Below are positions 1-64,000 of a DNA stretch of 64,000 nt, one piece after another. Numbering within the stretch: the stretch's first letter is position 1; every line of letters begins with the position of its first letter. Below the pieces are notes generated by a model. That model worked only from the letters and a program-made list of their open reading frames with translations, was not told the origin of the DNA and searched no databases. The stretch is from Flavobacteriaceae bacterium (GTDB lineage: Bacteria > Bacteroidota > Bacteroidia > Flavobacteriales > Flavobacteriaceae): positions 1 to 64,000 of the forward strand of contig JAOXRU010000576.1 of assembly GCA_025800395.1 (NCBI GenBank), read 5' to 3'. The position numbers were made by a program, and so were the translations under genes.

Positions 1-135
1 GCTTTCTATAGATTTATTTTGTCTTTCCTTATGCGTCGTTGTGATCTTTTCGAGCTATAAATAGCCCTTCAAAGCCACGCCTAGCCTAAGAAAATCAAAA
101 TAAACTGTGTGCGTAAGTTATATCGAACTCACGTT
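1..135 (-). mobile_element. MITE-like dispersed repeat, copy A (truncated by window start)
   Basis: Reverse complement begins AACGTGAGTTCGATATAACTTACGCACACAGTTTATTTTGATTTTCTTAGGCTAGGCGTGGCTTTGAAGGGCTATTTAT, nearly identical to the copy at 61692; terminus ...CTCACGTT ends at 135, followed by ATTT. Confidence 0.8.
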
Positions 136-253
136 ATTTAGGACAGGATTGAAATAAAACCATATGTTGTAAGTAAAAGTTTTGTGTTACTAAAGAAATA
201 AGCTATTTTGGTAGAATACTTTTTTAGTCTCATCTTTACAACGCCTTAAATCT

Positions 254-724
254 ATGAGAAATGCAATAGTTACTGTTACTAGAGAAACCATTGGAAATGC
301 CCATATTTTAAGTTTTCCAGAACGTCCTAGGCCATATATTGTGTATCAAGTACCATTATATCGAGTGATTGTTTCAGGAACAAATACTACAGGATCAAGA
401 ATATCCGAAGAATTTGAAGCAATACGTTTTGGAGTACATCGAACTTGGTCAAGAGAGGTTAGAATCGTTGGACTAGCAGATGAGCAAACATAATTTGGAT
501 TGGGATTATATTACTACCATGCAAGAAGAAGCTTGGCGGGTATGCCGGTTTTTTCATTCACAGAGGACCCCATAACCCTCTTGGAGCAAATATGGGATAG
601 GTTTAATAATACCATAAAATCTTTTACAGGTTTGCAAAGTGAATTTCAAATAGGAAACAATCGATTACTTACAGCACAATATGAAAGTGCAACTCGTCCT
701 CCATTAATAATTGTTAGATCATGA
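254..724 (+). pseudogene. Frameshifted remnant of a toxin-like (YD-repeat/Rhs C-terminal, possibly YkuD-like) domain
   Basis: Continuous homology-like reading jumps frames: 254-490 (..FEAIRFGVHRTWSREVRIVGLADEQT), 480-575 (MSKHNLDWDYITTMQEEAWRV), 541-600 (YAGFFIHRGPHNPLGANMG*), 602-724 (FNNTIKSFTGL..YESATRPPLIIVRS). Confidence 0.5.
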
Positions 725-1356
725 AAAATATAATCATCCTCGTATTATGCATAGGTAGCGTTATTTCTTGTAAAGAGCAACCTAAAAAAAATACCCTACA
801 AACAAATAAAATAAGTGTTAAAGACAGTGTAGAAACCATAGTAGAAGAACCTATTCAAACTTTTTCTATAACATTTAGTCAGCTAGAACCTAAAGTGTCG
901 AAAGAATTTTTAGAATGGAATGCCGTATTATCTTCCTCTTTTGAGGACGATACAAAAAATTCTCATGCAAAAGATGTAGAACGAAGCATAAAACATCTAG
1001 AAAAAAACAGCTTTATGGCCAAGCTCTCCAGTGATTTTAAGAATTCTAATTTTAGTAAAGCAAAAATAATGTCTGTTTCTTTCTTAAAACACCAATATGA
1101 AAATATACGCTTAATGGAATGGGTTTTTGATAGTGAAAAAGAACCTATTTCGTGTATAAAGAGTTTGAATAATTATAAGGAAGTTACCATTCATTTTAAG
1201 GTTTTTAATTGGATATGGATTCAACAGAAAAACAAACTTTATTTAATAGCTGCAAACAATTACAGACCTAGCGATAAACCAATGCAAGAAATAAAAAACC
1301 AATTAATTTCAATTATAAAAGCACATGGTTCTTTTAAAGAACAAGAGGTTTGGTAA
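721..1356 (+). CDS. Lipoprotein of unknown function, candidate immunity protein
   Basis: ORF with lipobox (MKNIIILVLCIGSVISC); ATG overlaps the upstream stop (ATGA). Confidence 0.7.
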   Translation: MKNIIILVLCIGSVISCKEQPKKNTLQTNKISVKDSVETIVEEPIQTFSITFSQLEPKVSKEFLEWNAVLSSSFEDDTKNSHAKDVERSIKHLEKNSFMAKLSSDFKNSNFSKAKIMSVSFLKHQYENIRLMEWVFDSEKEPISCIKSLNNYKEVTIHFKVFNWIWIQQKNKLYLIAANNYRPSDKPMQEIKNQLISIIKAHGSFKEQEVW

Positions 1357-1364
1357 AGTTATTT

Positions 1365-1574
1365 AACGTGAGGTCGATATAAATTATCTTCACAGAAGCC
1401 TTATAAATAGTGAAATTTGGATTAAAAAGGTGCAGGTAAACCCTTAATTCAAGGCTTTTTAGAAAAAAGATTGCTGTTTATAAGGCTTTCTATAGATTTA
1501 TTTTGATTTTCTTAGGCTAGTCGTGGCTTTGAAGGGCTATTTGTTGGGGTTGTTCTACACTTGAAATGGTATTG
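1365..1574. mobile_element. MITE-like dispersed repeat, copy B (composite/rearranged)
   Basis: 1365-1436 matches the reverse complement of the right arm of copy E (AACGTGAGGTCGATATAAATTATCTTCACAGAAGCCTTATAAATAGTGAAATTTGGATT); about 1497-1574 matches the left arm in plus orientation. Confidence 0.7.
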
Positions 1575-1636
1575 CTTTTTTCAACGCCAGTTGGTATACA
1601 CCAGAAATGGTAGTAGCTCCCATTTAGTAATATAGC

Positions 1637-1800
1637 TTGTGTGAGGGATGGCAGTGGTAGCTTTTTTGGGGTGCTAAACTAGCTGCGCTTGCAGACGGAG
1701 GCGACCAAAGGAAGCCCACGTAATGCTAGCAAAGCTTTTGGCAGCGCAAAAAACTACAAACGTACAGCCCGGCCCCGACCTTTTGGGCGGGGGCACACCC
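1637..1800. repeat. Structured GC-rich intergenic element (GTGAGGGATGG ... ACAGCCCGGCCCCGACC-TTTT-GGGCGGGGGCACACCC)
   Basis: GC-rich island in AT-rich intergenic DNA, ending in a CCCCG.CC/GG.CGGGG hairpin; resembles an intergenic element I have seen in other Bacteroidota genomes. Confidence 0.5.
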
Positions 1801-1902
1801 AAAAAAGAAATCGAAGCGAAATACCTAAGGGATATCTTTTATATTCTAAAATTCCTCTTTTTCACAAAAGATACCAGATATTTTATGTTCAGACAGCTAT
1901 AA

Positions 1903-3021
1903 TTATAAATGAAATATAGCCGCGAGCACAAAGGAGGCAAGGTTGTCCTGTGGTTCTAGATCGCTGTCTAGGAAGGGGGAGATGCTAGCCTTGTCGTAGC
2001 GCAGTTCGGGCTTAATAGTTAGTGGGCCAAAATGCATATCTGCGGTAAAGGTGAGTGCCCAGGTTTCGGTATCGGCACCATAAACCGGGCCGCCATCTTC
2101 TAGTTCTTTAAAAAACTCGGCGCGTATGCCTAGTGCGGTGTTTTCGCTAATGCTGTATTCTGGGTAGAGGGCAACGCCATAGAAGCCAACATCGTCTGTG
2201 GCTTGGTAGCTGGCATTAATACCGGTAAAGAAGCTATCGGAGAATTGTATACCGCCAGTATAATCTATCTGAAACAGGGGGTCTATGTCTATATCTTGCG
2301 CAGTGCCATTTACTATAGCGCGGTCGAAGCCTTGCTCGCCATAGAGTATATTAAGGTACTGGTCTTTATAGCCCAACTGTGCGCCTAGAGAGTATTTTCC
2401 GAAAGGATTACGATCGGTAAAATCGGTAGCACTCATAATAGCAAGCATGGCAGAAACGCCACCGCCAAGATCTATATCTGCTTTAATTCCCGAATGCGAA
2501 AACGGCCCATAGCTAAACAGGTAGGAAGTACTGTAATGAAAATTATCTACAGGGCTAATAACTTCGTACCCCAAAAAGGTATTAAAGTTTCCTAGGGTAA
2601 GTTTTAGCTTATCTGTGGCCTGCCAGTACACGTATAACTGGTTAATAATGTTGGTAGACCCAACTGGGGAGCCAAAAACGGCATCTTCGCCTCTAGGGCC
2701 AAACACCAAATCGGCTACGGCACCAAATTTTTTACCCTCGTAAGAACCCACTACATTTACCATACCTAGCGCAAAACCAGCATCGTTAGCAAAGGAGCTC
2801 GCAGGTGCAGAAGGCGGTACATAGCCTGTAATTTGGCTATCCGTAATTAAAGGAATATCTTTGTTGAGGCCGTTGAGGTTTTGGCGAAAATAGGTATCTA
2901 TAGAGCCACTAAACTTCCAGGGTTTTTCGGTTTCTTCTTGTGCCATAAGGCTACATAGGCATCCTAGGCTTAGGAAGAAACTGCTTAAAACGTTGCGGTT
3001 TACAATAAAATTCTTTCTCAT
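1903..3021 (-). CDS. Outer membrane beta-barrel porin (OmpL-like, beta-barrel porin-2 type)
   Basis: Signal peptide, alternating beta-barrel pattern, C-terminal FVLAAIFHL; downstream of amt. Confidence 0.75.
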   Translation of the reverse strand: MRKNFIVNRNVLSSFFLSLGCLCSLMAQEETEKPWKFSGSIDTYFRQNLNGLNKDIPLITDSQITGYVPPSAPASSFANDAGFALGMVNVVGSYEGKKFGAVADLVFGPRGEDAVFGSPVGSTNIINQLYVYWQATDKLKLTLGNFNTFLGYEVISPVDNFHYSTSYLFSYGPFSHSGIKADIDLGGGVSAMLAIMSATDFTDRNPFGKYSLGAQLGYKDQYLNILYGEQGFDRAIVNGTAQDIDIDPLFQIDYTGGIQFSDSFFTGINASYQATDDVGFYGVALYPEYSISENTALGIRAEFFKELEDGGPVYGADTETWALTFTADMHFGPLTIKPELRYDKASISPFLDSDLEPQDNLASFVLAAIFHL

Positions 3022-3145
3022 AATTCTAAAGATTATTCTCTCTGTTTGGAGAGATGGTTAGACAAATAGATGATTAGGAAAGGATGGTACGGAGCGTTCT
3101 GCCAAACGCTCCGTTTACCTTATAAATAGTTAGTTGATAGTTTTC

Positions 3146-4390
3146 TTAATGCTGATTCATACGAAAATCGGAATAGGCATCCATACCATGTTCGTGCATA
3201 TCTAGTCCTTCTACTTCTTCTAGTTTAGAAACGCGTATTCCCATAGTTTTCTTAAGGCTAAAGAGAATTACAAAGGCGGTAAGCGAGCAGAATACTGCGG
3301 TGCTTAGTACGCCAACAGCCTGGTAGCCGAGTTGTGTAATACCTGCCTTATCGCCAAAGATACCTACTGCTAGAGTACCCCATATTCCGCAGATAAGGTG
3401 TACGGCAATAGCACCCACGGGATCGTCTAGTTTTAGTCTGTCTATAAATGCAACTGCCAGTACAATAAGGGCACCAGACAAGAGGCCAATAATAATGGCT
3501 TCGAAGGGGCTCATAAGATCTGCTCCAGCAGTAATACCTACTAGTCCGCCTAAGATTCCGTTGGAAAACATAGTAAGGTCGAAATTTTTATACATAATTG
3601 TACTTAGGAAAAAGGCACCTATACCGCCAGTTGCTGCAGCAAGGCAGGTGGTGGTAAGCACTAGAGAGGTGGTGGCAGGGTCTGCCGAGAGTACCGATCC
3701 GCCATTAAAGCCAAACCATCCGAGCCATAGAATAAGCACCCCAGCTACTGCCAGAGGCAAGTTATGTCCTGGGATGGCTTTAGGTTTGCCATCTTCGCCA
3801 AATTTGCCCACACGTGGTCCCAGCAGCCATACGGCTATAATGGCAGCCCATCCGCCAACAGAGTGTACTAGGGTAGAGCCTGCAAAATCGTAAAAGCCAG
3901 CCTCATCTCCGCCTAGGGTAGAGAGAAATCCGCCTCCCCATTGCCAGGAGCCAACAATAGGATAGATAAGTCCTACATATATAACGGTAAATAGCATAAA
4001 GCTTTCTAGTTTAATACGTTCTGCTACTGCCCCAGATACTATAGTAGCTGCTGTGGCGGCAAACATTCCCTGAAATAGGAAGTCGGTAAAATACGTATAC
4101 CCACCATCTGCATAGTCTGGTGTAAGACCGTTTTCTGGCACAGGAAGTCCAAAGCCTGCAAATCCTATATAGCCATTAAACTCTCCAGGATACATAAGGT
4201 TAAAGCCGCCTATGTAGTACAATACTAGTCCTACACAAATAATAAATATATTTTTAAATAAGATGTTTACGGTGTTTTTTTGGCGGGTAAGACCAATCTC
4301 TAAGAAAGAGAACCCTAGGTGCATAAAAAATACCAGGGCGGTACATACCATCATCCATACGTTGTTTGCTGTAAATAATCCGGTTTCCAT
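3146..4390 (-). CDS. amt: Ammonium transporter
   Basis: Amt family motifs (FQGMFAATAATIVSGAVAERIKLESF, DFAGSTLVHSVGGWAA, GWFGFNGGS). Confidence 0.95.
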   Translation of the reverse strand: METGLFTANNVWMMVCTALVFFMHLGFSFLEIGLTRQKNTVNILFKNIFIICVGLVLYYIGGFNLMYPGEFNGYIGFAGFGLPVPENGLTPDYADGGYTYFTDFLFQGMFAATAATIVSGAVAERIKLESFMLFTVIYVGLIYPIVGSWQWGGGFLSTLGGDEAGFYDFAGSTLVHSVGGWAAIIAVWLLGPRVGKFGEDGKPKAIPGHNLPLAVAGVLILWLGWFGFNGGSVLSADPATTSLVLTTTCLAAATGGIGAFFLSTIMYKNFDLTMFSNGILGGLVGITAGADLMSPFEAIIIGLLSGALIVLAVAFIDRLKLDDPVGAIAVHLICGIWGTLAVGIFGDKAGITQLGYQAVGVLSTAVFCSLTAFVILFSLKKTMGIRVSKLEEVEGLDMHEHGMDAYSDFRMNQH

Positions 4391-4404
4391 ACTGTAGTTT
4401 TTAG

Positions 4405-4743
4405 TTAGTTAATTCCTTTTTCTCCGTTTTCTTTGGTGCGTATGCGATAGGAGTTTATAACATCGGATACAAATATTTTTCCATCTCCTACCTCTCCGGT
4501 ATAAGCCGACTCGAGTAAGGCTTCTACGGTACGTTCCACAAACGTATCGGTAACTACGATGGTAAGATAGCGTCTTTGTATATCGGCGGTACTATAGGTA
4601 ATACCTCTATAGACGTGCGCTTGTTTTTCGTTTCCTACTCCGGTAACGTCCCAGTAGCTAAAAAAATTAACTTCGATTTGATGCAACGCTTTTTTTACGG
4701 CATCGAACCTTGATTTTCTGATGATAGCTTCGATTTTCTTCAT
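4405..4743 (-). CDS. glnK: P-II family nitrogen regulator
   Basis: MKKIEAIIRKSRFDAVKKAL...TVVTDTFVERTVEALLESAYTGEVGDGKIFV; adjacent to amt. Confidence 0.92.
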   Translation of the reverse strand: MKKIEAIIRKSRFDAVKKALHQIEVNFFSYWDVTGVGNEKQAHVYRGITYSTADIQRRYLTIVVTDTFVERTVEALLESAYTGEVGDGKIFVSDVINSYRIRTKENGEKGIN

Positions 4744-5228
4744 AAAAAGTTAGTTTGATTCCCTCAAATCTAGCAATTTAGAAATATAACCCCTAAAAAA
4801 ATAGGGGTAATCCCCACAGAAATATGATTATTATAAAATATGCCCCTTAAAAAAGAAGGGTGTGTAAAATTTTGTACGTATAAATATGATATTGAAATTG
4901 TTTTTCAGGGAGATAGGTCTAGTTTTTTGGATATTTTATGTAGAAATATGACCTATAATTTAGATTATTTTAGGCTAGAAATGCTAATAATTGTTATAAA
5001 GGGAATACCCAGCCTTGCCTATAGATGGTTGCCTTTTTTTATAGCATTCAAAATTACTGGAATGAAGACAGCAAAAAACAAGTAATCTTGTGTGCTCAGT
5101 TCGTCGGTATGCGCTAAATTTTGGAGGTAAAAATCTAAGGGATGGAATTTTGGGCAGCGTGCGTGGGATGTGTTCGTTAAGGTTTTGAGTAGGTAGGGAT
5201 GCGTGTGTGTACGATATAGGTAACAAAA

Positions 5229-5441
5229 CTATTTCTTCTCCCATCTACACAATTTTCTGCCGTAGTTTTGTGCTTTCTTTAAGGATACCTTTTTTATTTT
5301 TGCTTTACAATTTTTTAAGCCCTTACAGTTTTTTTTTAGGTGATAGGCTTTGCTAGCAGTGCTATTGCAGATATAGACTTCTTTGGGAGTGCTTTGTAGT
5401 CCTAAAAAAAGAATAAAAGATAAGTAAAGGAGATATTTCAT
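5229..5441 (-). CDS. Small secreted four-Cys protein of unknown function
   Basis: Signal-like N-terminus; YICNSTASKAYHLKKNCKGLKNCKAKIKKVSLKKAQNYGRKLC. Confidence 0.6.
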   Translation of the reverse strand: MKYLLYLSFILFLGLQSTPKEVYICNSTASKAYHLKKNCKGLKNCKAKIKKVSLKKAQNYGRKLCRWEKK

Positions 5442-5449
5442 AGTTCTTT

Positions 5450-6127
5450 TTATTTTCCTCCAATCAACCCAAGCGATTGGGCTATAAACACCAATTGAGT
5501 GTTGTTTTTGGCATTGAATGCATCTCTGAGTTTGCTGATTTTGCTTTCGATAGAACGAATTCCACTAGGACTGATATTTTCTTGGGCAAAATAGCTACTG
5601 ATTTCTCCTTGTTTGTAGCCATTGGCAAGTAGGAACAAGATTTTTTTGTCGTATTCGTTCAGTTCTATAATGTTTTTACTGCTCAGCGCCTTATAGGCAA
5701 TTGGGCATGTAAATTGTTGCGTGTTTGCAACGGCAGTTAGTGCTTTTCCCAGTTCTTTCAAACCGTGTCTGCCTTTGCAAACATAGGCGTTCACCTCTAG
5801 ATTGTTGATCAGTTCTTTGATAATGGCCGATTTGGATTCGGCGCTAAACACGATGATTTTCTGATCGGGAATCTGCTTTTTTACCGCTTCTACCAATTCT
5901 AATCCGCCTGAGAGTTGCTGGGGATGATGGTCTTGTTGAAAAGACAGATCGGTGAGCAGCAGATCGTAAGCTTGGCCTTCTTCTCTGGCTTGGGTAAGCA
6001 TCATTAAGGCCTTGTCGCAGTAGGGAGTCCTATCTACTTTTGCAGAGGTGTGTTCAGATACAAAACTACAGATGCCCAATTGTTCGTTGTCTACATCCTC
6101 GGCTATCAAAATTCTTTTATACATCAT
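5450..6127 (-). CDS. Response regulator with LuxR-type HTH
   Basis: REC domain (ILIAEDVDNEQLG, LLLTDLSF) and HTH; adjacent to a histidine kinase. Confidence 0.85.
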   Translation of the reverse strand: MMYKRILIAEDVDNEQLGICSFVSEHTSAKVDRTPYCDKALMMLTQAREEGQAYDLLLTDLSFQQDHHPQQLSGGLELVEAVKKQIPDQKIIVFSAESKSAIIKELINNLEVNAYVCKGRHGLKELGKALTAVANTQQFTCPIAYKALSSKNIIELNEYDKKILFLLANGYKQGEISSYFAQENISPSGIRSIESKISKLRDAFNAKNNTQLVFIAQSLGLIGGK

Positions 6128-6132
6128 TTCTA

Positions 6133-7980
6133 TTAAATCGGAATGCTTATTTTGGTTTTAAATCCTTGCTGGGGTTGCGATTCAAAAATACATTTTCCTT
6201 TGAGATCTTTAGTGCGGTTTTCCACATGCATCAATCCATTTTTCTTGGAGGATTGTTTCCAATCCACACCGATGCCATTATCTACTATCTGTATATGTAG
6301 TTTTTTGGAGGTTTTGCTAAACTGCACAGAGACCAAGCTAGCCGTGCTGTGTTTGTGCATATTGGTCATTAGTTCTTTGATGATAAAATACAGTTCTTCT
6401 TTTATGGTAGAAGGGATGTTTTCCCAAAAACCATCTTCTGTTTCGGATAGGATAATCTGCACGGTATCGTCCGAATAGGCATGTAATAAGTCTTTGATTT
6501 CTTCTGCATAGGCAGAACCAGTTTCGACATACTGTTCTCTAGAGAAGGAACGAATTTTTTCGTATACTTTATCCAAACTATCTATTATAGGCAACAGTTT
6601 GTCTTGTTTGAGACTTTGCAATTGGTGCACCGACAAAAAAAGGGAACTCCCGACCTCATCATGCAAAGTTTTGGAAAGCACACGTTGGGTTCTATGGCGC
6701 TCTTTTACGCGTATAAGCTGGTTCTTTTTGTAGAAATACAAATACAGCCCCAATCCTAGTATCAACAAGCAAATGACCAATCCAACGAGGGTGAAATTTC
6801 TTTTTTCTTGTCGTTGTAAAGCAACCTCTTGTCTAGCTAGTTCGAGATCTTTTTGAGTTTTCTCTGCTCGGAGCTTTTGGTTGTTAAATCGAGTAGAGGC
6901 ATAGATATCGCGGTTTTTTTGAAACAATAGGTATCGTTTTTTTTGAATCTCTTGCTGCAATATAGCCAGAGGGGCAATGTTTTGTTTTGCGGCTATTTTT
7001 AGTGGAATGAGTACCTCTAGGGCTTCCAAAATGCTCCTTGGATTTTGCAGCTTTTGGGCGTAGTCTAGGGCCAAATTGGCATACTGCAGTGCGCTATTGG
7101 GCTGTGTTTTTTGGTAATAATTGGCCAGATGTACACTGCTGGAGATCAAATCGGTTTGCCTGTTTAGAGCTTTTCTCAGTCGAAATCCCTCTAAGAACAA
7201 GGCTTCACTCTCGGTATTGTGCTTGTTTTCTAGCCACTTCACTCTTCCTAGATTGGTAGTGTACCTAGCCTTCATTTCGGACTTTTGGCGTGTAAGGCTG
7301 TCTTGGAGGATCGCTTCCAATACCGCAATGCTGGCTCCATATTGCTGTAGGTTTGCCAGTATATTGGCCTTGGTGTTTTGGTATTTGAGCAAATCTCTGC
7401 GTTGGACCTCTTTGGAAGGAATTTGTGGCAAGATTTCTTCAAAGATTTTTCGATTCCATTCCAAGGCTTCTTTGGCTTGGCCGTTTTCTTTGAGTGCTAC
7501 TGCTATCAAATGGTGTAGGGTAGCATGCTTGTGGGGTTTTTGGTTCTTTTTTAAATAGCGCAACGCTTCTATAGCCGTGATTTTGCTCCCAGTATAATCG
7601 CCCAGTATATTTTGGTTGTTTGCCATGGATATCAGCGTGTTGACTATAGCGATGCTGCTTTTGGTTTGCAAATAGTTTTCGTAGGCTTTGGTATGATAAT
7701 AAAAAGCGCTGTCTATTTTTTGTAATTCATAGGCATAAAAACCCAAATAGCGATAGGCTTTTCCAACTTTCTTGAACCGACCAGTCTTTTTTGCTGCATA
7801 GAGAAGCCGCTTGGCATACCAATATGCGCTATCTATCTTTTGTTCTTTTTTTAGAGATCTTATTTTAGCTCTGAGGGCATCGTACCCAAGGCTATCCTTG
7901 GTCTTTTTTGGGAATTCTGCATGCAAAGGATGAGAAATAGCTATAACCAAAAAGAGGGATAAAACGATTTTGTATTTCAT
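6133..7980 (-). CDS. TPR-containing sensor histidine kinase (HPK7/LiaS-like)
   Basis: N-terminal TPRs, transmembrane segment, TLHDEVGSSLF H-box, VDNGIGVDWKQSSKKNGLMHVENR ATPase. Confidence 0.88.
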   Translation of the reverse strand: MKYKIVLSLFLVIAISHPLHAEFPKKTKDSLGYDALRAKIRSLKKEQKIDSAYWYAKRLLYAAKKTGRFKKVGKAYRYLGFYAYELQKIDSAFYYHTKAYENYLQTKSSIAIVNTLISMANNQNILGDYTGSKITAIEALRYLKKNQKPHKHATLHHLIAVALKENGQAKEALEWNRKIFEEILPQIPSKEVQRRDLLKYQNTKANILANLQQYGASIAVLEAILQDSLTRQKSEMKARYTTNLGRVKWLENKHNTESEALFLEGFRLRKALNRQTDLISSSVHLANYYQKTQPNSALQYANLALDYAQKLQNPRSILEALEVLIPLKIAAKQNIAPLAILQQEIQKKRYLLFQKNRDIYASTRFNNQKLRAEKTQKDLELARQEVALQRQEKRNFTLVGLVICLLILGLGLYLYFYKKNQLIRVKERHRTQRVLSKTLHDEVGSSLFLSVHQLQSLKQDKLLPIIDSLDKVYEKIRSFSREQYVETGSAYAEEIKDLLHAYSDDTVQIILSETEDGFWENIPSTIKEELYFIIKELMTNMHKHSTASLVSVQFSKTSKKLHIQIVDNGIGVDWKQSSKKNGLMHVENRTKDLKGKCIFESQPQQGFKTKISIPI

Positions 7981-8013
7981 CCCTCTAAAGTAGTAATTTA
8001 TATTCTACAAAAA

Positions 8014-8208
8014 TTAATTCTCCCCATTATTTTCCTCCGCTTCTTCCTCGTCATCTTCTTCCGGATCGGGGGGAGGAACATCCCCATCGTCACCTACCGT
8101 TGCTTGGGTTGGATAGAGGGCATTCTCCGAAGTTAGATCGGAAGTTGTACAAGAAAATAAGAAACTGTTGGATAATATAATAGCCATCAATAATAAGAAC
8201 TTTTTCAT
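8014..8208 (-). CDS. Small acidic lipoprotein
   Basis: MKKFLLLMAIILSNSFLFSC lipobox; acidic tail DPEEDDEEEAEEN. Confidence 0.5.
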   Translation of the reverse strand: MKKFLLLMAIILSNSFLFSCTTSDLTSENALYPTQATVGDDGDVPPPDPEEDDEEEAEENNGEN

Positions 8209-8239
8209 AATAAAATAATTTGAAAATTAAACATGCCAG

Positions 8240-8301
8240 TAGTTGCATGGGGTTTGAGCCCATGGACGTCAACTAGGCCGATAAATGAAAGGAGGCGCCT
8301 C
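8240..8301. other. Structured intergenic element (nested stems)
   Basis: TAGTTG(8240-8245)/CAACTA(8270-8275) enclosing CATGGG(8246-8251)/CCCATG(8259-8264) with a 7-nt loop; palindrome GAGGCGCCTC at 8292-8301. Confidence 0.45.
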
Positions 8302-8533
8302 GCTTTCGGGGAAGTGATTTTGAAAAAGACAACTAAAAAAATGAGGGGGCTTACTTCCCAACAAACAACCACAGTTTTTAGCAGTATTTTTCTGGTTTTA
8401 AATTGGTTTGTCTATTTTTGTTTTTAGAGGACAATTCCAATTCTGAAGCAAATGTAGGGGGGGTAGGGTACTGTGCTGGCACAGGATACGTGGAATTCGG
8501 ATTATACGGAAAATTCAGATTGAAATCGAAAGA

Positions 8534-9397
8534 ATGGATACAGTAACAGTATATCGAAAACAGCTTTTTCAAAAATATCAGGCAGACAAAGGAGGAGATT
8601 TAAGTGTTTATTTAGTACATCCAACAGAGGCTTTGATACGCGAAGCTTGCATCTTGTTATATAGACAATCTACAGACGAAATGGACAAGAAAACTCTGCA
8701 GTTTTATTTTAAATACACAGAACAAGCAGAAGAGCAAGCAATCCTAAAAAGTATAAGAAACGGCAAGTTTCGTTCCATAGAAAAATTTCTTAAAGAAGGA
8801 ACAAACACAACTGAAGTTCCCAGGTTAGATATGATAGCACTACTCCTCGATTTTAAGCATAGACCATACACGGTTTTTCGAAAAAATTTCGAAATAAGCA
8901 TGCAAGAAGGACTGCAGCAAAATGAAGCCAATACTCCTATACAGAAAAGCGTGTCTAATAGCAAGGATGAGGTAGAAAATGGTACCCGAGCCATTAAGAT
9001 GAAAAGCTTGACTACACCCAGGTTTTTTGCCTTAGGTTTTTTAGTTGTTGGAGGGATATGGTTGGGTACTATGTTTGCTTCGGATGCAACTGTTTTGAAG
9101 ACAGAAAAGGAGATTTCTAAATGCATGACATGGCAAGAAAACAGGTATGTATCGAGCCCTTGTAATGAAGGACAACAAAGCCTAACCTATGATCAGAAGC
9201 TGGTAGACGATTTTAGAATGGTAGTTTTAGATTCGACGATGACTTTGTTTGATAATGGAAAACCCTTGTACTGGTATCATAAACATCAAGGAGAAGTCAC
9301 ATTTTTTACCAGCGGGGGCAAACATCCTATTACAGGAAAAAGACTTAGGCCTATAAGCGAACGTATCATTCGCAAGGAAATTTATGGGGAGAATTGA
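8534..9397 (+). CDS. Hypothetical membrane-anchored protein
   Basis: Long ORF with one TM segment (FFALGFLVVGGIWLGTMFA). Confidence 0.65.
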   Translation: MDTVTVYRKQLFQKYQADKGGDLSVYLVHPTEALIREACILLYRQSTDEMDKKTLQFYFKYTEQAEEQAILKSIRNGKFRSIEKFLKEGTNTTEVPRLDMIALLLDFKHRPYTVFRKNFEISMQEGLQQNEANTPIQKSVSNSKDEVENGTRAIKMKSLTTPRFFALGFLVVGGIWLGTMFASDATVLKTEKEISKCMTWQENRYVSSPCNEGQQSLTYDQKLVDDFRMVVLDSTMTLFDNGKPLYWYHKHQGEVTFFTSGGKHPITGKRLRPISERIIRKEIYGEN

Positions 9398-9444
9398 ATA
9401 TCCTTTGCCGAACTTTTTATGGCAAATACCAAAAAGTGATATTT

Positions 9445-9625
9445 AACGTGAGTTCGATTTACCTTACACAGTGGTTTTTGATTTTCACAGACTAGGGGGG
9501 CGAAGGGCTATTTTTTGAGGTAATTTTAAATTAGAAAAGGTATTTAAGGGTTTGAGATGCGTCTTTTTAGATCAAATAGCACTATCTAAGGCTTCGGTGT
9601 AAAAAAATAATATCGAACTCAAGTT
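9445..9625 (+). mobile_element. MITE-like dispersed repeat, copy C
   Basis: AACGTGAGTTCGATTTA...TAATATCGAACTCAAGTT terminal inverted repeats; flanked by TATTT direct repeats. Confidence 0.8.
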
Positions 9626-9909
9626 ATTTGTCAAATGTTTTTGCGAATTAGCAAAGAAGTAAGCGACAATTTTGAGGCTATTGGTCAATTTGTAATTTGA
9701 AACCCTGCGATAAAACAATTGTGGCTGTCATAAAAGAAAGCGGAATAGTATTTTTCATGATAAAAAAAACATCTCATATATAGCAATTTAGCAGGTTATT
9801 TCCTAGAAATTTCTTAAATTTAGGGGAACACTTACCATCAAGTTTTTTTAGAGCCAATTAGCCGTTGTATAACGGCCAGAACTGTTTAATCATTTTTAAA
9901 TTCAAAAAT

Positions 9910-10389
9910 ATGGAAATAATCACTGCAGATTTGTATGATGCTTATCCCAAAAGGTTAATATTTGTCAACGAGAGTTGGCTGCATTTTGGCAAAAAGGACA
10001 ATTTTAAAGGAAAAATTGTTACCCTCAAAGTACATGAAGACAACAGTCGTGTGCGCAAACAATTGGAGCGACCTGGAGAAGGCAAGGTTTTGTTTGTAGA
10101 TGGCGGCGGATCGATGCGTTGTGCTTTGGTGGGAGATAAGTTGGCCAAATTGGCCCAAGACAACGGTTGGGAAGGAATAATCGTGTATGGAGCCATCCGA
10201 GATTCTAAAGCAATCAATCGAATGAATGTGGGCATCAAGGCCTTAGGTACTTCCCCTATCAAGAGTATAAAAAGGGATGTGGGCTATTTGGGAGAAACCT
10301 TGGTTATCAACGGGGTTCGTGTTCATCATGGTAAATATTTATATGCGGATGCAGATGGTGTGCTCGTTTCCAATTTGAATTTGTTTTAA
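9910..10389 (+). CDS. rraA: RraA-family protein (ribonuclease E inhibitor-like / HMG aldolase-like)
   Basis: VKVHEDNSRVRKQLERPGEGKVLFVDGGGSMRCALVGDKLAKLAQDNGWEGIIVYGAIRD; start moved to MEIITAD. Confidence 0.9.
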   Translation: MEIITADLYDAYPKRLIFVNESWLHFGKKDNFKGKIVTLKVHEDNSRVRKQLERPGEGKVLFVDGGGSMRCALVGDKLAKLAQDNGWEGIIVYGAIRDSKAINRMNVGIKALGTSPIKSIKRDVGYLGETLVINGVRVHHGKYLYADADGVLVSNLNLF

Positions 10390-10866
10390 AACAAGATTAG
10401 TTGTTTGTGATATCTGTTTTTTGAATAGCCATTTTCGGCACTGGCCTAGTATTGTGGGATATTCTAGTATATGGTCATAACCTATATTGTCTGTCCAGCC
10501 ATTAATGAAGAGGTTTAGAAAATTAAAAATTTGTTTTGTTTATATCTTTAATCAAGCAGCTCTAGTGTTTTTATATAAATGGAAAAGAATGTTTTGCTGT
10601 CGGGACAATACCTTTTTGAAGGTATTGCCAAGGACTTCGATATAGAATTATAGATAGGCTGTTTACTTGGAGTGTGGATATCTTTTGGAGTCCTTGCTGC
10701 ATTTTGATATATATGATGTTTGCGACATGGCTTTTTTCTTGTCAAAGGTTTTCTCACTAGTCCCATATACCTAAGCTTTTTCTTGGGAGCACAGGATGGT
10801 TTACAATATGATCACTAAATGGAAATATGTCGTTTTTTGTCTCCATTTGAAGTTTTTTATATATTT

Positions 10867-11013
10867 AACGTGAGTTGGATGAACCCTAAGCACACAGTGG
10901 TTTTTGAATTTCTTAGATTAGGCGTGGCTTCGAAGGTCTATTCCTAGCTCGAGAAGTTAAAAAAACACTATATATAAGGCTTCTGAGTAAATAATTCATA
11001 TCGAACTCAGGTT
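10867..11013 (+). mobile_element. MITE-like dispersed repeat, copy D (shorter variant)
   Basis: AACGTGAGTTGGATGAA...ATTCATATCGAACTCAGGTT; flanked by TATTT direct repeats. Confidence 0.78.
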
Positions 11014-11045
11014 ATTTGACAAAACTTATATAATAGGTAGCAAAA

Positions 11046-12197
11046 ATGAGAAGACCAATGAATTGCCAAAAACACCTCTTTCAATTAGATCAAGACATAC
11101 ATTATTTAAATTGTGCATACAAAGCGCCTATGTTGCGGTCGGCGGAGAATGCTTGTATACGGGCTTTGAAGCGGGAGCGCATTCCTGTAAATTTGGAAGT
11201 AAAAGATTTTTTTGATCCAGTTACAAAAGCCAAAGAGTTATTTGGGAAATTGATAGGTGGTGAGGCGGACCAAGTAGTATTGGTTTCTTCTTGTTCTTAT
11301 GGTTTTGCCAGCGCCTTACAAAATCTTGAAGGCAAAAAAGACGGCAAGGCCATCACGGTATCCGATGAGTTTCCTAGTGGTTATTTCTCCTTAGAACGTT
11401 GGTGTAAAGAAAACAATAACGCCTTAGAAGTAGTTGCCCAAACCGCCACAGGCAACTGGAATCAAAATCTTTTAGCATCGATTACACCAGATACCAGCGT
11501 AGTACTCATATCTTCTGTACATTGGATGAATGGTTATATGTTTGATTTAGAGGCCATCGGAAAAAAATGCAAAGAAAGCGGTGCTATATTTATGGTAGAC
11601 GGCACCCAATCTGTAGGTGCTAAGCCTATAGATGTAATGGCTTGCAAGATAGATGTATTGGTATGTGCTACCTACAAGTGGTTGTTTGGTCCGTATGGTA
11701 TTGCCGTAGCTTATATAGATAAGAAATTTAATTTTGGAAAACCCTTAGAAGAGGCCTGGTTAAATAGAGAAGAAGCCGAAAAGTTTGAGGCCCTTACCCA
11801 GTATCAGGAAAACTACAAAGCTGGTGCTGCCCGTTTTAATGTAGGAGAATCTAGCAATTTCTTATTGGTTCCTGTGTTAAATGCGGGTTTACAACAAATA
11901 TTAGATTGGCAACCTGAGAATATAAAAAAATATGCCGAAACACTCAGAGCTCCCTTAATACAATACTTAGAGAAAATAGGAGTCCAAACTACATCTTTAA
12001 ATTCTAAGGCATCTCATATATTTGCTTTGCCTGTACCTGCGGGTGTAGAAACAGAAACCTTAAAAACAGAACTAGCCAAAAGACAAGTATTTGTTTCTAT
12101 AAGAGGACCTTATTTAAGAGTAGCCATTCATCTGTTCAATACCAAGGAAGACATACAAGCTTTAATAGATGCTATAGATGCCTGTCTCTCCAAATAA
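11046..12197 (+). CDS. Aminotransferase class V-fold PLP-dependent enzyme
   Basis: MVDGTQSVGAKPIDVMACKIDVLVCATYKWLFGPYGIAV PLP-Lys motif. Confidence 0.88.
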   Translation: MRRPMNCQKHLFQLDQDIHYLNCAYKAPMLRSAENACIRALKRERIPVNLEVKDFFDPVTKAKELFGKLIGGEADQVVLVSSCSYGFASALQNLEGKKDGKAITVSDEFPSGYFSLERWCKENNNALEVVAQTATGNWNQNLLASITPDTSVVLISSVHWMNGYMFDLEAIGKKCKESGAIFMVDGTQSVGAKPIDVMACKIDVLVCATYKWLFGPYGIAVAYIDKKFNFGKPLEEAWLNREEAEKFEALTQYQENYKAGAARFNVGESSNFLLVPVLNAGLQQILDWQPENIKKYAETLRAPLIQYLEKIGVQTTSLNSKASHIFALPVPAGVETETLKTELAKRQVFVSIRGPYLRVAIHLFNTKEDIQALIDAIDACLSK

Positions 12198-12229
12198 TTT
12201 CTTGTTTTTGAAGAACGAACAACCAACAA

Positions 12230-13066
12230 ATGCAAATAAAAACCTTAGAACATACCTCCTTTCATACCATTTTAGACTGTTTCTTAACGGCCTTTGAGAA
12301 TTACTTTGTAGAAATGCCAAAGGATCCGGATTATTTCCGACAACGCTGGCAAGGCACAGGAGTAGATTTTGCCAACTCCTACGGCATGTTTGACGGAGAG
12401 TTATTGGTAGGGTTTGTACTGCAAGCAATAGGGCCTAGTCGTGGGGTGCTTACTGCCTACAATGCCGGAACAGGAGTAATACCCGCCTATAGGGGAAAAA
12501 AAATAGTACAGGCTTTGTACGCACAAGCCATTGCAGATTTAAAACCAAGTGACGTAAAATTACTATTGTTAGAGGTTATAATTGAAAATAAAAAAGCGAT
12601 AAAGGCTTACCAAAATGTAGGGTTTTCTATCTGTGCAGATTATCCTTGTTTTAGTGGGGTGTTGCAAGCACAAGCCACCAAACCATTGAGCTTACAAGCC
12701 ATTTCCTTTGACCAACTAAAGGAAACCATGCTTCGTTATAATAATTTATATGCCTGGGATAACCAATACCATAGGGTGGTAGATATGCCATACCGTTGTT
12801 TTGGGTATATACAACAAGAAAACCTAGTAGCCTATGTAGTACTAAATACAGAAAGTGGCTATATAGCACAAATAGAATGTACAGCGGTGCATTTGTGGCA
12901 AAGTTTCTTACTGGCTATTCAGCAATTAGTTCCAGAAGTAAAAATGAATAATGTAAACGCCAAACAAAAAGAAAAAATACAACAAATAACCCTTGCGGGA
13001 TTACAGCAGCCTATAGTCCAATATGAACTGGAAATGTGGCTACATAAACCAACTAAAAACCTATGA
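12230..13066 (+). CDS. GNAT family N-acetyltransferase
   Basis: TGVIPAYRGKKIVQALYAQAIADLK and LEVIIENKKAIKAYQNVGF. Confidence 0.85.
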   Translation: MQIKTLEHTSFHTILDCFLTAFENYFVEMPKDPDYFRQRWQGTGVDFANSYGMFDGELLVGFVLQAIGPSRGVLTAYNAGTGVIPAYRGKKIVQALYAQAIADLKPSDVKLLLLEVIIENKKAIKAYQNVGFSICADYPCFSGVLQAQATKPLSLQAISFDQLKETMLRYNNLYAWDNQYHRVVDMPYRCFGYIQQENLVAYVVLNTESGYIAQIECTAVHLWQSFLLAIQQLVPEVKMNNVNAKQKEKIQQITLAGLQQPIVQYELEMWLHKPTKNL

Positions 13067-15378
13067 AAAATCTGCGCTATTTTTTAGTGTGTTTTCTTGT
13101 ATTTGCTTGTAAGCAAACAAAAGAACTGCCAAAACAAATTTCTGCTATAGCAGATGTAACCCAATATGTAAATCCATTTGTAGGAACCAGCAAAATGGGC
13201 CATGTATTCCCTGGGGCTACAGCACCCTTTGGAATGGTACAGCTGAGTCCACAAACCAATTTCGAGCGTCTGCATAAGGCAGATGGCACCTATAATGGCA
13301 CCACCTACGAATACTGTGCAGGCTACCAATACCGAGACAGCACCATTATAGGCTTTGCCCATACCAATTTTAGCGGTACTGGCCATTCCGATTTGGGAGA
13401 TATACTTATGATGCCCACTACTGGCAAGCTGGTTCTAGATCCACTACAAACAGAAAGGGGCGAAAAAGGATTTTACAGCACCTTTTCCCACGATAAAGAA
13501 ACTGCCAGTCCTGGTTACTATAGCGTAGCACTAGACAGTTACCCAATAGAAGTTGCCCTTACTGCATCCGATAGGGTAGGCATGCACCAGTATACCTTTA
13601 CCCAGGCATCCGAAGCCCATATTGTACTAGACATGGTATACAATATTTACCATTACGACAACAAAAACGTATGGACCTCCATACGCGTAGAAAACGATAG
13701 CCTTATTACAGGGTATAGGCAAACCAAAGGTTGGGCAAGAGACAAAAAAGTATTTTTTGCCATAGCCTTTTCCAAACCATTTAAAAGCTATGGTCATAAG
13801 AAATACGACAAGGTATTGTACGATGGCTTTTATCGCCGTTTTCAACAAGAAGAAAACTTCCCCGAGATGGCAGGTAAAGACCTCCGTGCCTATTTTAATT
13901 TCGATGTAGATAAGAACGAACAAATACAAGTAAAAGTGGCCCTATCTTCTGTAAGTACCGCAGGAGCTATACGCAATATGGAAGCCGAAATTCCGCATTG
14001 GAACTTCCAGCAAGTAGCACAAGAGACCAAAGACAAATGGCAGTCCGAACTAGCCAAAATACAGGTAGAAACCATAGAGGAAGAAGACAAAACCACCTTC
14101 TATACCGCCATGTATCACGCCAGTTTGTCTCCCATTATTTACGAAGACGTAGATGGGCAATACCGAGGCTTAGATCAAAACATTCACCAGTCCGATGGTT
14201 TTATAAACTATACCATTTTTTCTCTTTGGGATACCTATCGTGCCTTGCATCCGTTGCTGAATATTACACAGCCCCAGCGCAATAACGATATGATAAAAAG
14301 CATGCTAGCGCACCAAGAGCAAAGTGTACATAAAATGTTGCCTATTTGGAGTCATTATGCCAACGAAAACTGGTGTATGATAGGCTACCACGCCACCTCC
14401 GTTATAGCCGATGCCATGGCCAAAGACGTTGGTGATTTCGACCTACAGCAAGCCCTAGATGCATCTACCACCACTGCCACCGTGCGTTATTTCGAGGGCA
14501 TAGGCGATTATATAGATCTTGGCTATGTACCCGAAGACCGCAGTCATTCTTCTGTGTCTAAAACTCTAGAGTACGCCTATAACGATTGGTGCATAGCGCA
14601 GATGGCCAAGAAAGTAGGAGACAGCACCGCCTACAAGACCTATATGCAACGCAGCACCAATTACAAAAATGTATACGATGTCGATATAGGTTTTATGCGT
14701 CCCAAACTAGCCAATGGCAGTTTCCGCACCAATTTCGATCCCCTAGATACACACGGACAAGGGTTTATAGAAGGCAATGCCTGGAACTACGGTTTGTACG
14801 TACCCCAAGACATCCCCAATATGGTAGATATTATGGGCGGCAAAGCCCGCATGACCCAACAGTTAGACTCGCTTTTCACCATGGAAATAGCCGATAAATA
14901 CATTGCCCATCACGAAGACATCACCCGAGATGGTATTATAGGCAACTATGTGCATGGCAACGAGCCTGGCCACCATATCCCATATTTGTATAATTGGACA
15001 GGGCATCCTGAAAAAACCCAAGAACGGGTTCGCATGATACTAAACAGCATGTACGGTCCCAATGTAGATGGACTTTGCGGCAACGACGATGCCGGCCAAA
15101 TGAGCGCTTGGTATATTTTTAGTAGCCTAGGGTTTTACCCCGTAACCCCTGGTAGCTCATATTATGCATTGGGTAGTCCGGCGGTGGTAGAAGCCCAATT
15201 GCAGTTGCAAAATGGCAACACCCTAAAGATACTTGCCAAAAACCAAAGCAAAACCCATGTATACGTGAAGCAAGTTAGTCTAAACGGCAAAGTGCTACCA
15301 AACCACCAAGTAAAACACCAAGAGCTTATGCAAGGTGGCGAGTTGGTGTTTGAAATGAGTGATACCGCAGGGAACTAA
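13063..15378 (+). CDS. GH92 family glycosyl hydrolase (alpha-mannosidase-like) lipoprotein
   Basis: YVNPFVGTSKMGHVFPGATAPFGMVQLSPQ; NEPGHHIPYLYNWTGHPEKTQ; GLCGNDDAGQMSAWYIFSSLGFYPV. Confidence 0.93.
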   Translation: MKNLRYFLVCFLVFACKQTKELPKQISAIADVTQYVNPFVGTSKMGHVFPGATAPFGMVQLSPQTNFERLHKADGTYNGTTYEYCAGYQYRDSTIIGFAHTNFSGTGHSDLGDILMMPTTGKLVLDPLQTERGEKGFYSTFSHDKETASPGYYSVALDSYPIEVALTASDRVGMHQYTFTQASEAHIVLDMVYNIYHYDNKNVWTSIRVENDSLITGYRQTKGWARDKKVFFAIAFSKPFKSYGHKKYDKVLYDGFYRRFQQEENFPEMAGKDLRAYFNFDVDKNEQIQVKVALSSVSTAGAIRNMEAEIPHWNFQQVAQETKDKWQSELAKIQVETIEEEDKTTFYTAMYHASLSPIIYEDVDGQYRGLDQNIHQSDGFINYTIFSLWDTYRALHPLLNITQPQRNNDMIKSMLAHQEQSVHKMLPIWSHYANENWCMIGYHATSVIADAMAKDVGDFDLQQALDASTTTATVRYFEGIGDYIDLGYVPEDRSHSSVSKTLEYAYNDWCIAQMAKKVGDSTAYKTYMQRSTNYKNVYDVDIGFMRPKLANGSFRTNFDPLDTHGQGFIEGNAWNYGLYVPQDIPNMVDIMGGKARMTQQLDSLFTMEIADKYIAHHEDITRDGIIGNYVHGNEPGHHIPYLYNWTGHPEKTQERVRMILNSMYGPNVDGLCGNDDAGQMSAWYIFSSLGFYPVTPGSSYYALGSPAVVEAQLQLQNGNTLKILAKNQSKTHVYVKQVSLNGKVLPNHQVKHQELMQGGELVFEMSDTAGN

Positions 15379-15490
15379 CGTTAACTAGTTTTTCCAGTAG
15401 TTATTTGCCGCAGCAATAGTTTGTAAAACAATCCTTTTTTAGTGTTTTTAAGGTGTTCGGTGGTGGTTGCAGGTATTATAAGGAGCTTAG

Positions 15491-16117
15491 TTAAACTCCT
15501 TTTTTATAATTACTAAATAAAAATACTGTTGAAGCAAGAAACCATAAACCAAACCAATAATAGGGTATAGCGGAAAAATATGGAATATACATGCCGAGAA
15601 TTGCAAATAGTACACCAATAATTCCGGCAAATTTTAGGAATAGTATGGCAAATCCTTTTTGAAATGGAATTATTATGGTTAGTATAAAAGAAGCTATCAT
15701 TGGAAGCCAAAAACTAATATCTCTTATAATGTAGTGTATAAACAAAACACTTTCTGCATTTTTATGGTTACCGATAAGTAACCCAAAACTTATAGCGTTT
15801 TCGGTAATATCTAATAAAGCGCCAAAAAAGCTTAATACGAAGCTAATTCCAATGAGCGTAATATGCAGTGGCTTAAAGTGTAAAAACAAACCAACCCAAG
15901 AGCCAATCCAAGCAAAAATAAAGATGGTGTCTAAAGCGTAATTTATGCCTATAGAGGAAATAAAATTCTCTTTTTCAATTTCCGATAATTGTACATTACC
16001 TAGTATTACATCATTCAAAGAATAATCGGTTTGCGGCCAAGTATAATTCATAATGATTAATAAGAGGAGTGCTATTAGGGATGCTATTGCTGAGGTTAAG
16101 TATGTGTTTTTTGTCAC
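15491..16117 (-). CDS. Multi-pass membrane protein of unknown function
   Basis: ORF with about 6 hydrophobic segments. Confidence 0.6.
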   Translation of the reverse strand: MTKNTYLTSAIASLIALLLLIIMNYTWPQTDYSLNDVILGNVQLSEIEKENFISSIGINYALDTIFIFAWIGSWVGLFLHFKPLHITLIGISFVLSFFGALLDITENAISFGLLIGNHKNAESVLFIHYIIRDISFWLPMIASFILTIIIPFQKGFAILFLKFAGIIGVLFAILGMYIPYFSAIPYYWFGLWFLASTVFLFSNYKKGV

Positions 16118-16206
16118 AATAATTTTATAGTTATTTATTTACTAAAAACGCTCTTTGCCTCGACAATATAATTAATTATTTCACAAAAATAACTGAAGAC
16201 GCTATT

Positions 16207-16240
16207 GATAACGGAAGAATTTGTCGATAACCGAAGAAAT
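16207..16240. promoter_or_regulatory. Direct-repeat operator-like site
   Basis: GATAACGGAAGAAT (16207-16220) and GATAACCGAAGAAAT (16226-16240), 19-bp period, upstream of the 15491-16117 gene. Confidence 0.4.
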
Positions 16241-16269
16241 AACCTTCAGCTAACAATGCCCAACGCTGT

Positions 16270-16295
16270 TGTTGCAGCCTTGGTGCGCCTGTCTC
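16270..16295 (+). repeat. Direct repeat copy 1 flanking the HAD gene
   Basis: TGTTGCAGCCTTGGTGCGCCTGTCTC; 25/26 identical to 16951-16976. Confidence 0.8.
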
Positions 16296-16356
16296 ACGGG
16301 TATCGTTTTTGTTTAGCTAGGTGTTCATCCTAAAAGCTACTCAAAACTTTTTTTTC

Positions 16357-16842
16357 TTAGGAATTAAAAGGGCTTGTACAAGGGTTACCGTTGTTGTGCA
16401 ACGTTTTTATTTTTGTATTAATTTTTTCAATCCAATTTTTGTCAGTCGGTTTAATTATAATTGCATTAAAATTATGTCGTTCTGATTCTATTCCAACACC
16501 TTCTGAGTCGTCAACGTGGATGTCAAATCCGAAAGCTGGTGGAAATTTGGATGAGTTTATATTCAGACTTTTTAATTGGCGCTGATTTTCAGTTTGGTTA
16601 ACAATTCGGTCAACTTTTATTCCGTAATATTTTAAAGTCCGTCTTATTTTTCCTTTCGTTCGAAATGATGTTGTGTATATATGAACTTTATTTCCTCGGT
16701 TTTTTAATTCCGAAATCAATTCCGCAGTTCCTTTTCGTATTTCTTCAATTCCGAACAGTTTTGCAATTCTGCCACATTTTTCAGTTTCGAATTCCTTTCC
16801 ATTCGGGATTAAAGTACTATCAAGGTCAAAACTTATGTTCAT
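16357..16842 (-). CDS. HAD-superfamily hydrolase-like protein
   Basis: MNISFDLDSTLIPNGKEF motif I; VHIYTTSFRT; DIHVDDSEGVGIE. Confidence 0.75.
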   Translation of the reverse strand: MNISFDLDSTLIPNGKEFETEKCGRIAKLFGIEEIRKGTAELISELKNRGNKVHIYTTSFRTKGKIRRTLKYYGIKVDRIVNQTENQRQLKSLNINSSKFPPAFGFDIHVDDSEGVGIESERHNFNAIIIKPTDKNWIEKINTKIKTLHNNGNPCTSPFNS

Positions 16843-16950
16843 CGGTCAAATGTTGCACAACGTATTACATACACCTAAAATAAACAAATAACCCGTAACA
16901 AAGCCTTAATTAAACTATTTTTTATACTATCTATCTTAATACACCCATGC

Positions 16951-16976
16951 TGTTGCAGCCTTGTTGCGCCTGTCTC
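16951..16976 (+). repeat. Direct repeat copy 2 flanking the HAD gene
   Basis: TGTTGCAGCCTTGTTGCGCCTGTCTC. Confidence 0.8.
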
Positions 16977-17020
16977 TTGTATGCTCTTATTTGGGAAGCT
17001 GTCCGAAATGGTCCCAAGCC

Positions 17021-19750
17021 CTAAAAAGGCAAACTAGGAATTTCTTTTTCTTCAAAGGCTATCTGCAAATCGTATAATTCGAGTAGTAAATGTTGTAGTT
17101 GTTCGCAAAACAAATCTAGGTCTTCTTGGCTAACAAGAGGAGTTGCGGCATTAAAAGCCATAAAACCTGATTTGGAATTGCGAAAAGAAATAATTCCCGC
17201 TTGTATAGATTTGTCTATTTTGCCTTTGGTAACCAATAGGGTGTAAAACAATACCTGAAATGCTTTGCTATAGTCGTAATTGTCGATCAGGCAATCCCAG
17301 TCGCGGATATGTAGTTTTTTTGCATCTACCGTGCCAGTTTTATAATCGATAATACGGGTGATCCCATCGAAACGATCGATGCGATCTATAAAGCCACGTA
17401 GGCGAATGGTCTTGTTCAATTTTGGTAATACAAATTGGTGTTCGTGGCTAGCCTCCAAGGAAAGGATTTCGATTTGATGTTTGTTACACAGTCTTATTTC
17501 AGATTGTATAAACTGTTGGATATATCTTATGGCTACTTGTGCGATAAGGTAATTGTATCCGCTAGAAACATCGCCATGTTTATAGTGTAACTGACATTTT
17601 TCCATCACTTTTTCGCTAACCAATTGGAGGGCTTTTTTTAGCATTGGTTCTGTGAGTACTTTCCCTACCATGGGTTGGTACAAATCCTCTAGGCTGTCGT
17701 GTACTATGGTTCCCATAGTGTTGCTGGCGATGGTTTCTTCTACTGTATCCGATTGGCGTATTCCCAAAAGATATCTGTTGAAGAAGTCGATTGGATTGCG
17801 CACATAGGTAGTAAGAGCAGAAGCAGAAATACCCTTTTCACAGACTTTGTCTAGTGCTTGGAGTTGTGCCTTGCTTTTGGGGATATGTTGCAGACGGGAT
17901 GTTTGTGTCTCAAAGTCGGGGCTCCATATTTGGTGTTGGATTTTGGAATGGTGAATAGGGTCGCTGAGCAATTGACTTACAAATCTACTTCGCTCTCTTC
18001 CCTCCAAGACATCTGGCTCTGTGTTGTAGAGGATATAGATGTTTTTTGCACGTTGCAGCAGGCGGTAAAAATGATAGGTGTATACCGCATCTTTTTCGGC
18101 ATAGGTTGGTAGCTCATAGGCGATTTTGAGGTCGAAGGGAAAAAACGAATTATGCGATTTTCCTGCAGGTAGTATTCCTTCGTTGAGGCCACTTATTATT
18201 ACGGTTTCGTAGTCGAGGTTTCTACTTTCAAGCATGCCCATTATTTGTAGTCCTTGCAGGGGTTCTCCTTCGAAATCTACGGTTTCGGATTGTAATATTT
18301 CTTTATAAAGATGTTTGAGATCTTGTAGGGTTTCTAGGTAAGGATATTGTTGTATTAGATCCGAAACTTGCTGAAATAGACTGTGAAAGCAATATAAATG
18401 CTCCAAAACCAAGGCGGCATCTGCTTGTTTTTCGTATTTTTCTTTTAGAGCGAGTATGAGGTTTTTACAAGCTGTAACGATCTGGAGGGGCTTGGGGTTT
18501 GGATGCCTAAACAAGGTGGAAACCGCAGCGGATTGGTCTTCTAGTTGCTGGGAAATATACGCAGTGCTGAGGTGTATACGGTTGTTTTTTTGGATGTCCT
18601 CTATGAGCTTTGTAGCGATATTGTTCTTTGAACCTTGCAATAGCTGTTGCATATACGGATGGCATAGCAGTTGTACCAATGGTTGGTGGTACCAACCTTT
18701 TGCATGTGTTTTTTGATAGGTTGCAAAAAGGAGTTCAAACAAGCTTGCCAAGTTGGTTCGTTCCAAAGGATATCCCATAGTAACATTAAGGGCTTGCGAC
18801 GGATTGTTTATCGAATGGATCAGAGGATCTAGTAAGTTTTCGTCTCCCAATACTAGAGCCGTACTTTGTAGGTCCTCTGGTGGGATACGCTCTAGGATAT
18901 TGGCTATCTTGTTGGCTTGGGCATATTGTTTTGGTACACCAAATAGGTGGATGTTTTTGGGTTGTTTGTAATGATTGCCAACAAACTGAAAATCATTTTT
19001 TTCAAAATACGTCCACTTTTGATGTTGTCTCAAGAAGCTAGCAGCTTTATGAATAGGATCTTCTAAGAAGCTTTGGTCTGTATCCCAATAAATAGTCGCT
19101 CTTTGTTGCTGTAAGCTCGTTTGAATGAGTTTGCGTTCCGCATGGTTGAGGGCATTAAAGCCTATAAAACAATAGTTGTATTTGGATTGTTCCAAATGCG
19201 CAGCGATGTTTTCACTAGCTTTTTTGTACACCATGCCCTGATAGGCGAGTTGTTTTTGTTCTAATTGTTTTTGAAAAGCTTGGTATAAGGGAAATAAGCT
19301 TTTGGAAAACTGGATATAGTTTTTAATAAGTCTAGTGGGGTCTTCCGATCTGGACCAAGCTTCGATTTTGTGGGCTGCAGTGAGGTCTGCAAAAACGGCT
19401 TTGGCATCGATGAGGTAGCGATCGATTTCGTTGAAGTCTTGTAGTAATATTTGTCCCCATTTTACAAAGTCTGAAAAGGATTCTTTTTTTTGGATGGGAA
19501 GTTGCAAATAGGTTTCGTATAGTGCAAATAGGAGTTCTGTGTTGGGGCTTATTGCGGTTTTTGCCAAATCTTCGATCCATTCTTCTATCGAAAGGATTTC
19601 TGGCAGAAAATGAGTGGAATGGCTGTGATTGGAAAAGTGATTTTTTAGAAAAAGACCTGCCCTTTTGCTAGGCATTACGATACGGTAGGTGCTAAAGTCG
19701 AGCGTTTTTTGCAGTAAATCGATTACTACTTCTTCTAAAAATGTTGTCAT
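17021..19750 (-). CDS. PD-(D/E)XK nuclease family protein (AddB-like)
   Basis: Helicase-like N-terminus IVMPSKRAGLFLKNHF; C-terminal RLRGFIDRIDRFDGITRIIDYKTG; start moved to MTTFLEEV. Confidence 0.85.
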   Translation of the reverse strand: MTTFLEEVVIDLLQKTLDFSTYRIVMPSKRAGLFLKNHFSNHSHSTHFLPEILSIEEWIEDLAKTAISPNTELLFALYETYLQLPIQKKESFSDFVKWGQILLQDFNEIDRYLIDAKAVFADLTAAHKIEAWSRSEDPTRLIKNYIQFSKSLFPLYQAFQKQLEQKQLAYQGMVYKKASENIAAHLEQSKYNYCFIGFNALNHAERKLIQTSLQQQRATIYWDTDQSFLEDPIHKAASFLRQHQKWTYFEKNDFQFVGNHYKQPKNIHLFGVPKQYAQANKIANILERIPPEDLQSTALVLGDENLLDPLIHSINNPSQALNVTMGYPLERTNLASLFELLFATYQKTHAKGWYHQPLVQLLCHPYMQQLLQGSKNNIATKLIEDIQKNNRIHLSTAYISQQLEDQSAAVSTLFRHPNPKPLQIVTACKNLILALKEKYEKQADAALVLEHLYCFHSLFQQVSDLIQQYPYLETLQDLKHLYKEILQSETVDFEGEPLQGLQIMGMLESRNLDYETVIISGLNEGILPAGKSHNSFFPFDLKIAYELPTYAEKDAVYTYHFYRLLQRAKNIYILYNTEPDVLEGRERSRFVSQLLSDPIHHSKIQHQIWSPDFETQTSRLQHIPKSKAQLQALDKVCEKGISASALTTYVRNPIDFFNRYLLGIRQSDTVEETIASNTMGTIVHDSLEDLYQPMVGKVLTEPMLKKALQLVSEKVMEKCQLHYKHGDVSSGYNYLIAQVAIRYIQQFIQSEIRLCNKHQIEILSLEASHEHQFVLPKLNKTIRLRGFIDRIDRFDGITRIIDYKTGTVDAKKLHIRDWDCLIDNYDYSKAFQVLFYTLLVTKGKIDKSIQAGIISFRNSKSGFMAFNAATPLVSQEDLDLFCEQLQHLLLELYDLQIAFEEKEIPSLPF

Positions 19751-19813
19751 AGGATAAAAATAGCAAACCCCATGCAATTCTAAAAGAAATTGTGAACTAG
19801 GTTTGGTGCAGCC

Positions 19814-19847
19814 AAAAAAAAAGGCTGTCCAGTGGACAGCCTTTTTT
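19814..19847. terminator. Intrinsic terminator (bidirectional-looking)
   Basis: AAAAAAAAAGGCTGTCCAGTGGACAGCCTTTTTT. Confidence 0.8.
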
Positions 19848-19867
19848 GGTATGATGGTGAATCTTAC

Positions 19868-21217
19868 TTAGCTTTTTACTAAGTTGATTTCAACACGTCT
19901 GTTTTGTGATCTTCCAGCTCTAGTTCTGTTAGAAGCAATTGGCTTGTCTTCTCCATAACCGATAGCAGAAAGTCTGCTCGCATTAACACCGTTTGCAGTT
20001 AAGAAATCTTTTACTGCGTTAGCTCTTTCCTCAGATAGTCTTTGGTTAGTCTTGTTGCTACCTGCAGAGTCAGTGTGACCTTCTACAGTAAATTTAGCAT
20101 TTGGATATTCGCTCAATATTTTCACGATATCTTTCAATACTACTTCAGACTCATTTTTGATAGAAGATTTTCCAGTATCGAACAAGATAGTTTTAGCATA
20201 CTCGTTCAATTGTTTTTGAACTTCTTGAGTTACCTCAGGACAACCGTTATTTGCAACAGTACCAACAACGCTAGGACACATATCATCTTTGTCTAATACA
20301 CCGTCACCGTCGGTATCTGGCCAAGGACATCCGTTGTTTGCAGCGGGACCTGCTTCTTGAGGACACTTATCGTCTCCGTCTTTGATTCCGTCACCGTCAG
20401 CATCAGGACAACCGTTTAAAGCAGCAGTACCTGCAGTATCAGGACAAGCATCTTTGTTGTTTGCGATACCGTCTCCGTCGTTATCAGGACAACCGTTCAT
20501 TTCTTTAGTTCCAGCTTCGTTTGGACATTCGTCTTTGCTATCTTCGATACCATCACCGTCAGCATCTGGACAACCGTTGAATGCTTCCAATCCTGGTACT
20601 TCAGGACAAGCATCATCTTTGTCGTAGATACCGTCACCGTCTGTATCTGTTCCTCCAAACTTGATAGACAATCCTGCCATATGTTGGAAGTGAGGCGCTA
20701 AATAGTCTTCAAAAGCGTGCTTGTATGTAGACTGGAGGTTTACACCAAGGTTCTCTGTAAACCAATAGTTAAATCCAAGACCACCGTTTACTGTTCCTGC
20801 ACCAATGTTGTCTATCCAAGAATAACCACCACCGATTTCAACGTAAGGATCAAAGCTTTTGTTTTTAAGAAAGTTATACTTCACCGTTCCATCTACACCG
20901 TAGTATGATAAATCAGCAACAGCAGCATCTCCATAGCTTTCAATTTTGTTTAAAGACCCTCTTACACCAACAGAAAATCCATCTCCAACATATTTAGAAA
21001 CAGATAAAGTAGAAATAGAAGGAAGAATATTCCAGTGATCTTTTACATTAAAATATTCATCGAACCATTTTCCTAACATCGGTTCGTTAGTAGGGTAAAC
21101 GTCAACCGCGTTTACTCCAAAACCTACCATCCATGGGTTGTTTTGATCTTGCGCTTGTACATTGCTAAGTCCCACAACTAGTAACGCAGCAACTAATAAT
21201 TTGCTAAGATGTTTCAT
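19868..21217 (-). CDS. OmpA family protein with thrombospondin type-3-like repeats
   Basis: Repeated DxDGDGIxDxxDxCP units; C-terminal OmpA motif [31 protein letters not shown]. Confidence 0.93.
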
Positions 21218-21330
21218 TTGAAATTTTTAAATTTTAAGTGTTAATTAAAGGCAAATGTAAGTCGTTAATACTAATTTAACAAAATCTTACCCGTTTTTTT
21301 TGCATTTTAACGAGTGATTGCGTATATTTT

Positions 21331-22524
21331 TTATATGATTTCTAGTTCTTTTGCTACTTCTGTAAATGCCGATATGGCTTTATCCAAATGTGCTTTGGTA
21401 TGAGCCGCAGATAGTTGTACCCTTATTCTGGCTTTTTCTTTTGGGACAACAGGATAAAAGAATCCGATTACATAAATCCCTTTTTCTAGTAGCTTATTCG
21501 CCATCACTTGAGAAAGTTTTGCATCATATAGCATTACTGGAACGATGGCAGAATCGCCGTCTATAATGTCGATTCCCGCTGCTTTCATGCCTGCTTTGAA
21601 GTAATTGGTGTTTTCTTCCAAACGATCGCGTAGGCTAGTGTCTTTTTCCAATATTTCAAATACCTTTATAGAGGCGCCTACTATGGCAGGAGCCAAAGAG
21701 TTGGAAAACAAGTAAGGTCTAGATCGTTGACGTAATATGTCGATAATTTCCTTTTTGGCCGTAGTGTAGCCACCCATGGCGCCACCTAGGGCTTTACCCA
21801 AAGTTCCTGTAATGATGTCTACCCGTCCCATTACTTTTTTATATTCTAGGGTGCCTTTACCAGTGCTTCCGATAAATCCGGCGGCATGACATTCGTCTAC
21901 CATCACCATGGCATCGTATTTATCGGCCAAATCGCAGATTTGATCTAATGGTGCGACCAATCCATCCATAGAGAATACCCCATCGGTAACGATGATTTTG
22001 AATCGGGCACTGTCTTGGTTGGCTTGTTGTAATTGTGCTTCCAAATCGGCCATATCGTTGTTGGCATAGCGATAGCGTTTGGCTTTGCATAGCCTCACTC
22101 CGTCTATAATGGAAGCGTGGTTTAGGGAATCGGATATGATCGCATCTTCTGCGGTAAGCAGCGGTTCGAATACCCCGCCATTGGCATCAAAAGCTGCAGC
22201 GTACAATATGGTGTCTTCTGTCTGATAAAAATCGGCGATCTTTTGTTCTAGAGTTTTGTGAATATCTTGTGTCCCACAAATAAATCGTACCGAGGACATA
22301 CCAAATCCGTGGGTATCCATAGTATCTTTTGCTGCTTGTATAACTTCTGGATGGGAAGAAAGCCCCAAATAATTATTAGCGCAAAAATTGATAACCTCTT
22401 GGCCGTTGTCCAAACGAATGACAGCGTCTTGGGCAGAGGTGATGATGCGTTCGCTTTTGTATAGGCCTTCTTCTTTGATACCTGCTATGGTTGTTTGTAA
22501 ATGGTTTTTGATGTTTCCGTACAT
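21331..22524 (-). CDS. kbl: Glycine C-acetyltransferase (2-amino-3-ketobutyrate CoA ligase)
   Basis: [49 protein letters not shown]. Confidence 0.92.
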
Positions 22525-22543
22525 TTTGAATTTTTTTACAAAA

Positions 22544-25500
22544 TTAGATAAAATTTACTTCGAGAGTCTCATTGCTGTAGATGAGTATTTTGTGTGCTAT
22601 ATTGTAGCCCATGCTTTCTATGGCTGCGGCGTATTCGTATAGTTGTTGGTGGTAAGAAGAATGGGGTTTTCCGGTTTTGTAGTCTAGAATACTTGCGCTA
22701 TTGTTTTGAAGAATCAAACGATCTGGACGGAGTATTTTTCCGTTTTCTAGCAAAATATCTCTTTCGTTAAAAATACGGTGTTTGTCATCAAAAAAAGGCG
22801 CCAAATCGGGATGGCTTACTATAGCTTCTATTCGTTTTTGGTAAAAATCAAACTGTTCTTGGTTTAAATGTCCTTGTGCTCTGGCGAGTTGCAGACAGTG
22901 TGGAATATCTTTTTTGGTATAAATCTTAGACATGAGATGGTGCAAGAGATTTCCACTATCGATGGCGGCTTCTTGTGCCGTATCCCATAATTGGCCATTC
23001 TTAGTTACAAATTCTTGTTGGACTTGTTGTATGCTAAAATTGTAGAATGGCAATGGTGGCTTTTTTTCTTGTTTTGTGCTTTCTCCAATGGTTTGTTCTC
23101 CAAATGGATATAGTTCTTTTTCTGATTGCCAAAGGTTTTGCTGTTTTAAAAAGTGCTGAAACAGGCTAGGCAAGGTTTTTATCTGATCGTTTTCTTTGAC
23201 TTGGTTGCAAAATATGTATAGTTCTTTCTCTGGTCTTGTCAGGGCTACATATAAGGCGTTGAGACTGTCTAGTGTGGTTTGGTTTTTTTCTGATTCGTAC
23301 ACCATTTGGGTGCTCGAATTGGTTTGCTCTAGATTTCTTCCGTATTTTACCATGACCCGATCGGGAAAGGGGTCTGGCGTTTCTAAAGGAACCCAAAGCA
23401 TTTTGTTTTTTACTTGTACAATGTCGTCATTTGCATAAGGATATAAAACGATAGGGAATTCCAAACCCTTCGATTTGTGTATGGTAAGCAATTGTATGGC
23501 ATTGCTATGCGAGGGAGCTACCAAGCTCCATTTGTTTTTATGTTGTTCCCACAAACGCAAAAATGCACTGATGCTGCCATTGTTTTGAGTTTGAAAGTTG
23601 AGAACTTCGTCTATAAAAAAATTGAGATACGCATCCGAGGTGTCGGCCAAGCCGAAGCATTGTATGACATAGGAAATCGCTTCGAGCAAGTTACTGGTGC
23701 CAAATTGGGAAAATTGAAACTGGTAGGATTCCGACAAAAAGCCTGGCCAATTGTCTAGAGCGTTTTTGGCAAAGACAAAAAAATCGGTTTCTATGTTTTG
23801 CTGGTCAAACAAGAATCTGCAAATTCGCAATTGGGCTTCCGCGTCTAGAGGATGGAGTTGTGCCGATAACAAATCGATGATAAAATGGATCTTTGGTTGA
23901 CTCGAAAGCAACAAGGACTCGGAGGAAATGATAGGAATATTGGCGTCGGACAGATATGCTGCTAAAAAGTCGAGATGTTTTTTTCTTCTGCAGAGTATGC
24001 ATATATCGCCATAGTTGTGCCCATTTGCAAGGAGTTGTTCCAAGGTTTGACTAAGGGCGACAGCCTGTATAGTCATTTCCGAAGCAGGGGCGTCTTCGCA
24101 ATACTGTATTTGTACGAAGCCCGTTTTGTTGTTTATGGGGTTTTGAGCGCTTTGGTTGGCATAGAGGTTGGCGTAGTTGGGATCTTGCAATATACTAGAA
24201 GCAAATTCAAAAAAGGCGTTGTTGAATTCCACTATGGTTGCGCTACTTCTGTAATTAGAATTTAGGGCGGTAGTGGTAACTTCCAATTGAAAGGGTTGGC
24301 TGCTTCCTTGGTATAAGTCTATGAATTGTTCGGCTTTTCCTCCTCTAAACCTATAGATGGACTGTTTGGGGTCTCCAACCAACAACAAGCTGGCTATTTC
24401 GTTTCCTTCTAGGGCATTGCCAATAAGCGGGATGAGGTTTTCCCACTGCATGCTGGAGGTGTCTTGGAATTCATCGATAAAGAAATGTTTAAATCGCTCA
24501 CCCAATCGCTCGTATATAAATGGCGCGGGTTGGTCTTTTATTTCTTTGGCAATAATGCGATTAAAAAACGCAAGAGGTATTTCTTCTCTTTCGATTTCTA
24601 TTTTTTTGATTTCTCTGGCCACGGCCCAAATGACAGACAATGGGTTGATTTCCTTTTGTGCGGATAGCAATAGGATATGCTGGCCTTCTAAACTTTGAAA
24701 TTGGGAAATGGCTTGTCTAAATTGTGGTAACAAACCGTCTATGATTGCTTGCTTGCTGGCAGGGACTCTTTTGGGGTATACCCTAGATTCAAAATTTTGC
24801 CATTTGCCACCAAATCTTAGCCCTTGGCCTTGGGCTGCTTTTAATAAAAAATTGGGAAAATAGGCATTTGAGAAGTCCTGGTGTTCCAAGCCTTGGTCTG
24901 CCAATAGTTGCAGATATTGGTTTGCAAGTATTTGTTTTTCTTTTGTGGTGCTTGCAATGCGTTGTTGGATAGATTGTTGCAGCTTTTCAAAGTCTTCTAA
25001 AGTTGCTTTGGAATAGCCTTCTAGGGCAATCACTTGGTCTTCGTCAAAGAGCAATTTGGCTTTTTCTGAGATTTGCCTTTTGATGTTCCAGCTTTTGTCG
25101 TCTTCTATTTTGCTAAACACAAACTGGAGCAAAATCTCGGTGAGTTTTGGAGTCTCGCCTATTTTCGAAATCAGTGCATCCACTGCTTCGTCTAGCAAGA
25201 GGGAAGTATCGAGTATGACTTCGAAGTTTTGAGGAAGTTGGAGGTCTTTGGCAAATGTTCGCACCACGCGATTGGTGAATTTATCTATAGTAGATACTTC
25301 AAAAAACGCATAGTGATGCAAAAGGTGTTTGAGATGGCGTTGTGCTCTTTGTTGTAAGTCTTGCGCAGAAATACCTAAACTAGCTTTCAAATCGCGAAAC
25401 ATAGGATCTTTTTGTGCAATTTTTTCCTCTTGAGAAAATAAAAGTAGCTTGCTCAAAATTCGGGTTTTCATTTCATTCACCGCTTTATTGGTAAAAGTGA

Positions 25501-25633
25501 TGGCTAAAATTTCTCGGTAATTCCCTGGTTTGGATTGTTGCAGAAGAATTTTTAAATAGATACGCACTAGGCTATAGGTTTTACCCGAGCCCGCTGAGGC
25601 ATTGAATACTCTAAAATTGTTGGAGGTAGTCAA
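22544..25633 (-). CDS. UvrD/AddA-like helicase-exonuclease
   Basis: [22 protein letters not shown] Walker [33 protein letters not shown]-terminal nuclease [15 protein letters not shown]. Confidence 0.92.
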
Positions 25634-25757
25634 GTCAATTTAATTTATTGCAAAATAAGAAAAGTCTATGGTATCTGTGGCATTATCCTATAGATATTCC
25701 ATAAGTTTATCTTAAATTTGGAGGAATAAAAAAACAATTAACTAAAATTAGAACATT

Positions 25758-26366
25758 ATGGCTTTTGAATTACCACAATTACCATATGCATATGATGCAT
25801 TAGAACCACATATTGATGCAAGAACAATGGAGATCCATCATTCCAAACATCATGGCGGCTATACAGCCAAATTGAATGCCGCTATAGCAGGAACCGATAT
25901 GGAAGGAAAATCGATAGAGGACATCATGGCAAATCTGGATATGAGCAATGGCGCAGTAAGAAACAATGGTGGGGGATTTTATAACCACCGTTTGTTTTGG
26001 AATGTAATGGCTCCAAACGGAGGAGGAGTTCCTACAGGGGATTTGGCTACTGCTATCGATGCTGCTTTTGGTTCTTTTGATGCGTTTAAAGATGCATTTT
26101 CCAAAGCTGCTGCTACGCAGTTTGGTTCTGGTTGGGCTTGGTTGTGCGTGCACAAAGGAGGAAAAGTAGAAGTATGTTCTACACCAAACCAAGACAACCC
26201 AATGATGCCTGGAGTTGCCTGCGAAGGAACCCCAATACTTGGACTAGATGTATGGGAGCACGCTTATTATTTGAATTACCAAAACCGTCGTCCAGATTAT
26301 ATCGAAGCATTTTTTAATGTGATTAACTGGGAGGCTGTGTCTGCTTTATACGCCGACAACAAATAA
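25758..26366 (+). CDS. sod: Superoxide dismutase (Fe/Mn)
   Basis: [40 protein letters not shown] ... [31 protein letters not shown]. Confidence 0.96.
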
Positions 26367-26396
26367 GAAAAAGATCTTTTTGAAAGTAAAATTATG

Positions 26397-26427
26397 AAAA
26401 CCGTCTCAGCTTGCAGGCGGTTTTTTT
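26397..26427 (+). terminator. Intrinsic terminator after sod
   Basis: AAAACCGTCTCAGCTTGCAGGCGGTTTTTTT. Confidence 0.75.
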
Positions 26428-26435
26428 GGTGCTTT

Positions 26436-26475
26436 ATACCATTTCTAGTTTAAAATCACCCCAATAAATAGCTCT
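26436..26475 (-). mobile_element. MITE-like dispersed repeat, fragment F
   Basis: ATACCATTTCTAGTTTAAAATCACCCCAATAAATAGCTCT, 36/40 identical to the reverse complement of the interior of copy E. Confidence 0.6.
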
Positions 26476-26540
26476 TTTTTCCTTTCTATTTCATTAAGGG
26501 CATTCCAAAATAGAAATGGGGTTACTCCTCGAATTAGGAC

Positions 26541-26614
26541 ACAAAAAAAGGCAATGTGTAAACATTGCCTTAGCCCCAAATCTTACCATAAACTTAACCT
26601 ACTTATGCTATGGT
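26541..26614 (-). ncRNA. Candidate small RNA, copy 1 of repeated family
   Basis: Core CCATAGCATAAGTAGGTTAAGTTTATGGTAAGATTTGGGG (minus) preceded by TATATTTG (-7, plus 26620-26627) and followed by GGCAATGT..ACATTGCC + T7. Confidence 0.6.
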
Positions 26615-26825
26615 AATACCAAATATAAGAGATGGGCTTAAGGGGGAAAAATAACTTGGATAAAGTAGAGGCTTTATAGGGCAAATGACCAAGTTGTAAT
26701 GCAGGGGCTACAAAGGCTGTGAGACGCTAAAGTTTGTGATGTAAAGGACTGATTTTAAGCGCAATGAAATTATTTTTGTTTCGCAATATTGTTGTTGCTA
26801 GCTAGTTGTCAGTTGGTTAAGAATC

Positions 26826-29483
26826 TTAGAAGTTGTAAATAATATGAAAAAGGAGCATGCGCGGTAATATCCAAATAGTTTCTTCTTGGGTGCTAAAATC
26901 CGAAAACTGATAACTTCTTTTTTGTTCTACGTTCAAAAGGTTTTTTGCTTGTATTTGAGCGCGCCAACCCGAATTGTTTTTTGCATATTGTAAGCTAAAA
27001 TGGAGCAATTGGTATTGCAAATTGCTTTGGTCGTTTAGACTATGGTAGTGCTGATAATCGTGATCTAGTTGCAATTCCCAGTCGCGATGAAATGCATAGG
27101 TGAGCTGGGAGTGGATTTGATTTTGATCTACACGAAAATCATTGAAGTATCTCAGGTTTTTGCTTGCTGATATAGAAAATTGTGGCGCACTAGGGTGGAA
27201 TTTGCTAGTCAGTTCTATACGGTTGTATAGGCTGTTGGTGTTATTTTTTTGTGCTTGGTGGTTGGTGATTTGGTAAAAGTCTTTGTGGGTCAATCGAAAT
27301 TGAATTCCCAGTTGCCATTTTCCAAAGCGCCTTTTGGCTCTGGCATACAAACGATAGTGGTTTTCACTTCGACCCCAAGATTGCTCTTGTTGCAGTTGTT
27401 CTAGTTGTGGACTCAAGACGGTGTTTCTTTTTACGGTTTGGGCATAGTGTTTCCATTCCAATTGGGTACGGATAAACATACGATTTTTTAGTTCAAAACG
27501 ATGGTAGCTGATTTGGCTTTGGTGGTATAGTGGGTCCTCTAGGCTTGGGCTACCGCTATAGAGGCTATAAAACCCTTCCATTCTGGAGGTTTGGGATAAT
27601 TGTGCTAACTGGTTCCTTTGGTTTTGTAAAGCGTATGTCAGTTCTAGTTTACCTCCTTTTGGATGATGGTATTGGATATGTAATCTTGGTAATAAAGCTT
27701 GGCGATCTCGATATAGTTTATTTGGTAAATGCCCTTGTTTTCTAAAGAAATACCAATATAGTTGTGGTCGAAACTGCCAATTGCCAATCTGTGTTTTGTA
27801 TTCTAGGCTAAAATAGTTGTCCCAAATTTTTAGTTTAGAGGCACTGTGGAACCTATCGGGGTCTATGGCTAATTCATCGGGATATACGGGATGAGGCTGC
27901 CAAAGAGAAAACCTTCTTTTTTGATCTACGAGATAGCCGCCTATACCAATATAGATATGATGTAGTGCTGCGATACTCCAATAATCTTTAAATGCGATAT
28001 GCAATCGATGGCTGCGGTTTTTTTGTCTATCGAGAAGTTGGTGATTTTCTTTGATTATAGGCTGGATGTATGCAGGAAGTATAGCTTGGTTGCTACCAAA
28101 TCTGTTTTCTGGATTTTGGGAGTAGTTTTCCAATCGAAATTGGGTTTGCAAGCTGTGTTTGCGACTAGCTCTGTAGAGATGTAGAAAATGATGGGTAAAT
28201 TGGTGGTATTGCTCTTGGTGTTGGTATTGGGTGTTGTATTGGTCTATGGGGGTGTTTCGATTTATATGTCTGTTGAAGCTGCTGTGTCCGCTTTTGATGA
28301 GGCTGTAGTTGCGAATTTCGGTTTTTCGATGGGGTTTGTATTTCCAATCTAGTTTTACCAGTAGGTGATGGTTGTCGGCTTGTTGGTTTATTTGTTGGGT
28401 TTCCTCTAATGGCTGTGATGGTATACGATAGCGAATATGCCGTTGTTTTTTGCTTGACATATCTTTTTGGGAGAACAAAACATAGCCGTTAAAGTCTAGT
28501 TTGGAATTTATCGGGGCGCTGAGATTGCTGGCAAAGAAATGTGTTTGTGCTCTGTAGCGATCTTCTTTTTGTAAAAACTGGAGAGCACCCGATTCTCTAC
28601 CCATTTCGGTTTGATCAAAAAGATGTAACAGTCCTCCTTCAAAGTTGAGGTAGTCTTCGAGTTCAAATATTTGTTCGCCGGTATTGTTTTTTGTCGCCAT
28701 TATACTGCCTTGTAATGCCTCTCCGTAATAGAATAGGGTAGGGTGCATATGATAGCGTCCTTCTAGACCGCCGCCTATTTTGGTGTCACCAAAAACCAAC
28801 TTTTTTTTGTCTTCTTTGAGTCGAATATTGATAATGGTTTCTTTTTGGTCGTTGAATGCGCTCAAAAGGGCTATTTCGTCAAAATTGTCTATAACTTCTA
28901 TGGCCTCTATGGCATGGGCTGGAATTTGATTGACTGCCAATTTGGTGCTGCCAGTAAAAAACAGTCTGCCTTCCACCAATATTTTGGTAATGCTTTTGCC
29001 GCCATACCAAACATTTCCATATCGGTCTATTTCTACTCCTGGCAATTTTCCCAATAGGTTTTTTAGTTTGTGTTCTTGCCCATTGCTAAAAAAGGAAGTT
29101 TGAAAAACCGTGGTGTCTTTTTTTTGTTTTATGGGAAGATTTTGCGCAACCACTACCTCCTCCAATTGGTTGTAAAACGCTTGGAGTTGATAGGTTTTTT
29201 TGAGGGATTGTTGTGCCCACCAGCGAAATACTTTGGAACGAAAGCCAAGGTGGCTGAGATAGACTTGGTATACCAAATTGGGGTTTACTTTTAAAGAAAA
29301 GCTTCCAGTAGCATCGGTAGTTGTAGCTAGCATGCTATACTTTTTCTGTACGGGATATAGAAGCACATTGGTGCCTTCGAGGCCTTGGCCAAGGCTGTCT
29401 TGTACCCGTCCTTCAAAGTATACTTGCTGGGCAAGGCACAGCCGTGAAATAAGGAAAACAAAAATGAGGAAGGTCTTCTTCAA
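26826..29483 (-). CDS. Carboxypeptidase-like regulatory domain outer membrane (TonB-receptor-like) protein
   Basis: N-terminal FEGRVQDSLGQGLEGTNVLLYPV..TTDATGSFSLKV, plug-like region, beta-barrel C-terminus. Confidence 0.85.
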   Translation of the reverse strand: MKKTFLIFVFLISRLCLAQQVYFEGRVQDSLGQGLEGTNVLLYPVQKKYSMLATTTDATGSFSLKVNPNLVYQVYLSHLGFRSKVFRWWAQQSLKKTYQLQAFYNQLEEVVVAQNLPIKQKKDTTVFQTSFFSNGQEHKLKNLLGKLPGVEIDRYGNVWYGGKSITKILVEGRLFFTGSTKLAVNQIPAHAIEAIEVIDNFDEIALLSAFNDQKETIINIRLKEDKKKLVFGDTKIGGGLEGRYHMHPTLFYYGEALQGSIMATKNNTGEQIFELEDYLNFEGGLLHLFDQTEMGRESGALQFLQKEDRYRAQTHFFASNLSAPINSKLDFNGYVLFSQKDMSSKKQRHIRYRIPSQPLEETQQINQQADNHHLLVKLDWKYKPHRKTEIRNYSLIKSGHSSFNRHINRNTPIDQYNTQYQHQEQYHQFTHHFLHLYRASRKHSLQTQFRLENYSQNPENRFGSNQAILPAYIQPIIKENHQLLDRQKNRSHRLHIAFKDYWSIAALHHIYIGIGGYLVDQKRRFSLWQPHPVYPDELAIDPDRFHSASKLKIWDNYFSLEYKTQIGNWQFRPQLYWYFFRKQGHLPNKLYRDRQALLPRLHIQYHHPKGGKLELTYALQNQRNQLAQLSQTSRMEGFYSLYSGSPSLEDPLYHQSQISYHRFELKNRMFIRTQLEWKHYAQTVKRNTVLSPQLEQLQQEQSWGRSENHYRLYARAKRRFGKWQLGIQFRLTHKDFYQITNHQAQKNNTNSLYNRIELTSKFHPSAPQFSISASKNLRYFNDFRVDQNQIHSQLTYAFHRDWELQLDHDYQHYHSLNDQSNLQYQLLHFSLQYAKNNSGWRAQIQAKNLLNVEQKRSYQFSDFSTQEETIWILPRMLLFHIIYNF

Positions 29484-29488
29484 AGGCT

Positions 29489-30232
29489 TTATTCGTTTTT
29501 CTTTATTCCTTCATAATATGCATCCCCAGCTTCTTTGTATGTGGTTTCGTCCATTAGCTGGATGCCTGTGGGCCATTTTAACTTTAAGTCTTTAATATTG
29601 GTTTTTATAGAAGTAGCAGTATAGATGATGCGATTGCTGTTGTTGAATTCCAGTACAAGACCAGGAACCTGATTGGATTGTTTTAGAGGAGCATGAGCAA
29701 AAGGAATGGATGGTGCGTACCAAAGGGTATAGCGAATTTCGGGTTCCTCTTGTATGCGTATCGTTGCTTTGTAGCAGGTGTAGCCTAGTATTTCTTTGCT
29801 TTCTTTGCTCAATTCCCATTTCTGATCTCTTTCCATAGATTTGAGCACATTGTATGTCATGCCTTTGTGTTCGTTTGTCTGGATGTAATGGTTTTTGTCG
29901 ATATCGTTGAAATAGGTTGGATCTCCTGCGTAAAGTTTGGCTAGATTGCGCACATATTTGTCGACTTCTTTTCCAACAGCCATTTCTTTGGTGATTTTGA
30001 ACTCGCTGAGGTTTTTGTCAAATCGCATAGTATAGTGAAGTTGATTCATGCCATCGGTTACCATTTTGTTGGTTCGAATCATATATTCAGTAGGTTTTTT
30101 TTGACCTTTGAAGGGAGCAAAATAATCGTCGGCTATCACTTCATATAAGATGATACCATTGTGAATTTGTTGTGCTTGTGTGCTAGTCATTAAAAGAAAG
30201 CACAGCAATAGAATAGGGGTGAGTTTTTTCAT
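29489..30232 (-). CDS. GLPGLI family protein
   Basis: YTLWYAPSIPFAHAPLKQSNQVPGLVLEF; paired with the upstream outer-membrane gene. Confidence 0.85.
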   Translation of the reverse strand: MKKLTPILLLCFLLMTSTQAQQIHNGIILYEVIADDYFAPFKGQKKPTEYMIRTNKMVTDGMNQLHYTMRFDKNLSEFKITKEMAVGKEVDKYVRNLAKLYAGDPTYFNDIDKNHYIQTNEHKGMTYNVLKSMERDQKWELSKESKEILGYTCYKATIRIQEEPEIRYTLWYAPSIPFAHAPLKQSNQVPGLVLEFNNSNRIIYTATSIKTNIKDLKLKWPTGIQLMDETTYKEAGDAYYEGIKKNE

Positions 30233-30249
30233 GATTATAGATTTGGGTA

Positions 30250-30279
30250 AGGCATTTGCCTAGGCAAATGCCTTTTTTG
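30250..30279. terminator. Intrinsic terminator
   Basis: AGGCATTTGCCTAGGCAAATGCCTTTTTTG. Confidence 0.7.
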
Positions 30280-30296
30280 TTTAAAAATTACTTTTC

Positions 30297-30548
30297 TTAT
30301 TTGGCACTCATGAGTTTCATACACATATACATGCGGTTCTCAAAAATTTTTCCTGCGACAAAGCCATCTGCCTTATCTCCCTTTTTGTTGAAATACGCTT
30401 CTACGATATTAAAAGCCAAATTTTCACAATAACGTTCTTTGGAAGTTTGTTCTTCTGCCAAAAAGAACGAAGAGCTGGTTAATAAAATGGTGATTCCGAT
30501 AACGAGGGGACTATTATGGAATTTCATAGCGCAATCAACTTTCTTCAA
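30297..30548 (-). CDS. Small secreted protein, tandem paralogue 1
   Basis: Signal peptide; CENLAFNIVEAYFNKKGDKADGFVAGKIFENRMYMC; start may be at MKFHNSP. Confidence 0.6.
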   Translation of the reverse strand: MKKVDCAMKFHNSPLVIGITILLTSSSFFLAEEQTSKERYCENLAFNIVEAYFNKKGDKADGFVAGKIFENRMYMCMKLMSAK

Positions 30549-30729
30549 GATTACAGGTGTAATAGGCTATTTCGAACATATGTCCCAATACAAAACCGTC
30601 GGTTTCACCAGTCATCACCTCATAGGTTTCGATAAATAAAAATGCTTGAGTTTCGCAGCGGTCATTGGCAAAACTCTGGCTACTGCAAAAGAATAGCAGC
30701 ATCGCCCCAAATTTTAGTACTTTTTTCAT
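30535..30729 (-). CDS. Small secreted protein, tandem paralogue 2
   Basis: Signal peptide; CETQAFLFIETYEVMTGETDGFVLGHMFEIAYYTC aligns to paralogue 1. Confidence 0.6.
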   Translation of the reverse strand: MKKVLKFGAMLLFFCSSQSFANDRCETQAFLFIETYEVMTGETDGFVLGHMFEIAYYTCNLEES

Positions 30730-30956
30730 GGATATAATTTTTTAAAGTTATTGTAGGAAAAATAACTTTTTTTTGTAAAATCAAAAGTGTTTTTAAACTT
30801 ATTTTTATAAAGTGTGTTTTGTGTAGTTAAAAAACTCAAAAACAATGTCTTGATGCGTTTATAAGGAAGAAAAATTAGGATAAAATCGGTATACAACTAT
30901 AAGTAAGTATGTCCGTTATGGGCTCTTTTTTTTGGGATTATAAAAAGTATAGAAAA

Positions 30957-31030
30957 AATAAAAAGGCGGAGATAAACTCCGCCTTTTTGCCCCAAATCTT
31001 ACCATGAACTTAACCTACTTATGTTATGGT
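30957..31030 (-). ncRNA. Candidate small RNA, copy 2 of repeated family
   Basis: Core at 30990-31029; TATGTTTG -7 (plus 31035-31042); GGCGGAG..CTCCGCC + T5 terminator. Confidence 0.62.
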
Positions 31031-31334
31031 GACACAAACATAAAAAGAAGTCTATAAATAGCACAAATAAAACAGATTAAGTGTCTGAATTACAGCTAAA
31101 CTGCACAATTGGTAGGATAAATACTATAAATTAGGACGAAAAAACGCTATTATAGAGGTTCTAATCAAGGGTGGTTAATGATAAAATTCCTTGTCTTTGA
31201 GGATTTTGGCTGCAATTTGGTTTCAGTTATCCTAAAAAGGAGCTAAAAGCAAGTGCAGTATGCTTGAACAAGAAGGAGGAATTGGTCAGCGTATTGGAGA
31301 AGGAATAAAGGCTGCATAAATGGTGTAGTGTCAA

Positions 31335-31408
31335 AATAAAAAGGCGGAGATAAACTCCGCCTTTTTGCCCCAAATCTTACCATGAACTTAACCTACTTAT
31401 GTTATGGT
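31335..31408 (-). ncRNA. Candidate small RNA, copy 3 of repeated family
   Basis: Core at 31368-31407 identical to copy 2; TATGTTTG -7 (plus 31413-31420); same terminator. Confidence 0.62.
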
Positions 31409-31655
31409 GATACAAACATATAGCGAAGTTTTTTTGTTGCCATATAAAGTAGTTGAATGGTCTATATATCGGCTCTAATTCAAACAAAATGACCATATCC
31501 GATAAATAGGTATTTCGGCGGAAAGAGTGGTCTAAAGAAAATGAAATGTAATAGCTCTCTAATTGGGTTGCAGGAGATAGTGGAACTATAAGAGAGAATA
31601 TGGATTAAAGATCCTTGTTGATTATTGTACAAATTTGTAGAATTGAGTATATGCA

Positions 31656-31730
31656 ATAAAAAAGGCGGAGATAAAACTCCGCCTTTTTGCCCCAAATCTT
31701 ACCATGAACTTAACCTACTTATGCTATGGC
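31656..31730 (-). ncRNA. Candidate small RNA, copy 4 of repeated family
   Basis: Core at 31690-31729; weaker -7 TACTTTAG (plus 31735-31742); GGCGGAG terminator. Confidence 0.6.
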
Positions 31731-31753
31731 ATTACTAAAGTAATTCGAACTAT

Positions 31754-31803
31754 CGACGAATGAACTATTTAACCGATGAATGGCATATATCTTCGATGAA
31801 ATG
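31754..31803. promoter_or_regulatory. Triple direct-repeat operator-like site
   Basis: CGACGAATG (31754), CGATGAATG (31774), CGATGAAATG (31794): exact 20-bp period, directly upstream of sRNA copy 4. Confidence 0.5.
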
Positions 31804-31835
31804 CACTTTTTTGTAGTTAAGTGGTTTAAAAATTG

Positions 31836-33740
31836 TCAGTAAGCCCTTTCATTTCGACCTTCATAATAGTTTATAAAGGCTCTATTTATAACTTTATTTC
31901 CTCCTGGAGTAGGGTAATTTCCTGTAAAATACCAGTCTCCTTTATGTTCTGGACATGCAATGTGTAAATTCTCTACCGTCTGATAAATGATCTTCACTTT
32001 GCTTTTCATTTTTTCTGGAGATAAGAGTTCTGCTATCTTTATAGATATAGTTTCTTGCTCAAAAGGGGCGTAGATTTCTTTTACAAAATTGACCACTTCT
32101 TCTTTGGGGAAATCTTCTTGTGATTTACACTTGTGGTAAACCTTGTCTATAAGTTCTTGTTGGTTGTTTTCTTTCAATAGAGCAATTGCAGCTCTAAAAG
32201 CAATAAAGTCTTCCAATTTGGCCATATCAATACCATAACAATCTGGATAACGAATTTGTGGTGCAGAAGAAACGACTATAATTTGTTTAGGGTGGAGACG
32301 ATCGAGCATGTGCAATATGCTTTTCTTCAGTGTAGTTCCTCTTACGATACTATCGTCTATAATAACTAGGTTGTCTTCCTTTCTAACTGCACCATAAGTG
32401 ATATCGTATACATGAGCTACCAAATCGTCTCTACTGCTGTCGTCGGCAATAAAGGTGCGCAGTTTGGCGTCTTTTATGGCTACTTTTTCAATGCGCGGTC
32501 GTATAGATAATATTTTGTGTAGAGAATCTGAATCCAGATCTTGTTTGCGTGAGAGCTCCAGTATTTGTTGTTCTTTTTTTCTGTTTAGAAAATTTTGGGC
32601 TTCCCGTATCATGCCCAAATAGGAAGTCTCCGCTGTGTTTGGAATATAGGAGAATACGGTGTTTTCTATATCTTCATTGATTAGTTTAGAAATTTGAGGA
32701 AATAGCAAGCCTCCAAGTTCTTTTCGTTCGTCGTAGATTTCTTTGTCACTTCCTCTAGAAAAATAAATGCGCTCAAAAGAACAGGATTTTCTTTCTAATG
32801 GATTTAAAATTTTTTTAAAGCTAACCTCGCCATTTTTCTTCACTATAATCGCTTTGCCAGGGTCTAATTCTTCCACCTTGTCATAGGCTACATTAAATAC
32901 CGTTTGTATTACAGGTCTTTCCGATGCTACAACTACTACTTCGTCATCTTGGTAATAATAGGCAGGTCTGATCCCGGCAGGATCTCTTAGAACAAAGGCG
33001 TCTCCATGTCCCAGCATTCCTACCATGGCATAACCACCGTCAAAGTTCTTGGTAGATTTTCTCAAAATCTTGGCTACATTAATACGTTCTGCAATAAGCG
33101 GGGAGGCGTCGTACTTAGAAACCCCTTCTTTTTTGATCTCTTTATAAAGCTTTGCAACGGCATCGTCCAAAAAGTGTCCAATTTTTTCCATTACCGTTAT
33201 GGTGTCTGCCTTTTCTTTTGGATGTTGCCCCAAGCGAATGAGATTGTCAAACAATTCGTTCACATTGGTCATATTAAAATTACCAGCAACGATCAGGTTG
33301 CGGTGCATCCAATTGTTTTGACGTATAAATGGGTGTACACTTTCTATGCTGTTTTTTCCAAAAGTTCCATAGCGAACATGACCCAACATCACCTCTCCAA
33401 GATACGGAATGTTCTTTTTGAGAACTTCGATATCGTTTAGTTTTTCTGGAAATTCCTGCAATCCTTTGCTTATACGTGTATTGATTTTTTCAAAAATATC
33501 TTGTATGGGTCTTGGGTCTGCAGATCGAACCCGACTAATATATCTTTGACCTGGATCCATATCTAGTTTGATAGAAGCATAGCCAGCACCATCCTGACCG
33601 CGATTGTGCTGTTTTTCCATCATCAGATACATTTTGTTTACCCCATAAAATGCAGTGCCATACTTTTCTTTATAGTATTCCAAAGGCTTCAACAATCGGA
33701 TAAAGGCAATCCCACATTCGTGTTTTATAGCGTCGCTCAT
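31836..33740 (-). CDS. Amidophosphoribosyltransferase-like class II glutamine amidotransferase/PRTase
   Basis: MSDAIKHECGIAFIRL N-terminal Cys, QHNRGQDGAGYA, PRTase motif LVIIDDSIVRGTTLKKSI; start moved to 33740. Confidence 0.85.
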   Translation of the reverse strand: MSDAIKHECGIAFIRLLKPLEYYKEKYGTAFYGVNKMYLMMEKQHNRGQDGAGYASIKLDMDPGQRYISRVRSADPRPIQDIFEKINTRISKGLQEFPEKLNDIEVLKKNIPYLGEVMLGHVRYGTFGKNSIESVHPFIRQNNWMHRNLIVAGNFNMTNVNELFDNLIRLGQHPKEKADTITVMEKIGHFLDDAVAKLYKEIKKEGVSKYDASPLIAERINVAKILRKSTKNFDGGYAMVGMLGHGDAFVLRDPAGIRPAYYYQDDEVVVVASERPVIQTVFNVAYDKVEELDPGKAIIVKKNGEVSFKKILNPLERKSCSFERIYFSRGSDKEIYDERKELGGLLFPQISKLINEDIENTVFSYIPNTAETSYLGMIREAQNFLNRKKEQQILELSRKQDLDSDSLHKILSIRPRIEKVAIKDAKLRTFIADDSSRDDLVAHVYDITYGAVRKEDNLVIIDDSIVRGTTLKKSILHMLDRLHPKQIIVVSSAPQIRYPDCYGIDMAKLEDFIAFRAAIALLKENNQQELIDKVYHKCKSQEDFPKEEVVNFVKEIYAPFEQETISIKIAELLSPEKMKSKVKIIYQTVENLHIACPEHKGDWYFTGNYPTPGGNKVINRAFINYYEGRNERAY

Positions 33741-33753
33741 TTTTTTTAGGATT

Positions 33754-33787
33754 AAAAAAAGCCCCAAAATTTAGGGCTCATTTTTTT
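33754..33787 (-). terminator. Possible intrinsic terminator/attenuator between pfkB-like and purF-like genes
   Basis: Minus strand AAAAAAATGAGCCCTAAATTTTGGGGCTTTTTTT. Confidence 0.5.
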
Positions 33788-34709
33788 ATACTTCTATATT
33801 GAATTTTGTTAGTTTGTCAAATTCGATTAGCCGCTGGTTCATTTCGGTATCCTCTAATTGAACCATGCGCTCGGTTCCAAATTTCTCTACACAAAACGAG
33901 GCGAGGTTGGAGCCGTAAATAATGGCGTTTTTGAGACCTTCAAAACTAAAGTCCCCTGTTTTAGCAACATAGCCCACAAGACCTCCTGCAAAAGTATCTC
34001 CCGCGCCTGTGGGATCAAACACTTCTTCCAAAGGTAAGGCTGGTGCAAAAAAGATATGTCCGTCATGAAATAATAGGGCGCCGTGTTCTCCTTTTTTGAT
34101 CACTACATATTTTGGTCCCATAGCATGAATTTTTTTGGCAGCAACTACCAAGGAGTATTCTCCGGTAAGCTGTCGAGCCTCTTCGTCGTTGATGGTGATC
34201 ACATCTACTCTTTTGATAACCGCCATCAATTCGTCTAAGGTATGTTCCATCCAAAAATTCATCGTATCCAAAACCACGAGTTTTGGCTTGCTTTCCAATT
34301 GGTCCAATACCGAGGCCTGTACACTTGGGGCCAAGTTACCTAGCATCACCACATCTGCATTTTTGTATGCAGCTGGAATAATCGGCTTAAAATCTGCTAA
34401 AGTGTTGAGTTGGGTGTCTAGGGTGTCTCTTGTGTTGAGATCGTTGTGGTATTTTCCACTCCAAAAAAAGGTTTTGCCGCCCTGCACAATTTCTACCCCA
34501 TCCAAATTGAGGTTTTTGTCCTTTAATAGATTCAGATAGTCCGATGGCAAATCATCGCCAACTACCGATACCAATGCAGCGTCTACATCAAATTTGGAAG
34601 CAGCCAAACCTATATATGTTGCCGCACCTCCTAGTATTTTGTCTGTTTTACCAAATGGACTTTCAATAGCATCAAATGCTATGGTTCCTACGATGAGCAG
34701 TTTGTTCAT
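33786..34709 (-). CDS. PfkB family carbohydrate kinase
   Basis: KILGGAATYIGLAASKF; EEVFDPTGAGDTFAGGLVGYVA; start moved to MNKLLIVG. Confidence 0.9.
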   Translation of the reverse strand: MNKLLIVGTIAFDAIESPFGKTDKILGGAATYIGLAASKFDVDAALVSVVGDDLPSDYLNLLKDKNLNLDGVEIVQGGKTFFWSGKYHNDLNTRDTLDTQLNTLADFKPIIPAAYKNADVVMLGNLAPSVQASVLDQLESKPKLVVLDTMNFWMEHTLDELMAVIKRVDVITINDEEARQLTGEYSLVVAAKKIHAMGPKYVVIKKGEHGALLFHDGHIFFAPALPLEEVFDPTGAGDTFAGGLVGYVAKTGDFSFEGLKNAIIYGSNLASFCVEKFGTERMVQLEDTEMNQRLIEFDKLTKFNIEV

Positions 34710-34959
34710 ATTCGAATTCAAAATTTTTGCAAAACTACACAAATTTTGATTGCTTCTACATTTTTTTGTACTCCGTTTCGATGGAGGTCTTTACAAATCG
34801 GTGCTCCACAATTTTGTTAGAGTTTCAAAGTTTCACTGCATACTGTTTTCAAGATGTTTCTTGTGTGGTCAAGTAGGGGATTCGCTTTTTGTTTCTTTTA
34901 TTTTTTGCCCAAAGGATTGCTGTATGAGCTTGTACAAAGCCAAACATAGCCAGCTTTTT

Positions 34960-35448
34960 TTATAGCAATTGATTTTTGTCTGGAGAAAAGCCCTTATCTA
35001 TTCGTTGTTTGTCTTTGGGCAGTTTAGAAGCAATAACAGCCAGTTGATCACAGCGTTCGTTTTGTGGATGCTGGTTGTGGCCTTTGATCCATTGTATGCG
35101 AATATGATGTTTGCGATACTCTTTCAGGAAGGCAATCCAGAGATCTGGGTTTTTTTTGTCTTTAAAGCCTTTCTTTTCCCAACCAAAGACCCATTTTTTG
35201 TTCACGGCATTCTCTACGTACTTCGAATCGGTAACGATGGTGACGGCTAGTTTTTCTTTTTTTAGCTTTTGGAGTGCTGCTACTATTGCCATCAGTTCCA
35301 TACGATTGTTGGTCGTATGCTGGTAGCCAACCGAAAACTCTTTTTTGTAGTTCGTTCCTGGTATTTCCATTACTATGCCGTAGCCTCCCGGGCCTGGATT
35401 GCCGCTACAGGCTCCATCTGTATAAATGATTACTGAGCTGCTTTGCAT
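34960..35448 (-). CDS. rnhA: Ribonuclease HI
   Basis: IIYTDGACSGNPGPGGYG; TTNNRMELMAIVAAL; IQWIKGHNQHPQNERCDQLA. Confidence 0.95.
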   Translation of the reverse strand: MQSSSVIIYTDGACSGNPGPGGYGIVMEIPGTNYKKEFSVGYQHTTNNRMELMAIVAALQKLKKEKLAVTIVTDSKYVENAVNKKWVFGWEKKGFKDKKNPDLWIAFLKEYRKHHIRIQWIKGHNQHPQNERCDQLAVIASKLPKDKQRIDKGFSPDKNQLL

Positions 35449-36005
35449 GTGAGTTGTTCTATGATTTTTGGAAAATGGGTGTATTCTAGTTGGTGCACTT
35501 TTTGTGCAATACTTTCGGCTGTATCTGCTGCTTCTACAGCTACATTTTGTTGAAATATAATGGCGCCTTCGTCGTAATTTTCGTTAACAAAATGGATGGT
35601 GATGCCTGTTTCTTTTTCTTTGTTTGCTAGCACTGCTTCATGCACATGCATCCCATACATTCCCTTGCCGCCATATTTTGGAAGTAGAGCAGGATGGATA
35701 TTTACGATCTTATTTGGAAAACTTTCTATCCATGTTGTGGGTATTTTCCATAGGAATCCTGCTAGGACAATAAAGTCTGGATTAATTTTTTTTAAAAGTA
35801 ACAACAAAGAATGATCATCCTTAAAAGCGGTTTTGTTGAAAAACAAACAATTTATCCCCAATCTGTTGCATCGATCGATTACCTTTGCGTTTCTGTTGTT
35901 GGTGAGTACGAAAAGGATGTTAATGTCCTTGTTGTCAGAAAAATAGTTATATATGTTCTCTACATTGGAGCCAGAGCCAGAAGCAAATAAGATCAAATTT
36001 TTCAT
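35430..36005 (-). CDS. purN: Phosphoribosylglycinamide formyltransferase
   Basis: ILFASGSGSNVENIYNYF; NIHPALLPKYGGKGMYGMHVHEAVL; GITIHFVNENYDEGAIIFQ. Confidence 0.95.
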   Translation of the reverse strand: MKNLILFASGSGSNVENIYNYFSDNKDINILFVLTNNRNAKVIDRCNRLGINCLFFNKTAFKDDHSLLLLLKKINPDFIVLAGFLWKIPTTWIESFPNKIVNIHPALLPKYGGKGMYGMHVHEAVLANKEKETGITIHFVNENYDEGAIIFQQNVAVEAADTAESIAQKVHQLEYTHFPKIIEQLTCKAAQ

Positions 36006-36146
36006 AAGTAGTAGATTCCATTACCTTACTAGACAAAAGAAAGAAATATTCCCTAAATATTGGGTGAAATGACCAAAATCTTGATTATTTTTTTTATTTT
36101 TAAAACACAAATTATCGGTAAAATGTGGTTTTCAACCAAAGTTTTT

Positions 36147-36154
36147 TATTTTTG
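36147..36154 (+). promoter_or_regulatory. Putative Bacteroidota -7 element (TAnnTTTG) for acpP
   Basis: TATTTTTG about 30 bp upstream of the acpP start. Confidence 0.4.
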
Positions 36155-36185
36155 CCATCAATTAAAATTTTAAAACTAAAAAATT

Positions 36186-36419
36186 ATGTCAGACATTGCA
36201 TCAAGAGTAAAAGCGATAATCGTAGACAAATTAGGAGTTGATGAGAACGAAGTAGTAGCTGAAGCTAGCTTTACTAATGACTTAGGAGCAGATTCATTGG
36301 ATACTGTAGAGTTGATTATGGAATTCGAAAAAGAATTCGATATTCAAATTCCTGATGACCAAGCTGAGAATATTGCAACAGTAGGTCAAGCCATTAGTTA
36401 TATCGAAGAAGCCAAGTAA
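36186..36419 (+). CDS. acpP: Acyl carrier protein
   Basis: [29 protein letters not shown]. Confidence 0.97.
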
Positions 36420-36441
36420 TTTATATTATAAAGCGAAAAAC

Positions 36442-36482
36442 AAATTTATTCATGCTGCTTCGGTGGCATGAATAAATTTTTT
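36442..36482 (+). terminator. Hairpin terminator between acpP and fabF
   Basis: AAATTTATTCATGCTGCTTCGGTGGCATGAATAAATTTTTT. Confidence 0.6.
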
Positions 36483-36519
36483 ATTAGATTTAGGCAATTG
36501 TTGTTTAAAATCAAAATCC

Positions 36520-37770
36520 ATGAAATTAAAGCGAGTTGTTGTAACCGGTCTTGGGGCGCTAACACCCATCGGCAATAATATAGAAGAATATTGGAAGGGA
36601 TTAAAAAATGGGGTAAGTGGAGCTGCACCTATCACCAATTTTGATGCTAGTAAGTTTAAAACACAATTTGCTTGTGAGATAAAGAACTTTAATGCCACCG
36701 ATTTTATCGATCGAAAAGAAGTGCGTCGTGCAGATAAGTTTGCCATTTACGCCTTAGTTACTGCTCAAGAAGCATTAGAAGATTCTAAATTAGACTTAGA
36801 AAAGATCAATAAAAAACGTGTTGGAGTAATTTGGGGAGCTGGAATTGGAGGGTTAGAAACATTCCAGCAAGAGGTGATGAATTTTGCCAATGGGGATGGT
36901 ACCCCGCGATTCAATCCTTTTTTCATTCCAAAAATGATAGCCGATATAGCACCAGGTTTGATTTCGATCAAATATGGTTTTATGGGTCCCAATTATACTA
37001 CAGTTTCTGCTTGTGCCTCATCGGCCAATGCAATATTTGATGCACTCAATTCTATCCGATTGGGATATACCGATATTGTTATCACTGGAGGTTCTGAAGC
37101 AGCAGTAACCGAAGCGGGTATGGGCGGTTTTAATGCCATGCATGCCATGAGTACGCGCAACGACGATCCAAAGAGTGCTTCACGTCCTTTTGATGCCAAT
37201 AGAGATGGTTTTGTTTTGGGAGAAGGAGCTGGCGCCTTAGTATTGGAAGAGTACGAACATGCAGTAGCTAGGGGCGCTACCATATATGCAGAAGTTTTGG
37301 GTGGTGGATTGTCCTCGGACGCTCACCATATGACAGCACCACATCCAGAAGGAGACGGGGTTGTTGCCGTTATGGAAAATTGCTTAGAAAACGCAGGTAT
37401 TCAACCACAGGAAGTGGACGCCATCAATACACATGGTACTTCCACGCCTCTTGGCGATGTGGCAGAACTAAAAGCCATTAGAAAAGTATTTGGCGATCAT
37501 GCCAAAAACATAAATATCAATTCGACAAAATCGATGACTGGTCACCTGCTTGGAGCTGCAGGCGCTATAGAGGCTATTGCTTCTATATTGTCGCTTAAGT
37601 ACAATTTGGTGCCGCCTACAATCAACCATAGTGCAGTAGACGAAAATATAGATCCAGAATTAAATTTGACCCTTAATACAGCACAAAAACGAGAAGTAAA
37701 CGTAGTGATGAGTAATACCTTTGGTTTTGGTGGTCACAATGCCTGTATTGTATTTAAAAAATTAGCCTAG
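36520..37770 (+). CDS. fabF: Beta-ketoacyl-ACP synthase II
   Basis: KRVVVTGLGALTPIGNN; SACASSANAI; NTHGTSTPLGD; KSMTGHLLGAAGAIEA. Confidence 0.97.
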   Translation: MKLKRVVVTGLGALTPIGNNIEEYWKGLKNGVSGAAPITNFDASKFKTQFACEIKNFNATDFIDRKEVRRADKFAIYALVTAQEALEDSKLDLEKINKKRVGVIWGAGIGGLETFQQEVMNFANGDGTPRFNPFFIPKMIADIAPGLISIKYGFMGPNYTTVSACASSANAIFDALNSIRLGYTDIVITGGSEAAVTEAGMGGFNAMHAMSTRNDDPKSASRPFDANRDGFVLGEGAGALVLEEYEHAVARGATIYAEVLGGGLSSDAHHMTAPHPEGDGVVAVMENCLENAGIQPQEVDAINTHGTSTPLGDVAELKAIRKVFGDHAKNININSTKSMTGHLLGAAGAIEAIASILSLKYNLVPPTINHSAVDENIDPELNLTLNTAQKREVNVVMSNTFGFGGHNACIVFKKLA

Positions 37771-37784
37771 AGTAAAAAAAATAT

Positions 37785-38513
37785 ATGTCTTTTTTTTCTA
37801 AAATATTTAAATCCCAGTCCACTAGTGACAGGGATTTTTTATTTGGAATACAACGAATCTTAGGATTTAAACCGAAAAAAATAAACATATATAGAAAGGC
37901 GTTCACACATCGCTCTGCCAATATTAAGGATGAGAATGGCTATCCGGCCAATTATGAACGCTTAGAGTTTTTGGGGGATGTTATTTTGGGGGCTGTTATT
38001 TCTAGTCACCTTTACCATCAAATGCCCCATGGTGATGAAGGGTATCTAACCAAAATGCGATCCAAAATAGTGAGTAGACAACACCTAAACGAGCTGGGAA
38101 AAGATCTGGGGCTTATTCGCTTTGTGAATAGTAAGATTCAAAGCTCCAATTTTGGAGACAATATCCATGGCAATGTATTTGAAGCCCTCATCGGTGCGAT
38201 ATACTTAGATCTGGGTTATGCAAGTTGCGAAAAGTTTATCCACAAACAAGTGATCGCGCCCTATGTGGATTTGCAACAGTTGGAAGGAAAGATCATCAGT
38301 TATAAAAGTTTGTTGATAGAATGGTGTCAAAAAGAAAAGAAGAGTTTCAAATACGAAGCCTATGAAGACACTGGCAATGATGCCCTCAAGCATTTTGCGG
38401 TAAAACTTTACATAGACGCCCGTTTGGTGGCAAAAGCCAGAGCTACTTCCAAGAAAAAGGCAGAAGAAAAGGCTTCTCAGCGCGCCTTTTTTGCATTGCA
38501 GCATCAAATGTAA
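37785..38513 (+). CDS. rnc: Ribonuclease III
   Basis: NYERLEFLGDVILGAVISSHLY signature; C-terminal dsRBD-like region. Confidence 0.95.
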   Translation: MSFFSKIFKSQSTSDRDFLFGIQRILGFKPKKINIYRKAFTHRSANIKDENGYPANYERLEFLGDVILGAVISSHLYHQMPHGDEGYLTKMRSKIVSRQHLNELGKDLGLIRFVNSKIQSSNFGDNIHGNVFEALIGAIYLDLGYASCEKFIHKQVIAPYVDLQQLEGKIISYKSLLIEWCQKEKKSFKYEAYEDTGNDALKHFAVKLYIDARLVAKARATSKKKAEEKASQRAFFALQHQM

Positions 38514-38633
38514 GTAAACACAATCTTAAATTTTAATTATCTGTGAGTCTTTAGTAGGGAAATTGCTTGGGAAAGGCTATCTTTATCGCTTGCTAAATTA
38601 TTCGGAAAAATCATTTTTTGGAGATAGAGCAAT

Positions 38634-39152
38634 GTGCCAATGTACAGCTTTATCTTTGATCGAGGATTTGTGCAAAAAAAGGAATATACCATGACAGTCT
38701 GGAATCTTGAAGGAGATTTTTTGGAAGATCCATATTTGCTGTTTGGGATTCGTACTACTATCGAGTCCTTTTCTATAGCATTTAAGATCAATGCGGTAAC
38801 AGATTTGTTGTTGAAAAGAAGAAATAAGGATGGGGAATGGAAACCACATGGATCTGTGCCCATTTATGATTTTTTCGACAAGAAACAACAATGCAATTGG
38901 ACGCTTTTTCCAAATAAGCTATTAGTGGAAAAGACTTCCATTGGTAGCGATTTGTTTGCTTCTCAAATCCAAACCTTGTGGTATTTTATGGTACCCGAAC
39001 ACAAACAGGCAGACTATTTGCTGATGGTGGATAGTCAGGAGTTGTCCGATGTGGAAGGGATGATAAAGGCGATCCAAAATGTATCCGATGTAGTAGCAAT
39101 GTATCGCATAGATACAGAGGAACTAAAAACAACAAATCATTTAATGTTTTAG
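38634..39152 (+). CDS. IPExxxVDY family protein
   Basis: MVPEHKQADYLLMVDS motif; between rnc and pyk; true start possibly 38691. Confidence 0.75.
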   Translation: MPMYSFIFDRGFVQKKEYTMTVWNLEGDFLEDPYLLFGIRTTIESFSIAFKINAVTDLLLKRRNKDGEWKPHGSVPIYDFFDKKQQCNWTLFPNKLLVEKTSIGSDLFASQIQTLWYFMVPEHKQADYLLMVDSQELSDVEGMIKAIQNVSDVVAMYRIDTEELKTTNHLMF

Positions 39153-39153
39153 T

Positions 39154-40596
39154 ATGTTTAGAACAAAGAAAACAAAAATTGTAGCAACCCTAGGACCAGC
39201 AACCTCTAGCAGAGAGATTATTCAAAAAATGATTTATGCTGGTGTAAATGTCTTTCGAATCAATTTTTCACATGCTTCCTACGAAGATGTAAAAGAGCGT
39301 ATTGCGCTGATACGAGAATTGAGTATAGAAATGGAATACCATATTGCTATATTGGCGGATTTACAAGGGCCAAAACTTCGAGTAGGTGTAATGGCAGAAG
39401 AAGTGGTAATGCAAGTAGGAGAGGAGATTACTTTTGAAACTGGTGAACCTTTTAATGGCACCAAAGACAGGGTGTATATGAATTACGACAACTTCCCTAA
39501 GGATGTTAAAGTAGGGGAGCACATCCTTTTGGATGATGGAAAACTAATGTTTGAAGTAATCGAAAGCGATCGTAAGAAAAAGGTAAGAACCAAAGTTATA
39601 CAAGGAGGGCCTTTAAAATCTAAAAAAGGAGTAAACCTACCAAACACCAATATATCTCTACCGGCACTTACACCAAAGGATGTAAAAGACGCTAAGTTTG
39701 CTATAGAGCAAGAGGTCGACTGGATAGCCTTGTCCTTTGTACGTCATAGTAGCGATTTGAAAGATTTACAAAAGCTGATCGATCGATATTCGGATCATAA
39801 AATTCCAATTATTGCTAAAATTGAAAAGCCAGAAGCGATTCAAAACATAGACGAAATAGTGCGTAGTTGTGATGGATTGATGGTGGCACGTGGAGATCTA
39901 GGGGTAGAAATGCCAGCAGAAGAGGTGCCTTTGTTGCAAAAGCAATTGGTATTGCGTGCCAAAAAGGCTAGAATTCCTGTGATTATTGCTACGCAAATGA
40001 TGGAAACCATGATAAGTAGTCTTACGCCAACTCGTGCCGAAGTAAACGACGTGGCAAACTCAGTAATGGACGGAGCAGATGCGCTGATGCTTTCTGGGGA
40101 GACTTCTGTAGGCAGATATCCTGTGCAAGTCATAGAAAAAATGTCGGATATTATTCAACGTGTAGAGGATTCCTCTTTGATAGAAGTGCCAAAAACACCT
40201 CCGCATATTCGAACCAATCGATATATTACCAAATCCATCTGTTATCATGCCGCTAAAATGGCAGACGAAATCGATGCCAAAGCTATTTCTACACTTACCA
40301 ATAGTGGGTATACTGCTTTTCAGATATCTGCATGGCGACCCAATGCATATATTTTGGTGTTTACCTCCAACAAAAATATTTTGGCACGACTCAATCTGCT
40401 TTGGGGAGTGATCGCATTTTCTTACGATCGCTTTGTATCTACAGACGAAACCATAGAAGATGTCAATCGCATAGCCTGTAAACAAGGCTTTTTAGAGCCA
40501 GGAGATATGCTTATTAGCTTAGCAGCCATGCCTATTAAAGAAAAAGGAATGGTAAATACGCTACGAGTAACACAGATAGAGACTTGTAGTTTTTAA
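39154..40596 (+). CDS. pyk: Pyruvate kinase
   Basis: KIVATLGPATSS; ILADLQGPKLRVG; IAKIEKPEAIQNIDEIV; MVARGDLGVEMP. Confidence 0.97.
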   Translation: MFRTKKTKIVATLGPATSSREIIQKMIYAGVNVFRINFSHASYEDVKERIALIRELSIEMEYHIAILADLQGPKLRVGVMAEEVVMQVGEEITFETGEPFNGTKDRVYMNYDNFPKDVKVGEHILLDDGKLMFEVIESDRKKKVRTKVIQGGPLKSKKGVNLPNTNISLPALTPKDVKDAKFAIEQEVDWIALSFVRHSSDLKDLQKLIDRYSDHKIPIIAKIEKPEAIQNIDEIVRSCDGLMVARGDLGVEMPAEEVPLLQKQLVLRAKKARIPVIIATQMMETMISSLTPTRAEVNDVANSVMDGADALMLSGETSVGRYPVQVIEKMSDIIQRVEDSSLIEVPKTPPHIRTNRYITKSICYHAAKMADEIDAKAISTLTNSGYTAFQISAWRPNAYILVFTSNKNILARLNLLWGVIAFSYDRFVSTDETIEDVNRIACKQGFLEPGDMLISLAAMPIKEKGMVNTLRVTQIETCSF

Positions 40597-40637
40597 ATCA
40601 AAGAATAGGATGAAATCATAGATAATTGCTAATGTTT

Positions 40638-41195
40638 TTATCTATGATTTCTGCTAGTTTGTTCTGCTGCTTCCTTATTGGAAAAGTCGCCAATTTTAAT
40701 GTCGGTATCTTCTGTACGGTCTAAAACATAATCAAAGACCATTCCGCCTAAGTCTTTTACAGGTTTGTAGAGGATAGAGGTTTCAATTCGGTCTTCTGAT
40801 ACGAAGCCAATTTTGTTGTTTGTTTTATGGAAAAAGATCAGTACCGCTCCCAATATAACGCCTATTTTTAGTGCCCCAAACGCTGCTCCAGCTATACGGT
40901 TGAGCGTTCCCAATGCCGCCATATCCACTATTTTGGTTAGGATTTTTCCAAGAAAAGAAACCGCCAACAATATCATGGCAAAGGTAGCCACAAAGGCGAC
41001 GAGGTTTATATAGTTTTCGCTCCAATCCAGTTTGGTTTTTAAATGATCCCCTGCGATATAAGAAAAGTGAATGGCACCATATATCCCAGCAATCAAAGCA
41101 ATAAGGGATGCAACCTCTATAAGTAGGCCTTTTCGGTAACCGCCAACTAGGCCAACAATGAGAAAAATGCCAAGTATGATGTCAATTACGTTCAT
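40638..41195 (-). CDS. CvpA family protein
   Basis: MNVIDIILGIFLIVGLVGGYRKGLLIEVASLIALIAGIYGAIHFS. Confidence 0.9.
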   Translation of the reverse strand: MNVIDIILGIFLIVGLVGGYRKGLLIEVASLIALIAGIYGAIHFSYIAGDHLKTKLDWSENYINLVAFVATFAMILLAVSFLGKILTKIVDMAALGTLNRIAGAAFGALKIGVILGAVLIFFHKTNNKIGFVSEDRIETSILYKPVKDLGGMVFDYVLDRTEDTDIKIGDFSNKEAAEQTSRNHR

Positions 41196-41521
41196 AGTTT
41201 GATGTTTTCACAAATATAAGGAAAAGCTACTAGGCGAAGATAAATAAGAAGACGCCAAAGGATATAAATAGAAGCAGCAACTGAGGTGTTTTGGGAATAT
41301 AATGCCAGCATAGGAGAGGATATTTTTTTATGTAAAATAGGATCCGTTTCAAAGAAACTACCAATACCTCTTATCCCGACGTTGGTTTTATTTTTTTTTC
41401 GTAATGCTAAAACCAGTGCTTTAGGATAGAGAATTGAAGTGTATTGTTCGATGAGGAAAGCATTATAGCCCCAAGAAATAAGACGATATCTTCTGTCCGC
41501 AAAAAACTGTATTTTTGTTTC

Positions 41522-41878
41522 ATGGTAGGAGATACACAATTAAAAACCTATTGGGAGCAGTTAGAAAAGAAGCTCTCCACGCAGTTTGGAGATGGAGAAA
41601 TCCTCGACTTGGATGCTATGATTTATTTGGTGGGCATCCAAGAATTGGGACAGCTGCATCGCAGGTTCAAAAAAGACGAGAAACTAAATTTGATGCATAT
41701 AGCGATTTGCACTTTGCTGGAACCCTATGGTTATTATCGTTTTGATTTTATAGACGATGACGGATGGCCTCATTTTGTTTCTGAAGCACCACTCCCCAAT
41801 TTGAAGCCGGGGGAGCAGAGCATTTTGATGAAAGAAGCTTTGGTTCAGTATTTTTTAAAAAAAGCATACCTCCAATAA
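41522..41878 (+). CDS. Conserved hypothetical protein
   Basis: MVGDTQLKTYWEQLEKKLSTQFGDGEILDLDAMIYLVGIQELG; sits before pheS. Confidence 0.65.
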   Translation: MVGDTQLKTYWEQLEKKLSTQFGDGEILDLDAMIYLVGIQELGQLHRRFKKDEKLNLMHIAICTLLEPYGYYRFDFIDDDGWPHFVSEAPLPNLKPGEQSILMKEALVQYFLKKAYLQ

Positions 41879-41918
41879 GGGAAGAAATAGTTAAATTTGC
41901 CCTTCCAAAAGCCAGACT

Positions 41919-42938
41919 ATGATTGAGAAGATAAAGGAACATATAGACGAAATAGAAAAATTTGAAGCTAGCACCCTAGAAGAAATAGAAGCTTTCCGTA
42001 TCCAGTATTTGGGCAAAAAAGGGTTATTCAATACCTTTTTTAAGTCTTTTAAAGAGGTTCCCAACGAGCAGAAGAAGGAATTTGGACAAACGGTAAACGC
42101 CATGAAGGAGGCTGCTTTAAACAAGGTAAATAGTTTGAAGGAGGCATTAGAGGCCAGTGCAGAAGAAGCTGGCGTGTACGGCGATCTGAGCCGCCCTGGT
42201 ATTCCCTTGCCTATGGGTGCAAGACATCCTATTTCGGCTGTGAAAAACCAGATCGTAGATATCTTTTCTCGAATTGGTTTTAATGTGTCCGAAGGTCCAG
42301 AGATAGAAGATGATTGGCACAATTTCACCGCATTGAATTTGCCAGAATACCATCCGGCAAGAGACATGCAGGACACCTTTTTTGTGCAAACCAACCCAGA
42401 TATATTGTTGCGTACCCACACCTCTTCGGTACAAGTGCGTTATATGGAAAACAACCAGCCTCCTATACGTACAATTTCACCAGGAAGGGTATATAGAAAC
42501 GAGGCCATTTCGGCACGCTCGCATTGTTTTTTTCATCAGGTGGAAGGTTTGTATATCGATAAAGATGTTTCTTTTGCAGATTTGAAGCAAACCTTACAGT
42601 TTTTTACAACCGAATTATTTGGGACGTCTAAGATTCGATTGCGACCTTCGTATTTTCCATTTACCGAACCTAGTGCAGAGGTGGATGTGTATTGGGGGTT
42701 AGAAACCGAGGTCGATTATCGTATCACCAAAGGTACTGGATGGTTGGAGATCATGGGTTGTGGTATGGTAGATCCCAATGTGCTCAAAAACTGTGGTATC
42801 GATCCTGTGGAATATTCTGGTTTTGCCTTTGGAATGGGTATCGATCGTATAGCAATGTTGTTGTATCAGATTTCAGATATCCGTTTGTTGAGTGAAAACA
42901 ATGTGCGCTTCTTAGAGCAATTTAAATCTGTATTGTAG
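41919..42938 (+). CDS. pheS: Phenylalanyl-tRNA synthetase alpha subunit
   Basis: [38 protein letters not shown]; class II motif [17 protein letters not shown]. Confidence 0.97.
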
Positions 42939-43334
42939 GTGAAAAAAGACATACAAATTCCAGAAAGCAGTGGAGTATATATAGCCGCCATGTACGATTG
43001 GAACGAAGAATTTGAAAGCTACGATTGGAATATATATGTTCTCAACGACAAAAACGAAGCCTTGGAGATGGTGCTGATCATATCGAGTGGGCAGGATGGC
43101 GATCGCAAAACTTCTATAATGCGGCACGGTATCGGTGTGGTAGCTGCTAAAGAAGCTGCCAAGGTGGAGTTGCTCAATCCACAATTGTTGTCTTTCGAAA
43201 ATAAATTTGCGGTCACTTATTACTTCCAGAACCAATTGTTTGAAAAAACTTTTGTATTTGCACCCAATAGCATACAAAAAGAGTTTAGGACGCAACTGCC
43301 AGCGGTTCACCAACTTGGTGTCTTAGCAAAATAG
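42939..43334 (+). CDS. Conserved hypothetical protein
   Basis: GTG-start ORF immediately after pheS; KKDIQIPESSGVYIAAMYDWNEEFESYDWNIYVLND. Confidence 0.65.
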   Translation: MKKDIQIPESSGVYIAAMYDWNEEFESYDWNIYVLNDKNEALEMVLIISSGQDGDRKTSIMRHGIGVVAAKEAAKVELLNPQLLSFENKFAVTYYFQNQLFEKTFVFAPNSIQKEFRTQLPAVHQLGVLAK

Positions 43335-43425
43335 ATGCTTTTTTACTAGTTCTGGAGATTGGTGTGATTTATGACAATAGGCAAGCTATAATTGCCAAAC
43401 AAGCGAGGGGATAGGAAATTTTGTA

Positions 43426-43893
43426 TTACCATTTTTGATATGGATTGTTGCTTAGCATGCTATTGTAGTAGCGCACATCACCGGTAACCTCTTTTCCGAG
43501 CCAGTCGGGTTTTTCAAATGCGCTATTTTCTGTTTCTAACTCTATTTCGGCAACAATTAAGCCTGCATTTTCATTTTCAAAACAATCGACTTCGAATAGG
43601 TGTTTTCCTTTTTTTACAAAATATCGGGTTTTATAAATCGGATAAGGCAAACAGAGCTTCAGTAAGTTTTGGGCATCTTCTACTGCAATTTCTTTTTCCC
43701 ACTCAAAACGGCTGGTACCACTGGAATTGGAAGGGCCCTTAACTGTGATAAAAGCCCTATCTCCTATGATGCGCACCCGAACTACCCGTTTTTTATCGGT
43801 GTTTAAAAAGCCTTGTACGATACGTTTTTTGTCGTAGGCTTGGGCTTCAAATGCATGGTTTTTGACCAAGAATTTACGTTCTATTTCCACCAT
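43426..43893 (-). CDS. CYTH domain-containing protein
   Basis: MVEIERKFLVKN; EKEIAVEDAQNLLKLCLPYPIYKTRYFV. Confidence 0.92.
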   Translation of the reverse strand: MVEIERKFLVKNHAFEAQAYDKKRIVQGFLNTDKKRVVRVRIIGDRAFITVKGPSNSSGTSRFEWEKEIAVEDAQNLLKLCLPYPIYKTRYFVKKGKHLFEVDCFENENAGLIVAEIELETENSAFEKPDWLGKEVTGDVRYYNSMLSNNPYQKW

Positions 43894-44554
43894 ATAATTT
43901 AGATATTTTTAGTAGATGTTGGTTTTTATACACCCCAGGATCATAATTCATATTCGGAAGAAGAAACATTGCATAAGCCAATCTACGGGCAGATATGGGG
44001 CGGTATTTTTTTAATGGGCCATTCCAAATAAACCAAAGCCAGCTGCTAATTTTTATGGCAATTTCTTCCCCTTTTCTATGTTCCTCTCTTTTGCCGACGA
44101 TTAGAGAAGGTCTGAGAATAAACGTATTGGGGATATTGGCGTTTTGTACCGCAGATTCCATGAGGCCTTTTACCCGATTGTAAAAGATGTTGCTGTTGGG
44201 GTTAGCTCCTAGAGCTGAAACCACCACAAAGGTTGGTATGGCTTGTTCTCTACAAAGCTTAGCGGCCTGGGCTGGTATGCCAAAATCTATGGCAGTATAT
44301 TGTGATTTTATGGGTGTTTTTGCTTTGGTAGTGCCTATACAACAATAGACTTCGTCTGCTTTAAAAAATGCTTTGTATTTGTGCAGTTCAAGTAAATCTA
44401 CTTCAAATTCTTCTAATTGTGGATGCAGATATCCCAAGGGTTTGCGAGCAAAAACTTTGATTGTTTGATAGCGCAAATCATTTAGCAATTCTTTTACTAA
44501 AATTCGACCAGTTAGCCCTGTTGCACCCAATACTATTGCAGTTTTTTGCTGCAT
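43874..44554 (-). CDS. NAD(P)-binding oxidoreductase (SDR-like, HTATIP2 type)
   Basis: AIVLGATGLTGRILVKELL; VVVSALGANPNSNIFYNRVKGLME. Confidence 0.85.
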   Translation of the reverse strand: MQQKTAIVLGATGLTGRILVKELLNDLRYQTIKVFARKPLGYLHPQLEEFEVDLLELHKYKAFFKADEVYCCIGTTKAKTPIKSQYTAIDFGIPAQAAKLCREQAIPTFVVVSALGANPNSNIFYNRVKGLMESAVQNANIPNTFILRPSLIVGKREEHRKGEEIAIKISSWLWFIWNGPLKKYRPISARRLAYAMFLLPNMNYDPGVYKNQHLLKISKLYGGNRT

Positions 44555-44767
44555 CTAAGTTATACGCTTAATTCGTTGCTATAAAAATACTAGATTCAAA
44601 TGAGTTGGTGGCAAACTGATCGTAAAAACTCGATGAAATTTATACGGTGCATAACATAGAAATTCTAACAGTAAATGGTATAGACGACAAACTTTAAAAA
44701 TTACGGATGACTGATAGATACTATATATGCACCATATTGTTAAATTAGTTAAAAAAAGCAAGCTTTA

Positions 44768-44878
44768 TTAGAGCAACTGCTTGCTTACTTCATAACTCAA
44801 AATAAGTAAGGAAGTAGCCAAGGCAATAGCACTAAAAAATAAAGCCAAATCCTGTTCTATGAAATCAGATTTGCTCAT
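44768..44878 (-). CDS. 36-aa single-pass membrane peptide (below ORF-track cutoff)
   Basis: MSKSDFIEQDLALFFSAIALATSLLILSYEVSKQLL; followed by AGCAAGC..GCTTGCT + T7 terminator. Confidence 0.45.
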   Translation of the reverse strand: MSKSDFIEQDLALFFSAIALATSLLILSYEVSKQLL

Positions 44879-44964
44879 GTTATGGGGTTTTAAGGGGTTA
44901 CTCGGTAAAAGTAGAAAAACTTAGATGTTTGCACTTGCTATTTCTTTGGTTGGTCGTTTTCTGT

Positions 44965-44994
44965 CGACGAATGTAATTAATTAATAGATAAATG
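44965..44994. promoter_or_regulatory. Direct-repeat operator-like site
   Basis: CGACGAATG (44965) and AGATAAATG (44986); similar to 31754-31782. Confidence 0.35.
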
Positions 44995-45369
44995 ATATTC
45001 TATACCTGGTATTAAATACGCTAAGTCAGTATTATAGAGTGATATTTTGTAATTTTATACCAGCTATTATTAGAAATTACTGGTAAAGAAATAGATGCTG
45101 TTTTTCTTTATAGCGCAATGAATATAAAATGACATAGTAGATTTAAAAAGCCTAAGTTCGAGACAAAATATTGAAGCATCACCTTAGTTAGGTTGAAAAT
45201 TTTGACAAATAATTTAATTTTTTAGGCAAAAGATAGCCGTTATTTTATGTTGATATAGCTATGTGTAAATAAGAAAACTAGTCTTAGCTACGGTTTCTTT
45301 TGATTCAAAAATAGAAGGAAGAAAGGGCTGTTAATTACAGTAATTATAAGAGTTAAATGGTATTATATA

Positions 45370-46455
45370 GTGGAAGTACGCAAGATCATACATATTGATA
45401 TGGATGCTTTTTATGCCTCGGTGGAACAGCTCGATTTTCCGGAGTATAGAGGAAAGCCATTGGTGGTAGGCAGTGGAGAAAAAAGAGGGGTGATTTCTGC
45501 TGCAAGTTACGAAGCACGTAAGTATGGCGTTCGTTCTGCCATGACTGCTGCATTGGCCAAAAAGCGATGTCAGCATCTACTATTTGTGTCACCGCGGTTC
45601 GAGCGATATCGGGAGGTGTCTCAGGCAATACGCAAGATATTTTATGAATACACGCCATTGGTGGAACCATTGGCCTTGGATGAAGCCTATTTGGATGTTA
45701 CCCACAATTTGGTAGGGCAGTCCTCGGCAACTCGTATAGCAAAAGAAATTAGGAATCGCATTTGGGAGGAATTGCAATTGACCGCTTCTGCTGGGATATC
45801 GATAAACAAATTTGTGGCCAAAATTGCTAGTGATTACAACAAACCCAACGGTCAAAAAACCATTGCTCCGGAGGAAGTACTTGGCTTTTTGGAGAACTTG
45901 GATATTCGTAAGTTTTATGGGGTTGGTAAGGTGACTAGGGATAAGATGTACGGCATGGGTATTTTTACAGGAAATGATTTAAAATCCAAAAGCAGGTCAT
46001 TTTTGGAAACGCACTTCGGAAAATCTGGCTTGTATTTTTACGATGCGGTTAGAGGGATACATCCCAGTGCCGTAGAGCCAAATAGGCGGAGCAAATCTGT
46101 GGGTGCAGAGCGAACTTTTAGAGAAAATATTAGTTCCGAAATCTATTTGATAGAGCGATTGGAGCAAATAGCAGCTATATTGGAGAGGAGGTTGCAACAA
46201 TCCAATTTGGCAGGCAAAACCATTACACTAAAGCTCAAGTATAGCGATTTTGAACAACAAACACGTGCTACTAGCTTGTCCTATTTTGTAAAGTCCAAAG
46301 AAATACTTTTAGATACAGCCAAGGAACTATTGTTTCAGGAAGGTTTAAAGAACTCCGTTCGTTTGATTGGAATAAGTGTTTCGAATCTAAACAATAGAGA
46401 AAACAACCACACCCAGCAAGTAAATACGATGGCACAATTGCAGATAGATTTCTAA
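45370..46455 (+). CDS. dinB: DNA polymerase IV (Y-family)
   Basis: KIIHIDMDAFYASVEQLDFPEYRGKPLVVG; SAGISINKFVAKIASDYNKPNGQ. Confidence 0.96.
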   Translation: MEVRKIIHIDMDAFYASVEQLDFPEYRGKPLVVGSGEKRGVISAASYEARKYGVRSAMTAALAKKRCQHLLFVSPRFERYREVSQAIRKIFYEYTPLVEPLALDEAYLDVTHNLVGQSSATRIAKEIRNRIWEELQLTASAGISINKFVAKIASDYNKPNGQKTIAPEEVLGFLENLDIRKFYGVGKVTRDKMYGMGIFTGNDLKSKSRSFLETHFGKSGLYFYDAVRGIHPSAVEPNRRSKSVGAERTFRENISSEIYLIERLEQIAAILERRLQQSNLAGKTITLKLKYSDFEQQTRATSLSYFVKSKEILLDTAKELLFQEGLKNSVRLIGISVSNLNNRENNHTQQVNTMAQLQIDF

Positions 46456-46512
46456 AAAAACAAAGGCCGCCTAAAACATTTAGCCGGTCTTTGTTTTTGA
46501 AAAATCTTTTTG

Positions 46513-47148
46513 TTAGATCAAGCTAACTTTTCCATCGCTCAATGCATAAACGGCTCCTACTATTTTGATTTCTCCGTTGGCTTCCATTTCTTTGAGAATA
46601 GGAGATTTTTCACGGATACGTTCCATAGTAAGATTTACATTGTTTTTAATGGTTTGGTTTACAAATTCAGTATTGCCAGAATCGTAGTTTCCGCCAACTT
46701 CTGCTTTAGACTTTTCCACAGCAGGAGTTATGTTTGCCAGCATGCTGGTGATGTTTCCAAGCTCTACACCATCACAAGCTGCTTTTACAGCACCACAAGC
46801 TTCGTGTCCTAGCACCATTAATAGCTTACTACCAGCAACCTTACAAGCGTATTCCATACTTCCTAGAATATCTGTGTTTTCGAAATTTCCTGCAACACGA
46901 GACACAAAAACATCTCCAATGCTCTGGTCAAATACCTGTTCTACAGGTACACGAGAATCTATACAGGAGAGCACAATAGCTTGTGGCCATTGTCCTCCTG
47001 TAGTCTGCGACATTAAGCTCTTGTTGTCTACAGCTGTGTTTTCGTTATTGGTGTAACGTTGGTTTCCAGCCATCATTTGCTCCAATACACTATCTGGAGT
47101 CAAAGCCGCCTGACTGTCGGCGTTTATTACATTGTTTCTAATACTCAT
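46513..47148 (-). CDS. Beta-class carbonic anhydrase
   Basis: AIVLSCIDSRVPVEQVFDQSIGDVFVSRVAGN; VLGHEACGAVKAACDG. Confidence 0.95.
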   Translation of the reverse strand: MSIRNNVINADSQAALTPDSVLEQMMAGNQRYTNNENTAVDNKSLMSQTTGGQWPQAIVLSCIDSRVPVEQVFDQSIGDVFVSRVAGNFENTDILGSMEYACKVAGSKLLMVLGHEACGAVKAACDGVELGNITSMLANITPAVEKSKAEVGGNYDSGNTEFVNQTIKNNVNLTMERIREKSPILKEMEANGEIKIVGAVYALSDGKVSLI

Positions 47149-47166
47149 AATATATTTTTTTAAAAA

Positions 47167-49035
47167 TTAGTATTGGTTTGGATCTACATTTTCTTTTATC
47201 CAAGCTAGGCAACTGGCAAAGTCTGGGAACAATTCTTCTTCTGCAATCAAATCTGGAATAATATCAATGGTTTCCATCATATACTTGGGTTGTGCTTGCA
47301 TATCTACCAATAAAATATGAATGTCTTGTTGTCTTAGATCTACCAAAATATCCTCTAACACATACAAGCCAGATTGGTCTATATACTGCATACGATCCAT
47401 TCGCATAACCACATAATGGGCGGTTTCGGGTATTTGTTTAGACATCATTTGTATTTCAGAAGTAGAACCAAAGAATAAAGGACCTTTGATGTGTTTAATG
47501 AATACTTCTTCTTTAAACTCCTTGGGGAAACTGGCTTCGTCTGCCCAAGCAGATTCTTCGGTTAAGGTCAATACATCCGATTGTTGTGCAGTGAGATCCC
47601 CAATCTTTTTCATAAACATCAAACTAGCAATTACCAATCCAATACCTACTGCGTAAACCAAATTCCAAACAGAAGATAATACCAATACAATAAGCATTAT
47701 TACAACCTCTGAGCTCAATTTTATTGGGCCTAATTTCATGTCTTTTGGAAGCTTTGGGATAGCTTTTAATCCTTTATAATCCATTACGCCTATACCCACA
47801 GTAATTAAAATACCAGCTAATACAGCTGCCGGAATTTTTGATGCTACAGGTCCCAATGCCAACAGAATAATTAATAGCATAATACCAGCAATCATACCAG
47901 ATAGTTTGGTTTTACCTCCACTTTTAATATTCACTACCGTACGAATAGTTGCTCCTGCACCAGGAATACCACCAAATAAGGCACCTATAGTATTACCAAT
48001 ACCTTGTCCTACCAATTCTTTATTGGGTTTGTGGTGGGTCTTGGTCATATTATCAGCCACTACCGAGGTCAACAAAGAGTCAATTGCTCCTAATAGCGCC
48101 AGAGTAAGTGCCGTAAATATGTAAGGAGTAATGCTAGCGATACTAAAGCCAGTGAAAATTTCCATTTTGGGCATGGGGATACCGCTAGGTATTTCTTGTA
48201 TTGGGCGATAGTCCCAGTCAAGGCCATAGGCTATACCAGAAACAACTACCAAACTTACCAAGGTGCTTGGAATGGCTGTTGTGATGCGTTTAAAGCCATA
48301 AATGATAATAATAGTGGCTAGAGCCAATCCCAATTCTAGCCAATTGATGTTTTGTAATCCTCTGCCAATTACTTTGAATGTACCTATTACACCAGAAGCA
48401 TTGTTGCCAGCTAAAGTTCTTGCTTCTTTATCGATATCTTCCTTTGTTACTTTTTCTCCTCTGGCAATGGTTTCTTTAAAATCATCTAATACAAGAAGCT
48501 TTTCACGTGCTTCATCTTTTAAAATGTTTTCTAGAATTACTTCTTGTGCTTGGGGTACAAATTGTTTTACATATTCCGCATCTTCTTTTGGATAATACCC
48601 AATACTTGGAAGTATTTGCGTAACCAAGATAATCACTCCAATAGCAGTCATAAACCCAGATACTACAGGATATGGAATGTATTTGATGTATTTGCCGAGT
48701 TTGAGAACTCCAAGTAAAATCTGAATGATACCTGCAAGCATAAATACCATCAAAATAGCGGGCAATGCTTTTTCTATATCCCCTTCGTTTACGGCTAAAA
48801 TTTGTGCTATTACCACCATACTTACCGCAGTCATTGGTGCAGTTGGTCCAGAGATTTGTGTATTGGTTCCTCCAAACAAAGCAGCAAAGAAACTAATAAA
48901 TATAGCTCCGTATAAACCAGCAGTAGGACCTAATCCAGAGGAGACCCCGAATGCCAAGGCTAGGGGCAAAGCTACAATTCCAGCCGTAATTCCTCCAAAG
49001 GCATCTCCTTTGATGTTTGAAAATAAATTTTTCAT
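47167..49035 (-). CDS. SulP family inorganic anion (probably bicarbonate) transporter
   Basis: DAFGGITAGIVALPLALAFGVSSG; STAS domain; adjacent to carbonic anhydrase. Confidence 0.93.
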   Translation of the reverse strand: MKNLFSNIKGDAFGGITAGIVALPLALAFGVSSGLGPTAGLYGAIFISFFAALFGGTNTQISGPTAPMTAVSMVVIAQILAVNEGDIEKALPAILMVFMLAGIIQILLGVLKLGKYIKYIPYPVVSGFMTAIGVIILVTQILPSIGYYPKEDAEYVKQFVPQAQEVILENILKDEAREKLLVLDDFKETIARGEKVTKEDIDKEARTLAGNNASGVIGTFKVIGRGLQNINWLELGLALATIIIIYGFKRITTAIPSTLVSLVVVSGIAYGLDWDYRPIQEIPSGIPMPKMEIFTGFSIASITPYIFTALTLALLGAIDSLLTSVVADNMTKTHHKPNKELVGQGIGNTIGALFGGIPGAGATIRTVVNIKSGGKTKLSGMIAGIMLLIILLALGPVASKIPAAVLAGILITVGIGVMDYKGLKAIPKLPKDMKLGPIKLSSEVVIMLIVLVLSSVWNLVYAVGIGLVIASLMFMKKIGDLTAQQSDVLTLTEESAWADEASFPKEFKEEVFIKHIKGPLFFGSTSEIQMMSKQIPETAHYVVMRMDRMQYIDQSGLYVLEDILVDLRQQDIHILLVDMQAQPKYMMETIDIIPDLIAEEELFPDFASCLAWIKENVDPNQY

Positions 49036-49131
49036 GAGTGTTTTGGTTTTTAGATACGGTATGGAATACCAGTATCGTGTTTTTGTCCAAATGATGGACA
49101 GTGATTTTTTAAATAATTATAGAATAGAGTG

Positions 49132-49446
49132 TTATGCTATTTCTGGTGGTGGGGTATGTAATTCCACGCAGTGCGAATTGCGATAATCGAGGGAGTTGTA
49201 TAATCGTGTTTCCTCAGTATCTTGATGCAGGGAAACAAGCGTAACGATATTGTGAAGTTTGTATTTGTCTTCCTTTTCTTTTTCGTCCTCATTGGGTTCG
49301 TTTTCGCAGCCAAGTTCGCCAATCAAGGCAACTTCCTGTTCGGAAAAGATTTTGAAAGTGTTGGAAATAGTGTCTAATGCATGAAACGACAGACCGCATA
49401 ATGCAATATAAACTAGGTAGACACCAATTTTTTGTTTCCCTTTCAT
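49132..49446 (-). CDS. Hypothetical protein
   Basis: ORF MKGKQKIGVYLVYIALCGLSFHALDTISN. Confidence 0.5.
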   Translation of the reverse strand: MKGKQKIGVYLVYIALCGLSFHALDTISNTFKIFSEQEVALIGELGCENEPNEDEKEKEDKYKLHNIVTLVSLHQDTEETRLYNSLDYRNSHCVELHTPPPEIA

Positions 49447-49447
49447 T

Positions 49448-50227
49448 TTAAGGAGTTTGTAAATACAATTCCGTTTTTATTTCTCTCAAGTCTTCGGCTA
49501 AAACCCAACCGGTTTGTCCATTGTCGAGTTGGATTTTTTTCCAAATATCGAACTGGTCTAAAATATAAAATTTTGTACCTTCATGCAAGCGAAAAGCACT
49601 TTCACTTCTCAAATTGGGTTCGCTTTGGACACTTACTTCATTTTTAAACAATATTGCTGGACGATTTTCTCTTTCTTTGCTTTCCAAAATAAAGGACATG
49701 CTCACTGCAAGGATCCCGATACTGATTATTGCCAAGCTGCTAATAAAGGCAATTCTTTTTTGTGTTGGGAGAGTGGATCTGTAGTAAAGCAAAAACAACA
49801 AAACGAATAGTATGGTTGCTGTGATGCTGATATATGCCCATTGGTCTATACTAAAAAAAGACAGCCAGCGGTTTTTTGCCCGAGACAATTCATTGGTAGG
49901 AAGTTGTTCTATGGCGTCTATAGTCATGTTTTGCGCAAAACTAAGGTTGTTTTGTATGTCTGTGTCGTTGGGTGTGAGCAAGAGTGCTTTTTCGTAATAA
50001 AAAATACTGGGTGCAATATGGCTACTTTTGTAGTGGGCATTTGCCAGATTGAAGTAGACCGCAGCAGATTGTTGGTTGCCTTGTAATATTTGCTCGTATG
50101 TTGTTATGGCTTGTTGGTAGTTACCATCGTTATACGCCTTGTTGGCCTCTGCAAACAGTTGGTCTTTGTCTTGTGCACTTAACATCAAGCTTCCGAAGGT
50201 AAATAGTAAAACAAATAAATTTTTCAT
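49448..50227 (-). CDS. batE: BatE-like TPR/SH3 protein
   Basis: TPR (AYNDGNYQQAITTYEQIL), TM segments, SH3-like C-terminus; operon position. Confidence 0.8.
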   Translation of the reverse strand: MKNLFVLLFTFGSLMLSAQDKDQLFAEANKAYNDGNYQQAITTYEQILQGNQQSAAVYFNLANAHYKSSHIAPSIFYYEKALLLTPNDTDIQNNLSFAQNMTIDAIEQLPTNELSRAKNRWLSFFSIDQWAYISITATILFVLLFLLYYRSTLPTQKRIAFISSLAIISIGILAVSMSFILESKERENRPAILFKNEVSVQSEPNLRSESAFRLHEGTKFYILDQFDIWKKIQLDNGQTGWVLAEDLREIKTELYLQTP

Positions 50228-50237
50228 CTTTTTCGGG

Positions 50238-52001
50238 TTACAAATGTTTGTCTATGATGGCGATTACTTCTACAGCTTGGTTGTAGTCGGATTGCATGGC
50301 ACTACTTGTGGCTGGGGTATATCGTGCCAGTTCGCAGTTTTTTAATAGTCCCAAAAACTGTACAACGCCATCGGAGGATACTCCTTTGTCTTCGAGTAGC
50401 TGTTGGATCTTGTCTTTAGAAAAGTCCGAGGTTTCTATATGCAATTTTGCTTTGAGGTAGTTGTGTAAGGCTTTTTCCAGAGCGATATAAAATGCATCTT
50501 CTTTATCGAGAGCTTTTTTGGCAGCGGACAAATATTTTTTGGCCAATCGATTGGCTTTTCGCACTTTGTTTCCAGTGACATCGGCGGCTATTTTCTTTTG
50601 TTTTCGATCTACTATCCATGCAATAGGTATTGCCAATAAGGGAAGGAGCAACCACAAATAATAAGCCTTGCTACCAAAGAAGTAGTTTTGTTGTACAGGG
50701 AGCCAGTGGCTCGATGTTTTGTTAAACAAAAAGGTGTTGTTGTTGGCTACAACTACTTGTTTGTTGACAGTATTGGTGTTGGTGTTTTGGGTATTGTTGG
50801 TCGGTCCTTCTATTACATCGACGATTAATTCCTCGGACGCTATAGATTTGTAACTTGCACTTTTGGGGTCAAAATAATTGAAATTTATTTTTGGTATGGG
50901 GTATATTCCTTGGTAGGCTGGTACTACGGTGTAATTGTGGAGTACCTTTCCTTGCATTCCAGAAAGGGTAGTAGCTACTTTTTGTTCTACCTCCGGATCA
51001 TATACTTCCAAAGCAGCTGGTAACTGCAATTTAGGAATATCTAATAGTTTGAGGTTTCCTTTGCCACTTACGATTACTTTGGCCTGTAAAGATTCTCCAG
51101 CATTGAGGGCGGATTTGCTTGCCGTTACTTCGAAATCGAATTGGCCGACTGCTCCTGAGAAATTGGCAGGACGTCCTTCCGTAGGTAAAGGTTTGGAATG
51201 AATAATCAAATTGCCTGCGGCTACTTTTTTGATGACCTGGGTATAGATACGAGAACCAAAAAAGTCTCTTCTGTTGGTAGGAACATCTACACTTACATTG
51301 AGTAAAAGGGGCTCGATTTCGAGTTTACCTGTTTTTTGAGGATATAAGACCACTCTTTTGAGAACGACATAGCGGTATTGTTCGCCTTTGTAGGTGCCTG
51401 TTTTGGCAACAATTTTGGTGATGGGGATGTCCTGACTCCAAAAGTTGTTGTATTTGGGGCTTTCGGCCCATTCGTAATTGCTAACACTTACATTGGGACT
51501 CACATATAATTTGTAAACGATACTGATGCCTTCATTGAGGAAGGGTTTGGATTTGGAAAGCTCGGCTACCAAATGTATGTTTTCGTCTGCAACATTATCC
51601 GCAGTTTTGTTGATACTCGGATTGGATACTGCAGCAGTTACTTCTACCGTTTTGGGAGATGTTTTGTACAGTGTGCCATCTATGGTGATGCTCGCTTGTC
51701 CGATACGGAGTTTTCCTTTTTTTACTGGAGAAACGATATAGGTATATGCTTTGGAATATTTGAACTTGCCATTTACCCAACTTTGGCTAATATTGTGAAT
51801 AGGTCCCATGACAACCTGAAAATTGGCAAAATCGGGCGGATCAAAATTGTCGCCATCTTTGTTCATTTCAAATATCACACGCAGGCGTTCGTTGAGGCCA
51901 ATTTTTTCTTTACTGATTTTTACCTCAAACTGCACATCCTGTGCATACGCCATAGAAATGCCCAATAAAAATAGTATCCAAATGCTTTTTGCCTGAAACA
52001 T
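50238..52001 (-). CDS. batD: BatD family protein
   Basis: VQFEVKISKEKIGLNERLRVIFEMN; operon position after batC. Confidence 0.9.
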   Translation of the reverse strand: MFQAKSIWILFLLGISMAYAQDVQFEVKISKEKIGLNERLRVIFEMNKDGDNFDPPDFANFQVVMGPIHNISQSWVNGKFKYSKAYTYIVSPVKKGKLRIGQASITIDGTLYKTSPKTVEVTAAVSNPSINKTADNVADENIHLVAELSKSKPFLNEGISIVYKLYVSPNVSVSNYEWAESPKYNNFWSQDIPITKIVAKTGTYKGEQYRYVVLKRVVLYPQKTGKLEIEPLLLNVSVDVPTNRRDFFGSRIYTQVIKKVAAGNLIIHSKPLPTEGRPANFSGAVGQFDFEVTASKSALNAGESLQAKVIVSGKGNLKLLDIPKLQLPAALEVYDPEVEQKVATTLSGMQGKVLHNYTVVPAYQGIYPIPKINFNYFDPKSASYKSIASEELIVDVIEGPTNNTQNTNTNTVNKQVVVANNNTFLFNKTSSHWLPVQQNYFFGSKAYYLWLLLPLLAIPIAWIVDRKQKKIAADVTGNKVRKANRLAKKYLSAAKKALDKEDAFYIALEKALHNYLKAKLHIETSDFSKDKIQQLLEDKGVSSDGVVQFLGLLKNCELARYTPATSSAMQSDYNQAVEVIAIIDKHL

Positions 52002-52002
52002 A

Positions 52003-52860
52003 TTACCAGTCTTTTTGATTTTTTCGCCTCACTCCTTTAACTTTTTTTGCATTCATTTTTTCCTGCACCTTCTTTTCTTCATTTTTCATGGCTTGCAGCA
52101 AATTTTGAATTTGTTGGGGGGACAATTTATTTTTCTTTGGTTGCTGTTGCTGTTGCTGTTGCTGTTTTTTGTCTTGCTGATCGTTTTTTCCTTTGTTATC
52201 CTTCTTCTCTTTTTTATCTTCTTCGGGCTTTTTGTCGTTTTTGCCTTCTTTATCCTGGTCGCCTTTGTTTTTTTCCTGATCGCCCTCTTTGTCTTTTTTG
52301 TCTTGGTCGCCTTCTTTTTTGTCGTCTTTCTTTTCTTTGTCTTTATCGTTGTCTTTTTCTTTCTTGTCTTTTTTGTTGTTTTTGTCTTTGGGGTTTTTGT
52401 CCTCTTGTTTTTTGAGCATTTCTTTGGCAAGGGCCAAATTGTAACGTGTTTCGTCGTCTTTGGGATTGTTGCGCAATGCTTGTTTGTAAGAAGTTACAGC
52501 CTCTTGGTATTTTTTGTTTTGCATAAACACATTGCCGAGATTGTGATAGGCTTGGTGTTTTTCGCTTTTGTTTTCTGCAATTTCTGCAGTTTGCTTAAAA
52601 CGCAGCAAGGCTTCGTCAAAGTTGCTACCTTTGTAATATTGGGTGCCCAAATTGTATCTTGCTACTGTGTTTTTATTGTTTTTGGAGATAGCTTGGCGGT
52701 ATTTGGCTTCTGCTTGCACATTTTCTTTGGTGGTATAATGCTGGTTGCCTTCGTAAGTAAGGTTGTTGGAGTCTTGCAGATTGGTTTTTTCTTGCTTGTC
52801 GGTTTCTTGTGCCCACGAAAATCCTAGCGTCAGACACATCAGATATACTATTTTTTTCAT
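52003..52860 (-). CDS. batC: BatC-like TPR protein with K/D/E/Q-rich tail
   Basis: TPRs (YNLGTQYYKGSNFDEALLRFKQ) and low-complexity KDKNNKKDKKEK..QQQQQQQQ. Confidence 0.85.
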   Translation of the reverse strand: MKKIVYLMCLTLGFSWAQETDKQEKTNLQDSNNLTYEGNQHYTTKENVQAEAKYRQAISKNNKNTVARYNLGTQYYKGSNFDEALLRFKQTAEIAENKSEKHQAYHNLGNVFMQNKKYQEAVTSYKQALRNNPKDDETRYNLALAKEMLKKQEDKNPKDKNNKKDKKEKDNDKDKEKKDDKKEGDQDKKDKEGDQEKNKGDQDKEGKNDKKPEEDKKEKKDNKGKNDQQDKKQQQQQQQQPKKNKLSPQQIQNLLQAMKNEEKKVQEKMNAKKVKGVRRKNQKDW

Positions 52861-53900
52861 TTGCTTGCTTTTTCGTTAAACAAATTGAGTTTTCGAAGCC
52901 AGATCGTTTTTCTGTCCAAGACAAAAATATCTAGGAGTAAAATGAATAAGGCAGCGGCTATAAACCATTGAAATTGGTCTTTGAATTCGGCAAATTGCTT
53001 GGCTTCAAATTCTTTTTTATCCATTTTGGCAAGTTCTTCTTTAAAAGTTTCCACTGCCATTTCTGTATTTTGTCCGTTGATGTATTTCCCATTACCATCT
53101 TTGGCTATTTCTTCCAATATTTCTGGGTTGAGCTTGGTAATGACTACATTTCCTTGTGGATCTTTTTTGTAGGTATCGAGCAGTCCACGGCGTTTTATTG
53201 GAATGCGATCACCTTTGGTGGTTCCTACGCCTATGGTGTAGATTTTGATACCTTCTTCTACGGCTTTCTCTACCATTTCTTGTGCTGCACCATCAGAATG
53301 ATCTTCTCCATCGGAGAGGATGAGAAGCACCCTATTGGTTTGCTCTTCGTCGTTGAAAAAAGTGGTAGCCAGATCTATTGCTTCATCCAAGGCGGTACCT
53401 TGAGAGGACAGCATATTGGTATTCATGCCCTGCAAAAACATACGAGCAGCACCATAGTCGGTGGTAATTGGTAATTGAGGATAGGCCTGTCCTGCGTAGG
53501 CTATAATGCCGATACGATCACTAGCCAATTGTTGTATAATCTCCGATACCAAGCGTTTGGACTTTTCCAAACGGTTGGGGGCGATGTCTTCTGCCAACAT
53601 ACTCTTAGATACGTCTACAGCAAATACCAAATCGACTCCTTCTCTTTTTACTGTTTCCAATTTGGTGCCTACTTTGGGGTTTACCAATGAGACTATAATA
53701 CATGACAAGCCCAATAGGAGGAGTAAAAACTTGAGGGTTCCCTTAAACTTGGAAGTATCTGGACTGAGTTTTTTAAACAAAGCAGTATCTGCAAATTTTT
53801 GTTGTTGCTTTCTTTTCCATATACGCACCAGCACATGTAGCACCACCATTACTGGGATGGCAATAAACAAATAGAAATATATTTTTTCTTCTAACTGCAT
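52857..53900 (-). CDS. batB: VWA domain protein BatB
   Basis: DLVFAVDVSKSMLAEDIAPNRLEKSK MIDAS; two TM helices. Confidence 0.9.
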   Translation of the reverse strand: MQLEEKIYFYLFIAIPVMVVLHVLVRIWKRKQQQKFADTALFKKLSPDTSKFKGTLKFLLLLLGLSCIIVSLVNPKVGTKLETVKREGVDLVFAVDVSKSMLAEDIAPNRLEKSKRLVSEIIQQLASDRIGIIAYAGQAYPQLPITTDYGAARMFLQGMNTNMLSSQGTALDEAIDLATTFFNDEEQTNRVLLILSDGEDHSDGAAQEMVEKAVEEGIKIYTIGVGTTKGDRIPIKRRGLLDTYKKDPQGNVVITKLNPEILEEIAKDGNGKYINGQNTEMAVETFKEELAKMDKKEFEAKQFAEFKDQFQWFIAAALFILLLDIFVLDRKTIWLRKLNLFNEKASK

Positions 53901-53903
53901 GGT

Positions 53904-54902
53904 CTAAACAAAGCTTTTAAATAAGGTATGCGACAATATCCACTCCAACAAAAGTAAGCCCAAAGCAAGGAGTGCGAGGGGTCTAAATTTTTCTTCGTAT
54001 TTGTGGTATTTAAATTCTTCTATTTCTGTTGTTTCCAACTGATTAATTTCTTCATATATAGCTTCCAATTTTTCATTGTTGGTAGCTCTAAAATATTTTC
54101 CTCCGGTATCTTTGGCGATAGATTGCAGGAGTTTTTCGTCTATTTCTACTTTTCTAAACCCATAGCGAAAACTACCATCTGGGTTGTATGCTATGGGCGA
54201 GAGCGCATTTCCATTGGTGCCAATACCTATGGTATAGGTTTTGATGCCGTATTCGGTGGCGAGCTCAGAAGCTGTTTTGGGTTCGATAAAGCCCGAATTG
54301 TTGACACCATCGGTAAGCAAAATGATGATTTTGCTTTTGGCTTTGCTGTCTTTGAGTCGGTTTACCGCTGTAGCCAATCCCATGCCGATAGCAGTTCCGT
54401 CTTCTAATTGGCCGTAATTGATTTCGTTTAACGAGCGCAAAACGATAGATTTATCGCTAGTGATAGGGGTCTTGGTATAGCTTTCTCCAGCGTATGCTAC
54501 CAAGCCAATGCGGTCGTTTGGTCGGTCGTTTATAAAATTAGAGGCAACCTTTTTGAGCGCACGTAGGCGATTGGGTTTTAGATCTTTTGCCAACATGCTC
54601 GAAGAAACATCTATAGCCATCACTATATCGATACCTTTGGTGGTTTTGGTTCTCGAAGAAATGTCTTCTGTCTGTGGTCGGGCTAGGGCCAAAATAAGCA
54701 CACTGAGGGCCAAAAGGCGCAATACAAATAGTCCGTGACGGAGTTTGCCCAATATAGAAGTGCTGTCAAAACCTTCGATACTCGAAATTTTTACGCTTGC
54801 ATGTTGTTTTTTGTGTTTGAACCAATACCAAACAAGTGCTATTGGCAGTAGGAAAAACAACTGCAGTAGTTCTGGATTTGCAAATTTTATTTGGTCAAAC
54901 AT
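53904..54902 (-). CDS. batA: VWA domain protein BatA
   Basis: DIVMAIDVSSSMLAKDLKPNRLRALK MIDAS. Confidence 0.9.
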   Translation of the reverse strand: MFDQIKFANPELLQLFFLLPIALVWYWFKHKKQHASVKISSIEGFDSTSILGKLRHGLFVLRLLALSVLILALARPQTEDISSRTKTTKGIDIVMAIDVSSSMLAKDLKPNRLRALKKVASNFINDRPNDRIGLVAYAGESYTKTPITSDKSIVLRSLNEINYGQLEDGTAIGMGLATAVNRLKDSKAKSKIIILLTDGVNNSGFIEPKTASELATEYGIKTYTIGIGTNGNALSPIAYNPDGSFRYGFRKVEIDEKLLQSIAKDTGGKYFRATNNEKLEAIYEEINQLETTEIEEFKYHKYEEKFRPLALLALGLLLLEWILSHTLFKSFV

Positions 54903-54905
54903 ATT

Positions 54906-56549
54906 TTATATTTGGGTTTTTACGTCTAGCCCACTTTCTATTCGTTCTACAATTTGCTGGGCGTAGATGTCTTCTTGTTCCCAGCGGATAATGATTTGCT
55001 GCAAGAAGCCTTTTCCGCCAAAGTGCAATAATAAATATTCTCCTTTAATTTGGTCGCCATTGGGGAGATCAAAATCTCCTTTACCAAAAGTTTTTAATCC
55101 TTGTATGCCACTAGGGGTGTCAAATGCCTCATTTTTGCTGATTAGATTTTTGGCACCTTGTTTATCCATTTGTTTCAGAGCAGCTTCTACTGCTTTTTCC
55201 AATTCCGTTTCAAATTCTCCATTGAAGCTGGTCGTTCGAATGAAGACACTAAAGTGAGCCGAAGGCTTGTTGTAGCCAAACTGCTGTATGGCAGTGATAT
55301 TGGCTTTTTCTGCTGTTGGGATTTTGGTTTTTTCCCTTTGCAGTACTTCTGGAGTTTCGAGGATTACAGGAGGGTATCCGTATTCGCTTTTTACCCATTC
55401 TTTTTCGAGCAAAACCATGCTTGGGTTGCGCAAGACAGTATCTATGGTTTTTTGGGGGCCTACTATAGCCATGGTCACCCCAAAGGCCAATACCAATAAG
55501 CCGATGCCTCCTATAAGGCTGTATTGCATTCTTTTTTTGCTTTTTTTTGCGGCCATTTCTGCCAAATACTCCTGATTGGCTTGCAGTTCTTCTTCTGTCG
55601 GTTCGGGCAAGGCCTCTTTGGTTTTGGTAACGATTTGTTCGATGCTACTGCGATGCGATTCGGCCAATTTGTTTTCGGGTTTTGAACGGGCAAATTTCAC
55701 CAAATCGGCAGTTTGCAATATTTGTTGAAACTCATTTATGGTTTGCGCATCGAGTTTTAGCTCGCCACTATCGTTGAGTAAGTTTATCCGATCTATGAGC
55801 TGATCGGTGGTGCTTTCCAAGGCTGCGATTTTGGCATCTTCTTCCAAATACTGTCTTACGATATCGGTAAGTTGCGAATAATAAGCTTTGTATTCGGATT
55901 GGATGAGGTATTTGGATTTTTCTAGTTGCTGTAAAGCCAATATAGCCCTGTCGTATGCGGGCAATTGTGCGATTTGTTCTTCTTCGCTTAGGGGTTTTTT
56001 TCGTACAAAAAACCAATAGACAACCGCTCCTAGCAACAGCAAAGCAAGCAAAATATACAAGGGCAATCTCCACCAGCCACTATGGTCTTTTTCTACCGCT
56101 ATGATGGGTTTGATGTCGTAGAGTTTTTGTTTGGTAGTATCTACAGCCACATCAGCCACACGTATGCGTGCCGAATCGGTAAAAAATGCTTTGTTGTTTA
56201 TGGTTATTTTTTGTTGTGGTAGGGTATAATAGCCCGAATCGAATTGGGTAAGGGCATAGATTCTTTGTAGGATATACCTTTGGTTGTTTTTGGTGGTATC
56301 TGTGGGGCTAATCTCCACCGTTTCTAGAGGCAAAAAACTCTGTCCTTCGGGAAAATCAACCACGTCTGTGGAATCTATTTCTACGCGAATTTTGTATCGT
56401 ATTTGATCGCCGATGTGGATATGGGTAGTATCCATATCCACAGAGATTTCTTGGGCTTGTAACCATGGCGTACATAGAGCGGCCATAAGCAAGAAGCTCC
56501 ATAGGTTTTTGGAGAATCGGTAGCTATATATTTGTTTGTTTTTCTGCAT
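54906..56549 (-). CDS. BatD-like membrane protein of the bat cluster
   Basis: Signal peptide, beta-rich N-terminus, TM helices; between DUF58 and batA. Confidence 0.7.
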   Translation of the reverse strand: MQKNKQIYSYRFSKNLWSFLLMAALCTPWLQAQEISVDMDTTHIHIGDQIRYKIRVEIDSTDVVDFPEGQSFLPLETVEISPTDTTKNNQRYILQRIYALTQFDSGYYTLPQQKITINNKAFFTDSARIRVADVAVDTTKQKLYDIKPIIAVEKDHSGWWRLPLYILLALLLLGAVVYWFFVRKKPLSEEEQIAQLPAYDRAILALQQLEKSKYLIQSEYKAYYSQLTDIVRQYLEEDAKIAALESTTDQLIDRINLLNDSGELKLDAQTINEFQQILQTADLVKFARSKPENKLAESHRSSIEQIVTKTKEALPEPTEEELQANQEYLAEMAAKKSKKRMQYSLIGGIGLLVLAFGVTMAIVGPQKTIDTVLRNPSMVLLEKEWVKSEYGYPPVILETPEVLQREKTKIPTAEKANITAIQQFGYNKPSAHFSVFIRTTSFNGEFETELEKAVEAALKQMDKQGAKNLISKNEAFDTPSGIQGLKTFGKGDFDLPNGDQIKGEYLLLHFGGKGFLQQIIIRWEQEDIYAQQIVERIESGLDVKTQI

Positions 56550-57415
56550 TAGCCTCTTCGTTTAAAATATCCCAAGAGTTTTTTCACATAGCTTTCGTCT
56601 ACTCTAGTACTTAGCACGCCACAGCCACTTTTGCTAAAAGCGGATTGGAAGTAATTGGTATTTTCCAAATAGGACGCCGCATAGGCGGTACGCACTTTTT
56701 TGGAACTGGTATTGATGGTACGTGTTTTGCCAGTTTCGGCATCTAGAAAATGCACCAATCCCAGATTGGGGATACTTTCTTCTTTGGGATCATATACGCG
56801 TATACCAGTGACATCGTGTTTTTTTCCAATAATTTTCAGGGTTTGCTCATAGTTTTTGTCCATAAAATCGGAAAGCACAAAAACGATGGCTTTTTTCTTC
56901 ATCATATTGGAAATGTATTTGAGAGCCAAAGCAATATCTGTTTTTTTGCTTTTTGGTTGAAACTCTAGCAATTCACGAATGATGCGCAGCACATGTGATT
57001 TGCCTTTTTTGGGAGGGATAAATAATTCAATCTCGTCGGAAAACAACAGCAATCCAACCTTATCGTTGTTTTGCATGGCCGAAAAAGCCAAGGTGGCCGA
57101 GATTTCGGTTAGGATTTCTCTTTTAAATTGTTTGATGGTGCCAAAAGCTTCCGATCCACTTACATCTACCGCCAAAAGCATGGTGAGCTCGCGTTCTTCT
57201 TCGAATACTTTTACATAAGGTTCGTTATATCTTGCGGTTACATTCCAATCGATATTTCGAACATCATCTCCATAATGATACTGACGAACTTCACTAAAAG
57301 TCATACCACGACCTTTGAAGGTAGAGTGGTATTCTCCTCCGAAGATATGATCGGACAACCTTCTGGTCTTGATCTCTATTTTGCGTACTTTTTTTAGTAA
57401 TTCTTTAGTATCCAT
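56549..57415 (-). CDS. DUF58 domain-containing protein
   Basis: EYHSTFKGRGMTFSEVRQYHYGDDVRNIDWNVTARYNEPYVKVFEEERELT. Confidence 0.95.
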   Translation of the reverse strand: MDTKELLKKVRKIEIKTRRLSDHIFGGEYHSTFKGRGMTFSEVRQYHYGDDVRNIDWNVTARYNEPYVKVFEEERELTMLLAVDVSGSEAFGTIKQFKREILTEISATLAFSAMQNNDKVGLLLFSDEIELFIPPKKGKSHVLRIIRELLEFQPKSKKTDIALALKYISNMMKKKAIVFVLSDFMDKNYEQTLKIIGKKHDVTGIRVYDPKEESIPNLGLVHFLDAETGKTRTINTSSKKVRTAYAASYLENTNYFQSAFSKSGCGVLSTRVDESYVKKLLGYFKRRG

Positions 57416-57442
57416 TTGGATTTATGATTAATGATTGCTGAT

Positions 57443-57824
57443 TTAAGATTGGTTTCTTTCTTTTGATGTTTTCATACTTTTCACAAAAATGGCAATCAAT
57501 TCGTCGTTTTCTTTTATCGTTTTTTGGTATCAATTCAGACCTAGTTCATATTTTTAAATTGATGTGGGTCTCTCTTCATTCTTTAAGACAAATTCCCATT
57601 CTGAAAATAAAATCTTTAGTAGAAACTGCACTATGGGCTTCTCCATAATTTGGTGCTGCAGACGTGGAAGATCTAATGATTTGAGATGCGAGGTGGTTTG
57701 CTGCAAAATGATTCGCCATATCGTAATTCATTTTTATTATTGCAACGGAAAAATCTATTAATCTATTTTCTAAAGTAAATTTATCCATATATCTTTTCTG
57801 CAATCTAAAATCGGAAATCTCCAA
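57443..57824 (-). pseudogene. Four-helix bundle (23S rRNA IVP-like) protein, disrupted
   Basis: 57576-57824 encodes MDKFTLENRLIDFSVAIIKM..SSTSAAPNYGEAHSAVSTKDFIFRMGICLKE then TGA; homologous-looking sequence continues (RETHINLKI) and in another frame (YQKTIKENDELIAIFVKSMKTSKERNQS*). Confidence 0.7.
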
Positions 57825-57835
57825 TCCGCAATTCG

Positions 57836-58840
57836 TTAAGGCACTTCTATTTCGTTTACGATTTTTTGGATCAGGTCTTCGCTGCTAATATTTTCCGCTT
57901 CTGCTTCATAGGTAATTCCAATTCTATGGCGCAGTACATCATATACTACAGCGCGTACATCTTCTGGAATGACATAGCCTCTTCTTTTGATAAAGGCATA
58001 ACATTTTGCAGCCATTGCCAAGTTGATGCTACCCCTAGGAGATGCACCAAAACTAATGAGTGGTTTTATTTCTTCTAGCTTGTATTTTTCTGGATACCGT
58101 GTAGCAAAGATAATGTCGAGGATGTATTTTTCTATTTTCTCATCCATATAGACCTCTCTCACAGCAGCTTGTGCTCTGAGGATTTGCTCTAGGCTTACGA
58201 CGGGATTTACTTGATTGAATCCTCCTTTGAGGTTGGCTCGAACAATATGTTGTTCTTCATTCATTTTGGGGTAGTCGATAACCGTTTTGAGCATAAATCG
58301 ATCTACTTGCGCCTCTGGTAGTGGATAAGTACCTTCTTGTTCTACGGGGTTTTGTGTGGCCATTACCAAAAATGGTTGTTGTAGTTTGAAAGTTTCTTCT
58401 CCGATGGTTACCTGTTTTTCTTGCATGGCTTCGAGCAAGGCCGATTGCACTTTCGCTGGTGCACGGTTGATCTCATCTGCCAAGACAAAATTGGCGAAAA
58501 TAGGTCCCTTTTTGATAGAAAATTCGTTTTGTTTGATATTGTATATCATAGTACCTATAACATCCGCAGGCAATAGATCGGGTGTAAACTGAATACGGCT
58601 AAAGTCTCCATGAACTGCTTTTGACAAAGTGTTGATGGCAAGGGTTTTTGCCAAACCAGGAACCCCTTCCAATAAGATGTGTCCTTGGCCAAGTAAGCCG
58701 ATGAGCAATCGCTCTATCATTTGCTGCTGTCCTATGATGACCTTGTTCATCTCCGCAGTAAGCAGATCGATAAAAGCACTTTCCTTGTTTATTTTTTCAT
58801 TAATTGCACTAATATCAATAGTAGTTTCCTCCATAAGCAT
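57836..58840 (-). CDS. moxR: MoxR family AAA+ ATPase
   Basis: LLEGVPGLAKTLAINTLSKAV; VLADEINRAPAKVQSALLEAMQEKQVTIG; MATQNPVEQEGTYPLPEAQVDRF. Confidence 0.95.
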   Translation of the reverse strand: MLMEETTIDISAINEKINKESAFIDLLTAEMNKVIIGQQQMIERLLIGLLGQGHILLEGVPGLAKTLAINTLSKAVHGDFSRIQFTPDLLPADVIGTMIYNIKQNEFSIKKGPIFANFVLADEINRAPAKVQSALLEAMQEKQVTIGEETFKLQQPFLVMATQNPVEQEGTYPLPEAQVDRFMLKTVIDYPKMNEEQHIVRANLKGGFNQVNPVVSLEQILRAQAAVREVYMDEKIEKYILDIIFATRYPEKYKLEEIKPLISFGASPRGSINLAMAAKCYAFIKRRGYVIPEDVRAVVYDVLRHRIGITYEAEAENISSEDLIQKIVNEIEVP

Positions 58841-59334
58841 GGTTTTTAAATCGAAATTTGTTGCGCTAATTTAACATTTATATGCAAATTCAAAATTTTT
58901 GTAAAATTAGGCTGTTAAGAATTGGTTAAAATATCTCTAAATTCCGCTATTTTAGAATGTTTTTAAGGGGAAGCACGATTTCCTTAAGATTTTGTTTACA
59001 GTTTTGGATTTGCTATTAGCGAATTTTATTTCGAATAACGATTGAAAACGACCAAGACGCAACAGAAAATACACTATAAAAACTCATGAAAAAAAAGTAG
59101 TGACGCAGTAAAAAACCTCTAAGACTAGGGTTTAAATTTTGTTTTCCAAAACCATATAAAGAACAGAAAAACAGAGTATTAGGTAAAAACACATGTTTGG
59201 TTCTAGCTTTGTGGTGCGTAAATTTATAAAATAAAATAAGGGATAACCATAAACAAAGTAAGGAATTTATTATATATTTGATAGTATTTACTAATATAAT
59301 TATTGGAGAAAATTTATTTAAAAAAGAAAGATAA

Positions 59335-59805
59335 ATGAAAAGAAGAATATTTGTAAAGCTTGGTATGGTGTTTACTGTGTTGGGCTTAATATTGGGAACA
59401 GCTTGCAGCAGTGATGATGACGGAGACGCACCTATGTCTCCTTCAAAGACCATTCGACACATCGTATTGTTTAAGTACAAAGAAAGTGTAACCAAAGCAC
59501 AAAAGGACGAAGTGATTTCTAAGTTTATGGCTTTAAAGCAATCCAAAAAAGATGGAGAAACTTATATCAGAGATATAGAATACGGCTATCAAAACAGTAA
59601 AGAAGGAGTATCTCGCGGATATGAAATTGCCTTTTTGGTAAGCTTTAATTCTATTGCAGATAGAGATTATTATGTAGGGCAACCATTTATAACCGAAGCC
59701 GGAAAATTTGATGCACAACACGATGCCTTCAAAGCATTTGTGGGGCCATTATTGGCAACGGAAAATGGGGTACTCGTTTATGATTACGATGCCATAAAAA
59801 TGTAG
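59335..59805 (+). CDS. Dabb family lipoprotein (stress-responsive A/B barrel)
   Basis: Lipobox GTACSS; IRHIVLFKYKESVTKAQKDEVISKFMALK. Confidence 0.88.
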   Translation: MKRRIFVKLGMVFTVLGLILGTACSSDDDGDAPMSPSKTIRHIVLFKYKESVTKAQKDEVISKFMALKQSKKDGETYIRDIEYGYQNSKEGVSRGYEIAFLVSFNSIADRDYYVGQPFITEAGKFDAQHDAFKAFVGPLLATENGVLVYDYDAIKM

Positions 59806-59831
59806 TATTTTTTTAGTTAGTTTTTAAGTAT

Positions 59832-59868
59832 AAAGCCGTTTGATGCATAGTCTTTAAACGGCTTTTTT
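59832..59868 (+). terminator. Intrinsic terminator
   Basis: AAAGCCGTTTGATGCATAGTCTTTAAACGGCTTTTTT. Confidence 0.8.
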
Positions 59869-59952
59869 ATGATTGGGTTGTTATCCTATAATCCTTTTTG
59901 TTCTTAAAAAATAAAGACCTTACCTTTAGACCAACAAGAAAAACGAATTTAT

Positions 59953-60708
59953 ATGAAGACTGCATTAATAACCGGGGCAACAAGTGGAATAGGAAAAGCC
60001 ACGGCAGAAAGGCTCTACAAAGAAGGTTATAGATTGGTAATTTGTGGACGCAGAACTAAGCGCTTGCAAGACTTGCAATCTGCATTTGGGGGAGGAGAGA
60101 ATTGTGCTATATTAACATTTGATGTTCGCGATAAAAAAGCAGTAGAAGACGCTATTGCTAGTTTGCCAGTCCCATTTTCTGATATTGATTTGTTGGTGAA
60201 CAATGCAGGCAATGCACATGGTTTGGATCCAATAAACACAGGAAGTTTGGAGGATTGGGATGCTATGATGGATATCAATGTAAAAGGTTTGTTGTATGTA
60301 TCTAAAGCAATTATTCCATCTATGGTAGAAAAGAAAGCAGGACATATCATCAATATTGGGTCTATAGCGGGAAAAGAAGTGTATCCCAATGGCAATGTGT
60401 ATTGTGCCAGCAAACATGCGGTAGATGCCATCACTAAGGGAATGCGAATAGATTTGAATGCCTACGGTATACGAGTTGGTGGGATACATCCGGGATTGGT
60501 AGAAACGGAGTTTAGCGAGGTGCGATTTAAAGGCGATGTGGAAAGAGCAAATACAGTCTACCAAGGATATAAGGCTTTACAATCGGAAGATATAGCGGAT
60601 ATTATAGCCTTTGTAGTGAGTAGGCCTTATCATATAAATATAGCCGATTTGGTGGTATATCCTACCGCCCAAGCGAGCAGTACCATACTCAAAAAAGGCG
60701 AAAACTAG
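59953..60708 (+). CDS. SDR family NAD(P)-dependent oxidoreductase
   Basis: TALITGATSGIGKATAERL; LLVNNAGNAHG; YCASKHAVDAITKGMRIDL. Confidence 0.95.
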   Translation: MKTALITGATSGIGKATAERLYKEGYRLVICGRRTKRLQDLQSAFGGGENCAILTFDVRDKKAVEDAIASLPVPFSDIDLLVNNAGNAHGLDPINTGSLEDWDAMMDINVKGLLYVSKAIIPSMVEKKAGHIINIGSIAGKEVYPNGNVYCASKHAVDAITKGMRIDLNAYGIRVGGIHPGLVETEFSEVRFKGDVERANTVYQGYKALQSEDIADIIAFVVSRPYHINIADLVVYPTAQASSTILKKGEN

Positions 60709-60714
60709 AGACGT

Positions 60715-60826
60715 ACTGTGCGAGCGATAGAGCCATTGTTGGAGCTCTTTTTTGTGGATAGCGGTAGCGGTCCACAAAAAAAGCGACTGGTGAAAGCGCG
60801 GTGCTACTTTCGCCTGAGCGTTATAG
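60715..60826. repeat. Structured intergenic element downstream of SDR gene
   Basis: TTTTTTGTGGA (60748-60758)/TCCACAAAAAAA (60771-60782) stem flanked by GAGCGATAGAGCCATTGTTGGAGC and GCGACTGGTGAAAGCGCGGTGCTACTTTCGCC. Confidence 0.5.
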
Positions 60827-60919
60827 AAAACGAGGGTTTTTGTTCTTATAGAGTTTAAATAAATATTGCTATAGAAAGTAGCACGCACCCATATCCTAAA
60901 CTCAATAAATGATGTAATT

Positions 60920-61465
60920 TTGCGTTTTAACACTAATCAAACTAAAAATATGAAGAAGCAATGGCTACAGTTTTTTCTTCTAGGATGTATGGCATTCGCT
61001 ACTATGGCATCCTGCAAAACGGAGAAAAAAGACGCAAAAAAGGAGCAGACAGAAGTAACTGCAACAAAGTATCAGTGTCCTATGGACTGTGAAAAAGGGA
61101 AAATCTATGATGCAATTGGCAGTTGTCCGGTATGTAAGATGGATTTGGCGGCAAAAGGAGAAACCAAGGCAGAGGATGGAGATCAGGAAGAGATGTGTCA
61201 ATGTCCAGAAGGCGAGTGCGAATGTGGTGGAAAAGAGAATTGTAAATGCGGCACACCTGGCTATGACCACAAAGGCAACAAGCTAGACGAAATGGCGTGC
61301 AATATGGATAAGGAAGCCTGTAAGAAGAAAATGGCAGATTGCAAGATGCGCAAGGAGGAGTGTGCTGCTAAGAAGAAGGAGTGCAAAATGAGCGAAGAAG
61401 AATGCGAAAAAGCTGGTTGCTGCCAAGATAGAGAAGCGCAGCCTAAAGAAGCGGAAGGCAAATAA
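60920..61465 (+). CDS. Cys-rich heavy-metal-binding-domain lipoprotein
   Basis: YQCPMDCEKGKIYDAIGSCPVCKMDLAAK domain plus tail with Cys about every 7 residues; real start likely MKKQWLQ (60950). Confidence 0.8.
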   Translation: MRFNTNQTKNMKKQWLQFFLLGCMAFATMASCKTEKKDAKKEQTEVTATKYQCPMDCEKGKIYDAIGSCPVCKMDLAAKGETKAEDGDQEEMCQCPEGECECGGKENCKCGTPGYDHKGNKLDEMACNMDKEACKKKMADCKMRKEECAAKKKECKMSEEECEKAGCCQDREAQPKEAEGK

Positions 61466-61545
61466 TAGTTGTTTAAAAATATTGCGGTTAAAAGGGGTTA
61501 GAAATTGGCATCAATTTTTGGCAAATCGCAACCTTATTACACAAG

Positions 61546-61582
61546 AAAACCGTTCAGTGTTTATACGCTAAACGGTTTTTTT
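61546..61582 (+). terminator. Intrinsic terminator
   Basis: AAAACCGTTCAGTGTTTATACGCTAAACGGTTTTTTT. Confidence 0.75.
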
Positions 61583-61691
61583 GTGTGCTGTAGGGAGGAA
61601 AAGCAGTAGTTGCCATTTAATAAAACATGCATCACAGGAAAAAGAAATAGGTGTCATTTGTTTTAAGAAAACCTTAAAAATGATATAATCT

Positions 61692-61880
61692 AACGTGAGT
61701 TCGATATAACTTACGCACACAGTTTATTTTGATTTTCTTAGGCTAGGCGTGGCTTTGAAGGGCTATTTATTGGGGTAATTTTGAGCTAGAAATGGTATTG
61801 TGTTTTAAGCTGCGCCTTTTCAATCCAAATTTCACTATTTATAATGCTTCTGTGAAGATAATTTATATAGAACTGACGTT
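61692..61880 (+). mobile_element. MITE-like dispersed repeat, copy E (reference copy)
   Basis: AACGTGAGTTCGATATAA...TTATATAGAACTGACGTT terminal inverted repeats; flanked by AATCT on both sides. Confidence 0.85.
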
Positions 61881-61920
61881 AATCTATCTGGTTTTCATAA
61901 AAATGCACTAGATTTATAAG

Positions 61921-63060
61921 ATGATAAACAAACGCTTGTTGATAAAAAATTTGCTAGCACATAATGACGAGAACAGTTTTTATGACAAAAAGCGGCATCT
62001 CAATATAAGTGTGCAAGAAGGCAAAGCAAAATTTTTGAAGCATGTATGTGCTTTGTCCAATTCTAACCCAAACAACAGCTCTTACATTGTTATTGGGGTT
62101 GAAGATAACGACAATCAAATAGTAGGTGTAGATTTTTTTGACGATAGTAAAATTCAGAATTTAATCAATGCCTATTTAACCAATCCTCCTTTGGTAGCTT
62201 ACGAAAACATTAGGTTTCCCGATTTACCCAAGGGAAAAGTAGTGGGTTTGGTAAGCATTCGCTCTTTGGGGGAACTGTGTTCTTTACGCAAAAATGTATG
62301 GAAATACTATGGAGGGATGGTGTTTTTTCGGGAGGGAAGTACGAGCAAGCCCCGCAGTGTGGATGTAGACTTGCTGGATTACAATTCGGAGCTGGTTGCA
62401 AGGATAGAGCAGAATGCCAAAAACAATATCGAATACACTTTGGATGGTGTAATCGATTTTCTCAACAACCGACACAAAGATTTGGAATCCTACTACAAGG
62501 TATTTAAAGAGCAGTTTGTGGTGTGCTGGGCAGGCATTCGAAAAGTAGTGAAGCAGCAAACTTACTATTCTAGAGTAGATATAGAGTTGATCAATGAGCA
62601 GGTGCAGCTTTTTTATTCGGCTTTGGATGAGGTACGCATCGAATATGACCAAAACCTATTCAAAATCACAGAGTATGTACAGCTTGGATTGGGGAAGCGA
62701 CAAAAGTACTATCCGTTGGAGGAGGTGCAGATTGAATTTTCGGAAAATGGTAGTTATCAGATCCAAAGCAAGCTCTTGTTTGAGCCTCCGCAATTTGAGA
62801 AAAAGCAGTTGTTTCATATCTACAATGCCAATAACAGCCTGTTGGGTAAGATACAAAAAGGGATTCCTTTGCAGGCAGGAGAGCAAGAACAGATGAAGCT
62901 GTTGCCTGCTTCTTTGTTGATCTGTTACCTCAATGGTTTTGAAGACGCCATACAGCAGTTGGAAGCGCATCGATCTGTTATAAAAATGCAATTTCCTCAG
63001 GTGTATATCGCCCTCAAGGAAGCCTTGCGCGTATTGCGAAAGCTCCGATATAGTGGGTAG
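61921..63060 (+). CDS. ATP-binding protein with AlbA_2-type putative DNA-binding domain
   Basis: FLKHVCALSNSNPNNSSYIVIGVEDNDNQIVGVDFFDDSKIQNLINAYLTNPP..FREGSTSKP. Confidence 0.75.
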   Translation: MINKRLLIKNLLAHNDENSFYDKKRHLNISVQEGKAKFLKHVCALSNSNPNNSSYIVIGVEDNDNQIVGVDFFDDSKIQNLINAYLTNPPLVAYENIRFPDLPKGKVVGLVSIRSLGELCSLRKNVWKYYGGMVFFREGSTSKPRSVDVDLLDYNSELVARIEQNAKNNIEYTLDGVIDFLNNRHKDLESYYKVFKEQFVVCWAGIRKVVKQQTYYSRVDIELINEQVQLFYSALDEVRIEYDQNLFKITEYVQLGLGKRQKYYPLEEVQIEFSENGSYQIQSKLLFEPPQFEKKQLFHIYNANNSLLGKIQKGIPLQAGEQEQMKLLPASLLICYLNGFEDAIQQLEAHRSVIKMQFPQVYIALKEALRVLRKLRYSG

Positions 63061-63104
63061 CCTTTGGGAATTGCGGACAAAAAAGACTGATTTCTAAAGA
63101 TGAT

Positions 63105-64000
63105 TTAGGCTACTTTTGACGATTTTATAGGGTTTACTCCTGTTTTTTCTAGTTGTTTTTGCATTTGTTTTACGGTAAGCGTGCTGCCGTCGTGGCTCCA
63201 GCCAGGAGGTCCAAAAACATACATAAACTTATGGAGCCAATTTTTAGACTTTTTAGTATCTGCCCAAATGTTTTGGTATTCGTGCATAAGAATATTCCAA
63301 GGGTTGTAGGAATTTGGTGGGGTGGTAACGCCATAGGCGATATCGATATTTTCGTCCAGTTCTTTCCAGGTACCAAACATTCTATCGAAGATATTGAGAA
63401 AACCACCATGGTTTTTGTCCATATAGGCAATGTTTTTGGCGTGGTGTACCTGATGCATGGTGTGGGTATTGAGTATTTTGTCTAAAAACCCAAGTTTTGG
63501 AATGTAAACAGTATGCAGCTGAAATTGCCAGAGTGCTTCTATTCCAAGACAAACCACTACCATTGGAGGTGGAAAACCTATAGCAACAATCCACATATAA
63601 AACAGAGGTTTGTATAAAATAGTAAACCAACCATTGCGTACAGCTGTTCCCAAATTGAAGTGGTCGGAGGAATGATGCACAATATGTGCTGCCCACAAAA
63701 AGCGAATCACATGGTTTTGTCGGTGAAACCAATAATAGGTAAAGTCGTCTAAAAACTGACAAGCTAGCCATACATACCAGGCATATCCAAAAGACTCCCA
63801 GCCCATAATATTGGTGCGTACACCATCTACAATAGGATTGCATAGTTCGTACACAAAATTGAAGATAACAATGGCCGATATTGTTTTTATTAATGGTGCA
63901 AGCAAGGCAGATCCGACACCCATAAATAGACTAGCGCCCAAATCTTTCCACTGGTATAAATCTTTCTTTTTACTGTTTTTGCTATATGTTAATTCTACTA
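63105..64000 (-). CDS. Sterol desaturase family protein (partial, runs off the window)
   Basis: Histidine boxes FHRQNHVIRFLWAAHIVHHSSDHFN and HTMHQVHHAKN; reading frame continues open to the window end (..VELTYSKNSKKKDLYQWKDLG). Confidence 0.9.
   Translation of the reverse strand, partial: VELTYSKNSKKKDLYQWKDLGASLFMGVGSALLAPLIKTISAIVIFNFVYELCNPIVDGVRTNIMGWESFGYAWYVWLACQFLDDFTYYWFHRQNHVIRFLWAAHIVHHSSDHFNLGTAVRNGWFTILYKPLFYMWIVAIGFPPPMVVVCLGIEALWQFQLHTVYIPKLGFLDKILNTHTMHQVHHAKNIAYMDKNHGGFLNIFDRMFGTWKELDENIDIAYGVTTPPNSYNPWNILMHEYQNIWADTKKSKNWLHKFMYVFGPPGWSHDGSTLTVKQMQKQLEKTGVNPIKSSKVA

Follow-up and report, generated by a model that had tools for sequence, protein, structure and literature searches.

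A putative multicopy small-RNA family of Flavobacteriaceae with complementarity to the leader of a small-peptide gene

Four putative sRNA genes in the purF-sodA interval

The window, by which we mean the whole 64,000-nt stretch of flavobacterial DNA analysed here, carries in order a purF-like gene, copies 1-3 of a putative small RNA (sRNA) gene, two small secreted-type ORFs, a GLPGLI/Porph_ging-type gene, a large outer-membrane-type gene, sRNA copy 4, sodA, a RecB-like gene and kbl; the names sodA, RecB-like and kbl were read off the sequences rather than obtained by family search. The purF-like amidophosphoribosyltransferase gene (31836-33767, minus strand), which has GATase domains, is the conserved upstream neighbour of the sRNA genes, and the sodA-like superoxide dismutase gene (25758-26366, plus strand) is their conserved convergent downstream neighbour.

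In each sRNA copy a 42-nt core follows a promoter of the TAnnTTTG type and leads into a rho-independent terminator, and all four copies are encoded on the minus strand. When the window was scanned with a 27-nt core pattern allowing up to three mismatches, four matches were obtained, compared with none in 100 shuffled windows. A preliminary description of this DNA had reported three minus-strand copies with CCATA starts at 31729, 31407 and 31029, each preceded by a -7 box of the TAnnTTTG type. Starts and boxes were found exactly there, while the count had to be raised to four by the copy at 26540-26614; no fifth copy was present in the 4.17-Mb host genome assembly.

Copy 1 (31656-31730) has its predicted +1 at the G at 31730 and reads GCCATAGC, core, terminator (31659-31688, assigned from sequence and fold), with a predicted folding energy of -25.1 kcal/mol for the 5' hairpin and terminator together. 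Its -7 box TACTTTAG (31735-31742) stands at the same offset as in 236 of 291 family copies, and further upstream lies a direct-repeat operator (31752-31800) composed of TTCATCGAA (31800), TTCATCGGT (31780) and TTCGTCGAT (31760) with a 20-bp period and a pair score of 20.4. Copies 2 (31334-31408) and 3 (30956-31030), assigned from sequence and fold, have predicted +1 positions at the A at 31408 and the A at 31030; both carry the -7 box TATGTTTG (31413-31420 and 31035-31042, from sequence), and their terminators occupy 31338-31366 and 30960-30988 (sequence and fold). Copy 4, which adjoins sodA, contains the same core in a TTTATGG variant and scores 71.9 bits with covariance model R2 (see below); its -7 box is TATATTTG (26620-26627, from sequence), and its terminator (26548-26571, sequence and fold), AAGGCAATGTttacACATTGCCTT, is unrelated to the AAAGGCGGAG..CTCCGCCTTT terminators of copies 1-3, in contrast to the shared core.

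A purF homologue is the first gene upstream of the sRNA cluster in 90 of 109 named loci, and a convergent sodA homologue is the first gene downstream in 82 of them. The window therefore retains the ancestral purF-sRNA-sodA place, now split by about 4.4 kb, with copy 4 as the sodA-side copy sharing its TTTATGG variant with sodA-side copies elsewhere. The two adjacent secreted-type ORFs (30297-30548 and 30535-30729, minus strand; 83 and 64 aa) form an insertion into this otherwise conserved interval; they lack a Pfam match and resemble paralogues (C..AF..IE.Y....DGFV.G..FE...Y.C).

Comparative anatomy of the RNA gene

The organization of the window copies recurs among 291 sRNA copies from 137 loci. 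The 3' end of 290 of the 291 copies is a hairpin of 10 or more base pairs followed by a T-run, built from 111 different 5' arms, and a TAnnTTTG box (at most one mismatch of six) is located exactly at -22 from AAGTAGG in 236 copies and at -23 or -24 in another 46. The core is near-invariant, including positions outside the search pattern, whereas the terminator sequence varies freely. This comparison strongly supports the original proposal that each copy is transcribed independently, and identifies the sRNA as a putative stand-alone, intergenic, non-coding transcription unit with a predicted product of about 72-75 nt.

For all four window copies, folding predicts a 5' hairpin that is joined to the terminator by a single-stranded linker. 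Across the family, the predicted 5' hairpin is ACCAU-ARC-A-UAA(GUAGG)UUA-A-GUU-Y-AUGGU, with the loop GUAGG exposed and followed after the stem by the exposed linker (A)GAUUUGGGGC. Nineteen of 21 variants of the 5' domain yield an identical or near-identical predicted hairpin; in the CCAGAAC/GTTC variants the bulge shifts from C to A and pairing is retained. Because the core, which exists in two types, GGTAAGATTTGGGG and GGTAGATTTGGGG, scarcely varies, there is almost no covariation in the 5' hairpin and none that is significant against shuffling.

Repeated, highly conserved and intergenic, the core could also be conceived as a DNA-level element or a tiny coding gene, and not as an RNA gene, and the preliminary description had indeed allowed for peptides starting MVRFGAK on the minus strand or MNLTYLCYG on the plus strand. 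However, about 40% of copies have a fixed 1-nt indel in the putative MVRFGAK frame (GGTAAGATTT versus GGTAGATTT), and in 81 of 292 copies the ATG that would start the plus-strand peptide reads ATA, so coding is excluded. The promoter at a fixed offset and terminators kept in shape only likewise speak for an RNA gene, and viral spread is not seen: a search of 2.9 million viral contigs gave 0 matches, on which a phage origin was also rejected. We regard the chance of a DNA-level element or tiny coding gene as negligible.

Distribution in Flavobacteriaceae

Flavobacteriaceae are dominant marine and soil polymer degraders, and to our knowledge their regulatory RNAs are nearly uncharted. Covariance model R2, which describes the 5' domain, was scanned over Bacteroidota as had been suggested; it detected the sRNA in 164 of 201 Flavobacteriaceae genera and in none of 266 genomes from the rest of the Bacteroidota. 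A DNA search returned 1-6 copies in most genomes of Flavobacteriaceae and no real match in 23 genomes from other families of the order. Named genera among the matches listed are Zobellia, Maribacter, Winogradskyella, Aquimarina, Cellulophaga, Salegentibacter and a few Flavobacterium. As far as these searches reach, the putative sRNA family is restricted to Flavobacteriaceae. One diverged copy (L173; genome G015, contig C72) has lost the first half of the core and retains TTTATGGTAGATTTGGGGC and the terminator; it had been a candidate antisense site, was recognized as in truth an sRNA copy, and was kept as one of the 25 rows of model R1.

A conserved small-peptide gene with core complements in its leader

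The weak core matches that the core search gave in relatives correspond to the reverse complement of the core, often in tandem. Their main class consists of loci that follow a CoA-transferase subunit gene and encode a peptide of 26-42 aa with the C-terminus (T/A)KKxF(M/L)L and an amphipathic helix (loci L157, L159-L163, L170, L230, L236, L240 and L280-L342). A synonymous fraction of 0.595, compared with 0.19 expected, shows that the gene is coding. Since neither Pfam nor NCBIfam contains a model for it, the peptide appears to represent a new conserved small-protein family of Flavobacteriaceae. Example peptides such as MFKTIKNTFQLLKNVMYVAKKVFLLM are short, cationic and amphipathic, with a helical moment of 0.31-0.54 in most; longer forms have an acidic, polar N-terminal half.

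With a profile (E<1e-3), the peptide was found in 86 of 201 genera, all 86 of them sRNA-positive (Fisher p 6e-11, genera counted as independent); by the first profile, whose detection is imperfect, 78 of the 164 sRNA-positive genera are without a detected peptide. The leader of the gene consists of one or more core complements ending at the start codon. At least two complementary sites are present in 24 of 29 peptide loci, against a single locus with one site in the shuffled control; typically one site has its end at the start codon or close to it (..CCCCAAATCTACCATAAACTTAAAACTTATG) and another lies within codons 4-12. In short forms of the gene, one site that stops at the ATG makes up the entire 5' UTR, and up to four tandem sites occur upstream of the start codon.

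Predicted pairing between the sRNA and the peptide leader

In relatives there are RNAs in which both exposed parts of the sRNA have complements, either at the very start or further inside (GCCCCAAATCT(T)ACC..AACTTAACCTACTTATG); the proposed pairing involves the loop GUAGG and GAUUUGGGG. Predicted duplexes between the sRNA and the leader of its own genome were stronger than mononucleotide-shuffled controls in 17 of 17 cases (z < -2, median z -7.4), with energies of -25 to -52 kcal/mol; in Zobellia/Maribacter-like genomes the leader matches are weak (z -2 to -4). Moreover, the longer core type (GGTAAGATTT) goes with AAATCNNACC/ATC sites in 8 of 9 genomes, after one site that had been counted twice was dropped, and the shorter type (GGTAGATTT) with AAATCTACC-type sites in 14 of 15 (uncorrected table, Fisher p about 1.6e-4). 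No other observation points as strongly to pairing between sRNA and leader as this mirrored one-base change.

The core is more invariant than pairing alone requires, which would be expected if it chiefly bound a protein such as an RNA chaperone or translational regulator and the complementary RNAs were secondary; the FopS sRNAs of Bacteroides, which bind RbpB (PMC11697453), offer a precedent. Against this, the one-base difference in the sRNA has its mirror in the complementary sites, and full-length complements turn up in unrelated contexts; we consider a primarily protein-binding core very unlikely.

In our assessment it is quite probable that the copies are multicopy trans-acting antisense sRNAs that act on the mRNA leader of the small peptide, and that they are probably translational repressors of the peptide gene. 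Each copy would encode, under its own promoter, a small antisense RNA acting in trans; this RNA would pair with the peptide leader over the start codon, block ribosome loading and so repress the peptide; several tandem copies could provide dosage and separate inputs. Translation initiation in Flavobacteriaceae does not rely on classical Shine-Dalgarno signals.

An antisense RNA placed across the start codon of a short, cationic, amphipathic peptide is also reminiscent of a trans-encoded type I toxin-antitoxin system, in which the peptide (for instance MFKTIKNTFQLLKNVMYVAKKVFLLM) would be membrane-active and the multicopy RNA its antitoxin. In IstR/TisB and OhsC/ShoB, which are trans-encoded type I systems, an antisense RNA acts on the leader of a short membrane-active peptide. 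The predicted pairing in relatives is of this kind, and the peptide is confined to sRNA-positive genomes. In contrast to those single-copy enterobacterial systems, the flavobacterial one has 1-6 sRNA copies and an operator in common with its target. The peptide gene, moreover, occupies a fixed chromosomal place after the CoA-transferase subunit gene in many genera instead of spreading sporadically, and is under strong purifying selection; RNA and peptide are not always paired, given the sRNA-positive genera without a detected peptide, and the acidic, polar N-terminal half of the longer forms fits a membrane toxin poorly. A toxin-antitoxin-like function is thus the less likely account.

A common operator and candidate decoy RNAs

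Most sRNA copies are preceded by two direct repeats of consensus TTYATC(G/C)AA (repeat sequence TTCATCGA) with a period of 20-21 bp, the first repeat lying at -79/-80. A pair score of at least 10 was reached in 217 of 286 sRNA upstream regions, the same regions on which the operator matrix was trained, and in 0 shuffled ones; the operator was also found at 27 of 29 peptide loci, none of which belonged to the training set. From the 20-21 bp period we presume it to be a LytTR-type site. The sodA-side copies of Zobellia/Maribacter-like genomes (L010-L015, L251-L254) are without the operator and have a conserved TTTCCCACAATACCAGTA upstream instead, which suggests that these paralogues may receive a separate input. 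The idea that the copies are redundant siblings is compatible with the data, but needs qualification in that paralogues differ in upstream control.

Further complements of the core are found in short RNAs outside the peptide gene. In locus L158 two units stand in tandem, and each combines three complements with a terminator; L167 has a single unit of this composition. At both L165 and L166, a lone complement is accompanied by a promoter-like box and a terminator. These RNAs look like candidate sRNA decoys, and their duplexes with the sRNA are predicted at -38 to -40 kcal/mol (z between about -6 and -8).

Such RNAs raise the question whether the complementary leaders themselves serve as sponges that mop up the sRNA, the true targets being other mRNAs with short matches. 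Tandem arrays of up to four sites before a start codon would suit a sponge, as would the non-coding three-site RNAs with terminators in L158 (twice) and L167, the one-site RNAs in L165/L166, and the operator common to the sRNA and the complement-bearing RNAs. However, conservation is highest in the site at or over the start codon, short-form 5' UTRs consist of one site ending at the ATG, and the peptide is under strong coding selection. Several genomes, in addition, have a single start-codon site only, which implies little titration capacity against 2-6 sRNA genes. Sponging as the main role of the leaders thus seems to us improbable.

With the leader as an antisense target, the common operator could give the circuit a threshold: a shared activator, perhaps a LytTR-like response regulator, would switch on sRNA and target mRNA together, the peptide would be made only if its mRNA exceeded the sRNAs in number, and the sRNA would be titrated by the short RNAs that combine one to three complements with a terminator. 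We put forward only tentatively, as a possibility open to considerable doubt, that tandem sRNAs, an amphipathic-peptide target, multi-site decoys and one direct-repeat regulator form a family-wide titration switch, with mobile elements carrying matching decoy sites. If true, this would be an RNA-peptide circuit new to Bacteroidota and conserved across most Flavobacteriaceae. At L164, L168, L169, L232, L233, L239 and L242, a core complement lies immediately ahead of a large conserved hairpin of the TTGCGC..GCGCAA type, in the neighbourhood of mobilization, integrase or ICE-like genes; such sites occur in several copies per genome, and their form agrees with the host sRNA type in most.

Relation to known regulatory RNAs

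Membership in a known Rfam family, including Flavo-1, had been raised as a caveat and is not borne out: Rfam 15 gave 0 matches at the gathering score in the 64-kb window, and the Flavo-1 covariance model had none at gathering in the window and none at E<=10 in 30700-32000. Identity with FopS (RF04319) was rejected on a score of 18.8 bits over core and terminator, against a gathering score of 56, and a 59-nt stretch lacking the terminator had no FopS match at E<=10. FopS of Bacteroides thetaiotaomicron comprises about 14 scattered paralogues with a conserved 5' seed, their own sigma-ABfr promoters and generic terminators, which pair with translation initiation regions and repress SusC-type transporters (PMC11697453). 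The flavobacterial family resembles it as a set of Bacteroidota paralogues that share their 5' part, have promoters of their own, end in a generic terminator and are predicted to pair at a translation initiation region. Unlike FopS, its copies stand in tandem at one locus, and its conserved complement lies in a small-peptide leader.

In Flavobacterium psychrophilum, the sRNA Rfp18 has at least three stem-loops, the third of which pairs with metalloprotease mRNAs (PMC9723704). The Rfp RNAs are likewise Flavobacteriaceae sRNAs conserved beyond the species; the present RNA, with only two predicted hairpins, one of them the terminator, is set apart by the description of Rfp18. A literature search by name, context and core sequence, in which the Rfp RNAs were compared by their description, returned no account of the sRNA. 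The family thus seems previously undescribed; that it could already be among the other F. psychrophilum Rfp RNAs is the main risk to its novelty.

The Qrr sRNAs of Vibrio are multicopy siblings under a two-component system that act on translation starts. The LhrC sRNAs of Listeria have the same features (PMC4132741). The flavobacterial RNAs share with both the sibling copies and the translation-start targets. They differ in that the target mRNA has the operator of the sRNA, its leader is largely made of sRNA complements, and decoy-like RNAs exist. We know of no sequence relation between either group and the flavobacterial sRNA. A 42-nt core that is nearly constant in more than 160 genera, together with a partner gene in the same genomes, provides a testable regulator-target pair; its operator should point to the controlling regulator, and the sRNA-peptide pair could open experimental access to RNA regulation in Flavobacteriaceae.

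Complementary sites outside the peptide locus and in the host genome

In relatives, the sRNA has conserved complementary sites in mRNAs from other loci, and the two co-vary; no such sites were found in the genome of the window. In the host assembly (667 contigs, 94.6% complete), the site model detected no significant complement beyond the four sRNA genes (best E 0.58), the peptide profile no peptide gene (best E 1.24), and, in a weak test, the short 70-aa ScoB query no match. Host targets proposed from a 14-mer search with one mismatch and from the site model were rejected as coding or chance matches only. An 18-nt exact match on contig C182 falls inside a coding gene. Partial matches in MFS-transporter, porin and PriA genes of relatives were set aside as apparent coding coincidences, and in 17 genomes of a Flavobacterium-like genus the site model returned only sRNA genes and weak matches, two of which were inspected and seem coding. 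At L172 (genome G017, contig C2, near position 1000), a core complement, CAAATCTTACCATAAAATTAA, stands directly before the metK start codon; alone it is not significant. In the host genome (G000), a partial complement (ATGAAATACCTAAATCTACCAGTACTTATG; E 0.58) at 4410-4435 of contig C129 (L191) covers codons 3-9 of a secreted-protein gene and is, as a lead only, the sole one to a target in the organism of the window.
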